Assembly: GCF_001548035.1 (NCBI RefSeq)
Contig: NZ_AP014723.1
Location: forward strand, 1,178,001-1,242,000
DNA: 64,000 nt
From: Sulfurospirillum sp. UCH001
GTDB taxonomy: Bacteria > Campylobacterota > Campylobacteria > Campylobacterales > Sulfurospirillaceae
Direction: 5' to 3'
Positions 1 to 64,000 of the stretch are shown here, in pieces. The stretch's first letter is position 1, and the number at the start of each line of letters is the position of its first letter. The position numbers and the translations under genes were made by a program. Under the pieces are notes generated by a model. It had not been told where the DNA came from and searched no databases. It worked only from the letters and a program-made list of their open reading frames with translations.

Positions 1-1
1 T

Positions 2-250
2 TTGGTGAATTTCTTTTTGCAAAAATCGATGAGTAACCATAAAAAACGGGTGATTATCACGGATGAAGCGATGGAAATACTCTGTCAATACACATGGCCT
101 GGAAATGTGCGTGAGCTTGAAAACACCGTGGAACGCATTGTTCTCATGGGAAGTGAAGATGGTATCAGTGCGGATGAGATGTTACTACTGCTTCCAGCCT
201 TTAATCAAAAATTAATGTGCCAACGAAGGATTATGAGTGAAGAAGAGTGA
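2..250 (+). CDS. sigma-54-dependent transcriptional activator, C-terminal fragment
   Basis: Only the last 82 codons lie in the window; the true start is upstream. The motif WPGNVRELENTVER is the conserved segment near the end of the sigma-54-interacting AAA+ domain (NifA/NtrC/FlgR class), which hydrolyses ATP to remodel the closed sigma-54 RNA polymerase complex. About 45 residues follow it and then the protein stops; I see no Fis-type helix-turn-helix, which most family members carry there. FlgR of Helicobacter and Campylobacter is a known HTH-less member, so loss need not mean inactivity. The stop overlaps the next gene by 14 bp, so the two are probably co-translated. Which activator this is (NifA-like or other) cannot be decided without the N-terminus. 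Confidence 0.85.
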   Translation: MVNFFLQKSMSNHKKRVIITDEAMEILCQYTWPGNVRELENTVERIVLMGSEDGISADEMLLLLPAFNQKLMCQRRIMSEEE

Positions 251-1064
251 TTTAGAAGCACACATTAAAAGTGGCAATGTAGTTCCTTTCCTTGGAATGG
301 GCGTTTTTAAAGAGACAAAAACAGACGATGGTGATCAGATCCCATTTGACAGTGACTCTATGATCCTAAGCCTTAATGGTGGACGTGCGATGTCGCCACG
401 ATTGATGTATGAGTACTCTCGTGCCGCGATGAGTTTGGAACAGCGAAAAGGTCGTGCTTTTATCGAGCAGATGACACATCATATTTTCACGCACAAGCCT
501 TATCCTATGCCAGAAGCATATCAATGGCTTCAAACATTAATGCCCCAATATGTCGTTGATCTTAATTTGGATGATTCGCTTTTGAAACTTTATGCCGATG
601 TCAATCACTTTTTAATTACAGGGGTCAGTCGCATTATGGCAGGGTATGATCGCTTTATTGTCTATGCGTATACGGCAAGCACAAAAGAGTATCACCCTGT
701 TGAAAAAGAGATGCTTAACCCTTTGCTTCCCATTTTGTTTAAACCATTAGGGTGCACAGTGCCTGATAAAAATTTTATTATCTCTGATGCAGACTTTGTA
801 GATTGGTTGACTGAAGCTATGGGTGGTTATGCATTGCCTCCTTTTCTAAAGACCTATAAAAACAGTAAAAGTTACCTTTTTTTAGGCATTGATTTTAACA
901 GAGATACATATCGTATGGTTGCCAATGAGATCACTTTAGGGCTTGAGGGAGGATATTTGGTCAACGATAAAGAAAAAGTAAGTAAAAAAGAGGAAAAGTT
1001 TCTAAACTCTCATAGTATCGAAAAGTTAGATACTACATTAGAAGCGTTTTTAAGGGGTGAGTAA
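237..1064 (+). CDS. SIR2-like domain protein
   Basis: 275 residues from a GTG start, chosen because GAAGGA at 224-229 is well spaced and no in-frame ATG fits. The N-terminal VVPFLGMGV (15-23) resembles the nucleotide-binding loop of SIR2-like proteins (VVPFLGAGxS). NLDD (110-113) sits where the family has N-x-D, and the segment ILFKPLG (166-172), followed by IISDADF, corresponds to the usual KLHG...IxxxDY block. The catalytic His of KLHG appears to be replaced by Pro-Leu, so NAD hydrolysis or deacylation is doubtful; binding of NAD or ADP-ribose is possible. It overlaps the upstream sigma-54 activator, suggesting a regulatory partnership. The family assignment is from motif order alone. Confidence 0.6.
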   Translation: MKKSDLEAHIKSGNVVPFLGMGVFKETKTDDGDQIPFDSDSMILSLNGGRAMSPRLMYEYSRAAMSLEQRKGRAFIEQMTHHIFTHKPYPMPEAYQWLQTLMPQYVVDLNLDDSLLKLYADVNHFLITGVSRIMAGYDRFIVYAYTASTKEYHPVEKEMLNPLLPILFKPLGCTVPDKNFIISDADFVDWLTEAMGGYALPPFLKTYKNSKSYLFLGIDFNRDTYRMVANEITLGLEGGYLVNDKEKVSKKEEKFLNSHSIEKLDTTLEAFLRGE

Positions 1065-1074
1065 CACCCCTTAA
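1050..1074. terminator. hairpin between convergent genes
   Basis: TTAAGGGGTG and CACCCCTTAA form a perfect 10-bp stem with a 5-nt loop, over the stop of the SIR2-like gene. An alternative stem pairs 1059-1067 with 1077-1085. It separates convergent genes, so a bidirectional terminator is likely, though neither side has a strong T-run. Confidence 0.5.
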
Positions 1075-1079
1075 GTGTG

Positions 1080-1472
1080 TTACTCTTCGATAGCAACTTC
1101 TACAGGATCGCTTTCCCAAATACCATGTTTTGTACAGTAGCTTTGTGCAACAAGTGTAAGTTTTTTACCACTTGGAACAATGGTAAATGTTACTTCTGCT
1201 TGTCCTTTTTTATCTTGTCCACCAAGTGTTCCAGAAACAAAATCAGCACGTGCTAAAAGAACATCTCCATTGTACAGTTGGACGTTTGCAATGTAGTGAT
1301 CAAAATCATCTGGATGTGTATAAGCATTACCAACTTTTACAGTAACTTTAAAGGGTGCATATTGTTTTGCAACTTTCTCACAGGTGATAAACGGAGAGTG
1401 TCTATCGATATAATCTTTACGTGCTTCTCTTTCAACAGTGTCAATATCAACATAACGATTGATTTTTGGCAT
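1080..1472 (-). CDS. class II superoxide reductase (neelaredoxin type)
   Basis: A 130-residue cytosolic protein that should reduce superoxide to hydrogen peroxide at a mononuclear Fe(His)4Cys centre without making oxygen, as expected in microaerophiles and anaerobes. Visible ligands: H25 (in DRHSPFI), H53 and H59 (in HPDDFDHY), C113 and H116 (in CTKHGIW). The Glu of the usual EKH motif, which caps the open iron site, is Asp here (D23). There is no N-terminal desulforedoxin domain, which makes it class II. An AAGGAG-type site precedes the ATG. The gene is monocistronic: hairpins lie on both sides (1050-1074 and 1573-1595). Confidence 0.88.
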   Translation of the reverse strand: MPKINRYVDIDTVEREARKDYIDRHSPFITCEKVAKQYAPFKVTVKVGNAYTHPDDFDHYIANVQLYNGDVLLARADFVSGTLGGQDKKGQAEVTFTIVPSGKKLTLVAQSYCTKHGIWESDPVEVAIEE

Positions 1473-1572
1473 TTAGAACTCCTTTTGAATATTAAGTTTT
1501 GAAATGATATTAAATTCTCACACAAATGTCTCTTAAGAAAGAGAGAGAATATGTCTTATTTAGATTGATTTA

Positions 1573-1595
1573 AGGAGTAGCGGTAAACTACTCCT
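1573..1595 (-). terminator. terminator-like hairpin after the HdrB-like gene
   Basis: AGGAGTAG and CTACTCCT form an 8-bp perfect stem with a 7-nt loop, 12 bp past the stop of the HdrB-like gene on the minus strand. A weak T-rich stretch follows in that direction. It separates the SdhB/HdrB-like pair from the superoxide reductase gene. Confidence 0.6.
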
Positions 1596-1606
1596 AGAAA
1601 GATGTT

Positions 1607-2452
1607 TTATATAAGGGAAATAGCCACTTTGTGTTGATCGAGTCCAATAGCTTTTTTACTGGTCTCGCCAAAGGCTAAGAGAAGAAGTTCTGCAAGGCTT
1701 AGGACACTTAATCCAATTTCTCTTCCAGAAATTTTCTCAAGCTCTTTTTGGTAAAAGTCGAACATAATAAAGCTTCTTGCATCACACACGAGCACAAAAT
1801 CAGCGGCGTTGTCAAACATATCTAGCATTGCTTTTGCAGCTAGTTTTTTTGCAAGCGAAGAGGAAGCATCATAGACTTCAAAGCCATCGCTCTCATGGCT
1901 ACTTTCATGCTTGACGCATTTAAGTTGTACAGAATCAAGTAAGCGTGTTACAAGTTCTTCTTTGCGGTATTTTCTAGCTCTGCATGCATTCGAGCCAAAG
2001 AAAAGAGCTGCTTGGAAATTTCCAAATGGATGTTTCACTAAACTTGTTAGTTTTTCAGTATCCATTTCCTCTAAAAGAAGTTGTTCTAAAGAGATCACTT
2101 GAGTGTCTAAATTAAGAGAAAGGTTATGTTTTTCCAAACGTCCAGCAATTTCAAATTTGAGATTTGCATCGTTGATGAGCATATCTTTGGTTTGCGCATG
2201 ACTGATAAAAGAGCTTTGCTCAAAACAGAGAATATCACGTTTTTGGTCAGCTGCAAGGGTAAGATTGTACGCATAATGCTCTAGAAATTTTAGTTTATCT
2301 AAGCCCATAAATTCGCTTCCAAGATCTGCTTTCGCCCCTTTGAAAGAGGGTGCGTCAATGCCTAAAAGTTCAATGAGTTTTCGAGCAGCAGTTATCATTG
2401 GAGCTGTTTTTTCACGCTGGATCAGCGTATCAAAAAGAAAATAATTTTTCAT
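1607..2452 (-). CDS. HdrB/SdhE-like protein lacking CCG cysteine clusters
   Basis: 281 residues that follow the two-repeat layout of HdrB/SdhE (CCG-domain) proteins. Repeat 1: YFLF at the start, then AKADLGSEFMG where CCG is expected, then RDILCFEQS where the CxxC helix lies. Repeat 2: ALFFGSNACR, then KHESSHESDG, then DFVLVCDARSF. Only one Cys of each terminal CxxC pair remains (C76, C223), so the noncubane iron-sulfur clusters of HdrB cannot form in the known way. It lies 9 bp after an SdhB-like protein, in the B-then-E order of sdhABE/mfrABE operons, but no flavoprotein gene is nearby. Function unknown; a structural or regulatory role is inferred. Alignment is by eye. Confidence 0.65.
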   Translation of the reverse strand: MKNYFLFDTLIQREKTAPMITAARKLIELLGIDAPSFKGAKADLGSEFMGLDKLKFLEHYAYNLTLAADQKRDILCFEQSSFISHAQTKDMLINDANLKFEIAGRLEKHNLSLNLDTQVISLEQLLLEEMDTEKLTSLVKHPFGNFQAALFFGSNACRARKYRKEELVTRLLDSVQLKCVKHESSHESDGFEVYDASSSLAKKLAAKAMLDMFDNAADFVLVCDARSFIMFDFYQKELEKISGREIGLSVLSLAELLLLAFGETSKKAIGLDQHKVAISLI

Positions 2453-2461
2453 GGCTTCTCC

Positions 2462-3139
2462 TTACAAAAGTTCGATGTGATGTGAAAATTTTTCAACAAG
2501 TGTGTTTGGATAAGGTTTTAGTTTCATCACTTCATTTTTAAGTTCAGTGATTTTCTTTTCTACATCCGCACCACAAGGGTAAATTTTCTTACACAACTTC
2601 ACATGTAAAAAGATGCCAGTGTGTTCATTGGCAACAACTTCAAGGATCTCACGTTTACGTTCAGGATGTTTATGAATCATGTCATACGCAAAAGCAAACA
2701 GGGCGTCACCTTGGAAACCTTCATGCAAATCAAGAACGCTTGAAGCATAATGATAAATCATATAGTGCTCAAACAATGGTCTGTCTTTACCATCAACATA
2801 AGCGTCCAAAAGATCAAAACGCTCATAAAAATCGTCTGTATTGATGATCATATCTTTTGTTGCACGTTTAGTGCTTAATGGCTCTAATGTAAGTGAGTTA
2901 CCAAAAGAGTTAATGATACCATCTAATGAAACATTGCTAAAAAGCGCTTTACCATTGATTTTTAAAGCAGCAAGGTCACCTTTTGGATAATCAAAACTGC
3001 CATCTTCTGTTTTTATTTTGGCTAAAAGATCATTAACACTAAGACTACGATCAATCGTAATAAAATGTTTTTTATAGTAGGGCAAAAAATCCGTTTTAGC
3101 GTCAAAACGAAAGACGCTGAGGGCGAGTTTACACTCCAT
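2462..3139 (-). CDS. SdhB/FrdB-like protein without iron-sulfur cysteines (DUF5644 type)
   Basis: 225 residues. The N-terminus (FRFDAKTDFLPYYKK, then LKINGKALFSNVSL) tracks the beta-grasp [2Fe-2S] domain of succinate dehydrogenase/fumarate reductase subunit B, but the RSCREGICGSC-type loop is replaced by DYPKGDLAA. MIINTDDFYERF matches the linker after that domain. The C-terminal half follows the two-cluster helical domain: MIYHYASSVLDLHEGF where CxxCxxC would be, and LHVKLCKKIYPCGADVEKK where TMNCTKVCPKGLNP would be. Only C183 and C189 survive there. I infer a redox-dead relative of SdhB; the resemblance to the Campylobacterota family DUF5644 is from memory. It is transcribed ahead of the HdrB-like gene. 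Confidence 0.65.
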   Translation of the reverse strand: MECKLALSVFRFDAKTDFLPYYKKHFITIDRSLSVNDLLAKIKTEDGSFDYPKGDLAALKINGKALFSNVSLDGIINSFGNSLTLEPLSTKRATKDMIINTDDFYERFDLLDAYVDGKDRPLFEHYMIYHYASSVLDLHEGFQGDALFAFAYDMIHKHPERKREILEVVANEHTGIFLHVKLCKKIYPCGADVEKKITELKNEVMKLKPYPNTLVEKFSHHIELL

Positions 3140-3341
3140 AACTTAGGGCTCCTTTTAGATGTGTTACTTGATTCTAGCGCAAGATTACTTGTAAGATTCT
3201 GTTACTTAAAAGTTAACTATAACACGTATTGAGCTAAGTGTGTTCAATGTTACATTTTTGTGATGATAGAGCCTAATGGCTTCTTAATGCACAACATCAT
3301 ACAATAAGAAATTCCTATACGAAGTTTAAGAGCGGAGTAAC

Positions 3342-4169
3342 ATGTCAAAAGAGGCGTTTTTTATCTCTGGATTTTCGAGTAAACATATTGGCGATGATGG
3401 GGCTATTATAAACAATAATCAGGTCTATTCTAAAGACCTTTTTTGTGAAGATATACACTTCAAACGCTCATGGATGCGCTTATCGCAAATTGCTGAAAAA
3501 AGTATGTTGGTCAATATCTCTGATGCGATTGCAATGAATGCAAAACCTAAATGGGCGATGATTGGTGTAGTTATTCCTAAGCATTTCAGTTATGCAGAAT
3601 TGCAAGAACTTTCCGCAAGTTTTCAAAATACAGCTAAGCAGTATGGCATGGAAATTATTGGAGGCGATACAACCGCTGGTGAAAAGTTAATGATTTCTAT
3701 CAGTGTTATCTCTGAACTTCAAGGCAAAGCGCTGTATCGTAAAAATGCAAAAGTGGGTGATTTGGTAGCATTTACAGGTCAACTGGGTGCGTCATATAAA
3801 GAACTCACTCGGTTGTTACGTGGAGGAAGCATCAGTAAACAGTCACGTTTTATGAAACCTGAGCTAAAAGCTGATTTTGTGTATAAGGCATCGAAACATT
3901 TACATGCTGCTATGGATATTTCAGATGGACTATCCAAAGATCTCTCGAGACTTCTTAAGGCAAGTGGTAATGTAGGCTTAAACGTCAAGCATCCTATGTC
4001 TAAACGCATACTGTGCAGTGGTGAAGAATATGAGATGCTCTTTAGTTTTGATGCCCGAAAAAAAGGCATTATTAAACGTATTGCCAAACAGACACGTACC
4101 AAAATCACGATCGTAGGAAAAATAGCACGCAAACGTTATGTGTGCCATTGTAAAGAACACCATTTTTGA
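3342..4169 (+). CDS. thiL: thiamine-monophosphate kinase
   Basis: 275 residues; phosphorylates thiamine monophosphate to thiamine pyrophosphate, the last step of the pathway, in the cytosol. Visible family features are GDDGAIINN near the N-terminus (Mg/ATP site), VNISDAIAMNAKPKWAM (the NLSDLAAMGA equivalent), IIGGDTTAG (the GGDT motif), AAMDISDGL and SGEEYEML. The protein is somewhat shorter than the E. coli enzyme, as is usual in this phylum. GGAG lies 5 nt upstream of the ATG. It is followed after 79 bp by truD. The other thiamine genes in this window lie at 15.9-18.7 kb and 59.0 kb, and no TPP riboswitch is seen in front of this one. Confidence 0.92.
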   Translation: MSKEAFFISGFSSKHIGDDGAIINNNQVYSKDLFCEDIHFKRSWMRLSQIAEKSMLVNISDAIAMNAKPKWAMIGVVIPKHFSYAELQELSASFQNTAKQYGMEIIGGDTTAGEKLMISISVISELQGKALYRKNAKVGDLVAFTGQLGASYKELTRLLRGGSISKQSRFMKPELKADFVYKASKHLHAAMDISDGLSKDLSRLLKASGNVGLNVKHPMSKRILCSGEEYEMLFSFDARKKGIIKRIAKQTRTKITIVGKIARKRYVCHCKEHHF

Positions 4170-4248
4170 TTTTTACACGCTTTGCAAGCCAAGCTTGAAA
4201 GCTACGTAAAGCTAGCCTCTGTGAGGCAGAAACATTTGAAGGACAGTT

Positions 4249-5334
4249 ATGATTAGACAATTTTTTCTCACCCATTCGCCTATTAGTGCGATGTTTACCA
4301 AAAATAGCAGTGATTTCGTAGTCAATGAAATTCCTCTTTATCCTTTTAGTGGTGAGGGTGAGCATTTGGTGGTGCATGTGCGCAAAAAAGACCTTACCAC
4401 ATGGGATATGTTGCAGTATTTAAGTGAAGTAACAGGGTGTAAAGTACGTGATTTTGGCTATGCAGGTTTGAAAGACAAAGATGGTATGACCACACAATAC
4501 ATTTCGCTTCATAAAAGTTACGAGCCAAAACTAGCAAACTTTACACACGATAAAATCAAAATTTTAGATAAAACGTACCATAACAATAAAATCCGAACAG
4601 GGCATCTTAAAGGTAACCGTTTCTTTGTTCGCCTCAAAAAAGTCAATCCTATTGATGCTAGAAAACTCCAAGATGGACTTAAAAAAATTGCAAAAGAGGG
4701 TTTTCCAAACTTCTTTGGGTACCAGCGTTTTGGCATTGATGGCGATAACTACCTTAAAGGAAAAGCGATTTTAGAGGGTAAGCGCAAAGAGAGAAATCCT
4801 AAAATGAAAGAGTTTTTCATCAATGCGTATCAAAGTTACCTTTTCAATAATTGGCTCTCAAAACGTATCGAAATTAGCCGTTTACTTGAAGAGTTTAATC
4901 TCTCCGATGCAACACGAGCAACGAATTTACCAAAAGAGATGGTAGAGAGTCTCAAAAAACAACCGCAATTTTTTAAACTCATGCATGGCGATGTTTTACA
5001 TCATTATCCAGCAGGTAAAGCCTTTGTGTGCGAAAATGTGGAAGAGGAATTACCACGCTTTTTAGAGCGGGGTATTACTATCGCAGGCTGGCTTGTGGGT
5101 GGTAAAAACATTAGAGCTGAGTACGAAGCGGGTGTTATAGAGCAAGAAATGTTTAAAGAGAGTGAGCCTTTTTTAGACAAAATTAACGGTTCAAGACGCT
5201 TTGCATGGAGCTTTGCAGAGGATGTTGAAGGCGTTTACAAAGAAGAAGAAGCATGGTTTGAAATGCATTTTTCATTGCCTAAAGGCTCCTATGCAACCGT
5301 CATTATAGAAGAGCTAATAAAAGTTTCGCTATAA
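4249..5334 (+). CDS. truD: tRNA pseudouridine(13) synthase TruD
   Basis: 361 residues. Isomerises uridine 13 of tRNA-Glu and related tRNAs to pseudouridine. The catalytic segment is FGYAGLKDKDGMTTQY, with the Asp after GLKDK as expected nucleophile. NFFGYQRFG and INAYQSYLFNNWLS are further TruD signatures; the C-terminal part has WSFAEDVEGVY. AAGGA lies 6 nt before the ATG. The last codons contain a TATAAT box that probably drives the RNase P RNA gene just downstream. Confidence 0.95.
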   Translation: MIRQFFLTHSPISAMFTKNSSDFVVNEIPLYPFSGEGEHLVVHVRKKDLTTWDMLQYLSEVTGCKVRDFGYAGLKDKDGMTTQYISLHKSYEPKLANFTHDKIKILDKTYHNNKIRTGHLKGNRFFVRLKKVNPIDARKLQDGLKKIAKEGFPNFFGYQRFGIDGDNYLKGKAILEGKRKERNPKMKEFFINAYQSYLFNNWLSKRIEISRLLEEFNLSDATRATNLPKEMVESLKKQPQFFKLMHGDVLHHYPAGKAFVCENVEEELPRFLERGITIAGWLVGGKNIRAEYEAGVIEQEMFKESEPFLDKINGSRRFAWSFAEDVEGVYKEEEAWFEMHFSLPKGSYATVIIEELIKVSL

Positions 5335-5335
5335 T
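5330..5335 (+). promoter_or_regulatory. -10 box of the RNase P RNA promoter
   Basis: TATAAT spans the truD stop codon. Initiation 7-10 nt later, near 5342-5345, coincides with the first paired base of the RNase P RNA P1 helix. No clear -35 box is seen, as is normal in this phylum. Confidence 0.7.
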
Positions 5336-5344
5336 CTATCCTTC

Positions 5345-5680
5345 AAAAGGTACAGTAGGTGATTGCTTGAGCATTTTGCTTAAGAGGAAAGTCCGGGCTG
5401 CATGTGAGACATGGTTCCGTCTAACGGACGGCTAGGGTAACCTAAGGGATTAGTGCAACAGAGAGTAAACTACCTAGAATTTTCTAGGAAAAGGTGAAAC
5501 GGTGGGGTAAGAGCCCACCAGTGCTTTGAGTAATTAAAGCAGCTATGTAAACCCAACCTGCAGCAAGAAGGGATGGTTTTGGTCTCACACACGATAAACC
5601 CTTCGCTAGAGGTCTATCGTAAGATAGATCGTAGATAAATAATCACCCACGACAGAACCCGGCTTATCGCTGTACCTTTT
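5345..5680 (+). ncRNA. rnpB: RNase P RNA (bacterial type A)
   Basis: The catalytic RNA of ribonuclease P, which trims the 5' leader of tRNA precursors. Conserved regions are GAGGAAAGTCCGGGCT at 5383-5398 and ACAGAACCCGGCTTATC at 5652-5668. The ends AAAAGGTACAG (5345-5355) and CTGTACCTTTT (5670-5680) are exactly complementary and make helix P1. The ~336-nt length fits the class. The T-run at the 3' end of P1 may help termination. Confidence 0.96.
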
Positions 5681-5701
5681 GTCAACAAAGCCTAAAAAAG
5701 G

Positions 5702-6886
5702 ATGTTATTGGAAAATCTTATCTTTTTAGCGCATGTTGTGCTTTTGATGGTTCTTTCTCCTATCATTTCTAGAATCTTTCGTCTTCCAACTCCCGTTGTT
5801 GAGATTTTACTTGGCTCGCTAGCCGTTTGGCTAGGCATTTTGCACGTGGGCAATGAAGTGTTTAAAAACCTCGCAAAAATTGGGTTTTTCTATTTGATGT
5901 TTCTTGCAGGTCTTGAGATAGATATTCAACGTTTTTTACACTATCGTGATCGTTTTTTAAAAAAAGCAATTTTATATTTCATCTGTTTATACAGTATTTC
6001 CGTCATTCTTTACATCGTTTTTGGGCTTTCACCTGTATACATTGTTGCAATTCCTATTGTTTCCTTAGGAATGATTATGGCGCTTATTAATCAGCATGGA
6101 CGTGAACATAAATGGTTAGAACTCTCTTTAATCATTGGTGTTATTGGAGAGCTGATTAGTATTGGTGCGCTGGTTATTTTCGATGGAGCTATTACCCATG
6201 GCTTAGGATGGCACTTTGCTAAAAGTATTTTGATGCTTATTGCGGTTCTTTTTTCCTCTTATTTTCTCTATCGTTTACTCAAAATTATCTTTTGGTGGTA
6301 TCCAAACCTAAAACGTATCATCATGCCACATAATGATACGATGCACCAAAGTTTACGCTTTAGTATGGCACTCTTTTTTGTACTCATTGCTACAATGCAA
6401 TGGCTTGAAATCGATATGGTTTTGGGTGCGTTTATCGCGGGTATATTTATCTCTAACTTTTTTGCGCATAAAAAAGAACTTCCACACCAACTTTCCATGT
6501 TTGGTTTTGGCTTTTTAGTACCACTCTTTTTCATTTTTGTAGGCACAACACTTGATCTCAATTTGGTTTTTACTACACATATTTTAACTCATGCACTGTG
6601 GATTGTTATTGCTATGGTGGGTGCTCGTATGGCAAGCTCTTTTGCTGCGTATTATAGTTATTTGGGCTTGCGCAGTACGGTTTTATTTAGCCTTGGTGAT
6701 TCCATGCCTCTTACGTTTTTAGTAGCCATTGCGACAATTGCAGTAAAAAATGGAGCTATTGGTGATGAGGAGTATGCTTCATTCATTGTGGCAGCTTTGA
6801 TGGAAGGTATTGTTATTATGACATTGATTCAAATCTTGATGTATCTTTTTCAACGCTTCGATAGGAAAAATGAAGAAAAATTATAG
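5702..6886 (+). CDS. cation/proton antiporter (CPA2/Kef type), membrane domain only
   Basis: 394 residues, almost all hydrophobic, with about 12 predicted membrane segments and no C-terminal RCK/TrkA nucleotide-binding domain. Segments such as FLAGLEIDIQRF, VLGAFIAGIFIS and FGFLVPLFFIFVGTTLDL are typical of the Na/H exchanger (CPA2, KefB/NapA-like) fold. It likely exchanges Na+ or K+ for H+ across the inner membrane. The start is uncertain: AAAGGA runs into the ATG at 5702, giving no spacing, whereas TTG at 5708 would sit 5 nt from AAGGA. It begins 21 bp after rnpB and ends 13 bp before the next gene. Confidence 0.85.
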   Translation: MLLENLIFLAHVVLLMVLSPIISRIFRLPTPVVEILLGSLAVWLGILHVGNEVFKNLAKIGFFYLMFLAGLEIDIQRFLHYRDRFLKKAILYFICLYSISVILYIVFGLSPVYIVAIPIVSLGMIMALINQHGREHKWLELSLIIGVIGELISIGALVIFDGAITHGLGWHFAKSILMLIAVLFSSYFLYRLLKIIFWWYPNLKRIIMPHNDTMHQSLRFSMALFFVLIATMQWLEIDMVLGAFIAGIFISNFFAHKKELPHQLSMFGFGFLVPLFFIFVGTTLDLNLVFTTHILTHALWIVIAMVGARMASSFAAYYSYLGLRSTVLFSLGDSMPLTFLVAIATIAVKNGAIGDEEYASFIVAALMEGIVIMTLIQILMYLFQRFDRKNEEKL

Positions 6887-6899
6887 CTAAGGGAGTACA

Positions 6900-9854
6900 A
6901 TGGACTTGCATAAAAAGTTGAGTGTGTTTCACTATTTTCATAGCATAGCTCTCATTTTACTCTTAACATTTGCAGCTACATTTGGTGCACTTAGCTTTTA
7001 CAATGCCAAAGCAAAATATGAAAAAGAATCTGTACAGCTTCAAGAGGCGTATCTAGAGTCTAAGAAAAAGATATTGATCACGGAAGTAGATCGTTTTGTT
7101 CAACAGATTGAAGAAAAACGCCGAGACTCCTACGCAAAGACTCAACAGCTTGTTAAATCACGTGTTTATGAAGCACATGATGTTGCAAGTAAACTCTATG
7201 AAAAATATAAAAAAACCCACACTGACGCTCAAATCAAATCGATAATTATTGAGACCTTACGCTTATTACGCTATGAAGACAACAAGGGATATTATTTTAT
7301 TACCGATCTAAATGGTATCGAAGTTCTTTTTTCTGACCGCCCAGAAATGGAAGGTAAAAATATGCTTGAGCTTGTTAACAGTGAAGGTCGATGTGTTGTT
7401 AAAGGTATGTTGGATATTGTGCATTCTATCAAAGAGGGGTACTATGACTATACATGGAGTAAACCTTTTGAAACTAAAGATACGTTCAAAAAAATAGCCT
7501 ATGTGAAAGTGTTTGAACCTTTGGGGTGGATGATAGGTACAGGATTTTACCTTGATGACATGGAATCAAAGCTCAAAGAAGACATTCTAAACGATGACAA
7601 ACATCTCATTCTCGATAAAGAGAGTGGAAATTACCTATTTATTGGAACGTATGAAGGTCTATCTCTTACTTATCCTGCTAAAAATAAAAATATGTACGCG
7701 ATGCAAGATAGCTATGGTAAATTAATTGTGCAAGAGCTCATTGAGAAGGCTAAGAGAGGTGGTGGCTTTGTTGAATATGTTATGCCTCCGCTAAAAGGAC
7801 AACGTCCCCTTTTAAAAATGAGTTATGTTCAGGCGATTGAGGATTGGCAGTGGTATATTGGTGCAGGTATTTATATTGATGATCTCAACCATGAGCTCCA
7901 AGAGCTTAAAAGAACGATTCAAGAAGAGTTAAAACGAACATTGTATTCGATAGCGTTTTGGATGTTCCTCTTTACCCTTTTTATTGGTGGGCTTTATTTG
8001 CTCATTAGCCGTAAAATTCGTAAAGATTTTGAGATTTTCATTGAGTTTTTTGATTCTTTGGTTACAAAAGATCAGATGATTGATATTTCAAAAGTAAAGT
8101 TTAAAGAGTTTGAAGAGCTTGCAAATCATGCAAACGCAATGCTTAAAGCAAAAATTTTTAGCAATAAACATTTAGAACAGTACAAAAAAATTGTTTCTAG
8201 TTCAGATGATTTCTTAGCTCTGATTGATCGAAATTATACATATTTAGCGATTAGTGAGGCGTATCAGAAATTTTTCAATAAAGAAAAAGAAGAGATATTG
8301 GGACATACCATGCCTGAGCTGTATGGTGCGCAATATTTTGTTGAGAATCTAAAACATTTAAGTGATCGCGTTCTTGCAGGCGAAACATTTGAGCATGAAT
8401 TTTGGTCGTATTCTGCTCTTGGAAAGCGTTTTTTACACACGAAGTATTTTCCGTACTATGAAAAGGAAGATGACCCTTTGCCTATGGCGTATGTGGTTTC
8501 TGCCCGCGACAATACTGAAAAAAAAGCTAATGAAGACCGTTTAATTGCTTCTGAAAAAGAGTTAGAGTACCTAGCGCATAATGATGCTCTCACAGGACTT
8601 CCAAATCGTCTTTTACTGACAGATCGTATCTCTCATGCCATTGAGAACAGTAAACGTCAAGGCGGCATGATTGCGGTTTGTTTTATTGATTTGGACAACT
8701 TTAAAAAGGTCAATGACAGTTACGGGCACTCGTATGGTGATGAGATATTGAAACAATTTGCACTTCGTGTGCAAAGTAAAATTCGACATTGCGATACGCT
8801 CTCTCGTATTGGCGGTGATGAGTTTATTTTGTTAGTTGAAAATATCAAAGAAAAACATGAAATTGAAATTATTCTTGCAAAAATTCAAACTATTTTTGAA
8901 GAACCATTTATCAATAAAGCTCAGAAATTTTTCCTATCCGCCAGCATTGGAGTAAGTGTGTATCCAGATCATGGTACGGATGGTGAGATGCTCATTAAAA
9001 ATGCAGATACCGCAATGTATAAAGCCAAAGAAGCAGGGAAAAATACGTATGCATTTTATACACTCGATATGACGGTGGCTTCTTATGAACGTGTCGGTAT
9101 GGAAAATGCCCTTAGAGAGGCAATCAAAGAGAAACAATTTGTAGTTTATTATCAGCCACAGATAGATCTTAGGACACGTAAGTTGATTGGACTTGAAGCC
9201 CTTTTACGATGGAATCACCCTTTAGAAGGTATATTGCCACCAGGCAGATTTATCGCTTTTACAGAAGAGACCCATTTGATTGTTGAAATTGGAGCATGGA
9301 TACTGAAACAAACGTGTATCGATCTTGTAGGATTACGTAAAGAAGGGTTGTTTGAGGGTACCGTTTCGATCAATATTTCAGGTGTACAAATTGAATATAG
9401 TGATTTTCTCACTACTTTAAAAGAGACGATTGCTGAGACAAAAGTTGATCCATCGATGCTGGAAATGGAAGTAACAGAGTCATTTATTATGCATGATCCT
9501 GAAAGGTGGATTGCACTTTTAAAAGAGATGCAAAATTTAGGGATGAATATTGCCATTGATGATTTTGGAACAGGGTACTCTTCTTTGAGTTATTTACGTA
9601 AATTGCCTATTAATAAACTCAAAATAGATATGTCTTTTGTCAAAGATATTCCTAAACTTGAAGACGCATGTGCTATTGTTAACTCTATCATTACGTTAGC
9701 TCAAACGATGAAAATTACCACTTTAGCAGAAGGTATTGAACACCAAGAACAAGAGACATATTTGTTTGAGAATGGGTGTGAGCAAGGGCAAGGATATCTC
9801 TATGCTAAACCGATGAGTCTTAGAGACCTCAGAATTTGGATTAAAAAACAGTAA
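6900..9854 (+). CDS. Cache-PAS-GGDEF-EAL sensor protein for cyclic di-GMP
   Basis: 984 residues. Order: membrane helix (about 15-33); periplasmic double Cache-like sensor (about 40-340, with GYYFITDLNGIEVLFSDRP and WMIGTGFYLDDME, the pattern repeating as WYIGAGIYIDDL); second helix (about 350-372); PAS (about 430-545); GGDEF domain from about 555 with intact RIGGDEF near 636-642; EAL domain from about 730 with LEALLRW near 763 and DDFGTGYSSLSYL. Both catalytic motifs are intact, so it could make and break cyclic di-GMP, with one activity dominating under ligand control. Cache domains often bind small organic acids or amino acids. AAGGGAG precedes the ATG. The 13-bp gap suggests co-transcription with the antiporter. 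Confidence 0.93.
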   Translation: MDLHKKLSVFHYFHSIALILLLTFAATFGALSFYNAKAKYEKESVQLQEAYLESKKKILITEVDRFVQQIEEKRRDSYAKTQQLVKSRVYEAHDVASKLYEKYKKTHTDAQIKSIIIETLRLLRYEDNKGYYFITDLNGIEVLFSDRPEMEGKNMLELVNSEGRCVVKGMLDIVHSIKEGYYDYTWSKPFETKDTFKKIAYVKVFEPLGWMIGTGFYLDDMESKLKEDILNDDKHLILDKESGNYLFIGTYEGLSLTYPAKNKNMYAMQDSYGKLIVQELIEKAKRGGGFVEYVMPPLKGQRPLLKMSYVQAIEDWQWYIGAGIYIDDLNHELQELKRTIQEELKRTLYSIAFWMFLFTLFIGGLYLLISRKIRKDFEIFIEFFDSLVTKDQMIDISKVKFKEFEELANHANAMLKAKIFSNKHLEQYKKIVSSSDDFLALIDRNYTYLAISEAYQKFFNKEKEEILGHTMPELYGAQYFVENLKHLSDRVLAGETFEHEFWSYSALGKRFLHTKYFPYYEKEDDPLPMAYVVSARDNTEKKANEDRLIASEKELEYLAHNDALTGLPNRLLLTDRISHAIENSKRQGGMIAVCFIDLDNFKKVNDSYGHSYGDEILKQFALRVQSKIRHCDTLSRIGGDEFILLVENIKEKHEIEIILAKIQTIFEEPFINKAQKFFLSASIGVSVYPDHGTDGEMLIKNADTAMYKAKEAGKNTYAFYTLDMTVASYERVGMENALREAIKEKQFVVYYQPQIDLRTRKLIGLEALLRWNHPLEGILPPGRFIAFTEETHLIVEIGAWILKQTCIDLVGLRKEGLFEGTVSINISGVQIEYSDFLTTLKETIAETKVDPSMLEMEVTESFIMHDPERWIALLKEMQNLGMNIAIDDFGTGYSSLSYLRKLPINKLKIDMSFVKDIPKLEDACAIVNSIITLAQTMKITTLAEGIEHQEQETYLFENGCEQGQGYLYAKPMSLRDLRIWIKKQ

Positions 9855-9960
9855 AATAATGTTATATTTCGCATACAAAAGTTAAAAGAGTTCCTAATTT
9901 TGAACTAATCGTTAATATGATAGGATAATTAGCAAAAAAATAGTTTTATGTGGGGTGTTG

Positions 9961-11838
9961 ATGCGGAAATGGCTTTTTGTCTCTTTGTCTTTACTTGGGT
10001 GTAGCATCAATGCCTTTGGTGATAGCTCTATTGAAGGGTTATTAAATACCATTGAGAAAAAAAGTGATCTTTCTGAAAAAACAAAGCTAGAAAACAGCGG
10101 TTTTTCAACAATCTATACGCGTAATGACCTCGATATGATGCAGGTCAAATACCTCAGTGATATCTATAAATACACTATGGATGGCTATCGCACAAGCCGA
10201 TATGGCTTGCCTGACCCCCTTACATACGGACCCGTTCCTTTTTCTTCCAGCATGATACGTGTTTTTATTGATGATCAAGAGATTACCACTGCAATGTACG
10301 GTAGCGGTATGGTTATTCTGGGTGACTTGGACTTAGGATTTGCAGATCATATTGAAGTGTATAATCTTTCTACTTCGTTTGTTTATTCGAGTGAACCGAC
10401 ATCAACACTGATTCGTATTTTTTCTAAAAAAGCTGACAGAGATGCTGGCGGAAGTGTGAAGGGCATTGTAACAAGTCGTGGAGGATCTACCCAAAATGTT
10501 CAGTATATTGGGAAAGAGAATGAAACAGATTATTTAGCGCGTATCTCTTCTTCATACGATAAACGTAAAGAGTATGAAACAAGTAAAGAGGATCTTGATC
10601 GAGATGTTAAACGGTACAACCTCTTTACGAGTATCAAAGACGACACACAAAGCGTTCTTATCAATGCCTCAAAAACCAATAAAGGTGGATGGGTCGGTCC
10701 TAGCGCAGATGCGAGTTTAGATACTTCCAAAATTGAATCAGAAGATTCCCATATAGGGTACTCTAAAACATTTGATGATCTTAAATTTTCACTTGCCTAC
10801 GATGGACTTAAAGATCATGCACGCTATAAAGACTCGCTGTTGTTCTATCAAAAAGGTGTTCCTATCAATAGCATTGAGAGTAAAGCCACAAGTTCAGCAC
10901 TCTCTGCAGAATTAAAATACAACACAACATTGGGAGATCATCATATTATCACGGGAGCAAAATACCGTTATAAAATGATCAAATTTGATTTTTTACAGAT
11001 GAATGGAGTTGATGTACCACAAGATGGGCATACTAGACAATCCATTGGTTCCCTTTTTGTTGAAGACAGCTACGCATTTGCCGATAACATTGTCGGTACT
11101 TTGGGTGCGCAAAGCAGTAATGTTGATAATAATGGTGGTTACGAGAATGAAGATGTCCAGATGTTGCGAGCTGGCATCACCTATACGAACGATCAGTGGA
11201 CATCAAAGAGTTTTGTATTTCATACAGAGAGTTATATAGAGCCCTATCTGATTGGTTCATTTTACATGAAATCAGTCTATCCAGAAAAGATGACACTTGA
11301 TTCAATAGCGCAAGAATTCAAATACGAAGACGGTCCGTCGCTTTATGAATTTTTTATAAGTTATGCTTGGATTCAAGATGCACCTTATGTCAATGCTAAT
11401 ATGCGAGTAGATACAGCAGATGCGACAACAACCCATTTAAGTTCATACCTTCAGTACACATACCAGTATGATGCCATCAATAAAATCACCTTGGCATATC
11501 GTTATAAAGAGATTGATCATGCTGGTTATCATCAAGAATTTAGAAATCATCAAGTCATACTTCGTAACCAAAATCGCTACCATAAATTCGACTTTTTTGA
11601 AGAGATGTTTGTAACACGAAGCGAATACTATGACAACGCGGGGTTTGATCTAACGCTTGGTGTACGCTATAACATTAGTGACAATCTTATCGTTTCACTT
11701 AAAGGACAAAACCTACTTAATAAAGCAGAAAAACAGACTCTATCACGTTTTGATTTTACAACATTTACGCCGATGGAGCCTTTAAAAATACCTATTCAAG
11801 AGCGAATCGTGATGTTAGGGGTTGAATGGCTTTTTTAA
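9961..11838 (+). CDS. TonB-dependent-receptor-like outer membrane protein of a sensory cluster
   Basis: 625 residues from ATG 9961, preferred over GTG 9955 because GGGG at 9952-9955 is then spaced properly. A signal peptide (about 1-20) is followed by a plug-like region (IYTRNDLDMMQVKYLSDIYKY, then MIRVFIDDQEIT and DHIEVYNL) and many alternating beta-strands. The C-terminus VMLGVEWLF has the terminal aromatic residue of outer membrane barrels. The SIEGLLNTIEKKSDLSEKTK stretch after the signal peptide resembles barrels that sit beside histidine kinases rather than iron uptake genes. The next gene overlaps it by 13 bp and encodes a YfiR-like periplasmic protein, followed by a kinase and response regulator. 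A sensory role is inferred; transport is an alternative. Confidence 0.75.
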   Translation: MRKWLFVSLSLLGCSINAFGDSSIEGLLNTIEKKSDLSEKTKLENSGFSTIYTRNDLDMMQVKYLSDIYKYTMDGYRTSRYGLPDPLTYGPVPFSSSMIRVFIDDQEITTAMYGSGMVILGDLDLGFADHIEVYNLSTSFVYSSEPTSTLIRIFSKKADRDAGGSVKGIVTSRGGSTQNVQYIGKENETDYLARISSSYDKRKEYETSKEDLDRDVKRYNLFTSIKDDTQSVLINASKTNKGGWVGPSADASLDTSKIESEDSHIGYSKTFDDLKFSLAYDGLKDHARYKDSLLFYQKGVPINSIESKATSSALSAELKYNTTLGDHHIITGAKYRYKMIKFDFLQMNGVDVPQDGHTRQSIGSLFVEDSYAFADNIVGTLGAQSSNVDNNGGYENEDVQMLRAGITYTNDQWTSKSFVFHTESYIEPYLIGSFYMKSVYPEKMTLDSIAQEFKYEDGPSLYEFFISYAWIQDAPYVNANMRVDTADATTTHLSSYLQYTYQYDAINKITLAYRYKEIDHAGYHQEFRNHQVILRNQNRYHKFDFFEEMFVTRSEYYDNAGFDLTLGVRYNISDNLIVSLKGQNLLNKAEKQTLSRFDFTTFTPMEPLKIPIQERIVMLGVEWLF

Positions 11839-12239
11839 AACCGCTTATCTTGCTGGTATTTTCATTCACGATTAGTTTTGCAGAAACGCCTGAACAAGAG
11901 CTTATTGTAAAAGTATTTAAACTCTTGTCTATTAACAATACACCTGTATCTGTTTATGAACACAACCCTTCTATATCGTTACGAGGAAGTACGTTTACAT
12001 ATGTCATTGAACAGTGTAGTCATGCTGATATGATTTATGGCTCACGTTTTGAGACATTACCACAAGCGTGTAAGACGTTACCACGTTTTACAACCGAATA
12101 TGAACTTTTTCAAAATGATGAACATGTCATTGGTGCCTTTTATTGGCGGAAAGGTCGTCCTCAGTTACGCTTTAGCAAAGAGCGATGTGAGAAATTTAAC
12201 ATTTTTCTTCCACCAGAGTTGGTACGCTATGTTCAATAA
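11826..12239 (+). CDS. YfiR-like (DUF4154-type) periplasmic protein
   Basis: 137 residues with a clear signal peptide (to about FAET). The region from CSHADMIYGSRF to LRFSKERCEKFNIFLPPELVRYV resembles the C-terminal half of YfiR/DUF4154 proteins: a first strand ending in IY.SR, a mid-segment on the level of LTVSD, an RP-LRF strand and a final helix with a small-residue then L-x-x-L pattern. YfiR in Pseudomonas is a periplasmic inhibitor of a membrane diguanylate cyclase. Here the partners are a TonB-receptor-like barrel before it (13-bp overlap) and a histidine kinase after it (11-bp overlap), so it may carry a signal across the periplasm. The similarity is weak and judged by eye. Confidence 0.55.
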   Translation: MAFLKPLILLVFSFTISFAETPEQELIVKVFKLLSINNTPVSVYEHNPSISLRGSTFTYVIEQCSHADMIYGSRFETLPQACKTLPRFTTEYELFQNDEHVIGAFYWRKGRPQLRFSKERCEKFNIFLPPELVRYVQ

Positions 12240-13707
12240 GATGACATTCTCACGTTTCCTTACTTTTGTTACGGTACTCCTTTTAGCAGCAACATTACTT
12301 TTTTATCTTTTCTTCTCACATACAAAAAATGAGATTGCGACAAGTTTTGAGAGAACAGGTGTTGAAGAAGTTGAGGAGATATCCCAAAATATATCACGTT
12401 ATATTTTAAGTTCTAATGACTCGATAAATCTCTATACAGCATTAAGAGAAAACCCCAAGTTAAGAGAAGGATTAGAGCGCTTTCTTACTACGTTTAAAAC
12501 ACAAAAAATTCAAAATATTTTTATCATAGATAAGCCAGATACAGACTCTATTTTGTTTCGAGTTCTTCTTGATGGTGGACAGGAAAAAAGTGACAAATTT
12601 CAGTTTGAAGAGCTTTTTGAGCCAGAAGATACTTCATGGGAAGATGTGATTCGTTTTCGAGAAGCAAAAGTGATTTATCAAAAAGATAGAGTCGATGCTC
12701 TTTGGGCAACGCTGTTATATCCTATCGTTCAAAAAGATGGTCGTGTCGCTATTTTAGCACTGGATTTTTCTAAAAAACATTATCAAAAAGTTATTTCATT
12801 TCTTGTGGGTTTAGAGAGGTTTCTCAAAGCCATGGTTCCTTTCTTACTTTTTATTTTCTTGGTGATGCTCATTGTAATCCGCATTGACAAAGAGAGGGAA
12901 AAGGAGAAAATTAAGGCTCAAAAAGCTCTTGAAGAACTCAACCTTACATTAGAAGAGCGTGTTGTTCAAGAAGTAGAAAAAAATAGGCAAAAAGATCAAC
13001 AACTCATTCAGCAATCCCGTCTTGCTTCAATGGGTGAGATGATCAGTATGATTGCGCATCAATGGAGACAGCCTCTAAGTGCTATTAGCTCAACTGTGCA
13101 AGGATTGCATTTAAAACTTACTTTGAAAAAATTTGATGAGACACTCTTTATTGAAAAACTGAACGATGTTAATCGTTACGCACAATACCTTAGCCAAACA
13201 ATCGATGATTTTAGACAATTTTTTAAACCAAGTAAGGCAAAAGATAAAGTAAGTTTAGAAGAGGTTATTGAGAAGGTTTTAGGAATTATTGGTGTCTCTT
13301 TAGAAAACAAAAAGATTAAGTTAATCATGGAGTATAACTCTAATGAATACATAATGACATATGCCAATGAACTGATGCAGGTTTTGCTGAATCTCATTAA
13401 AAATGCAGAAGATGTTCTTCTTGAGAATAAGATAGAAAATCCTTGGATTAAAATAGCAACGTATAAAAATGATGGTAGTGTGATTGTGTCAATCAGTGAT
13501 AATGGCGGAGGAATTTCAAGTGCTGTTATCGAGCGTATTTTTGAGCCCTATTTTAGTACAAAAAACAAAAAAGACGGTACAGGATTGGGGCTTTATATGA
13601 GCCATAAAATTATTGAAGAGCATTGTGGTGGAAATTTATGTGCATCAAATGGTTTAGATGGTGCTATTTTCACAGTTACTTTACCCCGCTCATCGCTTGT
13701 AAGTTAA
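12229..13707 (+). CDS. membrane sensor histidine kinase
   Basis: 492 residues from ATG 12229 (MFNKMTF); the open frame extends further upstream but that part is the other frame of the preceding gene. Membrane helices at about 8-30 and 195-218 flank a periplasmic sensor of about 165 residues; a coiled coil links to the H-box SMGEMISMIAHQWRQPLS (phospho-His near 280), the N-box LIKNAEDVL and G-boxes ISDNGGGISS and GTGLGLYMS. This is the typical Campylobacterota kinase type. The gene lies 11 bp before a response-regulator/EAL protein that is its probable partner. The YfiR-like protein upstream is a candidate for its periplasmic input. Confidence 0.92.
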   Translation: MFNKMTFSRFLTFVTVLLLAATLLFYLFFSHTKNEIATSFERTGVEEVEEISQNISRYILSSNDSINLYTALRENPKLREGLERFLTTFKTQKIQNIFIIDKPDTDSILFRVLLDGGQEKSDKFQFEELFEPEDTSWEDVIRFREAKVIYQKDRVDALWATLLYPIVQKDGRVAILALDFSKKHYQKVISFLVGLERFLKAMVPFLLFIFLVMLIVIRIDKEREKEKIKAQKALEELNLTLEERVVQEVEKNRQKDQQLIQQSRLASMGEMISMIAHQWRQPLSAISSTVQGLHLKLTLKKFDETLFIEKLNDVNRYAQYLSQTIDDFRQFFKPSKAKDKVSLEEVIEKVLGIIGVSLENKKIKLIMEYNSNEYIMTYANELMQVLLNLIKNAEDVLLENKIENPWIKIATYKNDGSVIVSISDNGGGISSAVIERIFEPYFSTKNKKDGTGLGLYMSHKIIEEHCGGNLCASNGLDGAIFTVTLPRSSLVS

Positions 13708-13717
13708 AGGACAATAA

Positions 13718-15718
13718 ATGGAATCAGTTTTCAAAAAATGTATTGTAGATGCCAGAAATTTAACACTTTTATACGTTGAAGATAACGTTGGGGCACGCGC
13801 AGGTTCCATGTTGATTTTTGAAGAGTTTTTTGGACGTGTTATCGAAGCAGTTGATGGTGAAGATGGTTTGGAAAAATTTAAAAATTATCATATTGATTTA
13901 GTTATCACCGATATTACAATGCCTCAAATGAATGGTTTAGAGATGGCAGCAGCGATTCGGAAGCTAAGTCCTCAAACGCCTGTTTTGATACTCTCAGCGT
14001 ACAACGAAGCTGAGTATTTTATAGAGAGTATTCGTCTAGGGGTTGAAGGGTATCTTCTGAAACCTATTGAAATAGGGCAATTTATGGATGTTTTAAGTCA
14101 AGTCATTGAAAAAATTCGCCTTAAAGCAGAACACGATAAACTCCAAACACTTTTAACCCAATACCTAGAAGTTACCGATAAAAGTGCCATCGTTTCTAAG
14201 ACTGACAAACATGGAGTCATTACCTACGTGAATGATGCTTTTTGTACTATTTCTGGTTTTAGCCGTGATGAAATCATTGGTCAAAAACACAGTATTGTAC
14301 GGCATAAAGATACACCACAAGAGCTTTTTCAAGATTTATGGAAAACAATAAGCAGTGGAAACTTGTGGCAGGGTATTATCAAAAATCGATGTAAAAATGG
14401 TAGCAGTTATTACATCAAAACAGCTATTAAACCTATTCTCAATAAAAAAGGCGAAGTGGTTGAGTATATCGCGCTTTACAATGATATCACGGAAGTAATG
14501 AACCCTAAAAAGCAACTTTTTGACTATATCCATAGTACCGAAGAAGCCGTAGTGGTACTTCTAAAGATAGAAGATTTTGCGACTGTTGAAGATTTTTATA
14601 GTAATGAATTAATTGAGCTTTTAGAGCGTAGATTAGGGGATAAACTTTTAGAAAATATCGCCAAAGCCTGTCCTTTTGAAAAAATTTATACGTTGGGATT
14701 TGGTGAGTATGCGTTAGCTATTGATAAAAATAAATGTCCTTTAATCGCTCTTAGCTTGGGTCAAAAGATTAAAGAGCTTCTCAAAGAGATTGAAGAAGAG
14801 ATCATTCATCTCAATCAAATCGAATACAGTGCTTCGTTAATAGCTAGTTTAGCATTTGGTGGGAAAGAACCGTATCAAAGTGCACATTTTGGTATTAAAA
14901 AAGCAGAGCGCAAAAAGATTAATTTTATTCTTGCCACAGATTTGATTTTAGAGATGCAAGCCCAAGCACAGGTCAATATGGGAATCATTGTTGCGGTTAA
15001 AAAAGCGTTAAATACGTCAGGCATTATCTCTTATTTTCAACCTATCATTGATAACAAAACGAAAAAAATAGCAAAATTTGAGTCTTTAGTCAGACTTGTT
15101 GATGAAAATCACAACCTCTGGTTTCCCGCAGATTTTCTAGATATTTCTAAAAAAGGGCGTTATTACACTCAAATTACGCAAAAAGTATTGGATAACTCAT
15201 TTCAGGCGTTGTATCAAACATCAGCCGACATTACGATCAATATTTCCGCTATTGATATTGAAGAGCAGGTCACACGTAACAAACTGATTAATCTTTTAGA
15301 TACCCATAAAGAACATGCCCATCGCATCACGTTTGAACTACTCGAAGATGCAAGCATTAAAGAGTTTGATGTGATTAAAACGTTTATTCAAGAAGTGAAA
15401 TCGCGTGGTGTTTCTATTGCTATTGATGATTTTGGAAGCGGCTACTCTAATTTTGAGCGACTCCTTGATTATGATCCAGATATTATCAAAATTGATGGCA
15501 GTTTGATTAAAAATATTGCTACGGATGATTATTCTATCTCTATTGTTAAAACGATAGTGAGTTTTGCCAATGAACATAATATCAAAACTATTGCTGAATT
15601 TGTTGAAAATGAGACAATTTTTAATATTCTTTATGCACTTGGTGTGCATTATTCGCAAGGGTATTACTTTGGTAAGCCACAGTTATTAGAAGAATACAAG
15701 GGAATTTCGGGCTTTTAA
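13718..15718 (+). CDS. response regulator with PAS, degenerate GGDEF and EAL domains
   Basis: 666 residues. Receiver domain about 14-135 (LYVEDN acidic pair, phospho-acceptor in VITDITMPQ, LLKPIE lysine); PAS about 150-265; a GGDEF-like region about 275-415 whose signature is reduced to YTLGFGEYALAI, so cyclase activity is unlikely; EAL domain about 425-660 with FESLVRL in place of EALLR, IDDFGSGYSNF and the terminal SQGYYFGKP. Several phosphodiesterase residues are kept, so cyclic di-GMP hydrolysis under control of the kinase encoded 11 bp upstream is plausible. The cluster ends here; the next feature is a TPP riboswitch. Confidence 0.92.
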   Translation: MESVFKKCIVDARNLTLLYVEDNVGARAGSMLIFEEFFGRVIEAVDGEDGLEKFKNYHIDLVITDITMPQMNGLEMAAAIRKLSPQTPVLILSAYNEAEYFIESIRLGVEGYLLKPIEIGQFMDVLSQVIEKIRLKAEHDKLQTLLTQYLEVTDKSAIVSKTDKHGVITYVNDAFCTISGFSRDEIIGQKHSIVRHKDTPQELFQDLWKTISSGNLWQGIIKNRCKNGSSYYIKTAIKPILNKKGEVVEYIALYNDITEVMNPKKQLFDYIHSTEEAVVVLLKIEDFATVEDFYSNELIELLERRLGDKLLENIAKACPFEKIYTLGFGEYALAIDKNKCPLIALSLGQKIKELLKEIEEEIIHLNQIEYSASLIASLAFGGKEPYQSAHFGIKKAERKKINFILATDLILEMQAQAQVNMGIIVAVKKALNTSGIISYFQPIIDNKTKKIAKFESLVRLVDENHNLWFPADFLDISKKGRYYTQITQKVLDNSFQALYQTSADITINISAIDIEEQVTRNKLINLLDTHKEHAHRITFELLEDASIKEFDVIKTFIQEVKSRGVSIAIDDFGSGYSNFERLLDYDPDIIKIDGSLIKNIATDDYSISIVKTIVSFANEHNIKTIAEFVENETIFNILYALGVHYSQGYYFGKPQLLEEYKGISGF

Positions 15719-15776
15719 ACCTGCATTTTTTTGTGCTTGAAAAAACCTATAAATCAGAGTACAATTGTCTTTAATA

Positions 15777-15876
15777 GTTAGTGCTAGGAGGGCTGGTAAA
15801 CCAGCTGAGATAAAGAATGGTGATTCTTTGATCCTTGTGACCTGATCTGGGTAATGCCAGCGTAGGAAAGCTCAAT
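15777..15876 (+). promoter_or_regulatory. TPP riboswitch (thi box) controlling thiD-cytX-thiM
   Basis: The leader contains CCAGCTGAGA at 15801-15810 and, at 15840-15868, the conserved pyrophosphate-sensing half running from ACCTGATCTGG through TAATGCCAGCGTAGGA. GCTGG-taaa-CCAGC forms P3. Downstream, CCCTC (15903-15907) can pair either with GAGGG (15888-range, 15788-15792) at the 5' edge of the aptamer or with the GAGG ribosome-binding site at 15934-15937. Ligand binding would free CCCTC to mask the site, giving translational repression by TPP. The aptamer is certain; the switch mechanism is inferred. Confidence 0.93.
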
Positions 15877-15945
15877 CAAAATAACACACATCTTCTCTAA
15901 ATCCCTCTGCTAACTTTTTATCTCAACAGATTTGAGGAATGATTT

Positions 15946-16749
15946 ATGAAACATTGTTTAACGATTGCAGGCTCTGACAGCTGCGGAGGTGCAGGTATTC
16001 AAGCCGATCTAAAAGCTTTTAGTGCCAATAGCACCTATGGCATGAGTGTTATTACTGCCATTACCGCGCAAAATACTCAAGGTGTCTTTGATGTCCAAGA
16101 CATTACCCCATCCGTTATAGAACATCAAATTGAAGCGATTTTTGATGACATTCGTGTAGATGCCGTAAAAATTGGTATGGTTTCTCGTCCTGAAACCATC
16201 GAAATTATCGCACAGACACTTAAAAAATACTCCTTGCCGCCTTTAGTGATTGATCCTGTGATGATCTCGAAAAGCGGATATGACCTTTTGCAACCCGAAG
16301 CCAAAAGAGCACTTATTGACATTCTTTTACCGATGGCGACACTTATTACCCCCAATCTTCCAGAAGCAGAAGTGATCGTGGGTTATAAAATCGATACGAT
16401 TGAGCTTATGAAAAAAGCAGCGCTTGATTTGCATAAACTTGGTTGTAAATACGTTCTTGTTAAAGGAGGGCATTTGGAAAATGATGCCACCGATGTTCTT
16501 TATGATGGTGAGACGTTTCATCTGTTACATTCAGCTCGTCTAAAAACCATCAATACTCATGGAACAGGCTGTACCCTTTCTTCTGCCATCGCAGCAAACC
16601 TTGCAAAAGGACTACCAGTAAAAGAAGCCGTTGAAGCAGCAAAAGCGTACATTACAGAAGCGATTACGCATGGCTTTAAATTAGGACATGGCGTTGGTCC
16701 CGTGCACCATTTTTACGCACTTTATACAAAAGCAGGAATTGAGTCATGA
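15946..16749 (+). CDS. thiD: hydroxymethylpyrimidine (phosphate) kinase
   Basis: 267 residues. Phosphorylates HMP and HMP-phosphate to HMP pyrophosphate for thiamine synthesis. The N-terminus TIAGSDSCGGAGIQADLK is the ribokinase-fold substrate site of ThiD; VIDPVMISKSG and the C-terminal THGTGCTLSSAIAA anion hole are intact. GAGG lies 8 nt before the ATG and is the presumed target of the TPP riboswitch. The stop overlaps the start of the transporter gene (ATGA). First gene of a salvage operon. Confidence 0.96.
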   Translation: MKHCLTIAGSDSCGGAGIQADLKAFSANSTYGMSVITAITAQNTQGVFDVQDITPSVIEHQIEAIFDDIRVDAVKIGMVSRPETIEIIAQTLKKYSLPPLVIDPVMISKSGYDLLQPEAKRALIDILLPMATLITPNLPEAEVIVGYKIDTIELMKKAALDLHKLGCKYVLVKGGHLENDATDVLYDGETFHLLHSARLKTINTHGTGCTLSSAIAANLAKGLPVKEAVEAAKAYITEAITHGFKLGHGVGPVHHFYALYTKAGIES

Positions 16750-17957
16750 TGGAAGAAAAAACAACTTTAAGTGGTTTTGGGCTCTTTGCACTTTGGTTTG
16801 GTGCTGCTGTTTCAATGGCGGAGATTTTTACGGGTGGACTTTTAGCGCCATTAGGGTTTGAGCAAGGATTAAAAGCTATTCTGTTAGGGCATCTGATTGG
16901 TGGATTGATTTTAATCTTAGGTGGTTATATTGGAGCTCAAAGTAAACTTCCAGCCATTATGTCCACACGCATCTCTTTTGGTCATTATGGCTCCTACCTT
17001 TTCTCACTTCTCAATGTTTTTCAACTCATTGGTTGGACGGCTGTGATGATTATTTCTGGTGGACGTGCTGCTAATGAACTTGGAGTTGCACTTTTTGGAT
17101 TTGACAGTATCAATACATGGGCAATTGCTATTGGGATTTTTATAGGTCTGTGGATTTGGCTTGGAAAAGTAGGGTTCCAAAAACTCAATGTTGTAGCTGT
17201 TGTTCTTCTTTTTGTTCTCACACTAATTTTATGTGGAGTTGTTTTTAAAGAAGGCAATATTTTACTAGCTGCACCCACAGATGAAATGAGTTTTGGAGCT
17301 GCATTAGAGCTTAGCATCATTATGCCTCTATCATGGCTTCCTCTGATTTCTGATTATACACGTTTTGCTAAGAGTAGAAAATCTGGCCTTGTTGGTAGTT
17401 TTATGGGGTATTTTATCGGTAGTTCATTGATGTATGCGATTGGCTTAGCGATTGCATTGTATGCAAAAGACGCAAGTGTAGGCTCTATGATGATGACGCT
17501 CAATTTAGGATTTGCTGCGCTTGGAATTGTACTTCTTTCTACCATTACAACAACATTTCTTGATGCGTATTCAGCAGGGGTGACATTTACCAATATTTTC
17601 CCGCAAATGAGCGAGCGAAAAATTGCTTTTGCAATGGCTATTATTGGGCTTTTGATTGCTATTTTTACTCCTATTGAGCAGTATGAAACCTTTTTATATG
17701 CTATAGGTTCAGTTTTTGGACCGTTATTTGCCATTTTGCTAAGTGATTATTTTATCTTTAAAAAAGAGCAAATTGAGCCTTCTTTGTCGTTGCACATAGG
17801 AGCACTCATCGTTTGGGCGATTGGAGTAGGGCTCTATTATTGGTTTATGACGTTTGATTTACCACTCGGTTCAACGCTTCCTACGATGCTTGCAACAAGC
17901 ATGATATTTATTATTACGAAAAAGGTTATGGCAACATGGACATTCAAGATCAATTGA
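16746..17957 (+). CDS. cytX: HMP transporter CytX (NCS1 cytosine permease family)
   Basis: 403 residues with about 12 hydrophobic segments. LWFGAAVSMAEIFTGG and the inner SWLPLISDYTRFAKS are characteristic of the NCS1 purine/cytosine permease family. Position inside a TPP-controlled thiamine operon, between thiD and thiM, indicates uptake of the pyrimidine precursor HMP rather than cytosine. It overlaps thiD by 4 bp and thiM by 22 bp. Confidence 0.88.
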   Translation: MMEEKTTLSGFGLFALWFGAAVSMAEIFTGGLLAPLGFEQGLKAILLGHLIGGLILILGGYIGAQSKLPAIMSTRISFGHYGSYLFSLLNVFQLIGWTAVMIISGGRAANELGVALFGFDSINTWAIAIGIFIGLWIWLGKVGFQKLNVVAVVLLFVLTLILCGVVFKEGNILLAAPTDEMSFGAALELSIIMPLSWLPLISDYTRFAKSRKSGLVGSFMGYFIGSSLMYAIGLAIALYAKDASVGSMMMTLNLGFAALGIVLLSTITTTFLDAYSAGVTFTNIFPQMSERKIAFAMAIIGLLIAIFTPIEQYETFLYAIGSVFGPLFAILLSDYFIFKKEQIEPSLSLHIGALIVWAIGVGLYYWFMTFDLPLGSTLPTMLATSMIFIITKKVMATWTFKIN

Positions 17958-18739
17958 ACGAAGTTTTTGTAGCACTCCAAACAAAGCGAGCTTTGGTACA
18001 TCATATCACCAACTATGTGACGGTCAATGACTGTGCTAACGTCGTTTTAGCCATTGGTGCTTCTCCTATTATGGCAGATGAAATAGACGAAGTAGCAGAG
18101 ATGGTTGGCATTTGTGATGCACTTGTTTTAAATATTGGAACGGCAAATGAACGAACCCTTGCCTCTATGGTAGAAGCAGGTAAAGCGGCAAATGCTAAAG
18201 GGATTCCTGTAGTTCTTGATCCTGTAGGAGTAGGGGCAACATCTTTTCGAAAAAAGAGTGTTGCAGAACTCATGAATACAATCTCGTTTAGCATTATTCG
18301 TGGCAATATGGCTGAGATTAAAACCATTGCGGGGCTTGAATCTAAAAGCGCTGGAGTTGATTCGTTAGAAGAAGAGAGTGATGGTGCTATTATTGCTTCC
18401 CATTTAGCTAAAAAATTAGGATGCGTGATTGCAATAACCGGTAAAACTGATATTGTAGCTGATGCAAAAGAGTGTTATATTCTAGAAAATGGTGATGTTG
18501 CTTTAACAAATGTCACCGGTACTGGATGTATGACAACATCTTTGATCGGTAGTTTTTTAGGTGCTTCAAAAAAAGCACTTCCAAGCGCAATTGCAGGGAT
18601 TTTGACGATGTCTATCTCTGGTGAAATAGCAGATAAAAGTAAAGGTATGGGAACATTTCACACAGCTTTGATTGATAGAATTAGTGAAATGAATTACATG
18701 ACATTAATCGAGAAAGCTAAAATAAGTTTATATAAATAG
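17936..18739 (+). CDS. thiM: hydroxyethylthiazole kinase
   Basis: 267 residues. Phosphorylates the thiazole moiety of thiamine for salvage. Motifs: HHITNYVTVNDCANVVLAIGASPIMAD at the N-terminus (substrate site), VVLDPVGVGAT, IRGNMAEI, AITGKTDIV and NVTGTGCMTTSLIG (ATP/catalytic loop with Cys). The start overlaps the end of cytX by 22 bp, so translation is coupled. With thiD and a distant thiE (59.0 kb) this gives a complete salvage route from HMP and thiazole to thiamine phosphate. Confidence 0.96.
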   Translation: MDIQDQLNEVFVALQTKRALVHHITNYVTVNDCANVVLAIGASPIMADEIDEVAEMVGICDALVLNIGTANERTLASMVEAGKAANAKGIPVVLDPVGVGATSFRKKSVAELMNTISFSIIRGNMAEIKTIAGLESKSAGVDSLEEESDGAIIASHLAKKLGCVIAITGKTDIVADAKECYILENGDVALTNVTGTGCMTTSLIGSFLGASKKALPSAIAGILTMSISGEIADKSKGMGTFHTALIDRISEMNYMTLIEKAKISLYK

Positions 18740-18816
18740 GAATAATTATTATTTAATATATATTTTAGTTTGATAGCTGTATGATTTCTTCATAAACAAT
18801 GATAAAGGAGTCAATG

Positions 18817-19332
18817 ATGGCAAGAGTTGGAAATTCTATTATCAAAGGTATTGAGGTTCAAGAGATCATCACAACACTCAATCGTGCTTATGCTGACGAG
18901 TGGTTAGCGTATTATCAGTATTTTATTGAAGCTAAAGTGGTTAAAGGGTTGATGAAAGATGCAGCGATTGCAGAACTTGTTCAGCACGCAGCAGATGAAC
19001 TCAGACACGCAACTATGGTTGCAGATCGTATCATTCAATTAGGTGGAGCTCCACTTTTACATCCAGCGGATTGGCTCAAACAGACCAATTGTGGTTATGA
19101 TGCACCTAATGATTTTGATGTGGTAGCTGTTTTAAAAGATGCCATTAAAGGTGAGCAGTGTGCCATTGCAACGTATTCTAGTATCGTAGATCTTACACGT
19201 AACAAAGACATTGTCACATATGACTTAGTTTCTCAAATTTTAGCTGATGAAGTTATGCATGAAGAAGATCTTCAAAACTTGCATGACGATATTACCGAAT
19301 TTATTGGCGATTTAAAGAAATCAATGCAATAA
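18817..19332 (+). CDS. ferritin-like / bacterioferritin-type iron protein
   Basis: 171 residues. The start is ATG 18817 (MARVGN), 6 nt after AAGGAG; ATG 18814 is also possible. Four-helix ferritin-like pattern with di-iron ligands visible: Glu in ADEWLAYYQ, ExxH in DELRHATM, Glu in GEQCAIATYS and ExxH in DEVMHEED. It could store iron or protect from peroxide (Dps-like or Bfr-like); the exact subfamily is not resolved. Only 16 bp separate it from zupT, so a metal-handling operon is likely. The 77-bp upstream region is AT-rich with no recognised Fur box. Confidence 0.82.
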   Translation: MARVGNSIIKGIEVQEIITTLNRAYADEWLAYYQYFIEAKVVKGLMKDAAIAELVQHAADELRHATMVADRIIQLGGAPLLHPADWLKQTNCGYDAPNDFDVVAVLKDAIKGEQCAIATYSSIVDLTRNKDIVTYDLVSQILADEVMHEEDLQNLHDDITEFIGDLKKSMQ

Positions 19333-19348
19333 CACTAAGGAGGCAGGT

Positions 19349-20194
19349 ATGGTCGATGTTAGCTTAGAGCAGTTCATACCTGCTTTTCTTCTCACACTCT
19401 TTGCAGGGTTAAGCACAGGATTTGGAGCTCTTTTAGCCTTTTTTTCAAAGAGTAAAAGTCATACTTTCTTATCCATAGGATTGGGATTTTCAGCAGGTGT
19501 GATGGTCTATGTCTCATTTGTTGAGATTCTTTTTAAGTCAAAAACAGCCTTTAGTGCAATTTATGCAAGCCCTATAATAGGGGAGTCTTTAGCTTTACTT
19601 TGCTTTTTTGGAGGCATTGGTATCAGTGCGCTCATTGATCGGTTTATCCCTGAAGATGTCAATCCTCACGAACCAAAATCCAACAAAGAACTAAGTGTCC
19701 TCAAAGAAGGGCATGAGCACTCTCTTCTAAAAGATTCCGCACTCAAACGCACAGGTATATTTACAGCCCTTGCTATTGGTATTCACAATTTTCCCGAAGG
19801 CTTTGCTACATTTATCGCTGCACTTGATAATGTTCACATTGGTCTTACGATTGCCTTAGCGATTGCTATCCATAATATCCCAGAAGGTATGGCAGTTTCT
19901 TTACCCATTTATCATGCAACAGGAGAACGAAAAAGCGCTTTTTGGTACGCTTTTATATCAGGACTTGCTGAGCCCATTGGCGCATTGGTCGGTTTTTTCC
20001 TTCTTTTACCTATTATGGGTGAGCTTACACTGGGTATTACTTTTGGTATTGTTGCAGGTATTATGGTGTATATCTCTTTTGATGAACTTTTACCTTCAGC
20101 AAGAGTCTATGGAAATGCCCATACAACGATCTTAGGTATCGTCCTTGGAATGATGGTGATGGCTGTTAGTTTAGTTGCATTTAAACTCATTTAA
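19349..20194 (+). CDS. zupT: ZIP family zinc/divalent metal transporter
   Basis: 281 residues, eight hydrophobic segments. The ZIP signature is in the paired helices HNFPEGFATF and HNIPEGMAVS, with metal-binding His and Glu; GLAEPIGAL is the following conserved helix. Takes up zinc (and possibly iron or manganese) from the periplasm. A ribosome-binding site AAGGAGG lies before the ATG. It follows a ferritin-like gene and precedes a zinc-binding chemoreceptor gene. Confidence 0.93.
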   Translation: MVDVSLEQFIPAFLLTLFAGLSTGFGALLAFFSKSKSHTFLSIGLGFSAGVMVYVSFVEILFKSKTAFSAIYASPIIGESLALLCFFGGIGISALIDRFIPEDVNPHEPKSNKELSVLKEGHEHSLLKDSALKRTGIFTALAIGIHNFPEGFATFIAALDNVHIGLTIALAIAIHNIPEGMAVSLPIYHATGERKSAFWYAFISGLAEPIGALVGFFLLLPIMGELTLGITFGIVAGIMVYISFDELLPSARVYGNAHTTILGIVLGMMVMAVSLVAFKLI

Positions 20195-20287
20195 GAGACA
20201 TTATAAGTATTTACTGACGAAATATAAGGACTTTTAGGGGATGTTTAGGTAAACTTTTCATTAAACTATTATGAAAAGGGCACAGGA

Positions 20288-21391
20288 ATGTTTGGAAAGA
20301 GTAAGGCGATTTTAGAAGAAAGTAATGAACAGTTCCGTTTAGAAAACGAACGTTTAAAAGCTGAAAATGAAAGCTTAAAGCAAAAGTTAGACATGCTACA
20401 ACAATCTGAAGCTTCATCACAGATTACACTGAGTGAAAATCGTTTGAAAACAGCGCTAATTAACACAATGTTGGGCGGTTGTGGCAATAGCGTTAAAGAG
20501 ATTCAACATGACATAGAACAGAACCTTGAGGCATCTAAAGAGATTGTCGAAATAAGTGGTTCTACTGTAGAAAGTATTTCAAATCTTAATGCTATTTCTA
20601 ACAACCTATTAACCTCTCTGAGTCAAATTTCAAATTCTGCAGTTGAGTCACGTCACATGGCGGAAAATCTTCATCATAGTGTCGATGAAATCGCAAGCGT
20701 CATCAATCTTATTAAAGATATTTCAGATCAAACAAATCTTTTAGCACTCAATGCTGCGATTGAAGCGGCACGTGCTGGCGAACACGGTCGTGGGTTTGCG
20801 GTTGTTGCTGATGAAGTTAGAAAATTGGCTGAGAGAACACAAAAAGCAACAGCTGAAGTCGAGATGAACATCAATGTTCTTAAGCAAAATGCTAATTTGA
20901 TGTTTAAACAAAATGAAGAAGTTGAAAACATTGCATTAGAATCAAATCAACATATTGAAAACTTCAAAGTTGAATTTGATGCATTGCAACACAGTGCGAC
21001 AACGATTCAGTCTGACTCTCAAAACATCAGTTTTGAAGTCTTTACCGCTCTTGCAAAGCTTGACCATGTTCTGTTCAAAGTTTCAGGTTATGGTTCGGTG
21101 TTTGATAAAGAGCATAAAGAGCTTACTGATCATACCAATTGTCGTTTGGGTAAATGGTATGCGGGGGTAGGGCGAGAAAACTTTAGTGCAACATCAGCGT
21201 TTAAAGCATTAGAAGAGCCACATAAAATTGTACATGGTGAGATCAATCAAGCAATTAAATGTGTTAAAGAAGGAACGTGTCTCAATGACATTAATGTTGT
21301 CATTAACCATTTTACGAAAGCGGAAGAAGCTTCTAAGCACCTTTTTGGTTTACTTAACCAAATGTTAGAAGAAAAACAACATCATCATTAG
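20288..21391 (+). CDS. cytosolic chemoreceptor with C-terminal CZB domain (TlpD-like)
   Basis: 367 residues, no membrane segment. An N-terminal coiled coil (about 5-45) leads to the methyl-accepting signalling hairpin with tip [20 protein letters not shown] (about 159-180). The C-terminal CZB domain has [10 protein letters not shown], then HKIVHGEI and a later H, the His3-Cys zinc site. TlpD of Helicobacter pylori has this same architecture and signals oxidants through its zinc site, so this is a likely orthologue or functional analogue. It sits 93 bp after zupT. C-terminal residues EEKQHHH carry no CheR-binding pentapeptide. Confidence 0.9.
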
Positions 21392-21400
21392 GAAACGTGT

Positions 21401-22141
21401 TTGAAATTTGAATTTTTAGGAACAGCCGATACTGGGGGCATTCCTCTTCATCAATGCCGTTGTATCATATGCGAAGAAGCCCGCCAAAAGAGCATTCATA
21501 ATCGCTCAACAAGTGCGTATTTGGAGTTAGATGATGAGAGTGTGATTCTTTTTGATGCGGGTGATGATCTTTTAATGGAACGGTTTAACACAAAGCGTAT
21601 TCGAGCGGTTTTTTTGACCCATTTTCATGCCGATCATTGCTTGGGGTTGATTCGTCTACGAAAGTCAGTCGATACGATTGTTTGCTATACGCCGAATGAT
21701 ACACAAGGCTTTGGTGATCTTTTTGTGCATAAAGATTCGATTGACTATAAAGTGCTTGAACCGTTTGAATCAATCGAAATTGAAGGTGTTCGTATTGTTG
21801 CAGTGCCACTGCTTCATTCTAAACTCACACATGGGTATGTCGTGTTTACTCCAAAGAGTGTTGTAGCGTATTTAACCGATTGTGCAAGTATTCCTGAATC
21901 ATCACTCGATTATTTAAAATCTCAAACGATAGATCATCTCTTTCTTGACGCAGCATATTCACCATGTTTTGAGTCAAAAAAGCATTTAAATTGGCAAAGT
22001 GCAGAGGAATATATCGATAGTATTAGCCCTAAAAAAGGCTATTTGATTCACGCGAGTTGTAAAACGATCTTGCCACTTCATACAAGTGGCATCGTTTTAA
22101 AATACCCTTATATTGATAAGGGGTTTTGTATAGAGGGGTGA
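21401..22141 (+). CDS. PhnP-like metallo-beta-lactamase-fold phosphodiesterase
   Basis: 246 residues from a TTG start, with AGGAAA 6 nt upstream; no in-frame ATG is better. Order: FLGTADTGGIPLHQC followed by RCIICEEA (the extra Cys zinc site seen in PhnP), LFDAGDDL, LTHFHADHCLGL (HxHxDH di-metal motif) and the later Asp/His ligands in YLTDCAS and LIHASC. PhnP cleaves 1,2-cyclic ribose phosphates in phosphonate breakdown; no phn genes are in the window, so the substrate is unknown. It follows the chemoreceptor after 9 bp. Confidence 0.82.
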   Translation: MKFEFLGTADTGGIPLHQCRCIICEEARQKSIHNRSTSAYLELDDESVILFDAGDDLLMERFNTKRIRAVFLTHFHADHCLGLIRLRKSVDTIVCYTPNDTQGFGDLFVHKDSIDYKVLEPFESIEIEGVRIVAVPLLHSKLTHGYVVFTPKSVVAYLTDCASIPESSLDYLKSQTIDHLFLDAAYSPCFESKKHLNWQSAEEYIDSISPKKGYLIHASCKTILPLHTSGIVLKYPYIDKGFCIEG

Positions 22142-22145
22142 AGAA

Positions 22146-22445
22146 TTACTCTTCATCCTCATCGTCTTCAAAGGCTTCTTCGCCGTCTTCATCTTCAAAG
22201 TAAATATTGTCTTCATTACCATCGTAGTTATAGTCACTTTGATAAATCGGATCATCCTCGTCTTCATCAAAATCTTCTTCGTCTTCTAAATCTTCTTCAT
22301 AGTCATCTTCGTTCATTAAAATTTCTTCAACTTTATCGAGGAACGCATCGACATCACCTGTAAAAAGGTGTTCATAACGCATTGCATCAACGATAAATTC
22401 ACTCGAACAACCATTTTCAAGAAGGAGTTCTTTCAAGTCACGCAT
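22146..22445 (-). CDS. small, very acidic protein of unknown function
   Basis: 99 residues. The first 45 (MRDLKELLLENGCSSEFI..., VDAFLDKVEEILMNED) look like a compact helical domain; residues 45-99 are almost entirely Asp/Glu with some Tyr and Phe. I do not recognise a characterised family. It is convergent with the PhnP-like gene (4-bp gap), and is preceded by AAGGTAAAG. The acidic tail suggests a disordered, perhaps nucleic-acid-mimicking or cation-binding segment, which is inference only. Confidence 0.75.
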   Translation of the reverse strand: MRDLKELLLENGCSSEFIVDAMRYEHLFTGDVDAFLDKVEEILMNEDDYEEDLEDEEDFDEDEDDPIYQSDYNYDGNEDNIYFEDEDGEEAFEDDEDEE

Positions 22446-22482
22446 ACTTTACCTTTGCTTTTTTCGCAATTCTACACTAATT

Positions 22483-24309
22483 TTAGATGTTTTTCAATTG
22501 CTCTTCATAGGACTCAAAAAGTTCATCGTGACTATGATGTAAGCTCTCAAACTGTTCATAAAGTGTTTCAAGTGCTTCTTCATCGCTTTTCAATTCTTTA
22601 GAGAGTCGTCCTAGTTCACCTACATCATTACTCGATGAGTAGGCAATCAAAGCTTCATTTTTAGTTTTTATTGCATCTTCCAGTTTCATAATTTTTGCTT
22701 CACACTGTTCAATCTGTTTTTTAAGCGGAGAAAGCTTAGCACTTCGCTCTTGGATGAGTTTTGTGCGAAGTTTTTTACTCTCATTATAATCATTTGAATT
22801 TACTTTTTTAGGTGCGGTTTCGATTTCTTCTTCCCAGCCCATTTTTTCTAAAAATTCATCATACGTGCCTTCAAAAAACTCAGCTTTATCATGATGAAAA
22901 ACAATCAGTGCATCGGCAAGTTCACGAAGTATCATCTCAGAGTGGGTAACCAAAATGGTTGAGCCTTCAAACTCTTTTATCGCTTCACAGAGCGAGTCGA
23001 TAGAGTACATATCAAGATGGTTGGTTGGCTCATCTAAAAAGAGAAGGTTAGCAGGTGTAGCGATGATTTTACCGAGCATAACACGGCTTCGCTCTCCACC
23101 TGAAAGTATGTTGATCTCTTTCTCTGCCATCTTACCACTAAACATCATACCACCACAGATACCTCTCACACGTGTAATACCAAGCAATGGATCAACCTCA
23201 TAAATTTCATCGATGATGGTGTTTTTAAGGTTTAGGCGTTGGATATTGGTTTGTCCAAAGTGTGCAAATGCTGTCTCAGGATGAAACGAGAGTATGCCTT
23301 GTTGTAGGGGTAATTCGCCTGCTAAAACATTGAGGAGGGTGGACTTTCCTTTACCATTTTTTCCAATGATAGCTAAACATTTCCCTTTTTCAAGTTTGAA
23401 GGAGAGATTTTGGAATAAAGGACGTGCGGGGTCATACCCAAAGCCAATATTTTGCGCATCAAGAACGATTTTCGCAGGTGTTTTTTTGTAATTAAATGAA
23501 AAATGAAGATTGGCTTCTTCTTCGAGATCATCCATTTCACCCATCTTTTCAAGCTGTTTAGCTTTACTTTGCGCCATAACAGCTTTGGAAGCTCTTGCTT
23601 TTTGGCGTGTCACAAAATCTTCAAGTTCTGCGCGTTTTTTATCGAGATTGGCTTTTGTTTTGAGATAACGTTCATCATCTTCTTCGAGCTTTGCATAGTA
23701 TTTTTCACTATTGCCCTCAATTATCATTAAACTTTTACGTCTAAGTCCCATGGTGTGCGTTGTGACTGCATCCATAAAATCACGATCATGCGTGATGAGA
23801 ATAATCTCACCTTTGAATTCCTTCAAAAATGTTTTAAGCCAACGCATGGAGACGATGTCAAGGTAGTTTGTTGGCTCGTCTAAAAGGAGTAGGGAAGGGT
23901 TTGTCGCCAAAAGCTTTACAAGGTTGAGCCTGATTTGATACCCGCCAGAAAAACTCATAGGATCTTTGTCTAAATCTTCTTGCGAAAAGCCAAGCCCAAA
24001 GAGCATTTTTTCAATTTTATAGACATTAAACGCTTCATCGCCTTGTAAGGCGGATGCACACTCTTCACGAACCGTTTTATGCGTGAAAGCAATATGTTGG
24101 CGTAATGCTCCAATAGTATAGTTCTTAGGAATGAGAATATCGCCAGAATCAGCTTCTTCTTCACCGAGAAGAATTTTAAAAAGCGTAGATTTACCTGAGC
24201 CGTTTCTTCCAACAAAGCCTATTTTATTACCACGAGAAAGTGTAAAGCTAATGTTTTCAAAAAGGGTTTGTGCCCCAAAATGTTTTGAGAGATTTGTAAC
24301 TTGAATCAT
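22483..24309 (-). CDS. ABC-F family ATPase
   Basis: 608 residues with two ABC domains and no membrane segments. Domain 1: GRNGSGKSTL (Walker A), SFSGGYQIRL (signature), LLLDEPTNYLD (Walker B). A linker of charged helices (about 200-280) is followed by domain 2: GKNGKGKSTL, LSGGERSRVM, LFLDEPTNHLD. A C-terminal coiled coil (about 520-600) is present. ABC-F proteins act on ribosomes, resolving stalled or misaligned peptidyl-transferase states; the long C-terminal coiled coil is more Uup-like or YbiT-like than EttA-like. No antibiotic resistance role can be read from sequence. The gene stands alone between motB and the acidic protein gene. Confidence 0.9.
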   Translation of the reverse strand: MIQVTNLSKHFGAQTLFENISFTLSRGNKIGFVGRNGSGKSTLFKILLGEEEADSGDILIPKNYTIGALRQHIAFTHKTVREECASALQGDEAFNVYKIEKMLFGLGFSQEDLDKDPMSFSGGYQIRLNLVKLLATNPSLLLLDEPTNYLDIVSMRWLKTFLKEFKGEIILITHDRDFMDAVTTHTMGLRRKSLMIIEGNSEKYYAKLEEDDERYLKTKANLDKKRAELEDFVTRQKARASKAVMAQSKAKQLEKMGEMDDLEEEANLHFSFNYKKTPAKIVLDAQNIGFGYDPARPLFQNLSFKLEKGKCLAIIGKNGKGKSTLLNVLAGELPLQQGILSFHPETAFAHFGQTNIQRLNLKNTIIDEIYEVDPLLGITRVRGICGGMMFSGKMAEKEINILSGGERSRVMLGKIIATPANLLFLDEPTNHLDMYSIDSLCEAIKEFEGSTILVTHSEMILRELADALIVFHHDKAEFFEGTYDEFLEKMGWEEEIETAPKKVNSNDYNESKKLRTKLIQERSAKLSPLKKQIEQCEAKIMKLEDAIKTKNEALIAYSSSNDVGELGRLSKELKSDEEALETLYEQFESLHHSHDELFESYEEQLKNI

Positions 24310-24400
24310 AAAAAGAACTCATTATAAATAAAGATGTATGCCTTTAAAAAGGCGAGTTGTATTATAAAAAAAGTTTTGCAAGAACTTGATTAAACGGAGT

Positions 24401-24433
24401 GAATAGTTTTACCTCAAAAGAGGAAAACTATTC
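24401..24433 (-). terminator. hairpin over the motB stop codon
   Basis: GAATAGTTTT-a-CCTC, loop AAAA, GAGG-AAAACTATTC: a 14-bp stem with one bulged base. It contains the motB stop and lies at the end of motAB. A T-run is weak, so termination efficiency is uncertain. Confidence 0.45.
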
Positions 24434-25225
24434 TGCTTTTTTATTGATGGTATTAAGCGTATCTAAAATGGACTCTTTTTTAGCAGAGCTATCAGGACCT
24501 GAAATGCGCATTGTAAATTCAACACGACCATTCTTTTCGCGGCCCTCTGCTGTATCGTTACTTGCAAGAGGTTTTGTGTCACCATAACCTGCAGAGCTTA
24601 AACGATCTCTTGCAATGCCATTGCGGATAAGAACACGAATGACAGCATTGGCTCGTGCGCTTGAGAGCTCAAGGTTATCTTGAAATTTAGAACCACTTGG
24701 TACAGGCGTTGTATCTGTGTAACCTTTGACAATGACTTCTACATTTTTAGGAAGCATCGCGATGATGTCAGAAACACGTTTTAAGAAAAGCATCGAATCA
24801 CTGTTGATAATGTCAGCAGAACCAGGTGCAAAGAGCATTTTTGTTGGAAGTTTTAAAATAGCTCCATCGATTTTTTGCTCTAATGAGCCTTCACCGATAT
24901 TCATTTTTTCAATCATTTGAGCCAAACGAGCGATCTCTTCAAGCTGTGCTGAAGATCCACCTGCATTACCTTTGTCTTTATCTTTGGCAGCTTCACCCGA
25001 TTTCACTGCCATACTCATAACAGGCGTTGCTTCTTCGGGTTTTGCACTATAGTCATAAATTTTAACGAACTCTTCTTTGAGTGCTTTCATTTTTTCAGTA
25101 TTGACAGAAGCAAGAGCGTAAAGAGCGATGAAAAGTGCTAGGAGAAGACTTAAAAAGTCGGCATAAGGTACAGCCCATTTCTCTCCAGCAGGACACTCGG
25201 TTGGTTTACACTTTTTCTTACCCAC
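24428..25225 (-). CDS. motB: flagellar motor stator protein MotB
   Basis: 265 residues. The N-terminal KWAVPYADFLSLLLALFIALYA holds the single membrane helix and the proton-carrying Asp (in YADF). A linker and plug region follow, then an OmpA-like peptidoglycan-binding domain (about 120-250) with VKGYTDTTPV, LSSARANAV and GYGDTKPLASN. It anchors the stator to the cell wall. Placed 9 bp after motA in one operon under a strong sigma-28 promoter. Confidence 0.96.
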   Translation of the reverse strand: MGKKKCKPTECPAGEKWAVPYADFLSLLLALFIALYALASVNTEKMKALKEEFVKIYDYSAKPEEATPVMSMAVKSGEAAKDKDKGNAGGSSAQLEEIARLAQMIEKMNIGEGSLEQKIDGAILKLPTKMLFAPGSADIINSDSMLFLKRVSDIIAMLPKNVEVIVKGYTDTTPVPSGSKFQDNLELSSARANAVIRVLIRNGIARDRLSSAGYGDTKPLASNDTAEGREKNGRVEFTMRISGPDSSAKKESILDTLNTINKKAE

Positions 25226-25234
25226 AAGGTTTCC

Positions 25235-26011
25235 TTATGCTTTATCGAATTGGCTTTTTTTCTCTTCAAGTGGAGAGAGGTAGTTAAGAAGTTTCATCTC
25301 AAGTGTACGAGGATTGTCACCGTGTGAAATTCCCAAAATACCCGCTAAGATAACATGTTTCTCTTTGATAAAATCATGTGATTTTGCTTTGAGTTTATTT
25401 CCCCAAGGTCCCATAAAGATATACGCACCTGCGATACCTGTAACGGTCGCTGTAAACGCACCCGCGATACCTGCTGCCATCTCTGCTGGGTTGTCCAATT
25501 TTTGAAGCGCAAGGATCAGACCCAAAACCGCACCGATAAGACCGATAACCGGACATGATTCACCCGCTAGTAGCCAGTAGTGTGCCGCTCCATGATAATA
25601 CTCTGCTGTCTCTTCAATGAGAATTTCCAATGTCTCTTCAATCTCATGAGCCTCGACGCCATCAACCGCCATACTAAGACCTTTTTTGAAGAATTCATCA
25701 TCCATCATGTTTGCATGAGATTCAAGGGCTAAGATACCATCACGTCTAGCGATAATCGCAAAATCAATTATTTGTTTGATACGTGCATGTAAATCAACAG
25801 GGGATTTTTTGAAGACAACTTTAAATTCTTTGAACGCAGCTCTTACGTATTCGGGTGCTGTTCCCGTCATTGCTGAAGCCATCGCTGTTGGTACAACGAT
25901 AATAAACGAAGTGATGTGAAGTACGTGTAGAGGATTTCCGCCCTCCATAATATCTCCAACGGCAATCGAGGTAACGGAAATTACCATGCCCAAGATGACG
26001 GTTAAGTCCAT
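25235..26011 (-). CDS. motA: flagellar motor stator protein MotA
   Basis: 258 residues, four membrane segments. ESCPVIGLIGAVLGLILAL and GIAGAFTATVTGIAGAYIF are the third and fourth helices with the conserved Pro; the cytoplasmic loop between helices 2 and 3 carries the charged residues (R and E in IIARRDGILALE) that touch FliG. Forms the proton channel with MotB. The start has GGAG about 9 nt upstream. A near-perfect sigma-28 promoter lies 44-70 bp before the ATG. Confidence 0.96.
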   Translation of the reverse strand: MDLTVILGMVISVTSIAVGDIMEGGNPLHVLHITSFIIVVPTAMASAMTGTAPEYVRAAFKEFKVVFKKSPVDLHARIKQIIDFAIIARRDGILALESHANMMDDEFFKKGLSMAVDGVEAHEIEETLEILIEETAEYYHGAAHYWLLAGESCPVIGLIGAVLGLILALQKLDNPAEMAAGIAGAFTATVTGIAGAYIFMGPWGNKLKAKSHDFIKEKHVILAGILGISHGDNPRTLEMKLLNYLSPLEEKKSQFDKA

Positions 26012-26054
26012 ACGGTCTGCTCCAAAAAATAATATTCAAAAACACTTTTCTGCA

Positions 26055-26081
26055 TTATCGGTAAAAATGTAAAAAACTTTA
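26055..26081 (-). promoter_or_regulatory. sigma-28 (FliA) promoter of motAB
   Basis: On the minus strand: TAAAGTTT, 11 nt, then ACCGATAA. This matches the sigma-28 consensus TAAAGTTT-N11-GCCGATAA at all but one position. Confidence 0.9.
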
Positions 26082-26162
26082 ATGCCAAAACAATAATATA
26101 ACATTATTTCTTAGATGAAATAGTTATATTACACGCCATAAAGTGAAAAAATCAATTTGTAG

Positions 26163-26168
26163 TATAAT
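26163..26168 (+). promoter_or_regulatory. -10 box of the cmeR-like gene
   Basis: TATAAT, preceded by TTGTAG. It fixes the regulator start downstream of itself (ATG 26197, with AAAGGAGG at 26182-26189), ruling out the upstream in-frame ATG at 26143. An imperfect inverted repeat AATAAT-N5-ATTATT lies further upstream at 26092-26108. Confidence 0.65.
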
Positions 26169-26196
26169 GGCAAAAAAGTTCAAAGGAGGTCATGTG

Positions 26197-26853
26197 ATGG
26201 ATGAGCAGAAGTGTTGCGTGAGTAATTTTTTTAAACGATTAAGCGGAAAAGCAGAATCACGATGTACAAAAATTATTGATGTGGCACACCGACTTTTTTT
26301 AGATAGAGGCTATGAAAATGTGAGCATGAATGACATCGTAAAAGAGTCAGGCGGTTCTTTAGCAACTGTCTATAAGCATTTTGGAAATAAATCGCAACTT
26401 TTAATTAAAGTATTAGAACACAAATCAGAAGAACTCTTTGGGGACTGGGCACGTCAACGCTCAAACTATGAAGGGCGTTTAGAAGCGTTTTTAATGATGA
26501 TTGGTGCATCTTACTTAGACTTAGTTGCTGATAACGATGCCATTTTATTTAATCGTTTAATTGCGACTTTAGGATACTTAGAAGAAACACGATCCGTTAA
26601 TCAAACACTTTTAGATGTTATGATGCATCCAGTCAATGTGATAGCAGAGTATTTAGAAAATGAAAAACAAAATGGTCGTATTTGTGTTGAAGATACAACC
26701 TTATGTGCGCATCAGTTTTTAAATGCCCTTGAAGAGCCATTTATGTTTCCACGTATTTTAGGTGTTGAAACAGACATTTCAGAAGCAACTCGCCATAAAG
26801 CACTGACGCAATTGGTGCAAATTTTCTGCCGCGGATTGTGCGTTTCCCAATAA
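26197..26853 (+). CDS. cmeR: TetR-family repressor of the efflux operon (CmeR-like)
   Basis: 218 residues from ATG 26197, chosen for the strong AAAGGAGG 7 nt upstream. N-terminal TetR DNA-binding domain: KIIDVAHRLFLDRGYENVSMNDIVKESG followed by GSLATVYKHFGNKSQLL (about 27-72). The rest is the helical ligand-binding domain. It lies just upstream of a three-gene RND pump operon whose promoter carries a palindrome with the same half-sites as the Campylobacter CmeR operator, so it is the probable repressor of that pump, responding to bile-like or drug ligands. The name is by analogy. Confidence 0.85.
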   Translation: MDEQKCCVSNFFKRLSGKAESRCTKIIDVAHRLFLDRGYENVSMNDIVKESGGSLATVYKHFGNKSQLLIKVLEHKSEELFGDWARQRSNYEGRLEAFLMMIGASYLDLVADNDAILFNRLIATLGYLEETRSVNQTLLDVMMHPVNVIAEYLENEKQNGRICVEDTTLCAHQFLNALEEPFMFPRILGVETDISEATRHKALTQLVQIFCRGLCVSQ

Positions 26854-26883
26854 TTACTTTTTTTACGGTAAGAGAGAAAGAGC

Positions 26884-26912
26884 TTGACTTATTCATTTTT
26901 TGCGACTATAAT
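26884..26912 (+). promoter_or_regulatory. sigma-70 promoter of the cmeABC-type operon
   Basis: TTGACT (26884-26889), 17-bp spacer, TATAAT (26907-26912). This is unusually close to the canonical consensus for this phylum, which often lacks a -35 box, and suggests a strong promoter held down by a repressor. Confidence 0.85.
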
Positions 26913-26929
26913 TCGCTCACAAAATGTAA

Positions 26930-26945
26930 TGTAATGTACATTACA
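26930..26945 (+). promoter_or_regulatory. CmeR-type operator, 16-bp perfect palindrome
   Basis: TGTAATGTACATTACA is identical to its own reverse complement. It lies about 10 bp after the expected start of transcription. The half-sites TGTAAT and ATTACA with 4 bp between are the same as those of the Campylobacter jejuni CmeR site as I remember it. A third TGTAAT (26925-26930) overlaps its left edge as a direct repeat. Confidence 0.85.
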
Positions 26946-26964
26946 CTAATCAATGGAGTTCAAA

Positions 26965-28125
26965 ATGACTGAAAAAAGAGAGTATATGACGTATGCAAAA
27001 TACGCCTTATTAGCAACATTAGGGGCTTTTCTTGTAGTTGGATGTTCAAGCCAAGATAAAAAAGCTGCTGGTGGTATGCATGCGATGCCACCATTGCCTG
27101 TATCCACCTATAAAGTGATTGCTTCAGATGTTCCTGTTTCACTTGAATACCCAGCCAAAGTTAAGAGTGTACAGCAAGTCAATGTTGTGGCACGTGTGAG
27201 CGGTATTTTGGAGAAAAAATACTTCACAGAAGGAAGTTTTGTCAAATCTGGCGAGACACTTTATCAAATTGATTCAGATCGTTATGAAGCTTTGATGCAA
27301 GAAGCACAGGCTGATGTGGGTGTCAAAGAAGCAACCCTAAAACAAGCAACACGTGACTGGGAGCGAACCAAAGTCTTGTTTGAACAAGATGCTGTATCTC
27401 AAAAAGAGAGAGACGCTGCCTTATCTGCCTATGAATCAGCAGTTGCTTCTTTGAAAGCATCCAATGCAGCGCTTAAAAAAGCAACCATTGACTTTAACTA
27501 CACAAAAGTTAAAGCACCTATTTCAGGGCTTACGAGTCTTAATACACAAGATGTAGGCAGCTATGTAGGTTCTAGCAGTGATACGATGGCACTCACAACC
27601 ATTACTCAAATGGATCCAATTTATGTTGAGTTCTCACTGCCTGATATCGAACTTTTGAAAAAACGTTATGTGATGGGCAATGGAAATTGGAACAGTATCG
27701 CGCAAGCCAAACTTCCTGTTGGGCTCTCCACCCCAGATGGTTCAAAGTATGCAAAAGCGGGAACACTGGACTTTTTAGACAGTTATGTTGATGCTGAAAC
27801 GTCTACTATAAAAGCCAGAGCAACCTTTGCTAATCCTAACAATATCTTAATTCCAGGTCTGTTTGTACGTGTGAATGTTGAAGGCTTGGTCTATAAAGAT
27901 GCGATTAGCATTCCTCAAGCAGCACTTCTTCAAGATGCAACAGGTTCTTATGTCTATGTTGCTAAAGAAGCGAAAGCGCATAAAGTACCTGTAAAAGCAG
28001 GAACCGCTCATAACAATACATATATCATTGAGAGTGGTTTAAATGCCGGTGATGTGGTCATTACCAACAATTTAACCAAGCTTCGTCCAGGTTCTGACGT
28101 CATTGTTGCAGAAGCGAAGGAATAA
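26965..28125 (+). CDS. cmeA: RND efflux periplasmic adaptor (membrane fusion lipoprotein), CmeA-like
   Basis: 386 residues from ATG 26965; the in-frame ATG at 26953 overlaps the GGAG site that serves 26965. Lipoprotein signal with LVVGCSS lipobox. VNVVARVSGILEKKYFTEGSFVKSGETLYQID is the first half of the lipoyl-like domain; a helical hairpin (about 95-165) and KAPISGLTS, the second half, follow; then beta-barrel and membrane-proximal domains (ISIPQAALLQD). Links the inner membrane pump to the outer membrane channel. Three bp separate it from the pump gene. Confidence 0.94.
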   Translation: MTEKREYMTYAKYALLATLGAFLVVGCSSQDKKAAGGMHAMPPLPVSTYKVIASDVPVSLEYPAKVKSVQQVNVVARVSGILEKKYFTEGSFVKSGETLYQIDSDRYEALMQEAQADVGVKEATLKQATRDWERTKVLFEQDAVSQKERDAALSAYESAVASLKASNAALKKATIDFNYTKVKAPISGLTSLNTQDVGSYVGSSSDTMALTTITQMDPIYVEFSLPDIELLKKRYVMGNGNWNSIAQAKLPVGLSTPDGSKYAKAGTLDFLDSYVDAETSTIKARATFANPNNILIPGLFVRVNVEGLVYKDAISIPQAALLQDATGSYVYVAKEAKAHKVPVKAGTAHNNTYIIESGLNAGDVVITNNLTKLRPGSDVIVAEAKE

Positions 28126-28128
28126 CCT

Positions 28129-31100
28129 ATGTTTTCAAAATTCTTTATCAACAGACCCATTTTTGCAACGGTTCTTTCGATTGTTGTGATTATTGCGGGT
28201 CTGATGAGTATCAAAGCTCTTCCTATTGAGGAGTATCCTGAGGTTACACCTCCGCAAGTAAGTGTTGAGGCTACGTATGCAGGTGCAAGTGCTGAGACGA
28301 TTTCTAAAACGGTAGCAGCTCCACTTGAGCAGCAGATCAACGGTGTAGAAGATATGATTTATATGTCTTCAACGGCGTCATCAACAGGAACATTGACGAT
28401 TAATGTCTATTTTAAAATCGGAACCGATCCTGATCAAGCGACGATTAACGTTAACAACCGTGTACAAGCCGCTTTAAATAAGTTGCCAAGCGAAGTACAA
28501 GCGCAAGGTGTAGGGGTTAATAAACAGTCGTCAACCATCTTAAAAGTTATTTCTATCATTTCTCCAAATAACAGTTATGATGAGATTTATATGGCAAACT
28601 ATGCGCTGATTAACGTCATTGATGAACTCAAAAGGGTTGAAGGTGTTGGAAATGCCGCACTCTTTGGCAATCAAAACTACTCCATGCGTGTTTGGATGAA
28701 ACCAGATCAGCTTGCAAAATACAATCTGACTCCAAATGATGTCATTAGTGCTATCTCTGAGCAAAATGCTCAGTTTGCAACAGGAAGGTTCAATCAAACG
28801 CCTTCAAAAACATCTCAAGCGTACACTTTTACGGTTACGACACAAGGACGTTTTGATAAAGTCGATGAGTTTGAAAACATTATTCTCAAATCAAATAAAG
28901 ACGGCTCAACACTTCGTTTAAAAGATGTAGCGCGCTTAGAATTGGGTGCAGAATCATACGATGTTACAGCAACGCTCAATGGTCAAACGATGGTACCCAT
29001 TGGTATCTATTTACAATCAGGCGCAAATGCCCTAGATACGGCTAAAAGAGTCGATACCGTGATGGCAAAGTTGGCTAAGTCATTTCCTGAAAATATGGAA
29101 TACCGCATCCCTTACGATACAACGACGTTTATCCAAATTTCTGTCAATGAAGTTATCAAGACGTTTATCGAAGCACTATTATTAGTTATTGCGATTGTTT
29201 ACTTGTTCTTGCAAAATATTAGAGCGACGATCATTCCTGTTCTTGCAATTCCCGTTTCTATCATCGGAACGTTTGCTGGGATGTATGCACTGGGTTATTC
29301 GATCAACCTTTTAACCTTGTTTGGTCTTGTCCTTGCTATTGGTATCGTTGTGGATGATGCTATTATCGTTATTGAAAACGTAGAGCGTATTCTTCACTCT
29401 AAAAAAGATATCTCCGTTAAAGATGCGACCATCCAAGCCATGAAAGAGGTTACCGGTCCTGTTGTAGCGATTGTCTTAGTCTTGTGTGCCGTGTTTATTC
29501 CTGTTTCATTTATGGGTGGATTTACAGGTGCGATGTACCAGCAATTTGCCATTACCATTGTTATCTCAGTGGTGATTTCAGGTATGGTGGCATTGACGCT
29601 AACACCAGCACTCTGTGCTATTTTCCTGAAAAAGAAAGAACCAAAACCGTTTTGGTTTGTCAAAAAGTTCAATGAGTTCTTTGATGCCTCAACCAATTGG
29701 TTCACAAATGGTGTAAGTTTGGTTGTTCGTCATGGAGTCATTAGCATCATTGTATTTGCAGCACTAATGGGTATGACCTATCAACTTTTCCAAAAGGTCC
29801 CAAATGCACTTGTCCCAATGGAAGATAAAGGCTTTTTGATTGCGGTCACTTCTTTACCTCCTGCATCATCACTGAATCGTACAGAAGCAGTGAGTGCACA
29901 AGTCAGTAACATTACCAATACCATGCCAGACATCGAATATAACATCGCTATTTCTGGTTTTGATCTTTTAAGCGGCGCAGCAAAGACCAATGCAGCAACC
30001 ACATTTTTATCGCTTAAAGATTGGAGTGAGCGAAAAGGACCACAACAACATTCAGAAGCACTTAGCGGTGCGCTAAACGGTGCGTTGTTTGGTATCCCTG
30101 ATGCTACGATTTTTGCACTCAACCCACCGCCTATTATGGGACTTAGTATCTCAGGTGGTTTTGAGATGTATTTACAAGATAGAACAGGTGGTAGTTTACA
30201 AGAGTTAGGCAATATCGCCAATAAAATTGTCGAAAAAGCAAGTCAACGACCAGAACTGATGATGGTGCGAAACTCGCTCAATATGAACATCCCTCAATAC
30301 AGGGTAACGCTAGATCGTGAAAAAGCAAAAGCTTTAGGCGTTTCTATTAAAGATGCATTCACAACCATGCAGTCAACATTTGGCGCATACTATGTCAATG
30401 ACTTCAACCTTTTTGGAAGAACCTATCAGGTCAATGTTCAGTCTGAAACGGATTATAGAGAAAAACCTGAAGATCTAAAAAATGTTTTTGTGAAATCAAG
30501 TTCAGGAAAGTTGGTACCGCTGAGTTCTCTTATTAGCTATGAGCGCACAGTAGGTGCAGATGTTTTAGAGCGTTTTAACGTCTTTACAGCTGCTAAAATT
30601 GAGGGTGAACCTGCTCCTGGGTATACATCGGGTGATGCACTAAAAGCTATCGAAGAAGTTGTAAAAGAAGTTGCTCCAGAAGGGTATGCGACTGGTTGGG
30701 CAGGAACATCGTTTCAAGAAAAAGAGATGAGTGGAAGTGGCTCACAAGCTTTTATCTTTGGTATTGTCTTTATCTTCTTAATTCTTGCGGCTCAGTATGA
30801 AAGATGGCTTATGCCACTGGCTGTTGTAACAGCGGTTCCATTTGCAGTCTTTGGAGCGATTATGGCAGTCTATCTAAGAGGACTTAGCAATGATATCTAC
30901 TTCCAAATTGGTCTGTTGGTACTCATTGGTCTTTCTGCAAAGAATGCTATCTTGATCGTTGAGTTTGCGATGCAAGCGCAAGAGAAGGGTAAGTCCATCT
31001 TTGATGCAACACTCGAAGCAGCACGTCTTCGTTTCCGTCCGATTGTGATGACATCTCTTGCCTTTACCATTGGCGTTTTACCACTAGCACTTAGTTCTGG

Positions 31101-31257
31101 TGCAGGTGCAGGAAGTCGTCATGCGATTGGTACAGGTGTAATTGGTGGAATGATTGCTGCAACAACGATTGCGATCTTCTTTATTCCACTCTTTTACAAT
31201 TGGTTAGCACAACTTAATGCCAAATTTTCAAAAAAAGGAGAGCGTCATGATGCGTAA
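28129..31257 (+). CDS. cmeB: RND multidrug efflux pump (HAE1 family), CmeB/AcrB-like
   Basis: 1042 residues, the normal length for AcrB homologues. MFSKFFINRPIFATVLSIVV is the typical N-terminus. Proton relay Asp pair in GIVVDDAIIVIENVERI (helix 4, about 405-415); GPVVAIVLVLCAVFIPV (helix 5); GGFTGAMYQQFAITI; second half with GLSAKNAILIVEFA and RFRPIVMTSLAFTIGVLPL. Exports drugs, bile salts and other amphiphiles using the proton gradient. The stop overlaps the start of the outer membrane channel gene. Confidence 0.96.
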   Translation: MFSKFFINRPIFATVLSIVVIIAGLMSIKALPIEEYPEVTPPQVSVEATYAGASAETISKTVAAPLEQQINGVEDMIYMSSTASSTGTLTINVYFKIGTDPDQATINVNNRVQAALNKLPSEVQAQGVGVNKQSSTILKVISIISPNNSYDEIYMANYALINVIDELKRVEGVGNAALFGNQNYSMRVWMKPDQLAKYNLTPNDVISAISEQNAQFATGRFNQTPSKTSQAYTFTVTTQGRFDKVDEFENIILKSNKDGSTLRLKDVARLELGAESYDVTATLNGQTMVPIGIYLQSGANALDTAKRVDTVMAKLAKSFPENMEYRIPYDTTTFIQISVNEVIKTFIEALLLVIAIVYLFLQNIRATIIPVLAIPVSIIGTFAGMYALGYSINLLTLFGLVLAIGIVVDDAIIVIENVERILHSKKDISVKDATIQAMKEVTGPVVAIVLVLCAVFIPVSFMGGFTGAMYQQFAITIVISVVISGMVALTLTPALCAIFLKKKEPKPFWFVKKFNEFFDASTNWFTNGVSLVVRHGVISIIVFAALMGMTYQLFQKVPNALVPMEDKGFLIAVTSLPPASSLNRTEAVSAQVSNITNTMPDIEYNIAISGFDLLSGAAKTNAATTFLSLKDWSERKGPQQHSEALSGALNGALFGIPDATIFALNPPPIMGLSISGGFEMYLQDRTGGSLQELGNIANKIVEKASQRPELMMVRNSLNMNIPQYRVTLDREKAKALGVSIKDAFTTMQSTFGAYYVNDFNLFGRTYQVNVQSETDYREKPEDLKNVFVKSSSGKLVPLSSLISYERTVGADVLERFNVFTAAKIEGEPAPGYTSGDALKAIEEVVKEVAPEGYATGWAGTSFQEKEMSGSGSQAFIFGIVFIFLILAAQYERWLMPLAVVTAVPFAVFGAIMAVYLRGLSNDIYFQIGLLVLIGLSAKNAILIVEFAMQAQEKGKSIFDATLEAARLRFRPIVMTSLAFTIGVLPLALSSGAGAGSRHAIGTGVIGGMIAATTIAIFFIPLFYNWLAQLNAKFSKKGERHDA

Positions 31258-32671
31258 TATCTATGCCCTCTCATTATCAGCATTTATTTTCGCTGGATGT
31301 TCACTCTCCCCAGAGCTGAACATCCCCACAACACAGTTTCCGCAGGCGTATCGCTCTGATGTTAAGAGTGAAACAAGCTATGTGGATGCGGCATGGTGGA
31401 ATAATTACGGTGATGCAAAACTCTCTTCTTTGATTGAAGAAGCATTGGCCAATAACCATGATCTGCAATCAGCTATGGCAAACATCTCATTGGCACGTGC
31501 GACACTTTCAAGCAGCACGTCCAATCGTTACCCAAGTCTTGATGTGCAAGGCTCAGGTCAGAGAATCAGAAGCAGTGCCGATACGTTTAATTCACAAGCG
31601 CATAACACGTACAATGACTTTTCTTTAAGTGCCGTTCTTAGTTATGAGCTAGACCTATGGGGTAAATACAAAGAAGCAGAGGCCTCATCTAGGGCATCTT
31701 TGATCGTAACCTATGCAGCAAAAGATACTGTAAAAATTTCACTAGCTGCAAGTGTAGCTGAGAGTTACTTTACCCTCATTAGTTTGTATGAGCAGTTTGA
31801 CATCACTAATGAAACGATAAAGGCTAGAGAAGAGGGGCTTAAACGCAATGAAGCTAAGTATACTCTTGGTGCTATCAGTAAAACAACGCTTTTATCAGAA
31901 CGTGCGGAATTGAACAATGCTCAAATCACGAAAGACGCATTAGAGCAGTCTATTGCGTTACAACAAAGTGCGCTTGCTGTTTTAGTGGGTAAGTCACCTG
32001 AAGCGATTGCTGCTTTTAGTAAAGAGAGTTTACCACGTACCTTGCCAAACGATGTCACTGTACCTACAAATTTGCCATCAGAGCTTCTAGCTAAACGTCC
32101 CGACATTAAACAAGCAGAAGAGAGTCTCAAAGCTGCCAATGCGAACATCGGTGTAGCACGCGCGGCATACTTTCCAAGCATTAGTCTCTCTGGTGCGCTT
32201 GGATTTGAAAGCACACAACTCTCCAATCTGATGAAATCGCAATCAGGCATGAACAGCTTTGGTGGAAGCCTTGTCTCACCACTGTTTAATATGGGTAAAA
32301 CGAGTGCAAATGTGGAGAGTGCAAAAGCCAATAAAGAGTTAGCTGAAATCAGTTATGCAAAGAGTGTTCAACAAGCATTTCAAGAGACCTATGATGCTTT
32401 AAACAAACGTCATACATTGACTCAAAAGCTTGAACATCAACTTGCTTATGAGAAGAACATAGAGCAAGTTTATACATTGGCTAAAAAACAGTATGAGAGT
32501 GGTTATGGTGATTACCTAAGCCTTTTAGATGCAAAACGAAATCTTCTTTCTGCAAAGCTAGCAACCTCTCAAACCAAACAAGCATTGCTTAGTTCTGGAG
32601 TTTCCCTCTACAAAGCACTTGGTGGTGGTTGGGATAAAGAGGTGTTTGAGCGACACGCTAAAGAACTATAA
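31247..32671 (+). CDS. cmeC: outer membrane efflux channel lipoprotein, CmeC/OprM-like
   Basis: 474 residues from ATG 31247 (31250 also possible), 6 nt after AAAGGAG and overlapping the pump gene by 11 bp. Lipobox in FAGCSLSP. Two repeats of the TolC/NodT fold: WWNNYGDAKLSSLIEEALANN and LPSELLAKRPDIKQAEESLKAANANIGVARAAYFPSISLSG (the second motif in shortened form here as consecutive family hallmarks). Forms the trimeric exit duct for the pump. Confidence 0.94.
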   Translation: MMRNIYALSLSAFIFAGCSLSPELNIPTTQFPQAYRSDVKSETSYVDAAWWNNYGDAKLSSLIEEALANNHDLQSAMANISLARATLSSSTSNRYPSLDVQGSGQRIRSSADTFNSQAHNTYNDFSLSAVLSYELDLWGKYKEAEASSRASLIVTYAAKDTVKISLAASVAESYFTLISLYEQFDITNETIKAREEGLKRNEAKYTLGAISKTTLLSERAELNNAQITKDALEQSIALQQSALAVLVGKSPEAIAAFSKESLPRTLPNDVTVPTNLPSELLAKRPDIKQAEESLKAANANIGVARAAYFPSISLSGALGFESTQLSNLMKSQSGMNSFGGSLVSPLFNMGKTSANVESAKANKELAEISYAKSVQQAFQETYDALNKRHTLTQKLEHQLAYEKNIEQVYTLAKKQYESGYGDYLSLLDAKRNLLSAKLATSQTKQALLSSGVSLYKALGGGWDKEVFERHAKEL

Positions 32672-32751
32672 ATTGATATATTAAATGCGATTGCAATAGG
32701 GCATTTGATTATTATAGATGTGGATGATCCGTATTGTTCTAAAACTAATTG

Positions 32752-32786
32752 ATGAGGCTAGGAGGAGTTTGTACTCCTAGCCTCAT
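32752..32786 (+). terminator. rho-independent terminator of the efflux operon
   Basis: A 13-bp perfect stem (ATGAGGCTAGGAG and CTCCTAGCCTCAT) with a 9-nt loop, followed by TGTTGTATTTCTT. It lies 80 bp after the cmeC stop. Confidence 0.85.
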
Positions 32787-32873
32787 TGTTGTATTTCTTC
32801 AGTTCTACACAAAGGTAATGTATATTTTATATACAACTTTTGCCTATTACTACAAAATTATTTGAAAAAAATA

Positions 32874-32909
32874 CAAAAAAGTCTCTTTGTATGCAAAAAA
32901 GACTCTTTC
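32874..32909 (+). repeat. 16-bp direct repeat, 20-bp period, upstream of a small-peptide gene
   Basis: CAAAAAAGTCTCTTTG at 32874-32889 and CAAAAAAGACTCTTTC at 32894-32909 differ at two positions. The period of 20 bp equals about two helical turns. The second copy covers the -35 region of the TATAAT at 32927-32932, so it may be a regulator binding site. Confidence 0.55.
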
Positions 32910-32926
32910 AAGAACCTTTGATTTAT

Positions 32927-32932
32927 TATAAT
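32927..32932 (+). promoter_or_regulatory. -10 box of the small secreted peptide gene
   Basis: TATAAT, about 30 bp upstream of the ATG at 32962. It gives a 5' leader of roughly 23 nt that includes AAGGA at 32951-32955. Confidence 0.6.
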
Positions 32933-32961
32933 TTTTGTGATAATTCAAATAAGGATAAGAA

Positions 32962-33123
32962 ATGAAATTTAAACTTTTTGCTTTTTGTCTTCTTTCTGTT
33001 TGGTGTTTTGGTGTCAATTTTATTTTTAATGGACAAACACCTAGATATGTTAATATCGTTGAGTTTCATGCTCAAGAGATATTGAATGCACACGCACAAG
33101 GTAAGCTTGTTTTGAACGCCTAA
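32962..33123 (+). CDS. small secreted peptide, unknown function
   Basis: 53 codons. MKFKLFAFCLLSVWCFGVNF is a good Sec signal sequence (Lys-rich start, hydrophobic core), leaving a mature part of about 35 residues with FNGQTPRYVNIVEFHAQEI. AAGGA lies 6 nt before the ATG and a TATAAT further upstream, so it is probably expressed. It stands alone between the efflux operon terminator and a minus-strand repair gene. I recognise no family. Mature peptide could be periplasmic or, if the signal is not cleaved, membrane-bound. Confidence 0.6.
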   Translation: MKFKLFAFCLLSVWCFGVNFIFNGQTPRYVNIVEFHAQEILNAHAQGKLVLNA

Positions 33124-33330
33124 GTTTCATACACACACTGTAACGGTGGTGTCTATAGATGTCGCCGTTATGCTGTGTTAAAAAGCTCTTAAAATATCGG
33201 TAATAATGTTTTAGCGTATATATCGCATTGTTTCAGAAATGACATCTCTTTAAAATAAATGATGTCATGAAATGAATCACAGCAATGAAGTTCCTAATTC
33301 ATAAAATTGCCTAATCCTACAAAAGTAAAC
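33124..33330. other. non-coding stretch with two hairpins
   Basis: No gene seen. An imperfect 20-bp hairpin spans 33133-33178 (core TAACGGTGGTGT with ATGTCGCCGTTA, several G-U pairs, outer ACACA with TGTGT). A second, TGACATC with GATGTCA, spans about 33240-33270 with outer TTTC/GAAA pairing. They lie between a plus-strand peptide gene and the end of a minus-strand gene, so one or both may be terminators, but there is no T-run. Confidence 0.45.
33133..33178 (+). other. long imperfect hairpin after the small secreted peptide gene
   Basis: TAACGGTGGTGT (33141-33152) pairs with ATGTCGCCGTTA (33159-33170), using several G-U pairs, and ACACA (33133-33137) with TGTGT (33174-33178). The loop is CTATAG. 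G-U pairs favour an RNA structure on the plus strand, perhaps a 3' stabiliser or terminator of the peptide mRNA. Confidence 0.5.
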
Positions 33331-34062
33331 TCATTCAAACTCACTCATATACGTACGATACAAAAGAGGAACCCAGCTTTTTTGAAGCTTTGGATTGTAT
33401 CTGCTCTCAACGGCTGCTGATTTAAAAAAGGTTTTCCATAGCGCTTTAAATTTTTCCTCATCATCAGAATAGGTTGGTGCATCAAACGAGGCGATAGAGC
33501 GAATCTCTCTTATGTCATGATTTTTTATAAAGGCTAATGAGCGCTTAACATCGTGAATGATAAACGGAATGTTTCCCAAACGCTTAGCAAAGTGATCCCC
33601 TAAAAAAGGTACGATGTTAAATTTGGTCTCTATCTTTGCATAGAGTGTGCCATCTTCTAGTTCCTCAAACCGTGTAAAACCGTACATCTTATGTACCAAA
33701 CTCAAAAGCTCTTTTTCAAGGTTTTGGATATAAAAAAGATTGGTATTGGTGATATTTCGAAGCTCTTTTTGGTTTTTAAATCCGATGCGTATGTACTCTA
33801 ACAGTGCTAACTCATGTTCTCTGCTGTCGCACAAAAAGATATTGCAAATAGTGCGTTGCTGCTCTTTTGTAAAGTGCTTTGTGATGGCTTCAAGCACTTT
33901 TTTTGCATTTGTTTCATCAGTAAAGACTTCGTGGAAGCGCTCAAACAAAAGTGTTTTTGGTAGCTCTTTAACAATGGCATCGACACTTAGTTTTTCATAG
34001 TACACTTCATAAACCAAGCTCAAAAATCCCTCAAAGCTACCATCATAGAGTAAAACCATCAC
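33331..34062 (-). CDS. TIGR03915-type protein, partner of a radical SAM repair protein
   Basis: 243 residues. LLYDGSFEGFLSLVYEVYYEK at the N-terminus and the C-terminal FIIHDVKRSLAFI, LWKTFFKSAAVESRYNPKLQ and VPLLYRTYMSEF are features of the TIGR03915/DUF4130 family. These proteins are found almost always beside a TIGR03916 radical SAM protein, and the pair is annotated as putative DNA repair or modification with no proven reaction. The start overlaps the stop of the radical SAM gene by 4 bp, giving coupled translation. Confidence 0.85.
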   Translation of the reverse strand: MMVLLYDGSFEGFLSLVYEVYYEKLSVDAIVKELPKTLLFERFHEVFTDETNAKKVLEAITKHFTKEQQRTICNIFLCDSREHELALLEYIRIGFKNQKELRNITNTNLFYIQNLEKELLSLVHKMYGFTRFEELEDGTLYAKIETKFNIVPFLGDHFAKRLGNIPFIIHDVKRSLAFIKNHDIREIRSIASFDAPTYSDDEEKFKALWKTFFKSAAVESRYNPKLQKSWVPLLYRTYMSEFE

Positions 34063-35291
34063 AGCTCTCCCGTGTAGATGGAAGTGTCAAATAGGGTGGG
34101 TTGAATGACGTTTGAGCCTTGATGAATGAGGGCTAGTTTGATCTTCTCTTCATACAGGCTTGTGCTTCTATGAAAATCTTTTCCCGCAATGATGAAGTAG
34201 CGTGCTTTCTTGAGTGAAATTTTAAGCTTAACAAGGTCTTCAAAGCTTAGTTGTTTAAAACGTCTTGCTTGTAAAATCTTCAAAGCTCCTCTGATGCCAA
34301 TGCCTGGGATGCGCACAAGTATCTCTTGTGGTGCCTTGTTTACATCGATAGGAAAAAGATGAAGGTTTGAAAGTGCCCAAAAGGTTTTTGGGTCAAACTG
34401 GATATCGAGGTTTTGGTTTTCACTGAGTATCTCATCGTACGAAAAGCCATAAAAACGCAGTAACCAATCTGCTTGATATAGCCTGTGTTCTCTAAGTAGT
34501 GGCGGTTTTGAAAGCTCAGGTACAGGCAGATGCTTGTGGTTGTTCACTGCGATGTATGCGGAGTAATAGACTCGCTTTAGCAGTGCTTTTTGATAAAGCG
34601 ATGAGGAGAGTTTGAGGATCTCAAAGTCACTCTCTCCTGTAGCCCCGATAATCATCTGTGTACTCATAGAGATAGGCTTAGCATTTCTTTGCATCGTGAT
34701 GTCACGCGCGTGTTTAAGTGGTGAAAGGAGCTTTTCTTTTGTTTTATCGGGTGCAAGAAGGGCGAGGCTCTTGGAGCTAGGAAGTTCGATGTTAGAGCTG
34801 ACACGATGTGCTAAAAGGGTGGCTTCTTCGATGAGTTCCTTGGATGCACCAGGGATGAGTTTTACATGAATGTAGCCGTTAAATCGGTATTCATGACGCA
34901 AAATACGCAAGGTTTGAAGCAGTAAACTCATCGTATGGTCTTCATTTTTGATAATGCCAGAGCTTAAAAACAGTCCTTCGATGTAGTTACGCTTATAAAA
35001 ATTGATGGTTAAGTCGGCAAGCTCACGAGGCGTAAATGCAGAACGTGGAATGTCATTGCTCACACGATTAATGCAGTAAGCACAGTCGTAGATACAGACG
35101 TTGGAAAGTAAGACTTTAAGAAGCGATACGCAGCGTCCATCACTGGTAAAACTGTGGCAAATGCCACTGTTATGGGTACAGCCAAGTTCGCCCGTTTTGT
35201 AGTTGTTATCACTGCCACTGGATGAGCAGGAAACATCGTACTTGGCACTGCTGGCTAAGATAGAGAGTTTGTCTTGTATCGTCATTTTCAT
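34059..35291 (-). CDS. TIGR03916-type radical SAM protein, putative DNA repair/modification
   Basis: 410 residues. Radical SAM cluster motif NVCIYDCAYC (C66, C70, C73), preceded by a conserved Cys-rich lead (C22, C38, C45, C54 in GICHSFTSDGRC) that may hold a second metal site. A C-terminal helix-hairpin-helix (LVRIPGIGIRGALKILQARRF, split here as PGIG and GALKIL around residues 325-345) points to DNA or RNA binding. The chemistry is unknown; by analogy with spore photoproduct lyase, repair of a damaged base by a 5'-deoxyadenosyl radical is one idea. Overlaps its TIGR03915 partner by 4 bp. Confidence 0.87.
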   Translation of the reverse strand: MKMTIQDKLSILASSAKYDVSCSSSGSDNNYKTGELGCTHNSGICHSFTSDGRCVSLLKVLLSNVCIYDCAYCINRVSNDIPRSAFTPRELADLTINFYKRNYIEGLFLSSGIIKNEDHTMSLLLQTLRILRHEYRFNGYIHVKLIPGASKELIEEATLLAHRVSSNIELPSSKSLALLAPDKTKEKLLSPLKHARDITMQRNAKPISMSTQMIIGATGESDFEILKLSSSLYQKALLKRVYYSAYIAVNNHKHLPVPELSKPPLLREHRLYQADWLLRFYGFSYDEILSENQNLDIQFDPKTFWALSNLHLFPIDVNKAPQEILVRIPGIGIRGALKILQARRFKQLSFEDLVKLKISLKKARYFIIAGKDFHRSTSLYEEKIKLALIHQGSNVIQPTLFDTSIYTGEL

Positions 35292-35367
35292 ACAGTAATA
35301 GTATGATTTTTTAAAATGAGGTCACGAAAATATTTCAAAATGAAATATGAAAGGCAAAAGAAGTGGT

Positions 35368-35388
35368 AGAGCCTAATAGATAGGCTCT
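35368..35388 (-). terminator. terminator of the nitroreductase gene
   Basis: AGAGCCTA and TAGGCTCT form an 8-bp stem with a 5-nt loop just after the nitroreductase stop on the minus strand, followed by ACCACTTCTTTTG. It suggests the radical SAM pair has its own promoter. Confidence 0.6.
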
Positions 35389-35397
35389 GTAAGTGTT

Positions 35398-36027
35398 TTA
35401 TTTGATAAATTCAACCGCTTCGTTAAATGGCACTCTAAGTTGAGTAGATTGTGGGTTGATGCGGTAGCCAAAAGGCAGTACGAGTGCAAGTTGGAATTTA
35501 CTGGTATCGAGTCCTAAAACATCTTCAACTTTCTCTTTCTCAAAGCCTTCAATAGGGCATGAATCAATACCGATATACGCTGCTGCAGTCATCATATTGC
35601 CCGCTGCGATATAACATTGACGTGCTGTCCATGCAAGAATGTTTTGATCTGAACTTAGGGTTTCTTTTAGGTGGTTTGCGTAGAGATTGATGTAAAAGTC
35701 TTTTTTTTCTTGTGGCATGTCACGTCTTCCAAAGCGTTTTTGTGGGATGCCGCTTTCTACTTTTACGGCGTCAATCGCTGCAAGAACAAGGACAAGGTGT
35801 GAACATGTTGTGATTTGTGGTTGGTCCCAACAAAATGGTCGAAGTTTTGCTTTAAGCTCTTTATTGGTAATCACTAGGAATTTCCATGGCTCCATACCAA
35901 AAGAAGAGGGTGACTTATGACCAGCTTCTAGGATAAAGTTGATTTGCTCATCGTTAATTTTTTTTGTATCGTCAAACACTTTACACGCATGTCTAAAATT
36001 CATCGCTTTTGAAAAATCGTTTTGCAT
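35398..36027 (-). CDS. nitroreductase family NAD(P)H-dependent flavoprotein
   Basis: 209 residues from the ATG at 36027, which has AAGGAG 5 nt upstream; the frame is open further upstream but without support. FRHACKVFDDTKKINDEQI and GHKSPSSFGMEPWKFLVI at the N-terminus form the FMN phosphate site of the NfsB/oxygen-insensitive nitroreductase fold. QCYIAAGNMMTAAAYIGIDSCPIEGFE is the dimer and cofactor helix. Such enzymes reduce quinones, nitroaromatics or flavins; substrate not known. It lies 82 bp after phrB on the same strand. Confidence 0.9.
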   Translation of the reverse strand: MQNDFSKAMNFRHACKVFDDTKKINDEQINFILEAGHKSPSSFGMEPWKFLVITNKELKAKLRPFCWDQPQITTCSHLVLVLAAIDAVKVESGIPQKRFGRRDMPQEKKDFYINLYANHLKETLSSDQNILAWTARQCYIAAGNMMTAAAYIGIDSCPIEGFEKEKVEDVLGLDTSKFQLALVLPFGYRINPQSTQLRVPFNEAVEFIK

Positions 36028-36109
36028 TCTAACTCCTTGTGATGTTGTTGGAAAATTATAGTGACTTAAAACTTTATTTACCCTTACGATACTTTTGGTA
36101 AGTAATGCA

Positions 36110-37459
36110 TTAAGCAAAGCAAGATAAGAAACGTTTTCGTGCGCTGTCATGCCCTATAATAGGTCTTGGATAACCTGCAATATCTTGTGTCATGAAGTAC
36201 GCTTCTTTATGCAGTAATGCTGCTGGAATACTTTGAAGCTGTGGCAAAAAGCGTTTGATGTAGCGCGCCTCTTTGTCAAACTTCAACGACTGAGAGTAAG
36301 GGTTAAATATCCTAAAATAGGGCTGTGGGTCTATGCCTGTACCCGCACACCATTGCCATGAAAGAACATTCGCACTCGCATCATAGTCCAAAAGGTGTTT
36401 TGCAAAAAACGCCTCGCCTTGTTGCCACGGCAGCATCAAGTGTTTTGTAAAAAATGAGCCTACGACCATACGAGCACGGTTGTGCATCACTCCCGTTGTT
36501 AGAAGTTCCATCACCGCAGCATCGACAAGTGGGTAACCCGTTTGTGCATTGATGAAGCGCTTATAGGCTTCTGTGTCGTTTGAAGTTGGCGGGTTGTATT
36601 TGTAATTCTCCCAAGCAAGCTTTGGAAAGTGGTAGAGCAAATAGGCATAAAACTCTCTAAAAATAAGTTGTCTAAAGAACGGTTCTGTCTCATGCCCTTG
36701 TGCTTTTAGCTGAACTAGAAAACGTACCACTTCACGTATGGAGATGGTACCAAAACGCAGGTGAACACTCAGATGAGATGCGGCATCGATGTCTAGAAAA
36801 TCTCTCTCTATAGCATACTTGTCTATCTTCGGTGCAAAGCGTTCAAGTGTTTTTTGAGGGCTTAAAAGCTCTACATTTGTACGCTCAAAGCCTAGCGCAT
36901 CTAGCGTAAGAGGTAAGGAAGTTTTTACTCCATCTTTTATACTCCAAAGTACGCTATAGTCGAATGTAGAAAGGCGTTGTTCACCTCTTTTATAGCCCAA
37001 TACATAAAATTTTGTGTAAAGTTCTTTGCAAGCCCTATAATAGGGCGTAAACACAAGGTAAGGTGTACCATCTTTTTTAAGCACTTCCATCGGCTCAAAA
37101 AGGTAACAGTCATTGAGCGGGTAAAAGCTTAGTAACTCCGCTATCTCCTCATCACGCTTTCTTGCATAGCTATCATAGTCCACACTCACATACACCTCAC
37201 CAAAGCCTAAGGCTTTAAGGTAGGTAAAGACTTCAAGAGGTGTGCCATAAAAGATGGCAAGATCAAGCCCTAAAGCTTGAAGCTCTGCTTTGAGCTTAGT
37301 TACTTGCTCAAAAATGAATGAAATTCTTTTATCGTCCTTTTCAAGTGTGTTTAAAATGTTCGTGTCAAAGATAAAAATAGGCAGAACTTCGCCCTCTGTG
37401 GCTAAAAGCATCGAGTCATCAACACGCAGGTCGCGCCTAAACCATAACACTTTTTTCAT
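36110..37459 (-). CDS. phrB: deoxyribodipyrimidine photolyase
   Basis: 449 residues. N-terminal antenna domain (KKVLWFRRDLRVDDSMLL) and C-terminal FAD domain with FRQLIFREFYAYLL, TGYPLVDAAVMELLTTG, MHNRARMVVGSFF, LLDYDASANVLSWQWCAGTG and the final RIFNPYSQSLKFD. Uses blue or near-UV light to split cyclobutane pyrimidine dimers in DNA. Its start is 2 bp after the stop of a TudS-YbgA fusion gene, and the two form an operon, as ybgA-phr do in Escherichia coli. Confidence 0.96.
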   Translation of the reverse strand: MKKVLWFRRDLRVDDSMLLATEGEVLPIFIFDTNILNTLEKDDKRISFIFEQVTKLKAELQALGLDLAIFYGTPLEVFTYLKALGFGEVYVSVDYDSYARKRDEEIAELLSFYPLNDCYLFEPMEVLKKDGTPYLVFTPYYRACKELYTKFYVLGYKRGEQRLSTFDYSVLWSIKDGVKTSLPLTLDALGFERTNVELLSPQKTLERFAPKIDKYAIERDFLDIDAASHLSVHLRFGTISIREVVRFLVQLKAQGHETEPFFRQLIFREFYAYLLYHFPKLAWENYKYNPPTSNDTEAYKRFINAQTGYPLVDAAVMELLTTGVMHNRARMVVGSFFTKHLMLPWQQGEAFFAKHLLDYDASANVLSWQWCAGTGIDPQPYFRIFNPYSQSLKFDKEARYIKRFLPQLQSIPAALLHKEAYFMTQDIAGYPRPIIGHDSARKRFLSCFA

Positions 37460-37461
37460 GC

Positions 37462-38409
37462 TTATTTGCCTTCTTGTATGGTTGATCGAAGCGCTAAGTC
37501 TTTAGGGTAGGGGTTCAAAAACTTCTGCCCAAGAAGATAATGTATTTCATACTTTTTAGCTAAAAATTCGATGGTATTCATAACTGCTATAAGCGGAACT
37601 ATCTCATCTCTAAACTCTTCAATTTGCATATGTAGTGCCTGTTTCTCAACACTTGTAAGCTCTTTTTTAAAGAAGCCCACCATGTGTTGCAGGACATTGA
37701 CCGTTTTGGCGATGGTGCTTTTATGTGCGATAGTCTTTTTAAAAAGTGTGATGTACTCTTGTGTGAGCTCACTAAGGCTTTTTTTCTCATGGTTGGCGAC
37801 TATCTTTCCTAAAAGACGGTAATTGCCCTCATGCTTGCTTTGCAGTAAAAATTTATAAGCGGTATGAAACGCCACAAGTTCATTCATGGTTTTGATGTGG
37901 TTTTGAAGCCTCGTAGCATCATGGTACGCAAAGAGTTGCATCACAAAGTTTTCCCTAAGCCAAGGGTCTAAAAGTCGCGCCTCTTCTTCTATAGGAAAGT
38001 CTACAAAATGCTCCTTGCAAAGTGCGGCGAAGAGTCCATCTTTTTTCCCTTCGCTCATCTCTTTAAAGTAGTACTTTGTACTTCCAAGTCCACAACTCGG
38101 TGACTTTGACTTTAGGATGATGCCACAGAGCTCTTCTTGCTTGATTTTTGCTAGTTCATGTTCCATCGCTGTGTTCATAGCACTTGTAACATCTGCTTTT
38201 GAAAAAACGGTGATGACTTTTTTTTGCTCATTTTCAAGCACAATGCGAATCGTCTCACGAGGTGTTCCAAAGGCTAAATGCTCAGGGCAAAAAGGAATAA
38301 ATGAAGCATATTTGCCAAGCTTATCGGTGATAAATCGATCTCTTTGACCCGTTTTATCGTAACGGATTTGCTCGCCTAGTAAACAGGCTGAAACGGCTAT
38401 CTTGAGCAT
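37462..38409 (-). CDS. TudS (DUF523)-YbgA (DUF1722) fusion, RudS-type 4-thiouridine desulfidase candidate
   Basis: 315 residues. Domain 1 (1-150) is DUF523/TudS: three Cys that would hold a [4Fe-4S] cluster are C9 (VSACLLG), C41 (PFCPEHL) and C106 (SKSPSCG). Domain 2 (about 175-300) is DUF1722/YbgA with NELVAFHTAYKFLL and a later YxxxF pattern. Fusions of this kind (RudS) have been reported to remove sulfur from 4-thiouridine in tRNA, the near-UV sensor base. Placement directly upstream of photolyase fits a light-response operon. A TATAAT inside a 19-bp palindrome lies at its promoter. Confidence 0.85.
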   Translation of the reverse strand: MLKIAVSACLLGEQIRYDKTGQRDRFITDKLGKYASFIPFCPEHLAFGTPRETIRIVLENEQKKVITVFSKADVTSAMNTAMEHELAKIKQEELCGIILKSKSPSCGLGSTKYYFKEMSEGKKDGLFAALCKEHFVDFPIEEEARLLDPWLRENFVMQLFAYHDATRLQNHIKTMNELVAFHTAYKFLLQSKHEGNYRLLGKIVANHEKKSLSELTQEYITLFKKTIAHKSTIAKTVNVLQHMVGFFKKELTSVEKQALHMQIEEFRDEIVPLIAVMNTIEFLAKKYEIHYLLGQKFLNPYPKDLALRSTIQEGK

Positions 38410-38426
38410 GAAACTCCTTTAAAAAA

Positions 38427-38445
38427 AGCTATAAGTATTATAGCT
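38427..38445 (-). promoter_or_regulatory. 19-bp palindrome overlapping the promoter of the rudS-like/phrB operon
   Basis: AGCTATAA-GTA-TTATAGCT is a perfect 8-3-8 inverted repeat. On the minus strand it contains TATAAT (38442-38437), 28 bp ahead of the ATG. A dimeric repressor bound there would block RNA polymerase. Confidence 0.6.
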
Positions 38446-38595
38446 ATTCTTTTGATAAAAGGCTTATTCAGATTGAATGATTATAAAAATTTAAAGCTTT
38501 ATATGATGTGATTAGGAAATACCGTAAATTACATTATTATGTGAGTAAATAAACAAATATAATAATAGTTGAGAATGATGATTTTATTAAAAGAT

Positions 38596-38630
38596 AAAAG
38601 GGAGTAAGGATTTTGACCTTACGCCCTTTT
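38596..38630 (-). terminator. terminator of the ior-paaK operon
   Basis: AAAAGGG-a-GTAAGG, loop of 7, CCTTAC-g-CCCTTTT: a 13-bp stem with one mismatch, ending 4 bp past the paaK stop. On the minus strand the 3' arm continues as TTTTATCTTTTAATAAAAT. Confidence 0.75.
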
Positions 38631-38633
38631 AAT

Positions 38634-39932
38634 TTACTTCGGTCGTTTATCGACCACTCTCACTGCTTTTCCCTCACTTCGTTGAAGCGATTTTGGCGCA
38701 ACGAGTTTGACTTCAACATTGATGTAGAGGTTGTTTAAAAGAGCGTGCTCAAGGTTTTTCTTGAGACTTCCCAAGTAGCTTACATCATCGCTTATAAGGT
38801 GTTCATCAAGTTCGATATCGATTTCGAGTTTATCGAGGTAACCTTTTTTATCGGCGATGATTTGGTAGTTCAGCGTGATGCCTTCTTGTTTGGAAAGTAC
38901 GTGTTCTATTTGTGATGGGAAGACGTTCACTCCGTTGATAAGAAGCATGTCATCACTTCGTCCTACGATGCTCTCAATGCGACCGATGGTTCTACCACAA
39001 CGGCATGGAATGCGTGTGAGAGAGGTGATGTCACCCGTTCGGTAGCGAATGATCGGCAAGCCTTGTTTGGTCAGCGTGGTGATGACAAGCTCGCCACGTG
39101 TGCCCTCTGGTAGGACTTCACCAGTTTCAGGGTTGATGATCTCAGGGTAGAAGTGGTCTTCGTGAATGTGAAGCAGGTTTGAGTGCTTACAGTTACACGC
39201 CACACCCGGTCCTATGATCTCGGAGAGTCCATAAATCTCATGGTAGTCTATGCCCCAAATATGGGCTATCTCGTTTTTAAGCCCTTCGCTGGTTGGCTCA
39301 GCCCCAAAAAATCCCACACGTAGTTTGAAATCTTTTTGGATGTCATACCCCTCAGCTATTGCCACTTCTGCCATATGTAGCGTAAACGAAGGCGTTGCAG
39401 TCAACACGGTTGCGCCAAAGTCTTTGAGGAGCAAGAGTTGACGAGAGGTAAAGCCAGTGGAGCTTGGAATGACGGCGATTTTCATACGTTCAGCGGCATT
39501 ATGAAAGCCAAGACCACCCGTGAAAAGCCCATAACCATGTGAGTTTTGCATGATGTCTTGACAGGTTACGCCACCCATCGTAAAAGCACGCTCCATCACT
39601 TCTGCCCAGATGTCCATGTCGTGCTCAGTATAGCCCACAACGGTAGGCTTTCCTGTTGTTCCACTGGAACTGTGGATACGTACGATTTGGTCCATATCGA
39701 CCGAAAACATACCAAAGGGGTAGTTGTCGCGCAGGTCTTTTTTCTTGGTAAAAGGAAGTTTAGCAAGGTCTTCTAAACTCTTGACATCCTGTGGTAAAAC
39801 ACCGTGCTCGTCAAACTTTTTTTTGTAAAAAGGGACGAGATGGTAAACCCTAAGAAGCGTCTCTTTGAGATGTTTGAGTTGCCACGCTTGAAGCTCATCA
39901 CGGCACAAGCTTTCATTTTTACTAAACGTCAT
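38634..39932 (-). CDS. paaK: phenylacetate-CoA ligase family protein, copy 2
   Basis: 432 residues. Adenylate-forming ligase with the P-loop [33 protein letters not shown] and YRTGDIT as core motifs, PCRCGRT as the Cys-rich element of archaeal/anaerobic PaaK proteins, and a C-terminal [15 protein letters not shown]. It joins an aryl acid such as phenylacetate to CoA with ATP, or runs in reverse to make ATP. A close paralogue lies two genes upstream. Last gene of the iorAB operon; ends at a terminator. Confidence 0.92.
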   Translation of the reverse strand: MTFSKNESLCRDELQAWQLKHLKETLLRVYHLVPFYKKKFDEHGVLPQDVKSLEDLAKLPFTKKKDLRDNYPFGMFSVDMDQIVRIHSSSGTTGKPTVVGYTEHDMDIWAEVMERAFTMGGVTCQDIMQNSHGYGLFTGGLGFHNAAERMKIAVIPSSTGFTSRQLLLLKDFGATVLTATPSFTLHMAEVAIAEGYDIQKDFKLRVGFFGAEPTSEGLKNEIAHIWGIDYHEIYGLSEIIGPGVACNCKHSNLLHIHEDHFYPEIINPETGEVLPEGTRGELVITTLTKQGLPIIRYRTGDITSLTRIPCRCGRTIGRIESIVGRSDDMLLINGVNVFPSQIEHVLSKQEGITLNYQIIADKKGYLDKLEIDIELDEHLISDDVSYLGSLKKNLEHALLNNLYINVEVKLVAPKSLQRSEGKAVRVVDKRPK

Positions 39933-39935
39933 GAC

Positions 39936-40370
39936 TTACTCGTAAAAATGTTTAGCTTGAACGATCTCAATGTTTTTGGCTTGCAATGCAGCAATGGCAT
40001 CGTTAAAGCGATCTTTGTCAACACTGAAGATAAAAATACCCGTGCTTGCTTCATAGAAACTGTAGGTATAAAGGATGTTAATGCCTTCATTTGAGAGGGC
40101 ACTGACCGCCTTGTCAAAGCTTCCTACCACGTCTTCGATTTTAACACCAAAAACATCGGTAAAGCGCACGCTAAAGCCTTCATCTTCAAGCACAGCTTTG
40201 GCTTTTTCAGGATTGTCCACGATGGTTCTAACCAACCCAAAATCGGTTGAATCTGCAAGTAAAATAGACTTGATTGAGATGCCATTTTTAGAAAGGATGT
40301 GAGTTAAAACAGAGAGTTCACCCGCTTTATTTTCTAGAAAAATCGTAAGTTGTTTGATGTTGCATTTCAT
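39936..40370 (-). CDS. tandem ACT domain protein
   Basis: 144 residues with two ACT domains: KQLTIFLENKAGELSVLTHIL (about 6-26) and a second from DVFGVKIEDVVGSFDKAVSAL. ACT domains bind amino acids as allosteric effectors. The gene sits between two paaK copies, as often seen for this family in anaerobes, so it probably senses an aromatic or branched amino acid for the operon enzymes. It abuts the copy-1 paaK (1-bp overlap) and ends 4 bp before copy 2. Confidence 0.9.
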   Translation of the reverse strand: MKCNIKQLTIFLENKAGELSVLTHILSKNGISIKSILLADSTDFGLVRTIVDNPEKAKAVLEDEGFSVRFTDVFGVKIEDVVGSFDKAVSALSNEGINILYTYSFYEASTGIFIFSVDKDRFNDAIAALQAKNIEIVQAKHFYE

Positions 40371-41668
40371 TAAAGACTCCTTTTATCGATGACACGCACG
40401 GCTTTGCCGACACTGCGCTCTATAGTTCTTGGCTCAACAAGTTTGATCTCTGCGTTAATGTAGAGGTTATTGAGCAATTCATGTTGAATTTTTTTCTTCA
40501 AGGCTTCAAGCTGTCCGATACTGTCTAATGGCATATCTTCGGTGACTTCAACCATGATCTCGAGTTTATCGAGGTAGCCTTTTTTATCGGCGATGATTTG
40601 GTAGTTCAGGGTAATGCCTTCGATGTTAGAGAGGACATGTTCCACTTGTGATGGGAAGACATTGACGCCATTAACGATGAGCATGTCATCCACGCGTCCC
40701 ATTACACTTTTCATGCGCACATGCGTTCTACCGCACCTACATGGTGTTCTATCCAAAGAGGTGATGTCACCTGTGCGGTAGCGGATGATCGGAAACGCTT
40801 GTTTGGTAAGGCTAGTGATGACGAGTTCACCTTTTTCGCCAAACGGCAAGACTTCAAGTGTTTTAGGGTCGATGATCTCAGGGTAGAAGTGATCTTCAAA
40901 GATATGAAGGTCTTTACTCTCAAAACAGTTTGCAGAAACACCAGGGCCTATGATCTCAGAAAGACCGTAAATCTCGCAGTAGTGAATGCCCCAAACACGG
41001 GCTACTTCTTCTTTGAGTCCTAGACTGGTTGGCTCAGCGCCAAAGATGCCGCATTTGAGTTTGAAATCGTTTTGGATGTCATAACCCTCTGCGATGGCAG
41101 CTTCCGCCATATGAAGTGCAAAAGAAGGTGTAGAAGTAAGGACAGTTGCTTCAAAGTCTTTCATAAGCATCAGTTGTCGAGAGGTAAAACCACCTGAACT
41201 TGGTACAACCGTAGCGCCTACCGTTTCAGCACCGTAGTGAAGCCCTAGACCACCTGTAAAAAGACCGTAGCCATAAGCATTGTGCGATGTATCTTCGCTG
41301 GTAACACCTGCCATCGTAAAGACACGCGCCATGACTTCATTCCATGTGTCAAGATCGGCTTTGGTGTAGCCAACAACAGTTGGTTTCCCTGTTGTTCCGC
41401 TACTGCTATGCACACGTACAACTGCATCTTTTTTTACAGCAAAGAGTCCAAAAGGGTAGTTGTCACGCAAGTCTTGTTTTTTCGTAAACGGCAATTTTGA
41501 GATGTCCTCGATGGACGTAATATCAGCAGGTGTAATGCCAAGCTCTGCAAACTTCCTTTGGTAAAATGGTACATTGGCATAGACACGTGCAACGGTGTCT
41601 TGAAGCCTTTGCGTTTGAAGCTCACTTAGCTTATGGCGTGGTAATGTCTCTTCCTTTGACCAGATCAT
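40370..41668 (-). CDS. paaK: phenylacetate-CoA ligase family protein, copy 1
   Basis: 432 residues, the same length as copy 2 and collinear with it ([54 protein letters not shown]). The two diverge mostly in surface segments and in the C-terminal lid, so different acyl specificity is likely, for example phenylacetate against indoleacetate or hydroxyphenylacetate. Its start overlaps the iorB stop by 4 bp. Confidence 0.92.
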
Positions 41669-42201
41669 TTCCCAGCCTTTGCATCATTAATGCCTTGGTG
41701 AAGTACCGCAATGTTTTGCTCCGCTACTTTAGCATTCATTATAGTAATTGCCTCCTCAATTTCTTTTTCTGAAAATGGAAAATGAGGATCAAGCGCGAGC
41801 GTAGCTCCTAGCATATAGACGTTTAGCGCATCTATAGGAAACTCTTTCGCTTTTGCTTTTTTGAAAGCATCAATGGTGTGTGTTTCAAAGTCAACTTTTG
41901 GAAATTTTTTAGTTGCGTTAACAACAATCGTTCCTTTGTCTTTATTAAGGTACTGAATGTTACGAAGCGCTTCGTTCCCCTCTAATGCTATGAGAAGATC
42001 TGCTTGTCCTTCATCAATCGCTGGAGCGTAAAAATCGCCGATTTTGACATAACACGAAACGGAGCCACCACGTTGACTCATACCATGATTTTCCGTACCT
42101 AAGCATTTTTGGTTTTTAATAGCAGAGGCGATACTCAAAACTTTAACCAAGAAAACAGCACCTTGCCCGCCGATACCTGCGATAACGATTTGATATTTCA
42201 T
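41665..42201 (-). CDS. iorB: indolepyruvate ferredoxin oxidoreductase, beta subunit
   Basis: 178 residues. [18 protein letters not shown] (gamma domain of 2-oxoacid:ferredoxin oxidoreductases, about 5-22), [21 protein letters not shown] and [22 protein letters not shown] are the family motifs. With IorA it oxidatively decarboxylates aryl pyruvates (transamination products of Phe, Tyr, Trp) to aryl-acetyl-CoA with reduced ferredoxin. Starts 2 bp after the iorA stop. Confidence 0.94.
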
Positions 42202-42203
42202 GG

Positions 42204-44015
42204 TTATTTCTCCTCTATTTTTACAAATGCATCGGTTGGACAGACGACATCAAGACAAGCGCTACAGCCTGCACATAAGAAGAGGTCGATTTCCATTTTG
42301 CCTGCTTCGTTGTAGTGCATTGGCGGACATTTGTAGTTGGTGATACACGAATCACACGCAACACATTTCTCTTCATCAACTTCTACGCTCACTTTTCCTA
42401 GACGACCTTTTGCGTTTTCTTTATCTAAGACACAAAACTCACGTACAACAGCAACAACAGGTGCATTAGCCGTTTTATAGGCTTCTTGAAGCGATTTCAT
42501 AAAGTCAACGGTTTTGTTTAGGTCTGGCTCATAGATGTACTCATGACAGGTAAGTCCACAGCCTTCAACAATGCGCTTGATGTCGATTTGATGAGGATTG
42601 GTACGCTCTGGTGTCGTTTGACGTCCTGTCATCGCTGTGGTGGAGTTATCCAAAATGACCAAAATAAATTTGTGATTTTGGTAAGCTGCATTGATAAGTG
42701 GTGCAACACCAGAGTGCATAAAGGTACTATCGCCGATGGTCGCTACAACGGTTTTGTCTGGGTCTGAAATGCTAAAACCACTTGCCATAGATACACTAGC
42801 ACCCATACATAAGATGGTGTCAATCGCCGCTTGATTGAGGCCAAGTGTGTAACAGCCAATGTCAGAAGTATAGATAGACTTTTTCTTTTTAAACACTTTA
42901 GTAATGGCATAGTGAACATCACGGTGTGGACAACCTGGGCACATATTGGGCGGGCGTTTTGGAAGTTCTTCTGTGTATTTTTCACTTTTATAAGCATGAC
43001 TTTGAGCAATGACACCTGCATTTGCAAAAGCAGTGACAACTTTATCTTTTGAAAATTCATCAATTTGGTGGAGGTGTTTTGTCAGTTTTCCATACAGTTT
43101 TGGAGAGCTTAATTGCTCTTCTATACAAGGATAACTCTCTTCAAAAATGATGACTTTGTCATAGTTAGTAAAAAGCTCTTCAATTTTTTCTTTTGGAAGA
43201 GGGTATGGCATGTCGAGTTTTAAAATATCGGCTTTAATGCCTAGTTCTTCTACAGCTTCTCGTACATATCCATCGCCTGTACCGCTGGTGAGACAAAGCA
43301 CATTCTCACCTTTAAAAGCATGTGTTTTTGGCTTGATGAGATGATCCCAGTTCCACATCTTAATCGCTTCTAAACGATCGAGTTGTTCTAAGCCTTGTCT
43401 ATATCTTCCTGCAGGTGGGACAGCGCCCCAACGTGGGATATTGCGTTCAAAATCACCTTTATTGGCAGTTACTTTGATCTCATCATCAACATCGCAAATC
43501 TCTCTTGCATGACTGACGCGCATAACAGGGCGTAACATAACAACGGATTCAAATTCGTGGGAGAGTTCAACACCTAGTTTTACCATATCATAGGCTTCTT
43601 GAGGCGTACTAGGGTCAAGCACAGGAATACGTGCAAATTTTGCGAAGCTGCGGCTATCTTGTTCAGTTTGAGACGAGTAGAAACCAGGGTCATCACAGGA
43701 AATAAGGAGCATTGCGCCTTTAAGACCAATGTATGAGGCACTCATTAAAGCGTCACTCGCGACATTAAGCCCCACTTGTTTCATCGTAGCACAGGTGCGT
43801 TTACCCGAAATCGCTCCCGCATATGCTACTTCAAAACCTACTTTTTCATTAGTAGCCCATTGTGCATAGGCTTCAAGTTTGTTTTTATCTCGAAATTTTT
43901 GGAAATTTCCCAAAATTTCACTTGAAGGCGTTCCTGGGTAGCCTGAAACCATATCAACCCCTGCGTGAATCAAACCAAGGGCGATGGCATCATTTCCCAT
44001 CAAAATCTGTTTCAT
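42204..44015 (-). CDS. iorA: indolepyruvate ferredoxin oxidoreductase, alpha subunit
   Basis: 603 residues. N-terminal domain with LIHAGVDMVSGYPGTPSSEIL; TPP-binding domain with NMCPGCPHRDVHYAI, GDSTFMHSGVAPLINAAYQN and ILDNSTTAMTGRQTTPE; C-terminal ferredoxin-like domain with CVACDSCITNYKCPP and CAGCSACLDVVCP carrying two [4Fe-4S] clusters. First gene of the five-gene operon iorA-iorB-paaK-ACT-paaK. The 218-bp region in front is shared with a divergent symporter unit. Confidence 0.95.
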   Translation of the reverse strand: MKQILMGNDAIALGLIHAGVDMVSGYPGTPSSEILGNFQKFRDKNKLEAYAQWATNEKVGFEVAYAGAISGKRTCATMKQVGLNVASDALMSASYIGLKGAMLLISCDDPGFYSSQTEQDSRSFAKFARIPVLDPSTPQEAYDMVKLGVELSHEFESVVMLRPVMRVSHAREICDVDDEIKVTANKGDFERNIPRWGAVPPAGRYRQGLEQLDRLEAIKMWNWDHLIKPKTHAFKGENVLCLTSGTGDGYVREAVEELGIKADILKLDMPYPLPKEKIEELFTNYDKVIIFEESYPCIEEQLSSPKLYGKLTKHLHQIDEFSKDKVVTAFANAGVIAQSHAYKSEKYTEELPKRPPNMCPGCPHRDVHYAITKVFKKKKSIYTSDIGCYTLGLNQAAIDTILCMGASVSMASGFSISDPDKTVVATIGDSTFMHSGVAPLINAAYQNHKFILVILDNSTTAMTGRQTTPERTNPHQIDIKRIVEGCGLTCHEYIYEPDLNKTVDFMKSLQEAYKTANAPVVAVVREFCVLDKENAKGRLGKVSVEVDEEKCVACDSCITNYKCPPMHYNEAGKMEIDLFLCAGCSACLDVVCPTDAFVKIEEK

Positions 44016-44233
44016 ATCGTTGTGCTCCGTTGCTGATAGATAGTAATGGTTTAAAGGGTATTGAAACTTACTTTATAAAATACTTATCTAAGCCTTTGTG
44101 TCGAAAGTGTTACACTCAAAGTGAGCATTTTTGAAACTTCATCATTTTTTTATAATCGATTAAGGATATAACTAAAGTTTCGTTAAAGCTTTTTATATTA
44201 CTTTTAAGGAACTTTTAAAAAGAGAGGGGTTGT
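44016..44233. other. divergent regulatory region between iorA and the symporter unit
   Basis: No gene seen. On the plus strand TATAAT lies at 44151-44156, with a TTGAAA 14 bp upstream. A perfect 11-bp palindrome AGTGT-T-ACACT lies at 44106-44116, midway between the two start codons; it could be half of an operator. Leaders are about 60-80 nt. Confidence 0.45.
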
Positions 44234-44401
44234 ATGGGAACATTTGATCTTGGTGTGGGCTCGGCCTTTTGGCTGATGAATGCAAGTGCTCTATTGTGCG
44301 TTATTTACGGCGTCATCAACTGGGATAAAGACAAAGAAGAAAAGGTGCTTGAACGCAAGACGTGGGATAAAAATGAAGCTAAAATCAATGAGGATTTATG
44401 A
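44234..44401 (+). CDS. symporter small accessory protein
   Basis: 55 residues. The N-terminal half (GVGSAFWLMNASALLCVIYGVINW) is one membrane helix; the rest is charged (DKDKEEKVLERKTW). Small proteins of this shape precede many SSS-family symporter genes and are known as symporter small accessory proteins; the role is probably stability or function of the transporter. GAGGGG lies 5 nt before the ATG, and its TGA overlaps the ATG of the symporter (ATGA). Confidence 0.82.
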   Translation: MGTFDLGVGSAFWLMNASALLCVIYGVINWDKDKEEKVLERKTWDKNEAKINEDL

Positions 44402-46041
44402 TGAATTTAATTGAAAATATTGTCATCATTCTCTATCTTGCTGTACTTGCATATTTGGGTTATGTTGGGTACAAACAGACAAAAAGCTCAGCAGATTACT
44501 TAATTGCAGGAGGCGATACACATCCTTTTGTAATGGCATTAAGCTATGGTGCTACATTTATTTCCACAGCTGCCATCGTTGGTTTTGGTGGTGTTGCAGC
44601 ATGGTTAGGAAATTCGCTTCTTTGGCTTACATTTTGTAACATCTTTATAGGGGTGTTTATTGCCTTTGTTTTTTTAGGCAATCCTACCCGTAAAATGGGC
44701 ATTCGCCTCAATGCACATACGTTTCCTGAATTATTAGGACGACGTTTTAATTCTAAGTTTATTCAGGTGTTTGGTGGTGTTCTCATCACAATTTTTATGC
44801 CTTTGTATACTTCTGCGGTTCTCATTGGTGGTACAGAATTTTTAGTAGCATACTTTAAAGTGGACTATCATCTTGCCCTTTTGGTCATGTCAGTCATCGT
44901 TACAGGTTATGTACTTGCAGGTGGACTAAAAGGTGTTATGCTCACTGATGCCCTTCAAGGTGTCATTATGTTTGTTGCAATGATTATTCTTTTAGTGATG
45001 GTTTTTGATTCTGTAGGTGGAATGGATGTGGGACTCTCTAAATTAGAGATGGTTTGGGATAAAACAGTTACACCTCTTGCAAGCGTTAATATAAAAGATT
45101 TGGCAGCGGGCAGTCCAGATTTTTTAATGAAGCTTTCAATGAACTGGGGTTTCCAAGGCTGGAATAAAATGCCAGTTTTCCTCTCAGAAGGATGGCTCTT
45201 TATTATCACAACTATCGCTATGGGTGTTGGTGTAGGCGTTTTAGCTCAACCACAACTTGTTGTACGTTTTATGACCGTAAAAAGCAAAAATGAGCTTAAT
45301 CGTGCTGTTTTAATCGGGGGTATTTTTATCATTGCGATGACAGGGATTATCTATCTTGTAGGTTCTGTCACAAACGTTTGGTATTTTGAATTTAATGAGG
45401 GTAAAAATGCGCTTCAAAGTACGGGTAGCATTGGTAAGGTTATTCCTCATTTCATTAATGCAGCGATGCCAAAATGGTTTGCATTTATCTTTTTATTTGC
45501 ACTTATTTCTGCGGCGATGAGCACACTTTCAAGTCAATTTCATGCAATGGGTACAGCAATAGGTCGTGATGTATTTGAGCAACTTGCAGGTAAACATAAC
45601 CCAAATTCATTGCTCATTACACGTTCAGGCATCATTATTATGATCGTTATCTCCGTCTCTTTAGCCTATGTGTTTGACAAACAACCCGCTATTATCGCGC
45701 GCAGTACGGCTATCTTTTTTGCACTGTGTGCAAGTATCTTTTTACCAACCTATTTTGGTGGACTTTTTTGGAAACGTATGACTAAAAAAGGTGCCATTGC
45801 TTCTATGTTCGTAGGTACGATTGTAACGACATTTTGGTTGCTTTTCGTTCATTTTCAAGAGGCAAAAGAGCTTGGAATTTGTAAGATGCTTTTTGGCGTC
45901 AATACGCTTTTGAGTGGTAAAGTCACCTTTGTAGATGCAATGATTGTAGCATTACCACTTTCAGCATTGACAGCGATTGTTGTTTCATTAATGACAAAAC
46001 CAGAGAATCCGGCACTCATCAAAAAGTGTTTTGAGGATTAA
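44398..46041 (+). CDS. sodium:solute symporter (SSS family)
   Basis: 547 residues, about 13 membrane helices. YLIAGGDTHPFVMALSYGATFISTAAIVGFGG (first sodium site area), LAGGLKGVMLTDALQGVIMF (SSS family signature), SAAMSTLSSQFHAMGTAIGRD (second sodium site with Ser/Thr) are diagnostic. Likely imports a small carboxylate with Na+. Divergence from iorAB-paaK suggests aryl acids or related organic acids as substrate, but acetate or pyruvate is also possible. Translationally coupled with the small accessory protein upstream. Confidence 0.88.
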   Translation: MMNLIENIVIILYLAVLAYLGYVGYKQTKSSADYLIAGGDTHPFVMALSYGATFISTAAIVGFGGVAAWLGNSLLWLTFCNIFIGVFIAFVFLGNPTRKMGIRLNAHTFPELLGRRFNSKFIQVFGGVLITIFMPLYTSAVLIGGTEFLVAYFKVDYHLALLVMSVIVTGYVLAGGLKGVMLTDALQGVIMFVAMIILLVMVFDSVGGMDVGLSKLEMVWDKTVTPLASVNIKDLAAGSPDFLMKLSMNWGFQGWNKMPVFLSEGWLFIITTIAMGVGVGVLAQPQLVVRFMTVKSKNELNRAVLIGGIFIIAMTGIIYLVGSVTNVWYFEFNEGKNALQSTGSIGKVIPHFINAAMPKWFAFIFLFALISAAMSTLSSQFHAMGTAIGRDVFEQLAGKHNPNSLLITRSGIIIMIVISVSLAYVFDKQPAIIARSTAIFFALCASIFLPTYFGGLFWKRMTKKGAIASMFVGTIVTTFWLLFVHFQEAKELGICKMLFGVNTLLSGKVTFVDAMIVALPLSALTAIVVSLMTKPENPALIKKCFED

Positions 46042-46047
46042 AAAAGA

Positions 46048-46068
46048 AGAGGGTAGTCACTACCCTCT
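46048..46068 (-). terminator. terminator of the flaG-fliD-fliS operon
   Basis: AGAGGGTAG-TCA-CTACCCTCT: a 9-bp perfect stem with 3-nt loop, followed on the minus strand by TCTTTTTT. It overlaps the stop codon of the last gene. It may also stop the convergent symporter transcript. Confidence 0.9.
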
Positions 46069-46311
46069 GTACTCTTGAATGTAGGATTCTGTTGACGTAT
46101 CAACAAATTTACGTGTTTTTTTAAGCTTTTGCATTGCATCAAATGTATTTGCTTTTTCTCTTTCCATAATGACTAAAGCTTCTTGTATAAGTGCACAAAC
46201 AGTTTGTGCTTCCTCAATAGTTTCAAATTGAGGTATATTATCGATCAGTTCACCGATGTTTGTATGGTTTTCTTCTACAATCGCAATTGTAAAATCTTTA
46301 ATCCATGACAT
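46060..46311 (-). CDS. FliT-like flagellar protein candidate
   Basis: 83 residues from the ATG at 46311; the longer open frame (to 46407) runs into fliS in another frame. A mostly helical, charged protein (MSWIKDFTIAIVEENHTNIGELIDNIP..., ending with KKTRKFVDTSTESYIQEYRG). The start overlaps fliS by 14 bp and it ends the flaG-fliD-fliS operon, the usual place for the FliD chaperone FliT. Similarity to FliT is not obvious by eye, so position is the main argument. Confidence 0.6.
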   Translation of the reverse strand: MSWIKDFTIAIVEENHTNIGELIDNIPQFETIEEAQTVCALIQEALVIMEREKANTFDAMQKLKKTRKFVDTSTESYIQEYRG

Positions 46312-46675
46312 ACTCAGTCTCTTCTTTCCATGCCTGTAATAATTCTTTAGCAACATTAATGACTTCATCAAGTTTGGCTGTATCATTGTTGAGATTTGCT
46401 TCTGCAAGAAGTTTCACTTGATGAATGTAAAGACCGCTCAAATAGTGTGCGATTTGACCACCATCGTAATTAAGGGAATTAATAAGCTCTGTAAAAATCG
46501 CTGATGTTCTATTGATCCAATAGGTTCTTTTTTCAATATTGCCATCTTCAATAGCTTTTTTTGCTTGTGATGCAAAACGTAGAACACCTTCATATAGCAT
46601 TCTAATCAACTTTTCAGAAGATTCAATAGAGGCGTTGTTTTGTGAGTAAGTTGAATATGCTAAGTTGGTATACAT
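46298..46675 (-). CDS. fliS: flagellin export chaperone FliS
   Basis: 125 residues. SSEKLIRMLYEGVLRFASQAKKAI near the N-terminus and NSLNYDGGQIAHYLSGLYIHQVKLLAEAN are the FliS helical bundle motifs. It binds the C-terminal helix of flagellin and prevents its premature polymerisation. Lies 15 bp after fliD and overlaps the next gene by 14 bp. Confidence 0.94.
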   Translation of the reverse strand: MYTNLAYSTYSQNNASIESSEKLIRMLYEGVLRFASQAKKAIEDGNIEKRTYWINRTSAIFTELINSLNYDGGQIAHYLSGLYIHQVKLLAEANLNNDTAKLDEVINVAKELLQAWKEETEYVMD

Positions 46676-46690
46676 TTTAAATTCCTTTAA

Positions 46691-48376
46691 TTATTTGCTA
46701 ACGTAAGATTGTTTAATCATAGATGAGAGTGAACTAAACTCGGTATTTAGTTTACTGATGATGCTTTCATAAGCAGCAAATTTTGTTGCCATTGCATCGT
46801 ATTTTGTATCCAATCGAAAAACTGCAGTTGCTCTTGATTTAGTTAATGCCGTTTTTTCAGTTGTAAGACTTTTATTGTATTGAACCAATGTACCATCTGT
46901 AGTGTTGACATAACCTGCCATCATGGTATTGAATTTTTTGAATAAACCATCTTTTGTTTTTGGCGATGAATAAACATTACTTGTGCTAAGACCCAAAGAG
47001 GCTAGGGCTGTACTCTCACCTGTAATCACAATGTCTGCACCTGCTGCGCCTTTTAGAACAATATTATTATTAGTTCCAATACTCGCAGTAATACCTGTAA
47101 TACCTGCATTGTTGATCGCTGTTTTAATAGCGTCCAAATTTTCTGCTACTGTTGATGTTGAGAGTGTTGTAAACGTAATTGCTTTACCATTGATGGATAA
47201 TGCATCCGCACCAATACTCAAGCCGCCCGATGAAACACTTGTACCTTTATACGATGTGCTACTATAGGTTGTTGAGCCTTGAAAATAGTCTCTAACATCA
47301 GCAGGGTCAGCTGCTACTTTTGCATTGAACGTTGTTGCGCTAAATTCAAGTTTTCCTTCTGTGGTCATACTGATACCATAGTCACTAAGGCTTCTGCCTT
47401 CACTGTCAACCCCTAAAACTTGTTTACGAATATCTGTACTTAAGGAGTTGATTTGTGTAACACCTTGAAATGTACCAGCTGTTTTTGTGGTTGTATCATA
47501 AGCTGTTGCAGTTTTCAATTTTGTCATAATATCATTGTATGAAGAGACAAGTGATTTTAGATTGGTTGTGATATTTGTCCAGTCTTGTGTAATAGAAACT
47601 GTTGTATTGGTCGCAGCATCGGTTTGCTCTTTATTTAATGTAATCGTTGTTCCAACAACAAGATCATCAATCGTATTGGTAGAGCGTGTTACATTAACGC
47701 CATTATAAATGATAGAAGCATCTCTTGCTGTTTTAAGATGATTTGCGCTTTGGTCAAGTCCTAAGTCAGTAAGAGCCGTTCCTGTGGAAGATAATGTAAT
47801 GGCATTATCAGCTCCAGTTGAATTTGATTTAATGACAAGTTTATAAGGATTTGTACCACCAACATTCAAAATCGAAGCAGTAATTTTACCGCTTGCTTTT
47901 TCATTGATCATATCTTGCAGTTCTACAAGGGTAGTTGATGATGTTACGGCAATATCGTATGTGTTCGTTCCAAGTTTTAATGTCAGTGTATCATTTGAAG
48001 AGGTAAATGTACTTGTTTTACTTGTAAAACTTGTTGACTGATAAATATCTTGTTGCGCAAGCTTATCGACATGAAGTGTAAAGCTATCTACGTTTGTTCC
48101 AGATTTTGTTGTGACAGAAACAGCATCATTTGAAACCGTTGTGGTTCTTTGAAGATAGTTATTTTCTTCTGACAAAGCAGACGTTGAAGCTTTTAGAGTA
48201 TTTGCCAATGCTGTAAGCGAAGCCAAATCACTTTGCTTATTGGTATTGGTTGTTAGCTTCGCATCAATTGGATTAAGTATAGCTTTTTCATCGACAGCTC
48301 TTAATTTATCAATAGTATCGTATGAAAGTGCTCCGTCACTACCTAGTCCCAATGAGCTTAAGCTTGAAGTTGCCAT
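46691..48376 (-). CDS. fliD: flagellar filament cap protein FliD
   Basis: 561 residues. N-terminal coiled coil with LGSDGALSYDTIDKLRAVDE, a central domain rich in Thr/Ser/Asn strands, and a C-terminal coiled coil (FRLDTKYDAMATKFAAYESI then LNTEFSSLSSMIKQ). Forms the pentamer cap for flagellin assembly. No Cys. Short repeated segments such as KITASILN and GITASIGT are duplicated flagellin-hook-IN motifs (DAINNAG-type). Part of the flaG operon. Confidence 0.93.
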   Translation of the reverse strand: MATSSLSSLGLGSDGALSYDTIDKLRAVDEKAILNPIDAKLTTNTNKQSDLASLTALANTLKASTSALSEENNYLQRTTTVSNDAVSVTTKSGTNVDSFTLHVDKLAQQDIYQSTSFTSKTSTFTSSNDTLTLKLGTNTYDIAVTSSTTLVELQDMINEKASGKITASILNVGGTNPYKLVIKSNSTGADNAITLSSTGTALTDLGLDQSANHLKTARDASIIYNGVNVTRSTNTIDDLVVGTTITLNKEQTDAATNTTVSITQDWTNITTNLKSLVSSYNDIMTKLKTATAYDTTTKTAGTFQGVTQINSLSTDIRKQVLGVDSEGRSLSDYGISMTTEGKLEFSATTFNAKVAADPADVRDYFQGSTTYSSTSYKGTSVSSGGLSIGADALSINGKAITFTTLSTSTVAENLDAIKTAINNAGITGITASIGTNNNIVLKGAAGADIVITGESTALASLGLSTSNVYSSPKTKDGLFKKFNTMMAGYVNTTDGTLVQYNKSLTTEKTALTKSRATAVFRLDTKYDAMATKFAAYESIISKLNTEFSSLSSMIKQSYVSK

Positions 48377-48379
48377 TGT

Positions 48380-48742
48380 CTATCCTTTTTTGTCGAAAAT
48401 TATTCCTACGATTTCTTTCATTTTTGCAGAAAGACTCATCGCTTCTTCAGTAGGGAATTTGCGAATGACTTTTCCCGTACTCTTTTCAATTACATTGATA
48501 AACATTTGATTAATTTTATCGTTATATCCAAATGTAATATTTGTATTGAGAATATCCATTTGTTTGTTAAGTTCATTGACTGTTTCACTTAACGCTTTTG
48601 GATCTGTCTCCTCTTTTTTTGCCTGCTCATTGACTTTGTTGGTGTCAGCAGTCTGTTCTACTTGTCTTGTTGGAGCCGAGTTTTCTACTTTAGGAGAAGT
48701 TGCTGCTTCAACTTGTTTGCTGGTCGCGCTAAAGATGTCCAT
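48380..48742 (-). CDS. flaG: FlaG family flagellar protein
   Basis: 120 residues. The first 60 are low-complexity and charged. The C-terminal FlaG domain has VNELNKQMDILNTNITFGYNDKIN and NVIEKSTGKVIRKFPTEEAMSL. FlaG affects filament length in related bacteria. First gene of the operon; a sigma-28 promoter lies about 40-65 bp upstream. Confidence 0.9.
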   Translation of the reverse strand: MDIFSATSKQVEAATSPKVENSAPTRQVEQTADTNKVNEQAKKEETDPKALSETVNELNKQMDILNTNITFGYNDKINQMFINVIEKSTGKVIRKFPTEEAMSLSAKMKEIVGIIFDKKG

Positions 48743-48780
48743 AATTGCCTCCTTGTCATTTTATAAATTTCCTACAAGCT

Positions 48781-48807
48781 AGATCGACACATATTTTTTT
48801 TTGTTTA
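48781..48807 (-). promoter_or_regulatory. sigma-28 promoter of flaG-fliD-fliS
   Basis: On the minus strand: TAAAC, a poly-A stretch, then GTCGATCT. TAAA and CGAT are 17 bp apart, as in the consensus TAAA-N15-GCCGATAA. The second half is weaker than in motAB. Confidence 0.7.
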
Positions 48808-48924
48808 ATTATTTAAACGAGAATGATGATTGTATGAGTATATCTTCTAACTTCGCTCAAACGTATAGGAAGTCTATTAAGATTTAGTGTGTTACTATTT
48901 CATTACTATACACAGAGGAATAAG

Positions 48925-49287
48925 ATGAAAATAGCGTTAGTTTGTCAATCATTGCTGTTAAGCCGCGCACTTAAAAGTTTTTTAGGAGAGATGGTCGTTC
49001 CTTATAAACAGTGTGATTTTGTTATCAGTGATAAAAAAATCGAACTTGATAAACCTATTTTCTATATCTCCTCAAATGAAGGAAATTTAGTCATTCCTTT
49101 TTCTAAATCCTCGCTTCTTATAGAATTGGATAAGTTTTTCCAACATCTTGTCCTAAGACAAGGTAATATGGATGATATGATGCCAAGCGCTAAAAGCACG
49201 CAAGAACTCGAGGAAAAGATTACCGCACTTACAGAAAAATTTAGAGCTGAGTTGATTCAAACGATTCGAGGTTACTATGGTAACTAA
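48925..49287 (+). CDS. conserved-looking small protein upstream of rsmD
   Basis: 120 residues from ATG 48925, which has GAGGAA 5 nt upstream; an earlier start at 48889 has no such site. I recognise no family. The N-terminal KIALVCQSLLLSRALKSFLGE followed by CDFVISDKK and PIFYISSNE alternates strands and helices as in a Rossmann-like fold, and the C-terminal half (TQELEEKITALTEKFRAELIQTIR) is helical. Its stop overlaps the rsmD start by 11 bp. Location between flagellar operons may hint at a motility role. Confidence 0.7.
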   Translation: MKIALVCQSLLLSRALKSFLGEMVVPYKQCDFVISDKKIELDKPIFYISSNEGNLVIPFSKSSLLIELDKFFQHLVLRQGNMDDMMPSAKSTQELEEKITALTEKFRAELIQTIRGYYGN

Positions 49288-49852
49288 GCCTTTGTTTACA
49301 ACCATTAGTGTAGGAAAATATAAAGGTAAAAAGATAGCGCTTCCTTCACTGGACAGTACACGGAGCACAAAAGCAATTCTCAAAGGTTCTCTTTTTGATA
49401 GCCTTCAATACGATATTATAGATGAAGTTTTCGTAGAAGTCTTTGGTGGCAGTGGTTCCATGGGACTTGAAGCATTGAGCCGTGGAGCTAAACATGCCTA
49501 TTTTATTGAGAAAAATAAAGCAGCATATCAAACACTAAAAAGTAATTGTAAAATCATTGACGAGGCGCACACAACACCGCTTCAAGGAGATAGTTTCGTT
49601 CTTTTTCCAACATTACTATCTAGCCTTTCGTCCAAAGCCTATTTTTATTTTGATCCACCTTTTTCTATTCGCGAAGGTATGGAAGACATCTACCAAAAAG
49701 TGATTGATCTTATCGCGTCTATTCCTGTTGAAAAAATGCATTTGATTGTTATAGAGCATATGAGTACATTGACACTGCCTGAGCAGATTGGTGTCTATAC
49801 ACTTCAAAAAACGAAGAAATTTGGGAATAGCTCTTTAAGCTATTATCGATGA
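49277..49852 (+). CDS. rsmD: 16S rRNA (guanine(966)-N(2))-methyltransferase
   Basis: 191 residues. KGKKIALPSLDSTRSTKAILKGSLFDSL (RNA-binding/SAM region), EVFGGSGSMGLEALSRGAKHAYFIEKN (motif I, here with GGSGSMG in place of AGSGALG) and FYFDPPFS (the [ND]PPF catalytic loop). Methylates G966 of 16S rRNA in the small ribosomal subunit. Coupled with the preceding gene by an 11-bp overlap. Confidence 0.94.
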   Translation: MVTKPLFTTISVGKYKGKKIALPSLDSTRSTKAILKGSLFDSLQYDIIDEVFVEVFGGSGSMGLEALSRGAKHAYFIEKNKAAYQTLKSNCKIIDEAHTTPLQGDSFVLFPTLLSSLSSKAYFYFDPPFSIREGMEDIYQKVIDLIASIPVEKMHLIVIEHMSTLTLPEQIGVYTLQKTKKFGNSSLSYYR

Positions 49853-49856
49853 AATA

Positions 49857-50582
49857 ATGGAAAATAGTACATTTATTAGCGATATTTCACACAAGGCTTT
49901 TCCTCTTTCTGAACGTATTTCTGCAACAACGATTCGTCATTCTATTTTAAGAGCCATACAAGAGCAGTATCCAGATTTTCGAGAAGAAAGCTATTTGTCT
50001 GTAAGCGAAATCAATGCTTTTCGTGAAAAATATATTGCTGATTATTTGGCAAAAGAGTTAGGAGAACTTTCAGATCTAGAACAACGTGTTCTTGCTTCAT
50101 TTCGCAATAATTCAACATTAACAGATAAAATAGCCGATAGTGGTGACGAGAGTGTTACGTTAACATTTGGTCAAAAAATAGCCGACAAAGTAGCTGCTTT
50201 TGGTGGTAGCTGGACGTTCATTCTTTCATTTTGTTTTTTCCTCTTTGTATGGATTGCTATTAATGTGGTTTGGTTTCATAATCAAGGGTTTGATCCTTAT
50301 CCTTACATTTTACTCAATTTAATTTTGTCTTGTGTTGCAGCGTTACAAGCTCCTATTATTATGATGAGCCAAAACAGGCAAGAAGAAAAAGATAGAGCGC
50401 GCTCTAAAAACGACTACATGATTAATTTAAAATCTGAACTTGAAATTCGTATGCTTCATGAAAAAATAGACCATCTCATTATGCACCAACAAGAAGAACT
50501 CCTTGAAATACAAAAAGTTCAAATCGATATGATGCAGGATATTTTACAACGCGTTAATCAAAAAGAATTGTTGGAACATTAA
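49857..50582 (+). CDS. DUF1003 family membrane protein
   Basis: 241 residues. The domain with FGGSWTFILSFCFFLFVWIAIN, then FDPYPYILLNLILSCVAALQAPIIMMSQNRQ and DRARSKNDY is the DUF1003 signature, with two membrane helices (about 118-140, 148-170). N- and C-terminal parts are cytosolic and helical; the C-terminus is a coiled coil. Function is unknown. It starts 4 bp after rsmD. Confidence 0.9.
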   Translation: MENSTFISDISHKAFPLSERISATTIRHSILRAIQEQYPDFREESYLSVSEINAFREKYIADYLAKELGELSDLEQRVLASFRNNSTLTDKIADSGDESVTLTFGQKIADKVAAFGGSWTFILSFCFFLFVWIAINVVWFHNQGFDPYPYILLNLILSCVAALQAPIIMMSQNRQEEKDRARSKNDYMINLKSELEIRMLHEKIDHLIMHQQEELLEIQKVQIDMMQDILQRVNQKELLEH

Positions 50583-50623
50583 TTGCTTTAATTTGGCACG
50601 AATGTCAAATTTAAAGGAAATTG

Positions 50624-51676
50624 ATGAAGATACTCACATTATCTTTAATACTCATTTCAACACTCAGTTCACTCTATGCGCAACGATTAGGTGATATCGC
50701 CAATGTTATAGGTGTACGTGAAAACCAATTGATCGGTTATGGTCTTGTTGTTGGTCTTAACGGTACGGGTGATGGTTCTTCTTCTCAATTTACACTACGA
50801 TCACTCTCAAATCTTTTACAGACCGTGAATGTCAAGATTGATCCTGCAGATATTAAATCTAAAAACGTCGCTGCCGTTATGGTTACTGCAAAACTTCCTC
50901 CTTTTGCTAGACAAGGTGATAAGCTTGATGTTTCTGTGTCGTCTATTGGTGATGCAAAATCTCTACAAGGTGGAAATCTTCTTCTTACAGCACTCAAAGG
51001 TGTGGATGGAAAAATATACTCTTTAGCTCAAGGCTCATTAACAATTGGTGGTATGAATGGCAAAGAAAAAGGCCAACTCAATCATCCATCTTCTGCGAAT
51101 ATTTTTGGTGGGGCTTTAGTTGAGCGTGAAATTGAAAATGACCTGCATGAACAAGAATTTGTCAACCTTTCTCTCAAAGAAGCGAATTTCAATACAGCTG
51201 TTTCTGTACAAAATGAACTCAATAAAAAATTTGGCAGAAAAATTGCCGTGGCAACAGACTCAAGAACCATCCGTCTTATGCGACCAGAAGGACACTCTAC
51301 AGTTGAGTTCTTAGCAAAGACTTTAGATGTGGATGTTCTGTATGAGAGAGAAGAGAGAATTGTCATTGATGAACGTACAGGTACGATCGTTTCTGGTGTC
51401 AATGTCAGAGTTGATCCAGTTGTTGTGACACACGGAGATATTACGATAAAAATTGAAGCGGCTGATGTAGCAGCAGATGATAAGAATGTGGATATCGGTG
51501 GAGATGTCAAAATCGCTGGTGCAGAAAATCGTATTAAAATTAAAGAAGAGAGCATGACGGTTGCGAATATTGCGCGAGCACTTAATAAACTTGGTGCAAA
51601 ACCAAAAGATATTATCTCGATATTAGAGAACATCAAACGCTCAGGTGCCATCACTGCTAAATTGGAGATCATCTAA
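50624..51676 (+). CDS. flgI: flagellar P-ring protein FlgI
   Basis: 350 residues from ATG 50624 (AAAGGA 6 nt upstream), not the TTG one codon earlier. Signal peptide to about LYAQ, then RLGDIANVIGVRENQLIGYGLVVGLNGTGD, the hallmark of FlgI. The C-terminal IARALNKLGAKPKDIISILENIKRSGAITAKLEII is also typical. Forms the periplasmic peptidoglycan bushing around the rod. TTTGGCACGAATG upstream resembles a sigma-54 -24 element, but a proper -12 element is not seen. One base overlaps flgJ. Confidence 0.96.
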   Translation: MKILTLSLILISTLSSLYAQRLGDIANVIGVRENQLIGYGLVVGLNGTGDGSSSQFTLRSLSNLLQTVNVKIDPADIKSKNVAAVMVTAKLPPFARQGDKLDVSVSSIGDAKSLQGGNLLLTALKGVDGKIYSLAQGSLTIGGMNGKEKGQLNHPSSANIFGGALVEREIENDLHEQEFVNLSLKEANFNTAVSVQNELNKKFGRKIAVATDSRTIRLMRPEGHSTVEFLAKTLDVDVLYEREERIVIDERTGTIVSGVNVRVDPVVVTHGDITIKIEAADVAADDKNVDIGGDVKIAGAENRIKIKEESMTVANIARALNKLGAKPKDIISILENIKRSGAITAKLEII

Positions 51677-51969
51677 TGCAAATGGATACAAGTGTAGCAC
51701 TTTTAAATGCTAATTATAATTCGCCTAAGATGGTTTCAAACAATCAAAGTGATGCTCTTTTGAGAGAACAGACAGATAAATTTGAAGCTTTTTTTGTTAA
51801 ACAGGTTTTGGATATTGCATTAAACAATGAGGAAGAACATTCTTTGTTTGAAAAAGATGCTGGAGATAAAATTTATAAATCAATGTATAACGACACAATG
51901 AGTAGTGCTCTTAGTGGAAAATTAGGTTTGAGTGAGATGTTATTTAATTATTTGAAAGAAGGTCGTTAA
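51676..51969 (+). CDS. flgJ: flagellar rod-binding protein FlgJ, N-terminal domain only
   Basis: 97 residues with LREQTDKFEAFFVKQVLDIALNN and GDKIYKSMYNDTMSSALSGKLGLSEML, the rod-binding half of FlgJ. The muramidase half of enterobacterial FlgJ is absent, which is the normal state in Campylobacterota. It caps rod assembly in the periplasm. Starts within the flgI stop. Confidence 0.92.
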   Translation: MQMDTSVALLNANYNSPKMVSNNQSDALLREQTDKFEAFFVKQVLDIALNNEEEHSLFEKDAGDKIYKSMYNDTMSSALSGKLGLSEMLFNYLKEGR

Positions 51970-51992
51970 AGTTTTATCATTTTGGACGATAT
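51967..51992 (+). promoter_or_regulatory. sigma-28 promoter of flgM-flgN-flgK
   Basis: TAAAGTTT at the flgJ stop, then GACGATAT with CGAT 16 bp after TAAA, one base shorter than the consensus spacer. Placement before flgM matches class 3 control of the anti-sigma factor in related genera. Confidence 0.7.
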
Positions 51993-52030
51993 GGTTGTAA
52001 GCAACTACAATCAAAACGAAAGGGTTTAAA

Positions 52031-52231
52031 ATGATTTCAAAAGTACAAACGTCTAATGTGGCGTATTTACAACAGAGTGCTCCCAAAGATGATTCATCTA
52101 AAGGTGTCTCAAAAACAGAAAAAAGCGAAGGGATAGATAAAGTCTCCGCACTGAAAGAACAGATCGCTAATGGAAGCTATAAAGTTGATCTGGCAAAAAC
52201 TGCACAAGCAGTAGCGGAAGAGTTAATCTAA
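52031..52231 (+). CDS. flgM: anti-sigma-28 factor FlgM
   Basis: 66 residues. N-terminus disordered (Ser/Lys rich), C-terminal DKVSALKEQIANGSYKVDLAKTAQAVAEELI matches the FlgM sigma-binding helices. Holds FliA inactive until secreted through the completed hook. AAAGGG lies 6 nt before the ATG. Sits in front of flgN and flgK in the usual order. Confidence 0.9.
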   Translation: MISKVQTSNVAYLQQSAPKDDSSKGVSKTEKSEGIDKVSALKEQIANGSYKVDLAKTAQAVAEELI

Positions 52232-52256
52232 ATCCTTACATTTAAAGGATAATAAG

Positions 52257-52685
52257 ATGTTGACACACTATTTGCATAATGCTATTAAAGATATAGAAAA
52301 CCTCATAGAACTAACACACAAAGATATAGCTGACATCAAAGTAGCGAAACATAGTGAGGTTTTTGAGAGAGCAAAAATTAAAAACGATTTAATCCAATCA
52401 TTCGAAACGAAAAAGTCTCTTTTAGATAATGAATTGATGAAAATACTTAAAGAGAGTGGTCAAACCTCTTTAGAAAATCTTTTAAGTGTTGAACAAAAAG
52501 AACTTTTAGCTCAAATGAAAGTAAAACTCTCAGAACTTAAAACGTACAACAAGCAATATGCAAAATATGTGGTGACTATCAGTCAATTTTATAACGTTTT
52601 GCTTGACAGTATTTTTCCACGTGATATGGAAGGTTACAAAGTATCAAATCATAAGCCGGCTTCTTTACTTAAAGTAAGGGCTTAG
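52257..52685 (+). CDS. flgN: flagellar chaperone FlgN-like protein
   Basis: 142 residues, almost all helical with a long coiled coil (IENLIELTHKDIADIKVAKHSEVFERAKIKN and QKELLAQMKVKLSELKTYNKQY, split). Size, fold and position between flgM and flgK indicate FlgN, the chaperone of the hook-filament junction proteins FlgK and FlgL. The family is divergent, so position carries weight. Confidence 0.78.
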   Translation: MLTHYLHNAIKDIENLIELTHKDIADIKVAKHSEVFERAKIKNDLIQSFETKKSLLDNELMKILKESGQTSLENLLSVEQKELLAQMKVKLSELKTYNKQYAKYVVTISQFYNVLLDSIFPRDMEGYKVSNHKPASLLKVRA

Positions 52686-52687
52686 TT

Positions 52688-54535
52688 ATGAGTAACTTAT
52701 TTGGAATTTTTAATACAGGTAACTCAGGGCTTAATGCTGCTCAAGTTGCCGTTGCTACCACCAGTCAAAATATTACGAATGCCAAAAATGAATTTTATTC
52801 ACGCCAGAGAGTCAATTTTTCAGCAAGTCCAGCACTGAGCTCTCAAGGTGTGAGTGTAGGTTCTGGTGTTACTATAACATCTATCGTACGTATTCATGAT
52901 GAATTTGTTTTTTCAAAGCTTCGAAATGCGTCTTCAAATCTCTCTTACGATACCTATTCATCACAATCTTTACAAGAAGTTGCAAAATATTTTCCAGATT
53001 TAAGTGATGCAGGTATCGCTCAAGATTTAACAGATTATTTTAAAGAGTGGAATAACCTTGCTTCTAATGCAACAGCAGGTTCACAAAAAATAGCACTTAC
53101 ACAAGCTGCTACAACCCTTAGTGGTGATATACGCTCTACCAGAGAGACTATTCGTGGGTTACAAGACTCGATCAATGCGCAACTTAAAACGGCACTTGAT
53201 GAGATTAACAGCCTTGGTGAAAGAATTGCAAATATCAATGGACAAATTGCGAACATTGAAGCTGATAAAGGCAACTTCGCAAATGATCTTCGTGACAAAC
53301 GTGATGAATTAGAATTAACATTATCAAAAATGCTTGATGTTTCTGTTGCGAAAGGAAATATCACAAGCAATACTACCGTTGATGCAAATATGACAGACTC
53401 TGGAACGCAATATTATCTCAATATCGCTGGAGCCTCTTTTGTTGATGGCTCAACATTCCATCCTCTTGTTATTGACAATACATCCAATGGAAGTAGCTAT
53501 TATTCTATCTACTCTGAAATTCAAGATGGTACACGTTATAACGTCACTGAGCAATTATCGGGTGGAAAATTGGGTGCGATGTTGGACTTGCGTGGTCGTG
53601 TTATTACTTCAGGTGTCAATGGTGGTTATCCTCAAGATGGTACTATTCAAAGTTATGTAGATAAACTTGATAGCCTTTCACAAACAATCATCACAGAAAC
53701 CAATAATATTTACGCAAGAAGTGCACAAACAAGTATGCAATCTCCTAATTTAGACCTTAAAACAAACACTGCTTTACAAAATGCCTATAATAACATTGAA
53801 AATGGATCATTTGATCTTATCGTTTATGATAGTGCAGGTAAAGAGGTCGCTCGTAAAACCATTACGATTGATACAGCTACAAGTATGGGTGATGACACTT
53901 TTTCAAAAAGTATTTTGACGCAAATTAATACCAGTACAGATGATAATAAAGACAATAATGCACTCAATGACGTTGATGACTACTATAAAGCAACATTTAT
54001 GGACAATGGAGCGTTTTCACTTTCTCCTACTTCCCTTAATAATGGCTACACTATAGCGATTCAAGACAATGGTACTAATTTCCCTGGCGCAATTGGTGTA
54101 AATCAGTTTTTTACAGGAACCAATGGCTCAAATATCGATGTAAAGACAGAATATAAGAAAAACCCTCTCTTGATTCAAGCCTATGGCGCACCAGTTGTTG
54201 GTAATCACGATGTTGCCAATGCTATGCTTCAGCTCCAATATAACTCATTGAATTTTTATGGAAAAGATGGAAGTTCCTCTAAAGAGACTATTGCAGGTTA
54301 TTACAGTGCATTGACAACAAAAGTAGCAACAGATGCTTCTGCATCGAGCACAAGCTATGATACAAACGAAGCGCTACACAATACGATCAATACACAATAT
54401 CAATCTATTAGTGGTGTCAATAAAGATGAAGAGTTAGCGAATTTGATACAATATCAAAGTTCATACAGTGCAGCTGCAAAAATTATTACCACTATTGATG
54501 AAATGTTAAATACTCTCTTAGGAATTAAATCTTAG
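52688..54535 (+). CDS. flgK: flagellar hook-filament junction protein FlgK
   Basis: 615 residues. N-terminal LFGIFNTGNSGLNAAQVAVATTSQNITN and C-terminal ELANLIQYQSSYSAAAKIITTIDEMLNTLL are the two conserved D0 halves of axial flagellar proteins, flanking a variable central region. Forms the first junction ring between hook and filament. GTTATG start 2 bp after flgN. Confidence 0.95.
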   Translation: MSNLFGIFNTGNSGLNAAQVAVATTSQNITNAKNEFYSRQRVNFSASPALSSQGVSVGSGVTITSIVRIHDEFVFSKLRNASSNLSYDTYSSQSLQEVAKYFPDLSDAGIAQDLTDYFKEWNNLASNATAGSQKIALTQAATTLSGDIRSTRETIRGLQDSINAQLKTALDEINSLGERIANINGQIANIEADKGNFANDLRDKRDELELTLSKMLDVSVAKGNITSNTTVDANMTDSGTQYYLNIAGASFVDGSTFHPLVIDNTSNGSSYYSIYSEIQDGTRYNVTEQLSGGKLGAMLDLRGRVITSGVNGGYPQDGTIQSYVDKLDSLSQTIITETNNIYARSAQTSMQSPNLDLKTNTALQNAYNNIENGSFDLIVYDSAGKEVARKTITIDTATSMGDDTFSKSILTQINTSTDDNKDNNALNDVDDYYKATFMDNGAFSLSPTSLNNGYTIAIQDNGTNFPGAIGVNQFFTGTNGSNIDVKTEYKKNPLLIQAYGAPVVGNHDVANAMLQLQYNSLNFYGKDGSSSKETIAGYYSALTTKVATDASASSTSYDTNEALHNTINTQYQSISGVNKDEELANLIQYQSSYSAAAKIITTIDEMLNTLLGIKS

Positions 54536-55347
54536 TGAAACGATTTCCTTTTATGAGCATCACTCTGTTGGTGCTCATCTTCTTTTTTTGTTTTATCATG
54601 CCTTATTTTTATCATGGCTCTGCCTATGATCTTAATCCATCTGCAATTTTATTACCACCCAGTTTTGAACATTTATTAGGAACCGATAGACTAGGGCGTG
54701 ATCTGTTTGCGCGCTTGATGATTGGTGGTCAAGTTTCTCTTCTTATTGGTATTTTGAGTGCTTTAATCTCAAGTATAGTAGGTCTCATGATTGGGATTAG
54801 CGCAGGGTTTTTTCAAAAGGGAGTCGATAAATTTATTATTGTACTTATCGATTTGTTTTTGACATTTCCAACATTCTTTCTTTTATTGGCTCTCATTAGC
54901 TATATGAGTGCATCTGTGTGGGTATTGATTTTTATCATCTCTGTAACAGGCTGGATGGGCATGGCTCGTATGATACGTAGTGAGAGTTTTGCCATCTCAA
55001 ATGCTCCATTTATTAAAATTCTCAAACTCTCTAACGTTGGTACATTTAAAATTATTTTTAAGTACTTCGCACCTCTTTTAACGCCTATTTTTTTCATTAG
55101 TTTTACATTTGGCGTTAGTGGTGCCATTTTGGCAGAAAGTGGGCTTAGCTTTTTAGGCATTGGTATTACACCTCCCCAAATGAGTTGGGGTGTGATAATT
55201 AGTGAAGGGAAAGAAGTCATTGATATTGCATGGTGGTTAAGTTTTTTCCCTGGTTTTCTTATCTTTTTAGTAACCTTTTCACTGATAAATCTTTCTGATT
55301 ACCTTCAAAGTAAAAGTAATGAAAAAGATGTCTTAAATGACATTTGA
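54535..55347 (+). CDS. ABC transporter permease, OppC/DppC type
   Basis: 270 residues from a GTG start that overlaps the flgK stop by one base. LLGTDRLGRDLFARLMIGGQVSLLIG and the EAA loop near AESGLSFLGIGITPPQMSWG are hallmarks of the second permease of peptide/nickel importers. No partner permease, binding protein or ATPase lies next to it in this window; they may be elsewhere in the genome. Six membrane helices. Confidence 0.88.
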   Translation: MKRFPFMSITLLVLIFFFCFIMPYFYHGSAYDLNPSAILLPPSFEHLLGTDRLGRDLFARLMIGGQVSLLIGILSALISSIVGLMIGISAGFFQKGVDKFIIVLIDLFLTFPTFFLLLALISYMSASVWVLIFIISVTGWMGMARMIRSESFAISNAPFIKILKLSNVGTFKIIFKYFAPLLTPIFFISFTFGVSGAILAESGLSFLGIGITPPQMSWGVIISEGKEVIDIAWWLSFFPGFLIFLVTFSLINLSDYLQSKSNEKDVLNDI

Positions 55348-56092
55348 GGCACTTGCAAAACGTTTAAACGAAGAGGCTCATAAACGTAATCACGCAGATG
55401 AGATTAGCGTGGATCGTCCAGATCCTCTTTTAATTGCTTCTCGTCATAACGATGAATTCATCGCTCTCATATGCGCACTTTTTGCGTATGGGAATGTTTC
55501 TTCAATCATTCAATTTTTGGAAAGTTTAGATTTTTCTCTACTGGATGCAGATGAAAGTAACATTGAACAAGCCTTAGAAAGCCATTACTATCGCTTTCAA
55601 AATGCGCATGATATTCAAGCGTTATTTATTACGTTGTCACGTTTTAAAAAAGAGATAGGCTCATTAGAGTCTGTTTTCCTTCCAGCTTATCAAAAACGCT
55701 CTCATGTGATGGATGGTTTACGCGCATTGATCGCAATGTTGTATGATATTAATCCCTACCGTTCACGTGGTTATCAGTTTTTATTAGGTACAATACCCCA
55801 AGCAAACCCACACTCTCCTTATAAACGATGGCATATGTATCTTAGATGGATGGTACGTAAAGATCATCTTGACCTTGGTCTTTGGCATGACGTTGATACC
55901 AAAGATTTATTGATACCACTTGATACCCATACTTTCGCGTTGGGAAAAAAATTGGGCTTGATTCAGCGAAAATCGTATGATTTTAAGGCTGTGTTAGAGT
56001 TGAGCCAAGCGCTCCAAAAGATTGATCCAAGTGATCCTGTCAAATACGATTTTGCACTCTATCGCTTAGGACAAGAGAAAATTCTTCTTTAA
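55337..56092 (+). CDS. TIGR02757 (DUF2400) family protein
   Basis: 251 residues. IASRHNDEFIALICALFAYGNVSSII, HYYRFQNAHDI, NPHSPYKRWHMYLRWMVRKDHLDLGLW and LLIPLDTHTFALGKKLGL are the conserved blocks. The DxxxxDxHxF-type motif and overall layout resemble HhH-GPD-like helical domains; no activity is established. It overlaps the permease gene by 11 bp, so translation is coupled. Confidence 0.9.
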   Translation: MTFEALAKRLNEEAHKRNHADEISVDRPDPLLIASRHNDEFIALICALFAYGNVSSIIQFLESLDFSLLDADESNIEQALESHYYRFQNAHDIQALFITLSRFKKEIGSLESVFLPAYQKRSHVMDGLRALIAMLYDINPYRSRGYQFLLGTIPQANPHSPYKRWHMYLRWMVRKDHLDLGLWHDVDTKDLLIPLDTHTFALGKKLGLIQRKSYDFKAVLELSQALQKIDPSDPVKYDFALYRLGQEKILL

Positions 56093-56100
56093 GGTTCACA

Positions 56101-57795
56101 ATGAATGTGAAGTATTGGCTCCCTAGAAGCTTTACGATTTGGAAGGAAGGGTATGATCTTGCAAAATTATCATCTGATATTGTAGCAGGTTCTACAGTTG
56201 CGATTATCGCTTTACCTTTAGCTATGGCATTTGCCATTGCCAGTGGGGTAAGCCCTGAAAAAGGGCTGTTTACAGCAATTGTTGCTGGGTTTCTTATCTC
56301 CCTTTTAGGTGGGAGTAGGTATCAGATTGGAGGTCCTACAGGGGCTTTTGTTGTGGTACTCTATGCGGTTATTTTAAAACATGGATACGATGGCTTAGTG
56401 ATAGCTACGTTTTTAGCTGGAATAATGCTGTTTTTGATGGGTGTTTTCAAATTGGGAAATATCATCAAATTTATTCCTTATCCTGTAACGGTTGGGTTTA
56501 CGACGGGTATTGCACTTATTATCTTTTCATCACAAATTAAAGATTTTTTAGGCTTACCGGTTGCAAAAATGCCAGCAGAATTTACAGATCAATGGCTTTT
56601 GTATTCTAAAGAAATTTTGCATGTCAATTACTATGCCCTAGCCATAGGACTTATTAGCATTATACTGCTCATAAAATTACGTCATAAATTTCCACGCATT
56701 CCTGCACCTATGATTGTTATTGTTTTATCTTCCATTGTCGTTTGGATGTTTCATTTACCTGTTGAAACGATAGGTTCAAAGTTTGGCTCTTTGCCATCAA
56801 CATTGCCTACCCCAACATTGCCTCCTTTGTCATTTGAAAAGATACGTGCCGTTTTTCCTGATGCAATTACGATTGCGATTTTAGGGGCTATTGAGTCATT
56901 ACTTTCGTGTGTTGTCGCGGATGGTATGACAGGAGATCGTCACCATTCAAATAAAGAGCTTATGGCACAAGGTTTTGCCAATATTGGCTCTGTTTTATTT
57001 GGTGGTATTGCAGCAACAGGTGCTATTGCTAGAACAGCGACAAATATCAAGTCGGGGGCATACAGTCCATTATCTGGAATGATTCATGCTTTAATGTTGC
57101 TGGTTTTTATGTTTTTGTTCTCAAAATTGATCATTTTGATTCCATTAGCAGCTCTTGCAGCTATTTTAGTTGTTGTGGCTTGGAATATGAGTGAATTTCA
57201 CCATTTTAAAGCTATTGCTCTAAAATCTGAGCGTAATGATGTCGTGGTATTACTCATGACTTTCTTTTTGACAGTATTTATTGATTTAAATACAGGTGTT
57301 CAAACAGGTATTATGCTTGCAGGTTTGCTCTTCATTAAACGTATGATTGATGTTACAGGTATTATTGATACCAAAGAGACTGTTGTTATGCCTTTTGATG
57401 AAGCAGATGAACCTGTGGATGTGGATGATGCACATGCCATTAGTAAAAAGATCGTTCCTTCGGGTGTTGAAGTCTATGAGATTAATGGACCATTCTTTTT
57501 TGGTGTCGCAGATCGTCTAAAAAATGTTTTAGGCGAGCTTGAAGAAGCTCCTAGAGTATTTATTTTACGTATGCGCCATGTTCCTATGGTTGATGCAACG
57601 GGATTGCATGCTTTGGAAGAATTTTTTGATCTGTGTAAGAGTAATGGAACAATTCTTGTACTTTCAGGCGTGAATGAACGCATTAGGCTAAAAATGCAAC
57701 GTCTTGGTTTTGAACAAAAAGTTGGAAAAGAAAATATTGCAGATCATATCGACACCGCATTAATTCGAGCGAATCAACTTTTAGACAAGGAGTAA
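56101..57795 (+). CDS. SulP family anion transporter with STAS domain
   Basis: 564 residues. About 12-14 membrane helices with ALPLAMAFAIASGVSPEKGLFTAIVAG (SulP signature region), GGSRYQIGGPTGAFVVVLYA and AFPDAITIAILGAIESLLSC; the C-terminal STAS domain (about 445-560, VPMVDATGLHALEEFF) is cytosolic. It may import sulfate, bicarbonate or dicarboxylates; the substrate cannot be read. AGGTTC lies before the ATG. Two bp before the next gene. Confidence 0.93.
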   Translation: MNVKYWLPRSFTIWKEGYDLAKLSSDIVAGSTVAIIALPLAMAFAIASGVSPEKGLFTAIVAGFLISLLGGSRYQIGGPTGAFVVVLYAVILKHGYDGLVIATFLAGIMLFLMGVFKLGNIIKFIPYPVTVGFTTGIALIIFSSQIKDFLGLPVAKMPAEFTDQWLLYSKEILHVNYYALAIGLISIILLIKLRHKFPRIPAPMIVIVLSSIVVWMFHLPVETIGSKFGSLPSTLPTPTLPPLSFEKIRAVFPDAITIAILGAIESLLSCVVADGMTGDRHHSNKELMAQGFANIGSVLFGGIAATGAIARTATNIKSGAYSPLSGMIHALMLLVFMFLFSKLIILIPLAALAAILVVVAWNMSEFHHFKAIALKSERNDVVVLLMTFFLTVFIDLNTGVQTGIMLAGLLFIKRMIDVTGIIDTKETVVMPFDEADEPVDVDDAHAISKKIVPSGVEVYEINGPFFFGVADRLKNVLGELEEAPRVFILRMRHVPMVDATGLHALEEFFDLCKSNGTILVLSGVNERIRLKMQRLGFEQKVGKENIADHIDTALIRANQLLDKE

Positions 57796-57797
57796 GT

Positions 57798-58004
57798 ATG
57801 CCTTATGTTAATATCAAAATCACCAAAGAGGGTGCAACGAAAGAGCAAAAAGCTGAACTTATTGAAGGCGTTACAAACCTTTTAGTCAGTGTTCTTGGTA
57901 AGAATCCAGCGACAACTGTTGTCACTATTGACGAGGTTGATATGGATAATTGGGGTATAGGTGGGCAACAGGTAAGCGAACTTCGCAAAAAACCGAAGCC
58001 TTAA
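57798..58004 (+). CDS. 4-oxalocrotonate tautomerase family protein
   Basis: 68 residues. MPYVNIKITKEG exposes the catalytic Pro-1 after Met removal; EGVTNLLVSVLGK and DNWGIGGQ follow the 4-OT pattern (Arg residues are partly changed). Small hexameric tautomerase; physiological substrate unknown. It lies 2 bp after the SulP transporter gene with AAGGAG before the ATG. Confidence 0.88.
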   Translation: MPYVNIKITKEGATKEQKAELIEGVTNLLVSVLGKNPATTVVTIDEVDMDNWGIGGQQVSELRKKPKP

Positions 58005-58065
58005 TGAACTATTAAATGATTTATAGATACAATCACGCAAAATTAATTAACGAAGGAAATGTGTA

Positions 58066-58743
58066 ATGGGCGAAATGTTTACATTTTTAGGTCTTATTAA
58101 TCACACTCATGACTTCATCTTTGTATCCCATATTATTTTAGTTGGTGTAATCAGTTTTGTTTTAGCGAAGCTTGCAACATCTAAAATGCAATTGGTACCA
58201 AGTGGTGTTCAAAATGTCATGGAAGCGTATCTTGAGAGTGTCATCTCTATGGGTAAAGATGTCATTGGTGAAGAGTTGGCGCGTAAATATCTACCACTTG
58301 TAGCAACACTTGGTTTAATGGTATTTATTGCAAATGTTATTGGTATTATCCCAGGTTTTGAAGCTCCTTCAAGCAATCTAAACATGACTTTGGCGCTCGC
58401 GCTTATGGTATTTGTGTATTATAACTTTGAAGGTATCCGTGTAAACGGTGTTGTTCATTACTTTGCACACTTTATGGGACCATTGAAAGTTTTAGCTCCA
58501 CTCATGTTCCCAATCGAGATCGTTTCACATCTTTCTCGTATCGTTTCTTTGTCATTCCGACTTTTCGGTAACATCAAAGGTGACGATCTTTTCTTAGCAG
58601 TTGTCTTGATGCTTGCTCCTTGGGTAGCACCACTTCCTGCTTATGCACTTTTAACATTCTCTGCATTCTTGCAGACATTTATTTTTATGATTTTGACATA
58701 CGTTTATCTTGCGGGTGCTGTTTTAATTAGTGAAGAGCACTAA
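58066..58743 (+). CDS. atpB: ATP synthase F0 subunit a
   Basis: 225 residues. [24 protein letters not shown] contains the essential Arg near LSFRLFGN, and [22 protein letters not shown] is the conserved loop and helix. Forms the proton half-channel next to the c-ring. It stands away from the other atp genes, as is common in this phylum. AAGGAAA before the ATG. Confidence 0.96.
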
Positions 58744-58772
58744 AAAGTACCTACTTGTTGAAACATCAACGA

Positions 58773-59039
58773 ATGCGTTTTGAAAAACTTCTCAGCTTTT
58801 TGCAAGGAGCCTCTTGGGCTCTTGCAATCGCTGGAGGATTTTACACTTTCTTACTTTTTCTCCCTTTTGGTTTAATCATTGCATCCATTGTGGCTCTTTT
58901 TATTTTTTTAAGCGGTTGTTTCTTTGCCATTTTATTTGTAATGGCACAAATACAATCTGATAAGCTTGAAGAGTTGAAAAAGCAGACACAACTTTTGGAA
59001 AAACTCTCATACAATGATCAAACGTTATCTCATTACTGA
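58773..59039 (+). CDS. small membrane protein of unknown function
   Basis: 88 residues from ATG 58773; a TTG at 58755 would add six residues and neither has a clear ribosome site. Two hydrophobic helices (ASWALAIAGGFYTFLLFLPFG and IIASIVALFIFLSGCFFAILFV, about 20 residues each) and a charged C-terminal tail. No known family. The stop overlaps the thiE start by 26 bp. Sits between atpB and thiE, which gives no hint of function. Confidence 0.6.
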   Translation: MRFEKLLSFLQGASWALAIAGGFYTFLLFLPFGLIIASIVALFIFLSGCFFAILFVMAQIQSDKLEELKKQTQLLEKLSYNDQTLSHY

Positions 59040-59571
59040 TCCTTCATTTTATACATCTGATTCCGCAAAATTTGTGGAAAAACTGCTGTCTATTAAGGCA
59101 AAACATACACCTGATTATATTTGTTTGCGTGATAAACAAACAGCAGACTATAAAACACTGGCACAAGCTGTTGTAAAGGCTGGCATTCAAGATCAACACA
59201 CAAAACTCTATTTGCATACTGATTTTGAACTAGCTCATGAACTAAGATGTGATGGTGTACATTTACCTTCACACGCACTTGATAAAATTGAAATGGCTAA
59301 AGCATTCGATTTAGAAGTTATCGTGAGTACTCATACATTTTCGGAAATAGAAGAAGCACAAAAAAGAGGTGCTGATGCCATTACATTTAGTCCTATTTTT
59401 GCGACGCCAAATAAGGGCGAACCGCTTGGTTTAGAGAAGTTAAAAGAAATAAATGATAGAATCCACATTAAATGTTTCGCGCTTGGTGGCATCATCAACA
59501 CGGATCAAGTCAACGCTTGTGAAGATGTTGGAGTATATGGTTTTGCCTCAATTCGCTTTTTTTTAGATTAA
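59014..59571 (+). CDS. thiE: thiamine phosphate synthase (ThiE/TenI family)
   Basis: 185 residues, somewhat shorter than typical ThiE (about 210). TIM-barrel motifs YICLRDKQT (QLREK equivalent), CDGVHLPSH, VIVSTHTFSEIEEAQKRGADAITFSPIF and the phosphate loop CFALGGI. Joins HMP pyrophosphate with thiazole phosphate. The window has no other candidate, so ThiE activity is likely, but TenI-like thiazole tautomerase is an alternative. It is not next to the TPP riboswitch operon. Confidence 0.82.
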   Translation: MIKRYLITDPSFYTSDSAKFVEKLLSIKAKHTPDYICLRDKQTADYKTLAQAVVKAGIQDQHTKLYLHTDFELAHELRCDGVHLPSHALDKIEMAKAFDLEVIVSTHTFSEIEEAQKRGADAITFSPIFATPNKGEPLGLEKLKEINDRIHIKCFALGGIINTDQVNACEDVGVYGFASIRFFLD

Positions 59572-59586
59572 TCCCAAAGGCTATTT

Positions 59587-61017
59587 ATGCAATTTGAAGT
59601 TGTGATTGGACTTGAGGTTCATGCTCAGTTAAATACAAAAACCAAGATTTTTTGCAGTTGTCCAACCAGTTTTGGAGATGAACCTAACACCAATGTCTGT
59701 GAAGTTTGTCTAGGGCTCCCTGGCGCACTTCCTGTTTTAAACAAAGAAGCTGTTAAAAAGGCTATTGCCCTAGGAACGGCTATTAATGCAACAATCAATC
59801 AAAAGTCTATTTTTAACCGCAAAAATTACTTCTATCCAGATCTTCCAAAAGGCTATCAGATCAGTCAATTTGAGATTCCTATTGTTGAAAATGGTGAGAT
59901 TATTATCGATTTTGAAGACGGGGTTAAAAAACGTATTGGTGTCACACGTGCGCACCTTGAAGAAGATGCGGGTAAAAATATCCATCATGGCAATGTCTCT
60001 CATGTGGACTTAAATCGTGCAGGAACGCCGCTTCTTGAGATCGTCAGTGAACCAGATATGAGAAGCAGCGAAGAGGCTGTGTTGTACCTCAAGAAATTGC
60101 ATGCGATTTTACGCTATCTTGACATCAGTGATGCCAATATGCAAGAGGGAAGCTTCCGCTGTGACGCAAACGTTTCTATCCGTCCCAAAGGCGATACAAA
60201 GCTTTATACAAGAGCGGAGATTAAAAACCTAAACTCATTCAAATTTATTCAAAAGGCGATTGATTACGAAGTACAACGTCAGAGTGAAGCATGGGAAGAT
60301 GGCGTTTATGAAAGAGAAGTAGTTCAAGAAACCAGACTTTATGATACAGAAAAAAATGAAACACGAAGTATGAGAGGCAAAGAGGATAGTGCGGAGTACC
60401 GTTATTTCCCAGATCCTGACTTGCTTCCTGTTTTGATTCCAGATGATATGCTCGCAGAGTGTGTTCAGATTCCAGAGCTTCCAGACCAAAAGCGTGATCG
60501 TTTTTTAAAAGAGTATGGCATTAAAGAGTACGATGCTAATGTCATTACCTCAAGTGTTGAAATGGCACATTTTTATGAAACAATGATCAATGAAGGTGCT
60601 GGTGCCAAAAACGCTGTGACGTGGCTTACTGTTGAGCTTCTTGCACGTTTAAATAATGGTATGACACTTCTTACCTCACCTGTGGATGCGATTAAATTAG
60701 CAGCAATTGTTAAGAGGATTGAAGATGGAACCATTAGTGGTAAAGCAGCAAAAGAAGTACTTGACTATTTGATGGAAAATAAGATCAGTGTTGATGAAAC
60801 AATTGAAAAACTGGGACTTAAGCAAGTAAGTGATGATGGTGCTATCTTAGCTATTATTGATGCCATTATCGCGGCAAATGCAGATAAAGTGGCAGAATAT
60901 AAAAGTGGTAAAGATAAACTCTTTGGTTTCTTTGTGGGTCAAACCATGAAAGAGAGTAAGGGGACCGCAAATCCTGCTAAAGTTAATGAACTTTTAAAAT
61001 CTAGACTTGATGCATAA
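59587..61017 (+). CDS. gatB: Asp-tRNA(Asn)/Glu-tRNA(Gln) amidotransferase subunit B
   Basis: 476 residues. [37 protein letters not shown] and the zinc Cys residues therein, plus [21 protein letters not shown] and [10 protein letters not shown] are GatB hallmarks; the C-terminal GatB/YqeY domain ends the protein. Converts misacylated Glu-tRNA(Gln) (and Asp-tRNA(Asn)) to the amide form with GatA and GatC, which are elsewhere. Confidence 0.97.
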
Positions 61018-61915
61018 GTTGGCTCGCGTGAGTATAGCAGTCATTGGAGCAGGCAAATGGGGGCAAGCACTTCAATTTGCCATTTCTCGTAATTTCCCTT
61101 GTAAGATTACCTCACGCCAATTCAAAGATATTGAAAATTTTGTCAGTCTTGAAGAAGCTTTAAAGTGTGAATATCTCATCTTTGCACTTCCTGCACAAGT
61201 CGTACGTGGCTGGTTGGAAGAGCATTTTACATTTAGTGGGCAAAAAATTCTTGTGGCGGCTAAAGGTATAGAGCAGGGCAGTGGATCTTTTCTTAATGAA
61301 ATTTTTGCGAAGCATATTCCAGAAGATCATCTAAGCTTCTTATCGGGACCTTCTTTTGCAAGTGAGGTCATGCAAGGACTTCCTACAGCCGTCGTTATTA
61401 ATTCAACCAATGAAACGCTCTCAAAAGAGTTTGCTTCTTTTTTCCCTTCATTTATGAAAACCTATACATCAAAAGATGTGATTGGCGCAGAAGTATGTGG
61501 CGCGTATAAAAACGTTCTTGCGATTGCCAGTGGTATCTGTGACGGGCTAAAATTAGGCAATAATGCAAGAGCGAGTCTCATTGCACGTGGACTTGTCGAA
61601 ATGCGTCGTTTTGGGAAGTTTTTTGGTGCACATGATGAGACTTTTTTAGGCTTAAGTGGCGCAGGCGATCTTTTCTTAACAGCTTCTAGCACACTTTCTC
61701 GGAATTACCGTGTCGGGCTTTTCTTGGCAGAAGGTAAAAAACTCGAAGATATTTTAAACACACTTGGTGAAGTGGCTGAGGGCGTCTTTACCTCTGAAGC
61801 AATTTTTGAGCTTTCTTCTAAATACAGTATTTACACCCCAATTGCACATGAAATAGCGCTTATTTTAAAAGGCAAAGAGCCAAAAGTAAGCGTGAAAGAT
61901 TTGTTGGCTGATTGA
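61010..61915 (+). CDS. gpsA: glycerol-3-phosphate dehydrogenase (NAD(P)+)
   Basis: 301 residues from ATG 61010 inside the gatB stop region; GTG 61028 is an alternative. [15 protein letters not shown] (Rossmann loop), [50 protein letters not shown] and [12 protein letters not shown] match GpsA. Makes sn-glycerol-3-phosphate for phospholipids. Overlaps gatB by 8 bp and is followed by a GH3-like gene. Confidence 0.95.
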
Positions 61916-61917
61916 CA

Positions 61918-63015
61918 ATGCTAAAGCTTCTTTTCTCCTGCTTATTTGTTTTTTCTACGTTGGTTCATGCAAAAACTCCTTCATTAGAAGAGATGATTGC
62001 GCAGATGGTTATTATCGGTTTTGATGGAACAAAAGAGGGCGATAAATGGGTTGACCAAATCGCAAAAGATATCAAGCGTGAAAAAATCGGTGGTGTCTTT
62101 TTAAGTGAAAAAAATATTCAAAATATAACACAACTCAAAAAGCTCAATGAGTATCTTAAATCCAATGCCCCTAAAGAACTCCCGCTTATTGTTGCAGTTG
62201 AGCATGAAGGTGGTGATAAGAGTATATTTGATGCAAAAAAAGGTTTTACTGAAGTTGCATCTGCTTATGAACTAGCCAAAAATAAGGATATTGTTGAAAC
62301 AGAAGCACTCTATCAAAAATTAAGCACTGAACTATCAAAAAGCGGTGTCAATGTTAATTTTGCTCCTGTTCTTGATTTGCAACCTAAAAAAGATATCTAT
62401 GAGAGTTCAAAGTTACAACGCAGTTATTCGAGTTATGAAGAAATTGTAACAACTTATGCGATGCTGTTTATCAATGCTCTTTATGCAGAAGGTGTGATGC
62501 CTGTCGTGAAATATTTTCCAACAGCAGGAGCCAATCTTTGGAATAACTTCTCTAGTGAAGAAGATGTCACCAAAACATGGCGCTTTGAACAATTAAAGCC
62601 TTATTATGATTTGATTGCTTTTGGTAAGATGGATGCTGTTTTGATGTCGCATGTGATGCAAAAAGAGATTGATCCTAAAAATCCAACCTTGTTTTCAAAA
62701 TTAGTGATTCAAGGATTGCTCCGCGATAAAATGCATTTTGAAGGTGTAGTCTTCGCTGATAATTTACGCACCAATTCTATTGCAAGCAGTGTTGATTTTA
62801 AACAACGCGTTATTCGCTCTATCGATGCAGGAGCTGATATATTGGTATTTACAAACTATTTTGCAGATAACGCAAGTATGCCTTTTACAATTAATAAAAT
62901 TATTATCGATGCCATAAAAAATGGTGAGCTAAAAGAGGAACGTATAGCGCTTTCGTATGAGCGTATTGTGAAGTTTAAACAAAAACTATCAAAGAGGGGA
63001 AGCCATGTTAATTAA
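61918..63015 (+). CDS. glycoside hydrolase family 3-like exported protein, active site altered
   Basis: 365 residues from ATG 61918; a signal peptide (LLFSCLFVFSTLVHA) is clear. The barrel follows NagZ/GH3: IVAVEHEGGD (D-E-G-G region), NVNFAPVLDL, VKYFPTAGA, LMSHVMQ, and GVVFADNLRTNSI. Compared with active enzymes, KHFPGHG has become KYFPTAG and the loop with the general acid/base His-Asp dyad is not recognisable, while the nucleophile position Asp (in FADNL) is kept. It may bind peptidoglycan fragments without turning over. Stop overlaps the next gene by 11 bp. Confidence 0.8.
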   Translation: MLKLLFSCLFVFSTLVHAKTPSLEEMIAQMVIIGFDGTKEGDKWVDQIAKDIKREKIGGVFLSEKNIQNITQLKKLNEYLKSNAPKELPLIVAVEHEGGDKSIFDAKKGFTEVASAYELAKNKDIVETEALYQKLSTELSKSGVNVNFAPVLDLQPKKDIYESSKLQRSYSSYEEIVTTYAMLFINALYAEGVMPVVKYFPTAGANLWNNFSSEEDVTKTWRFEQLKPYYDLIAFGKMDAVLMSHVMQKEIDPKNPTLFSKLVIQGLLRDKMHFEGVVFADNLRTNSIASSVDFKQRVIRSIDAGADILVFTNYFADNASMPFTINKIIIDAIKNGELKEERIALSYERIVKFKQKLSKRGSHVN

Positions 63016-64000
63016 AAATGCTTTAGTGTCAACACCTAAAGGAGTTGTGAATCAAAATGTCTTGATTGATGAAGGTAAAATAGTTGCGATCTCAGAGCAT
63101 CTTGACGCATCTAATCATGAAGTTATCGATGCACAAGGGCTCTACTTGCTTCCAGGCCTCATCGATCTTAACGTGCGCTTTTCCAATAGCTGTCTCAATC
63201 AAGAACATATTGATAAACTTTCAAATAGTTGTCTTAAAGGTGGTGTCACTACAGCGGTTGTTATGTCTGACTTTATGCCAAGACTTGATAGCGCGACACT
63301 CTTAGAACTTGTTAAGTTTAAAATTGACCAAGCAAAAATAAACCTTCAAATCAGTACACCTCTCGCAGATGAAAAAGAAGATCAACTCCATAATATTGCA
63401 ACACTTCTTAATAATGGCGCAGCAGCGATATTAGCAGATTCACATCGCAATGCCAATCTGCTTAGACGTGGTATGCAATATGCAACAATGAAGCAAAAAC
63501 CACTCTTTGTACAATGTTATGAGCCAAATTTGGATGATAATGGATTGATGAATGATGGCGTAATTGCTTCTAAACTTGGCCTTTCTGGAATTTCAAAAAT
63601 CTCAGAAACAGCTGAAGTTGCTAAGGTTTCAGAGCTGGCTTATTTTTATGGTGCCACTGTTGTTTTAAAAGCGCTTTCAACCAAACGTTCTTTAGAGATT
63701 GCAAAAGCGCATAAAGCACTTAAAGGTGAGCTTTATACAGAGGTTTCCATTCATCATCTATGTAAAAATGACAGCAGTTGTGATGGATTTAATACCTATG
63801 CAAAGCTCATGCCGCCATTACGCGAAGAAGAAGAGCGTAAAGCTTTAGTGCATGCACTTCAAGAAGGAAGTGTTGATATTCTTACTTCAGCACATTCCCC
63901 GAAATCAATTTTATATAAAGATGTGGCATTTGAAGATGCAGCTTTTGGTATTGGCTCAATTGAAGAATTCTTAACACTTGCTCATACATTCCTTGTCAAA
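63005..64000 (+). CDS. dihydroorotase-like protein (PyrC-type), no metal ligands; 3' end beyond window
   Basis: At least 332 residues, cut by the window edge; GAGGGGA lies 5 nt before the ATG. Layout follows class I dihydroorotase: GLYLLPGLIDLNVRF at the usual HxH position, GGVTTAVVMSDFMP, GLMNDGVIASKLGLSGI, SIHHLCKND, KLMPPLREEEERKALVHAL and ILTSAHSP. Each zinc ligand is replaced: HxH is NVR, the ED/His after QC is YE, HxxHxS is VLKALS and TDHAP is TSAHS. Like the inactive PyrC' subunits that associate with aspartate transcarbamoylase, it probably has a structural or regulatory role. A true pyrC must exist elsewhere. Confidence 0.85.
   Translation, partial: MLIKNALVSTPKGVVNQNVLIDEGKIVAISEHLDASNHEVIDAQGLYLLPGLIDLNVRFSNSCLNQEHIDKLSNSCLKGGVTTAVVMSDFMPRLDSATLLELVKFKIDQAKINLQISTPLADEKEDQLHNIATLLNNGAAAILADSHRNANLLRRGMQYATMKQKPLFVQCYEPNLDDNGLMNDGVIASKLGLSGISKISETAEVAKVSELAYFYGATVVLKALSTKRSLEIAKAHKALKGELYTEVSIHHLCKNDSSCDGFNTYAKLMPPLREEEERKALVHALQEGSVDILTSAHSPKSILYKDVAFEDAAFGIGSIEEFLTLAHTFLVK

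Follow-up and report, generated by a model that had tools for sequence, protein, structure and literature searches.

Four consecutive genes of Sulfurospirillum sp. UCH001 most likely form one transenvelope relay, leading from a barrel at the cell surface to an enzyme predicted to degrade cyclic di-GMP (probability roughly two in three). They lie within the 64,000-nucleotide stretch analysed here (the window; contig NZ_AP014723.1, positions 1,178,001 to 1,242,000). This reading is based on gene order, one-to-one pairing of the parts, their co-divergence, the exchange of outputs on a homologous sensor, and the match of one protein to the YfiR fold. An earlier note on this DNA had proposed a single sensing chain from the surface to cyclic di-GMP. 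Co-conservation and the YfiR fold bear that proposal out; its end point is amended to a predicted phosphodiesterase, and we infer the signalling steps between the parts.

All four open reading frames are on the forward strand, joined by the overlapping or 10-bp junctions that the earlier note described. The first gene (9961–11838) encodes a TonB-dependent-receptor-family barrel, which has 625 aa if counted from the ATG at 9961 and is assigned from the reading frame, family profile and N-terminal alignment; an in-frame GTG lies ahead of this start, at 9955. It overlaps by 13 bp (11826–11838) the gene of a small, YfiR-like periplasmic protein (11826–12239, 137 aa). The membrane histidine kinase follows (12229–13707, 492 aa), overlapping the YfiR-like gene by 11 bp if its start is the ATG at 12229; the alternative start is 12241. 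A 10-bp gap separates the kinase from a response regulator (13718–15718, 666 aa). A promoter and terminator scan found sites no commoner than in shuffled sequence and does not inform the operon borders.

The conservation of the arrangement is far beyond chance. A survey of 171 distinct homologous loci in Campylobacterota and Aquificota finds the three-gene order repeated in most of them: a TonB-receptor-like barrel lies upstream of the YfiR-like gene in 163, and a homologous Cache-type membrane sensor lies downstream in 159. At locus L227 the seemingly missing sensor was an artefact of the ORF filter, and a sensor adjoins there. In the window's own family (44 genomes), 40 strong YfiR-like matches and 40 strong sensor matches are paired one to one. 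Distances among barrels, YfiR-like proteins and sensors correlate at r 0.85–0.90 across 134 complete triads, and in five genomes that carry two cassettes each, the parts group by type of cassette (mean identity 66–73%), not by genome (mean 25–28%). The parts therefore do not occur independently in relatives.

The YfiR-like protein carries a signal peptide, judged by eye. Neither Pfam nor NCBIfam has a match to it and searches of PDB sequences did not name it directly, so its identity is drawn from predicted structure and family profiles. The AlphaFold model (pLDDT 92.3) has one small lobe where a two-lobed binding protein would have a pair. Foldseek matches this model to YfiR chains (E 0.008–0.08), and VIA-align gives Z 8.5–9.2 against YfiR over about 115 residues, compared with Z ≤4.4 for unrelated folds; substrate-binding-protein halves tie with YfiR in these lists, which re-examine the Foldseek matches and do not thereby exclude absent families. 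Halves of ABC substrate-binding proteins (3lft, 3lkv) have this fold too, and the matches include a substrate-binding protein from Rhodothermus. A structural likeness to YfiR, as anticipated, is thus found. Pfam DUF4154 (PF13689) has no match in the window protein, in 62 relatives or in the whole genome. In a single comparison, the family aligns in register with the DUF4154 profile over 125 columns (E 1.3e-4, HH probability 54%); its profile finds nothing when compared with the sequence of E. coli YfiR alone. The invariant family residues W107, K109, R111 and P112 are on the C-terminal hairpin. With this hairpin aligned by hand to E. coli YfiR, a remote alignment, there are no cysteines at the equivalents of PAO1 Cys145–Cys152. 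These proteins are a previously unnamed family that, as modelled, has the YfiR fold over its mature domain.

The identity of the barrel also comes from family profiles, because the window protein alone scores 14.3 bits against Pfam Plug, below the cut-off of 23.9. Plug is found in 46 of 50 related barrels, and the family profile matches BtuB (E 1.8e-7), CntO, FoxA and the colicin I receptor. At the family level, the plug and beta-barrel of a TonB-dependent receptor are both present, in agreement with the TonB-receptor-like label first given to this gene. The barrel has no STN match; a short N-terminus is followed by Plug. Judged by eye and a simple pattern, the 50 aligned barrels have no recognisable TonB box, the three pattern matches all falling inside signal peptides. 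The genome of the window also encodes three conventional TonB receptors, two of them with a clear box. The earlier suggestion of a receptor and not an importer gains support from this contrast, and on sequence grounds the barrel probably acts as a receptor and is not energised for import.

The opposing explanation is an ordinary TonB-dependent importer, with the YfiR-like protein as its binding protein and a sensor that detects the loaded form, cyclic-di-GMP control being a by-product. The conserved plug and barrel, the TonB encoded in the genome and the fold shared with 3lft, 3lkv and the Rhodothermus protein would all suit an importer. The boxless barrels and the single lobe of the YfiR-like protein argue against it, as does the gene neighbourhood: among the neighbours sampled, neither inner-membrane transporters nor catabolic genes occur repeatedly next to the cassette. 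Importer function is therefore considered unlikely.

Most of the neighbouring genes sampled have unrelated housekeeping roles (PRPP synthase, LepA, acetolactate synthase, NuoCD, Na+/H+ exchanger, di-haem peroxidase) and so give no clue to the ligand. The thiamine-salvage genes thiD, cytX and thiM lie 3' of the cassette, likewise in some close relatives; distant cassettes have other neighbours, and a thiamine-related signal is not supported. None of the immediate neighbours is OmpA-like, and none of the neighbours encodes an anti-sigma or sigma factor. The upstream gene (6900–9854) does encode another cyclic-di-GMP enzyme, as previously noted, with dCache_2-PAS-GGDEF-EAL domains. It is directly upstream in only two of seven close relatives and is not counted as part of the cassette.

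The third gene has the expected features of a membrane histidine kinase by Pfam and by a model of its sensor domain: a TM helix, a periplasmic Cache/PDC-type sensor domain, a second TM helix, HisKA (motif MIAHQWRQP) and HATPase_c. The HisKA histidine and HATPase_c, together with the REC domain in the adjoining gene, give these two proteins the make-up of a two-component pair. The modelled sensor domain (pLDDT 88.9) has a WalK/DctB-like fold and is homologous to the sensor of the relatives' GGDEF proteins. Since Cache/PDC folds often bind small molecules, the kinase and REC-PAS-EAL protein could be an ordinary pair sensing a small ligand, with the barrel and YfiR-like protein serving another envelope function and the genes clustered by descent only. 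One genus (G184; contigs named Hydrogenimonas look similar) does have a barrel/YfiR-like pair with no sensor beside it. Such a cluster is nevertheless very unlikely in view of the one-to-one pairing of YfiR-like protein and sensor in 44 genomes, the strong co-divergence of the parts, the persistence of the triad in two phyla amid unrelated surrounding genes, and a parallel canonical arrangement with DUF4154.

The outputs carried by the sensor vary across loci: GGDEF-EAL in 108, GGDEF in 25 and histidine kinase in 20. GGEEF is intact in 24 of 24 GGDEF-only forms. In a quick tree with many weak forks, the kinase forms group together as one clade (SH-aLRT 97), and a REC-GGDEF/EAL protein lies beside 15 of 21 kinase loci, in several different arrangements. 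From these two observations, the output of the kinase form appears still to be cyclic di-GMP, reached by phosphotransfer.

The regulator of the window had been read as REC-PAS-GGDEF-EAL. REC (Response_reg, 84 bits, ..LVITDITMP..), PAS and EAL are retained from that description; the GGDEF domain is degenerate, with GFGEY at the motif position and no Pfam match. At the EAL site all eight checked residues (ENEDDKEQ) are intact, and the site is intact in 14 of 14 kinase-linked regulators. Because the EAL site is intact and GGDEF degenerate, the protein is predicted to be a cyclic-di-GMP phosphodiesterase and not a cyclase. Full-length relatives (41–48% identity) adjoin the kinase cassettes of Nautiliaceae and Sulfurimonas, including Sulfurimonas crateris. 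A kinase version that no longer controls cyclic di-GMP, its kinase mainly serving other regulators and its EAL protein answering other kinases, is the least probable alternative: six of the 21 kinase loci have no cyclic-di-GMP regulator nearby (some at contig ends) and some (e.g. L076) adjoin REC proteins and a further kinase that has substrate-binding domains, but such a regulator is present at the other 15, in several different arrangements, and the REC-PAS-EAL partner co-travels with the kinase.

In the proposed relay, the plugged barrel, a descendant of a TonB-dependent receptor, would sense a surface cue. The periplasmic face of its conserved N-terminus and plug might then capture or release the YfiR-fold protein, by analogy with the sequestration of YfiR by YfiB. 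The YfiR-fold protein would bind the periplasmic Cache-type domain of the sensor and control it, as YfiR does on the PAS domain of YfiN. In most relatives the sensor itself carries, by sequence, a GGDEF or GGDEF-EAL enzyme; in the window's clade the tree shows a single replacement of this enzyme by a histidine kinase. The kinase would phosphorylate the adjoining REC-PAS-EAL protein, as suggested by their adjacency, their co-travel and the intact state of both HisKA and REC, and the EAL domain, with its intact catalytic residues, would degrade cyclic di-GMP. Front end and messenger would thus stay constant while the route between them changes, and in the window's clade the active regulator is predicted to lower the messenger.

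The cassette is a previously undescribed variant of the modular YfiR-YfiN system, for which GGDEF-EAL and histidine kinase outputs have already been noted (PMC3375315). It shares with YfiBNR (TpbB; P. aeruginosa; E. coli YfiR-DgcN-YfiB) an outer-membrane component, a small periplasmic YfiR-fold protein, an inner-membrane sensor with a PAS/Cache-like periplasmic domain and a cyclic-di-GMP output. It differs in that a plugged barrel of the TonB-receptor family takes the place of the OmpA/Pal-like lipoprotein YfiB at the outer membrane, the YfiR-like family lacks a DUF4154 match, and the output is divided between a kinase and a distinct EAL response regulator. Canonical DUF4154 genes occur in the same phylum between TonB-receptor-like and GGDEF genes (e.g. 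L274, L280, L285), in the same order of barrel, YfiR-fold gene and membrane cyclic-di-GMP enzyme. A VT.[AS]S-type stretch persists close to the N-terminus in several of those barrels, and the present family's sensor profile does not recognise their sensor. The open-access literature searched contained no description of this arrangement and no paper linking YfiR or DUF4154 to a TonB receptor. FecA-FecR-FecI also starts an envelope-crossing signal at a TonB-receptor-family barrel; the cassette has no N-terminal STN domain, FecR or sigma factor, and its output is cyclic di-GMP instead of ECF-sigma-driven transcription. WalK (with YycH/YycI) and DctB have the same extracytoplasmic sensor fold at only about 10% identity, and the proposed sensor regulator is a soluble YfiR-fold protein, unlike that of WalK.

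Little is known of how bacteria relay external information across the outer membrane to cyclic di-GMP, and known surface-signalling barrels act on sigma factors. For YfiBNR, the activating signals have been called an open question (PMC3375315). Somewhat short of an even chance is given to a broader idea, that a class of barrels derived from TonB receptors shed the TonB box and turned into dedicated cyclic-di-GMP surface receptors, acting through the YfiR-like family and a Cache sensor on cyclase, bifunctional or, following one ancestral swap, kinase-to-phosphodiesterase outputs. If the proposed relay is true, a stable and widespread triad with interchangeable outputs would provide a direct route from the surface to cyclic di-GMP. 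It would also explain why some TonB-receptor-family proteins are located apart from transport genes, and would constitute a natural experiment, the same front end driving enzymes of opposite activity.

The cassette lies in a complete genome of 2.6 Mb and consists of four open reading frames, all on the + strand: a TonB-receptor-like barrel (9961-11838), a YfiR-like periplasmic protein (11826-12239), a membrane histidine kinase (12229-13707) and a response regulator (13718-15718). ORF calling returns exactly the coordinates of the earlier note, and the junctions are as it described: the barrel and YfiR-like genes overlap by 13 bp, the YfiR-like and kinase genes by 11 bp, and 10 bp separate the kinase from the regulator. 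In Pfam, the kinase carries HisKA and HATPase_c; the 666-aa regulator, previously read as REC-PAS-GGDEF-EAL, retains Response_reg, PAS and EAL but loses GGDEF, as Pfam recognises nothing in that region, where the motif is GFGEY. Because its EAL site is intact, it is predicted to be a phosphodiesterase. The upstream gene (6900-9854) is indeed another cyclic di-GMP enzyme (dCache-PAS-GGDEF-EAL in Pfam); among 7 close relatives it sits immediately before the barrel in just 2, and it is not part of the conserved unit. Directly after the cassette lies a thiamine-precursor salvage cluster, thiD-cytX-thiM (15946-18739), and thiD is also found downstream in several close relatives.

Searches with the window's YfiR-like protein find homologues in 30 of the 44 genomes of its bacterial family, to which Sulfurospirillum arcachonense, also a carrier, belongs. 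Its profile matches at least 88 of 397 genomes and at least 25 of 68 genera of the phylum, lower bounds with ten candidates scored per genome; a scan of genome contigs adds Sulfurimonas, Sulfurovum, Arcobacter and Nautiliaceae, and Aquificota carriers including Persephonella and Aquificaceae. Gene order is kept: among 171 loci left after identical sequences were dropped, the barrel is immediately upstream of the YfiR-like gene in 163 (4 of the remainder are at contig edges), and a homologous sensor immediately downstream in 159. Within the family, 40 YfiR-like and 40 strong sensor matches form 1:1 pairs on the same contigs, tens of bases apart. One genus (genome G184) has the barrel/YfiR-like pair without an adjacent sensor, as do loci L082, L115 and L118; in these three and L190 (Hydrogenimonas-type and other Campylobacterales contigs), none with an adjacent sensor, the pair is followed by a HAD-like gene of 153-160 aa. 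The barrel of a GGDEF-EAL cassette is broken in two close relatives (G016, G022): three opposite-strand ORFs, an apparent insertion, separate its halves at L063 (7197-11213), and its frame is split at L064 (7860-9767). The YfiR-like and sensor genes of both cassettes are intact. Tandem duplication within the cassette gives two barrel/YfiR-like pairs (L111) or two successive barrels (L086).

Pairwise distances of the barrel, YfiR-like protein and sensor domain correlate across 134 complete triads (r 0.85-0.90, inflated by kinship). In five genomes holding both kinase-type and GGDEF-type cassettes, the parts share 54-97% identity with those of like cassettes in other genomes, whereas counterparts within one genome share only 23-29%. 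On these sequence comparisons, the triad evolves as a unit.

No member of the YfiR-like family has a credible Pfam match, to DUF4154 or otherwise, which leaves it outside DUF4154 as Pfam defines it. The structural match to YfiR was nevertheless found: the AlphaFold model (mean pLDDT 92.3, from 62 sequences) has YfiR chains and substrate-binding-protein halves as its best PDB matches, with VIA-align Z of 8.5-9.2 to YfiR over about 115 residues, against at most 4.4 for unrelated folds. The substrate-binding-protein structures among these relatives (3lft, 3lkv) have been reported for YfiR itself too (PMC4655355). Against DUF4154 proteins of the same phylum, the family profile gives an in-register alignment of 125 columns (E 1.3e-4 as a single comparison, probability 54%). 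The modelled fold is thus similar to that of YfiR, and homology is likely. The invariant W107, K109, R111 and P112 all lie on the C-terminal hairpin and, by hand alignment through E. coli YfiR, would adjoin the site of PAO1 Phe151, a residue in contact with YfiB (PMC4655355). The sensor domain, bounded by two membrane helices, is modelled (pLDDT 88.9) with a Cache/PDC-type fold, for which WalK and DctB are the nearest structures (Z about 12-13).

The barrel was rightly called TonB-receptor-like: profile matches to BtuB (1.8e-7), CntO, FoxA and the colicin I receptor, with Plug in 46 of 50 members (E up to 1), place it by sequence in the TonB-dependent-receptor family. Between signal peptide and plug there is no recognisable TonB box, only one short conserved stretch, roughly (S)IDxLL...SDLSxKTKxEsxG; two conventional receptors of the same genome have clear boxes (IQLDNISVTA, IDLGQISVVA), the genome encodes a TonB, and the barrel has no STN domain. 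For these reasons the barrel is more probably a receptor, as the earlier note suggested, than an importer.

Sensor output is GGDEF-EAL at 108 loci, GGDEF alone at 25 and histidine kinase at 20; a further kinase locus, its sensor domain below threshold, brings these to 21. In a quick sensor tree the kinase form falls together on a single side of a branch (SH-aLRT 97), which amounts to one replacement. All 24 GGDEF-only proteins read keep an intact GGEEF, as do most of the bifunctional ones. A REC-GGDEF, REC-GGDEF-EAL or REC-PAS-EAL gene lies within three genes, on either side, at 15 of 21 kinase loci; full-length relatives of the window's regulator (41-48% identity) adjoin cassettes of Nautiliaceae and Sulfurimonas crateris, and other kinase-linked regulators match it over parts, at about 31-39%. 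On the simplest interpretation, cyclic di-GMP was kept as the messenger when phosphotransfer replaced the direct enzyme. At L076 (7847-10738) and L081 (7847-10759), a kinase-type cassette is followed by a second histidine kinase of 963-970 aa, with NMT1/THI5-like and SBP_bac_3 substrate-binding domains at L076.

In YfiBNR, YfiR is a periplasmic repressor that an outer-membrane lipoprotein sequesters, which keeps it from the membrane cyclase YfiN. Distant YfiR-YfiN pairs have no YfiB, and their outputs may be GGDEF-EAL or a kinase; TonB is absent from the main text of that study (PMC3375315). In Campylobacterota, canonical DUF4154 genes too lie between TonB-receptor-like and GGDEF genes (L273, L274, L280, L285 and others), so the barrel/YfiR/cyclic di-GMP theme is broader than the window's family. 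At L277, L279, L283, L284 and L287, canonical DUF4154 likewise has TonB-receptor-like genes and genes for GGDEF proteins or kinases as neighbours; at L288 and L289 the domain is fused to GGDEF. A survey of Campylobacterota signalling covers cyclic di-GMP enzymes, and FecIR is the one context in which it names a TonB receptor (PMC9239204); the open-access literature searched yielded no description of the triad.

Conserved order, pairing, co-divergence and output swap support one sensing chain from the surface to cyclic di-GMP, as first proposed, with corrections on GGDEF and the upstream gene. These features, together with the fold and the catalytic residues, are shown by the analysis; how the parts touch, which way control runs, the ligand, phosphotransfer and the effect on cyclic di-GMP are inferred. 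The cassette is a new variation on the modular YfiR-YfiN theme.
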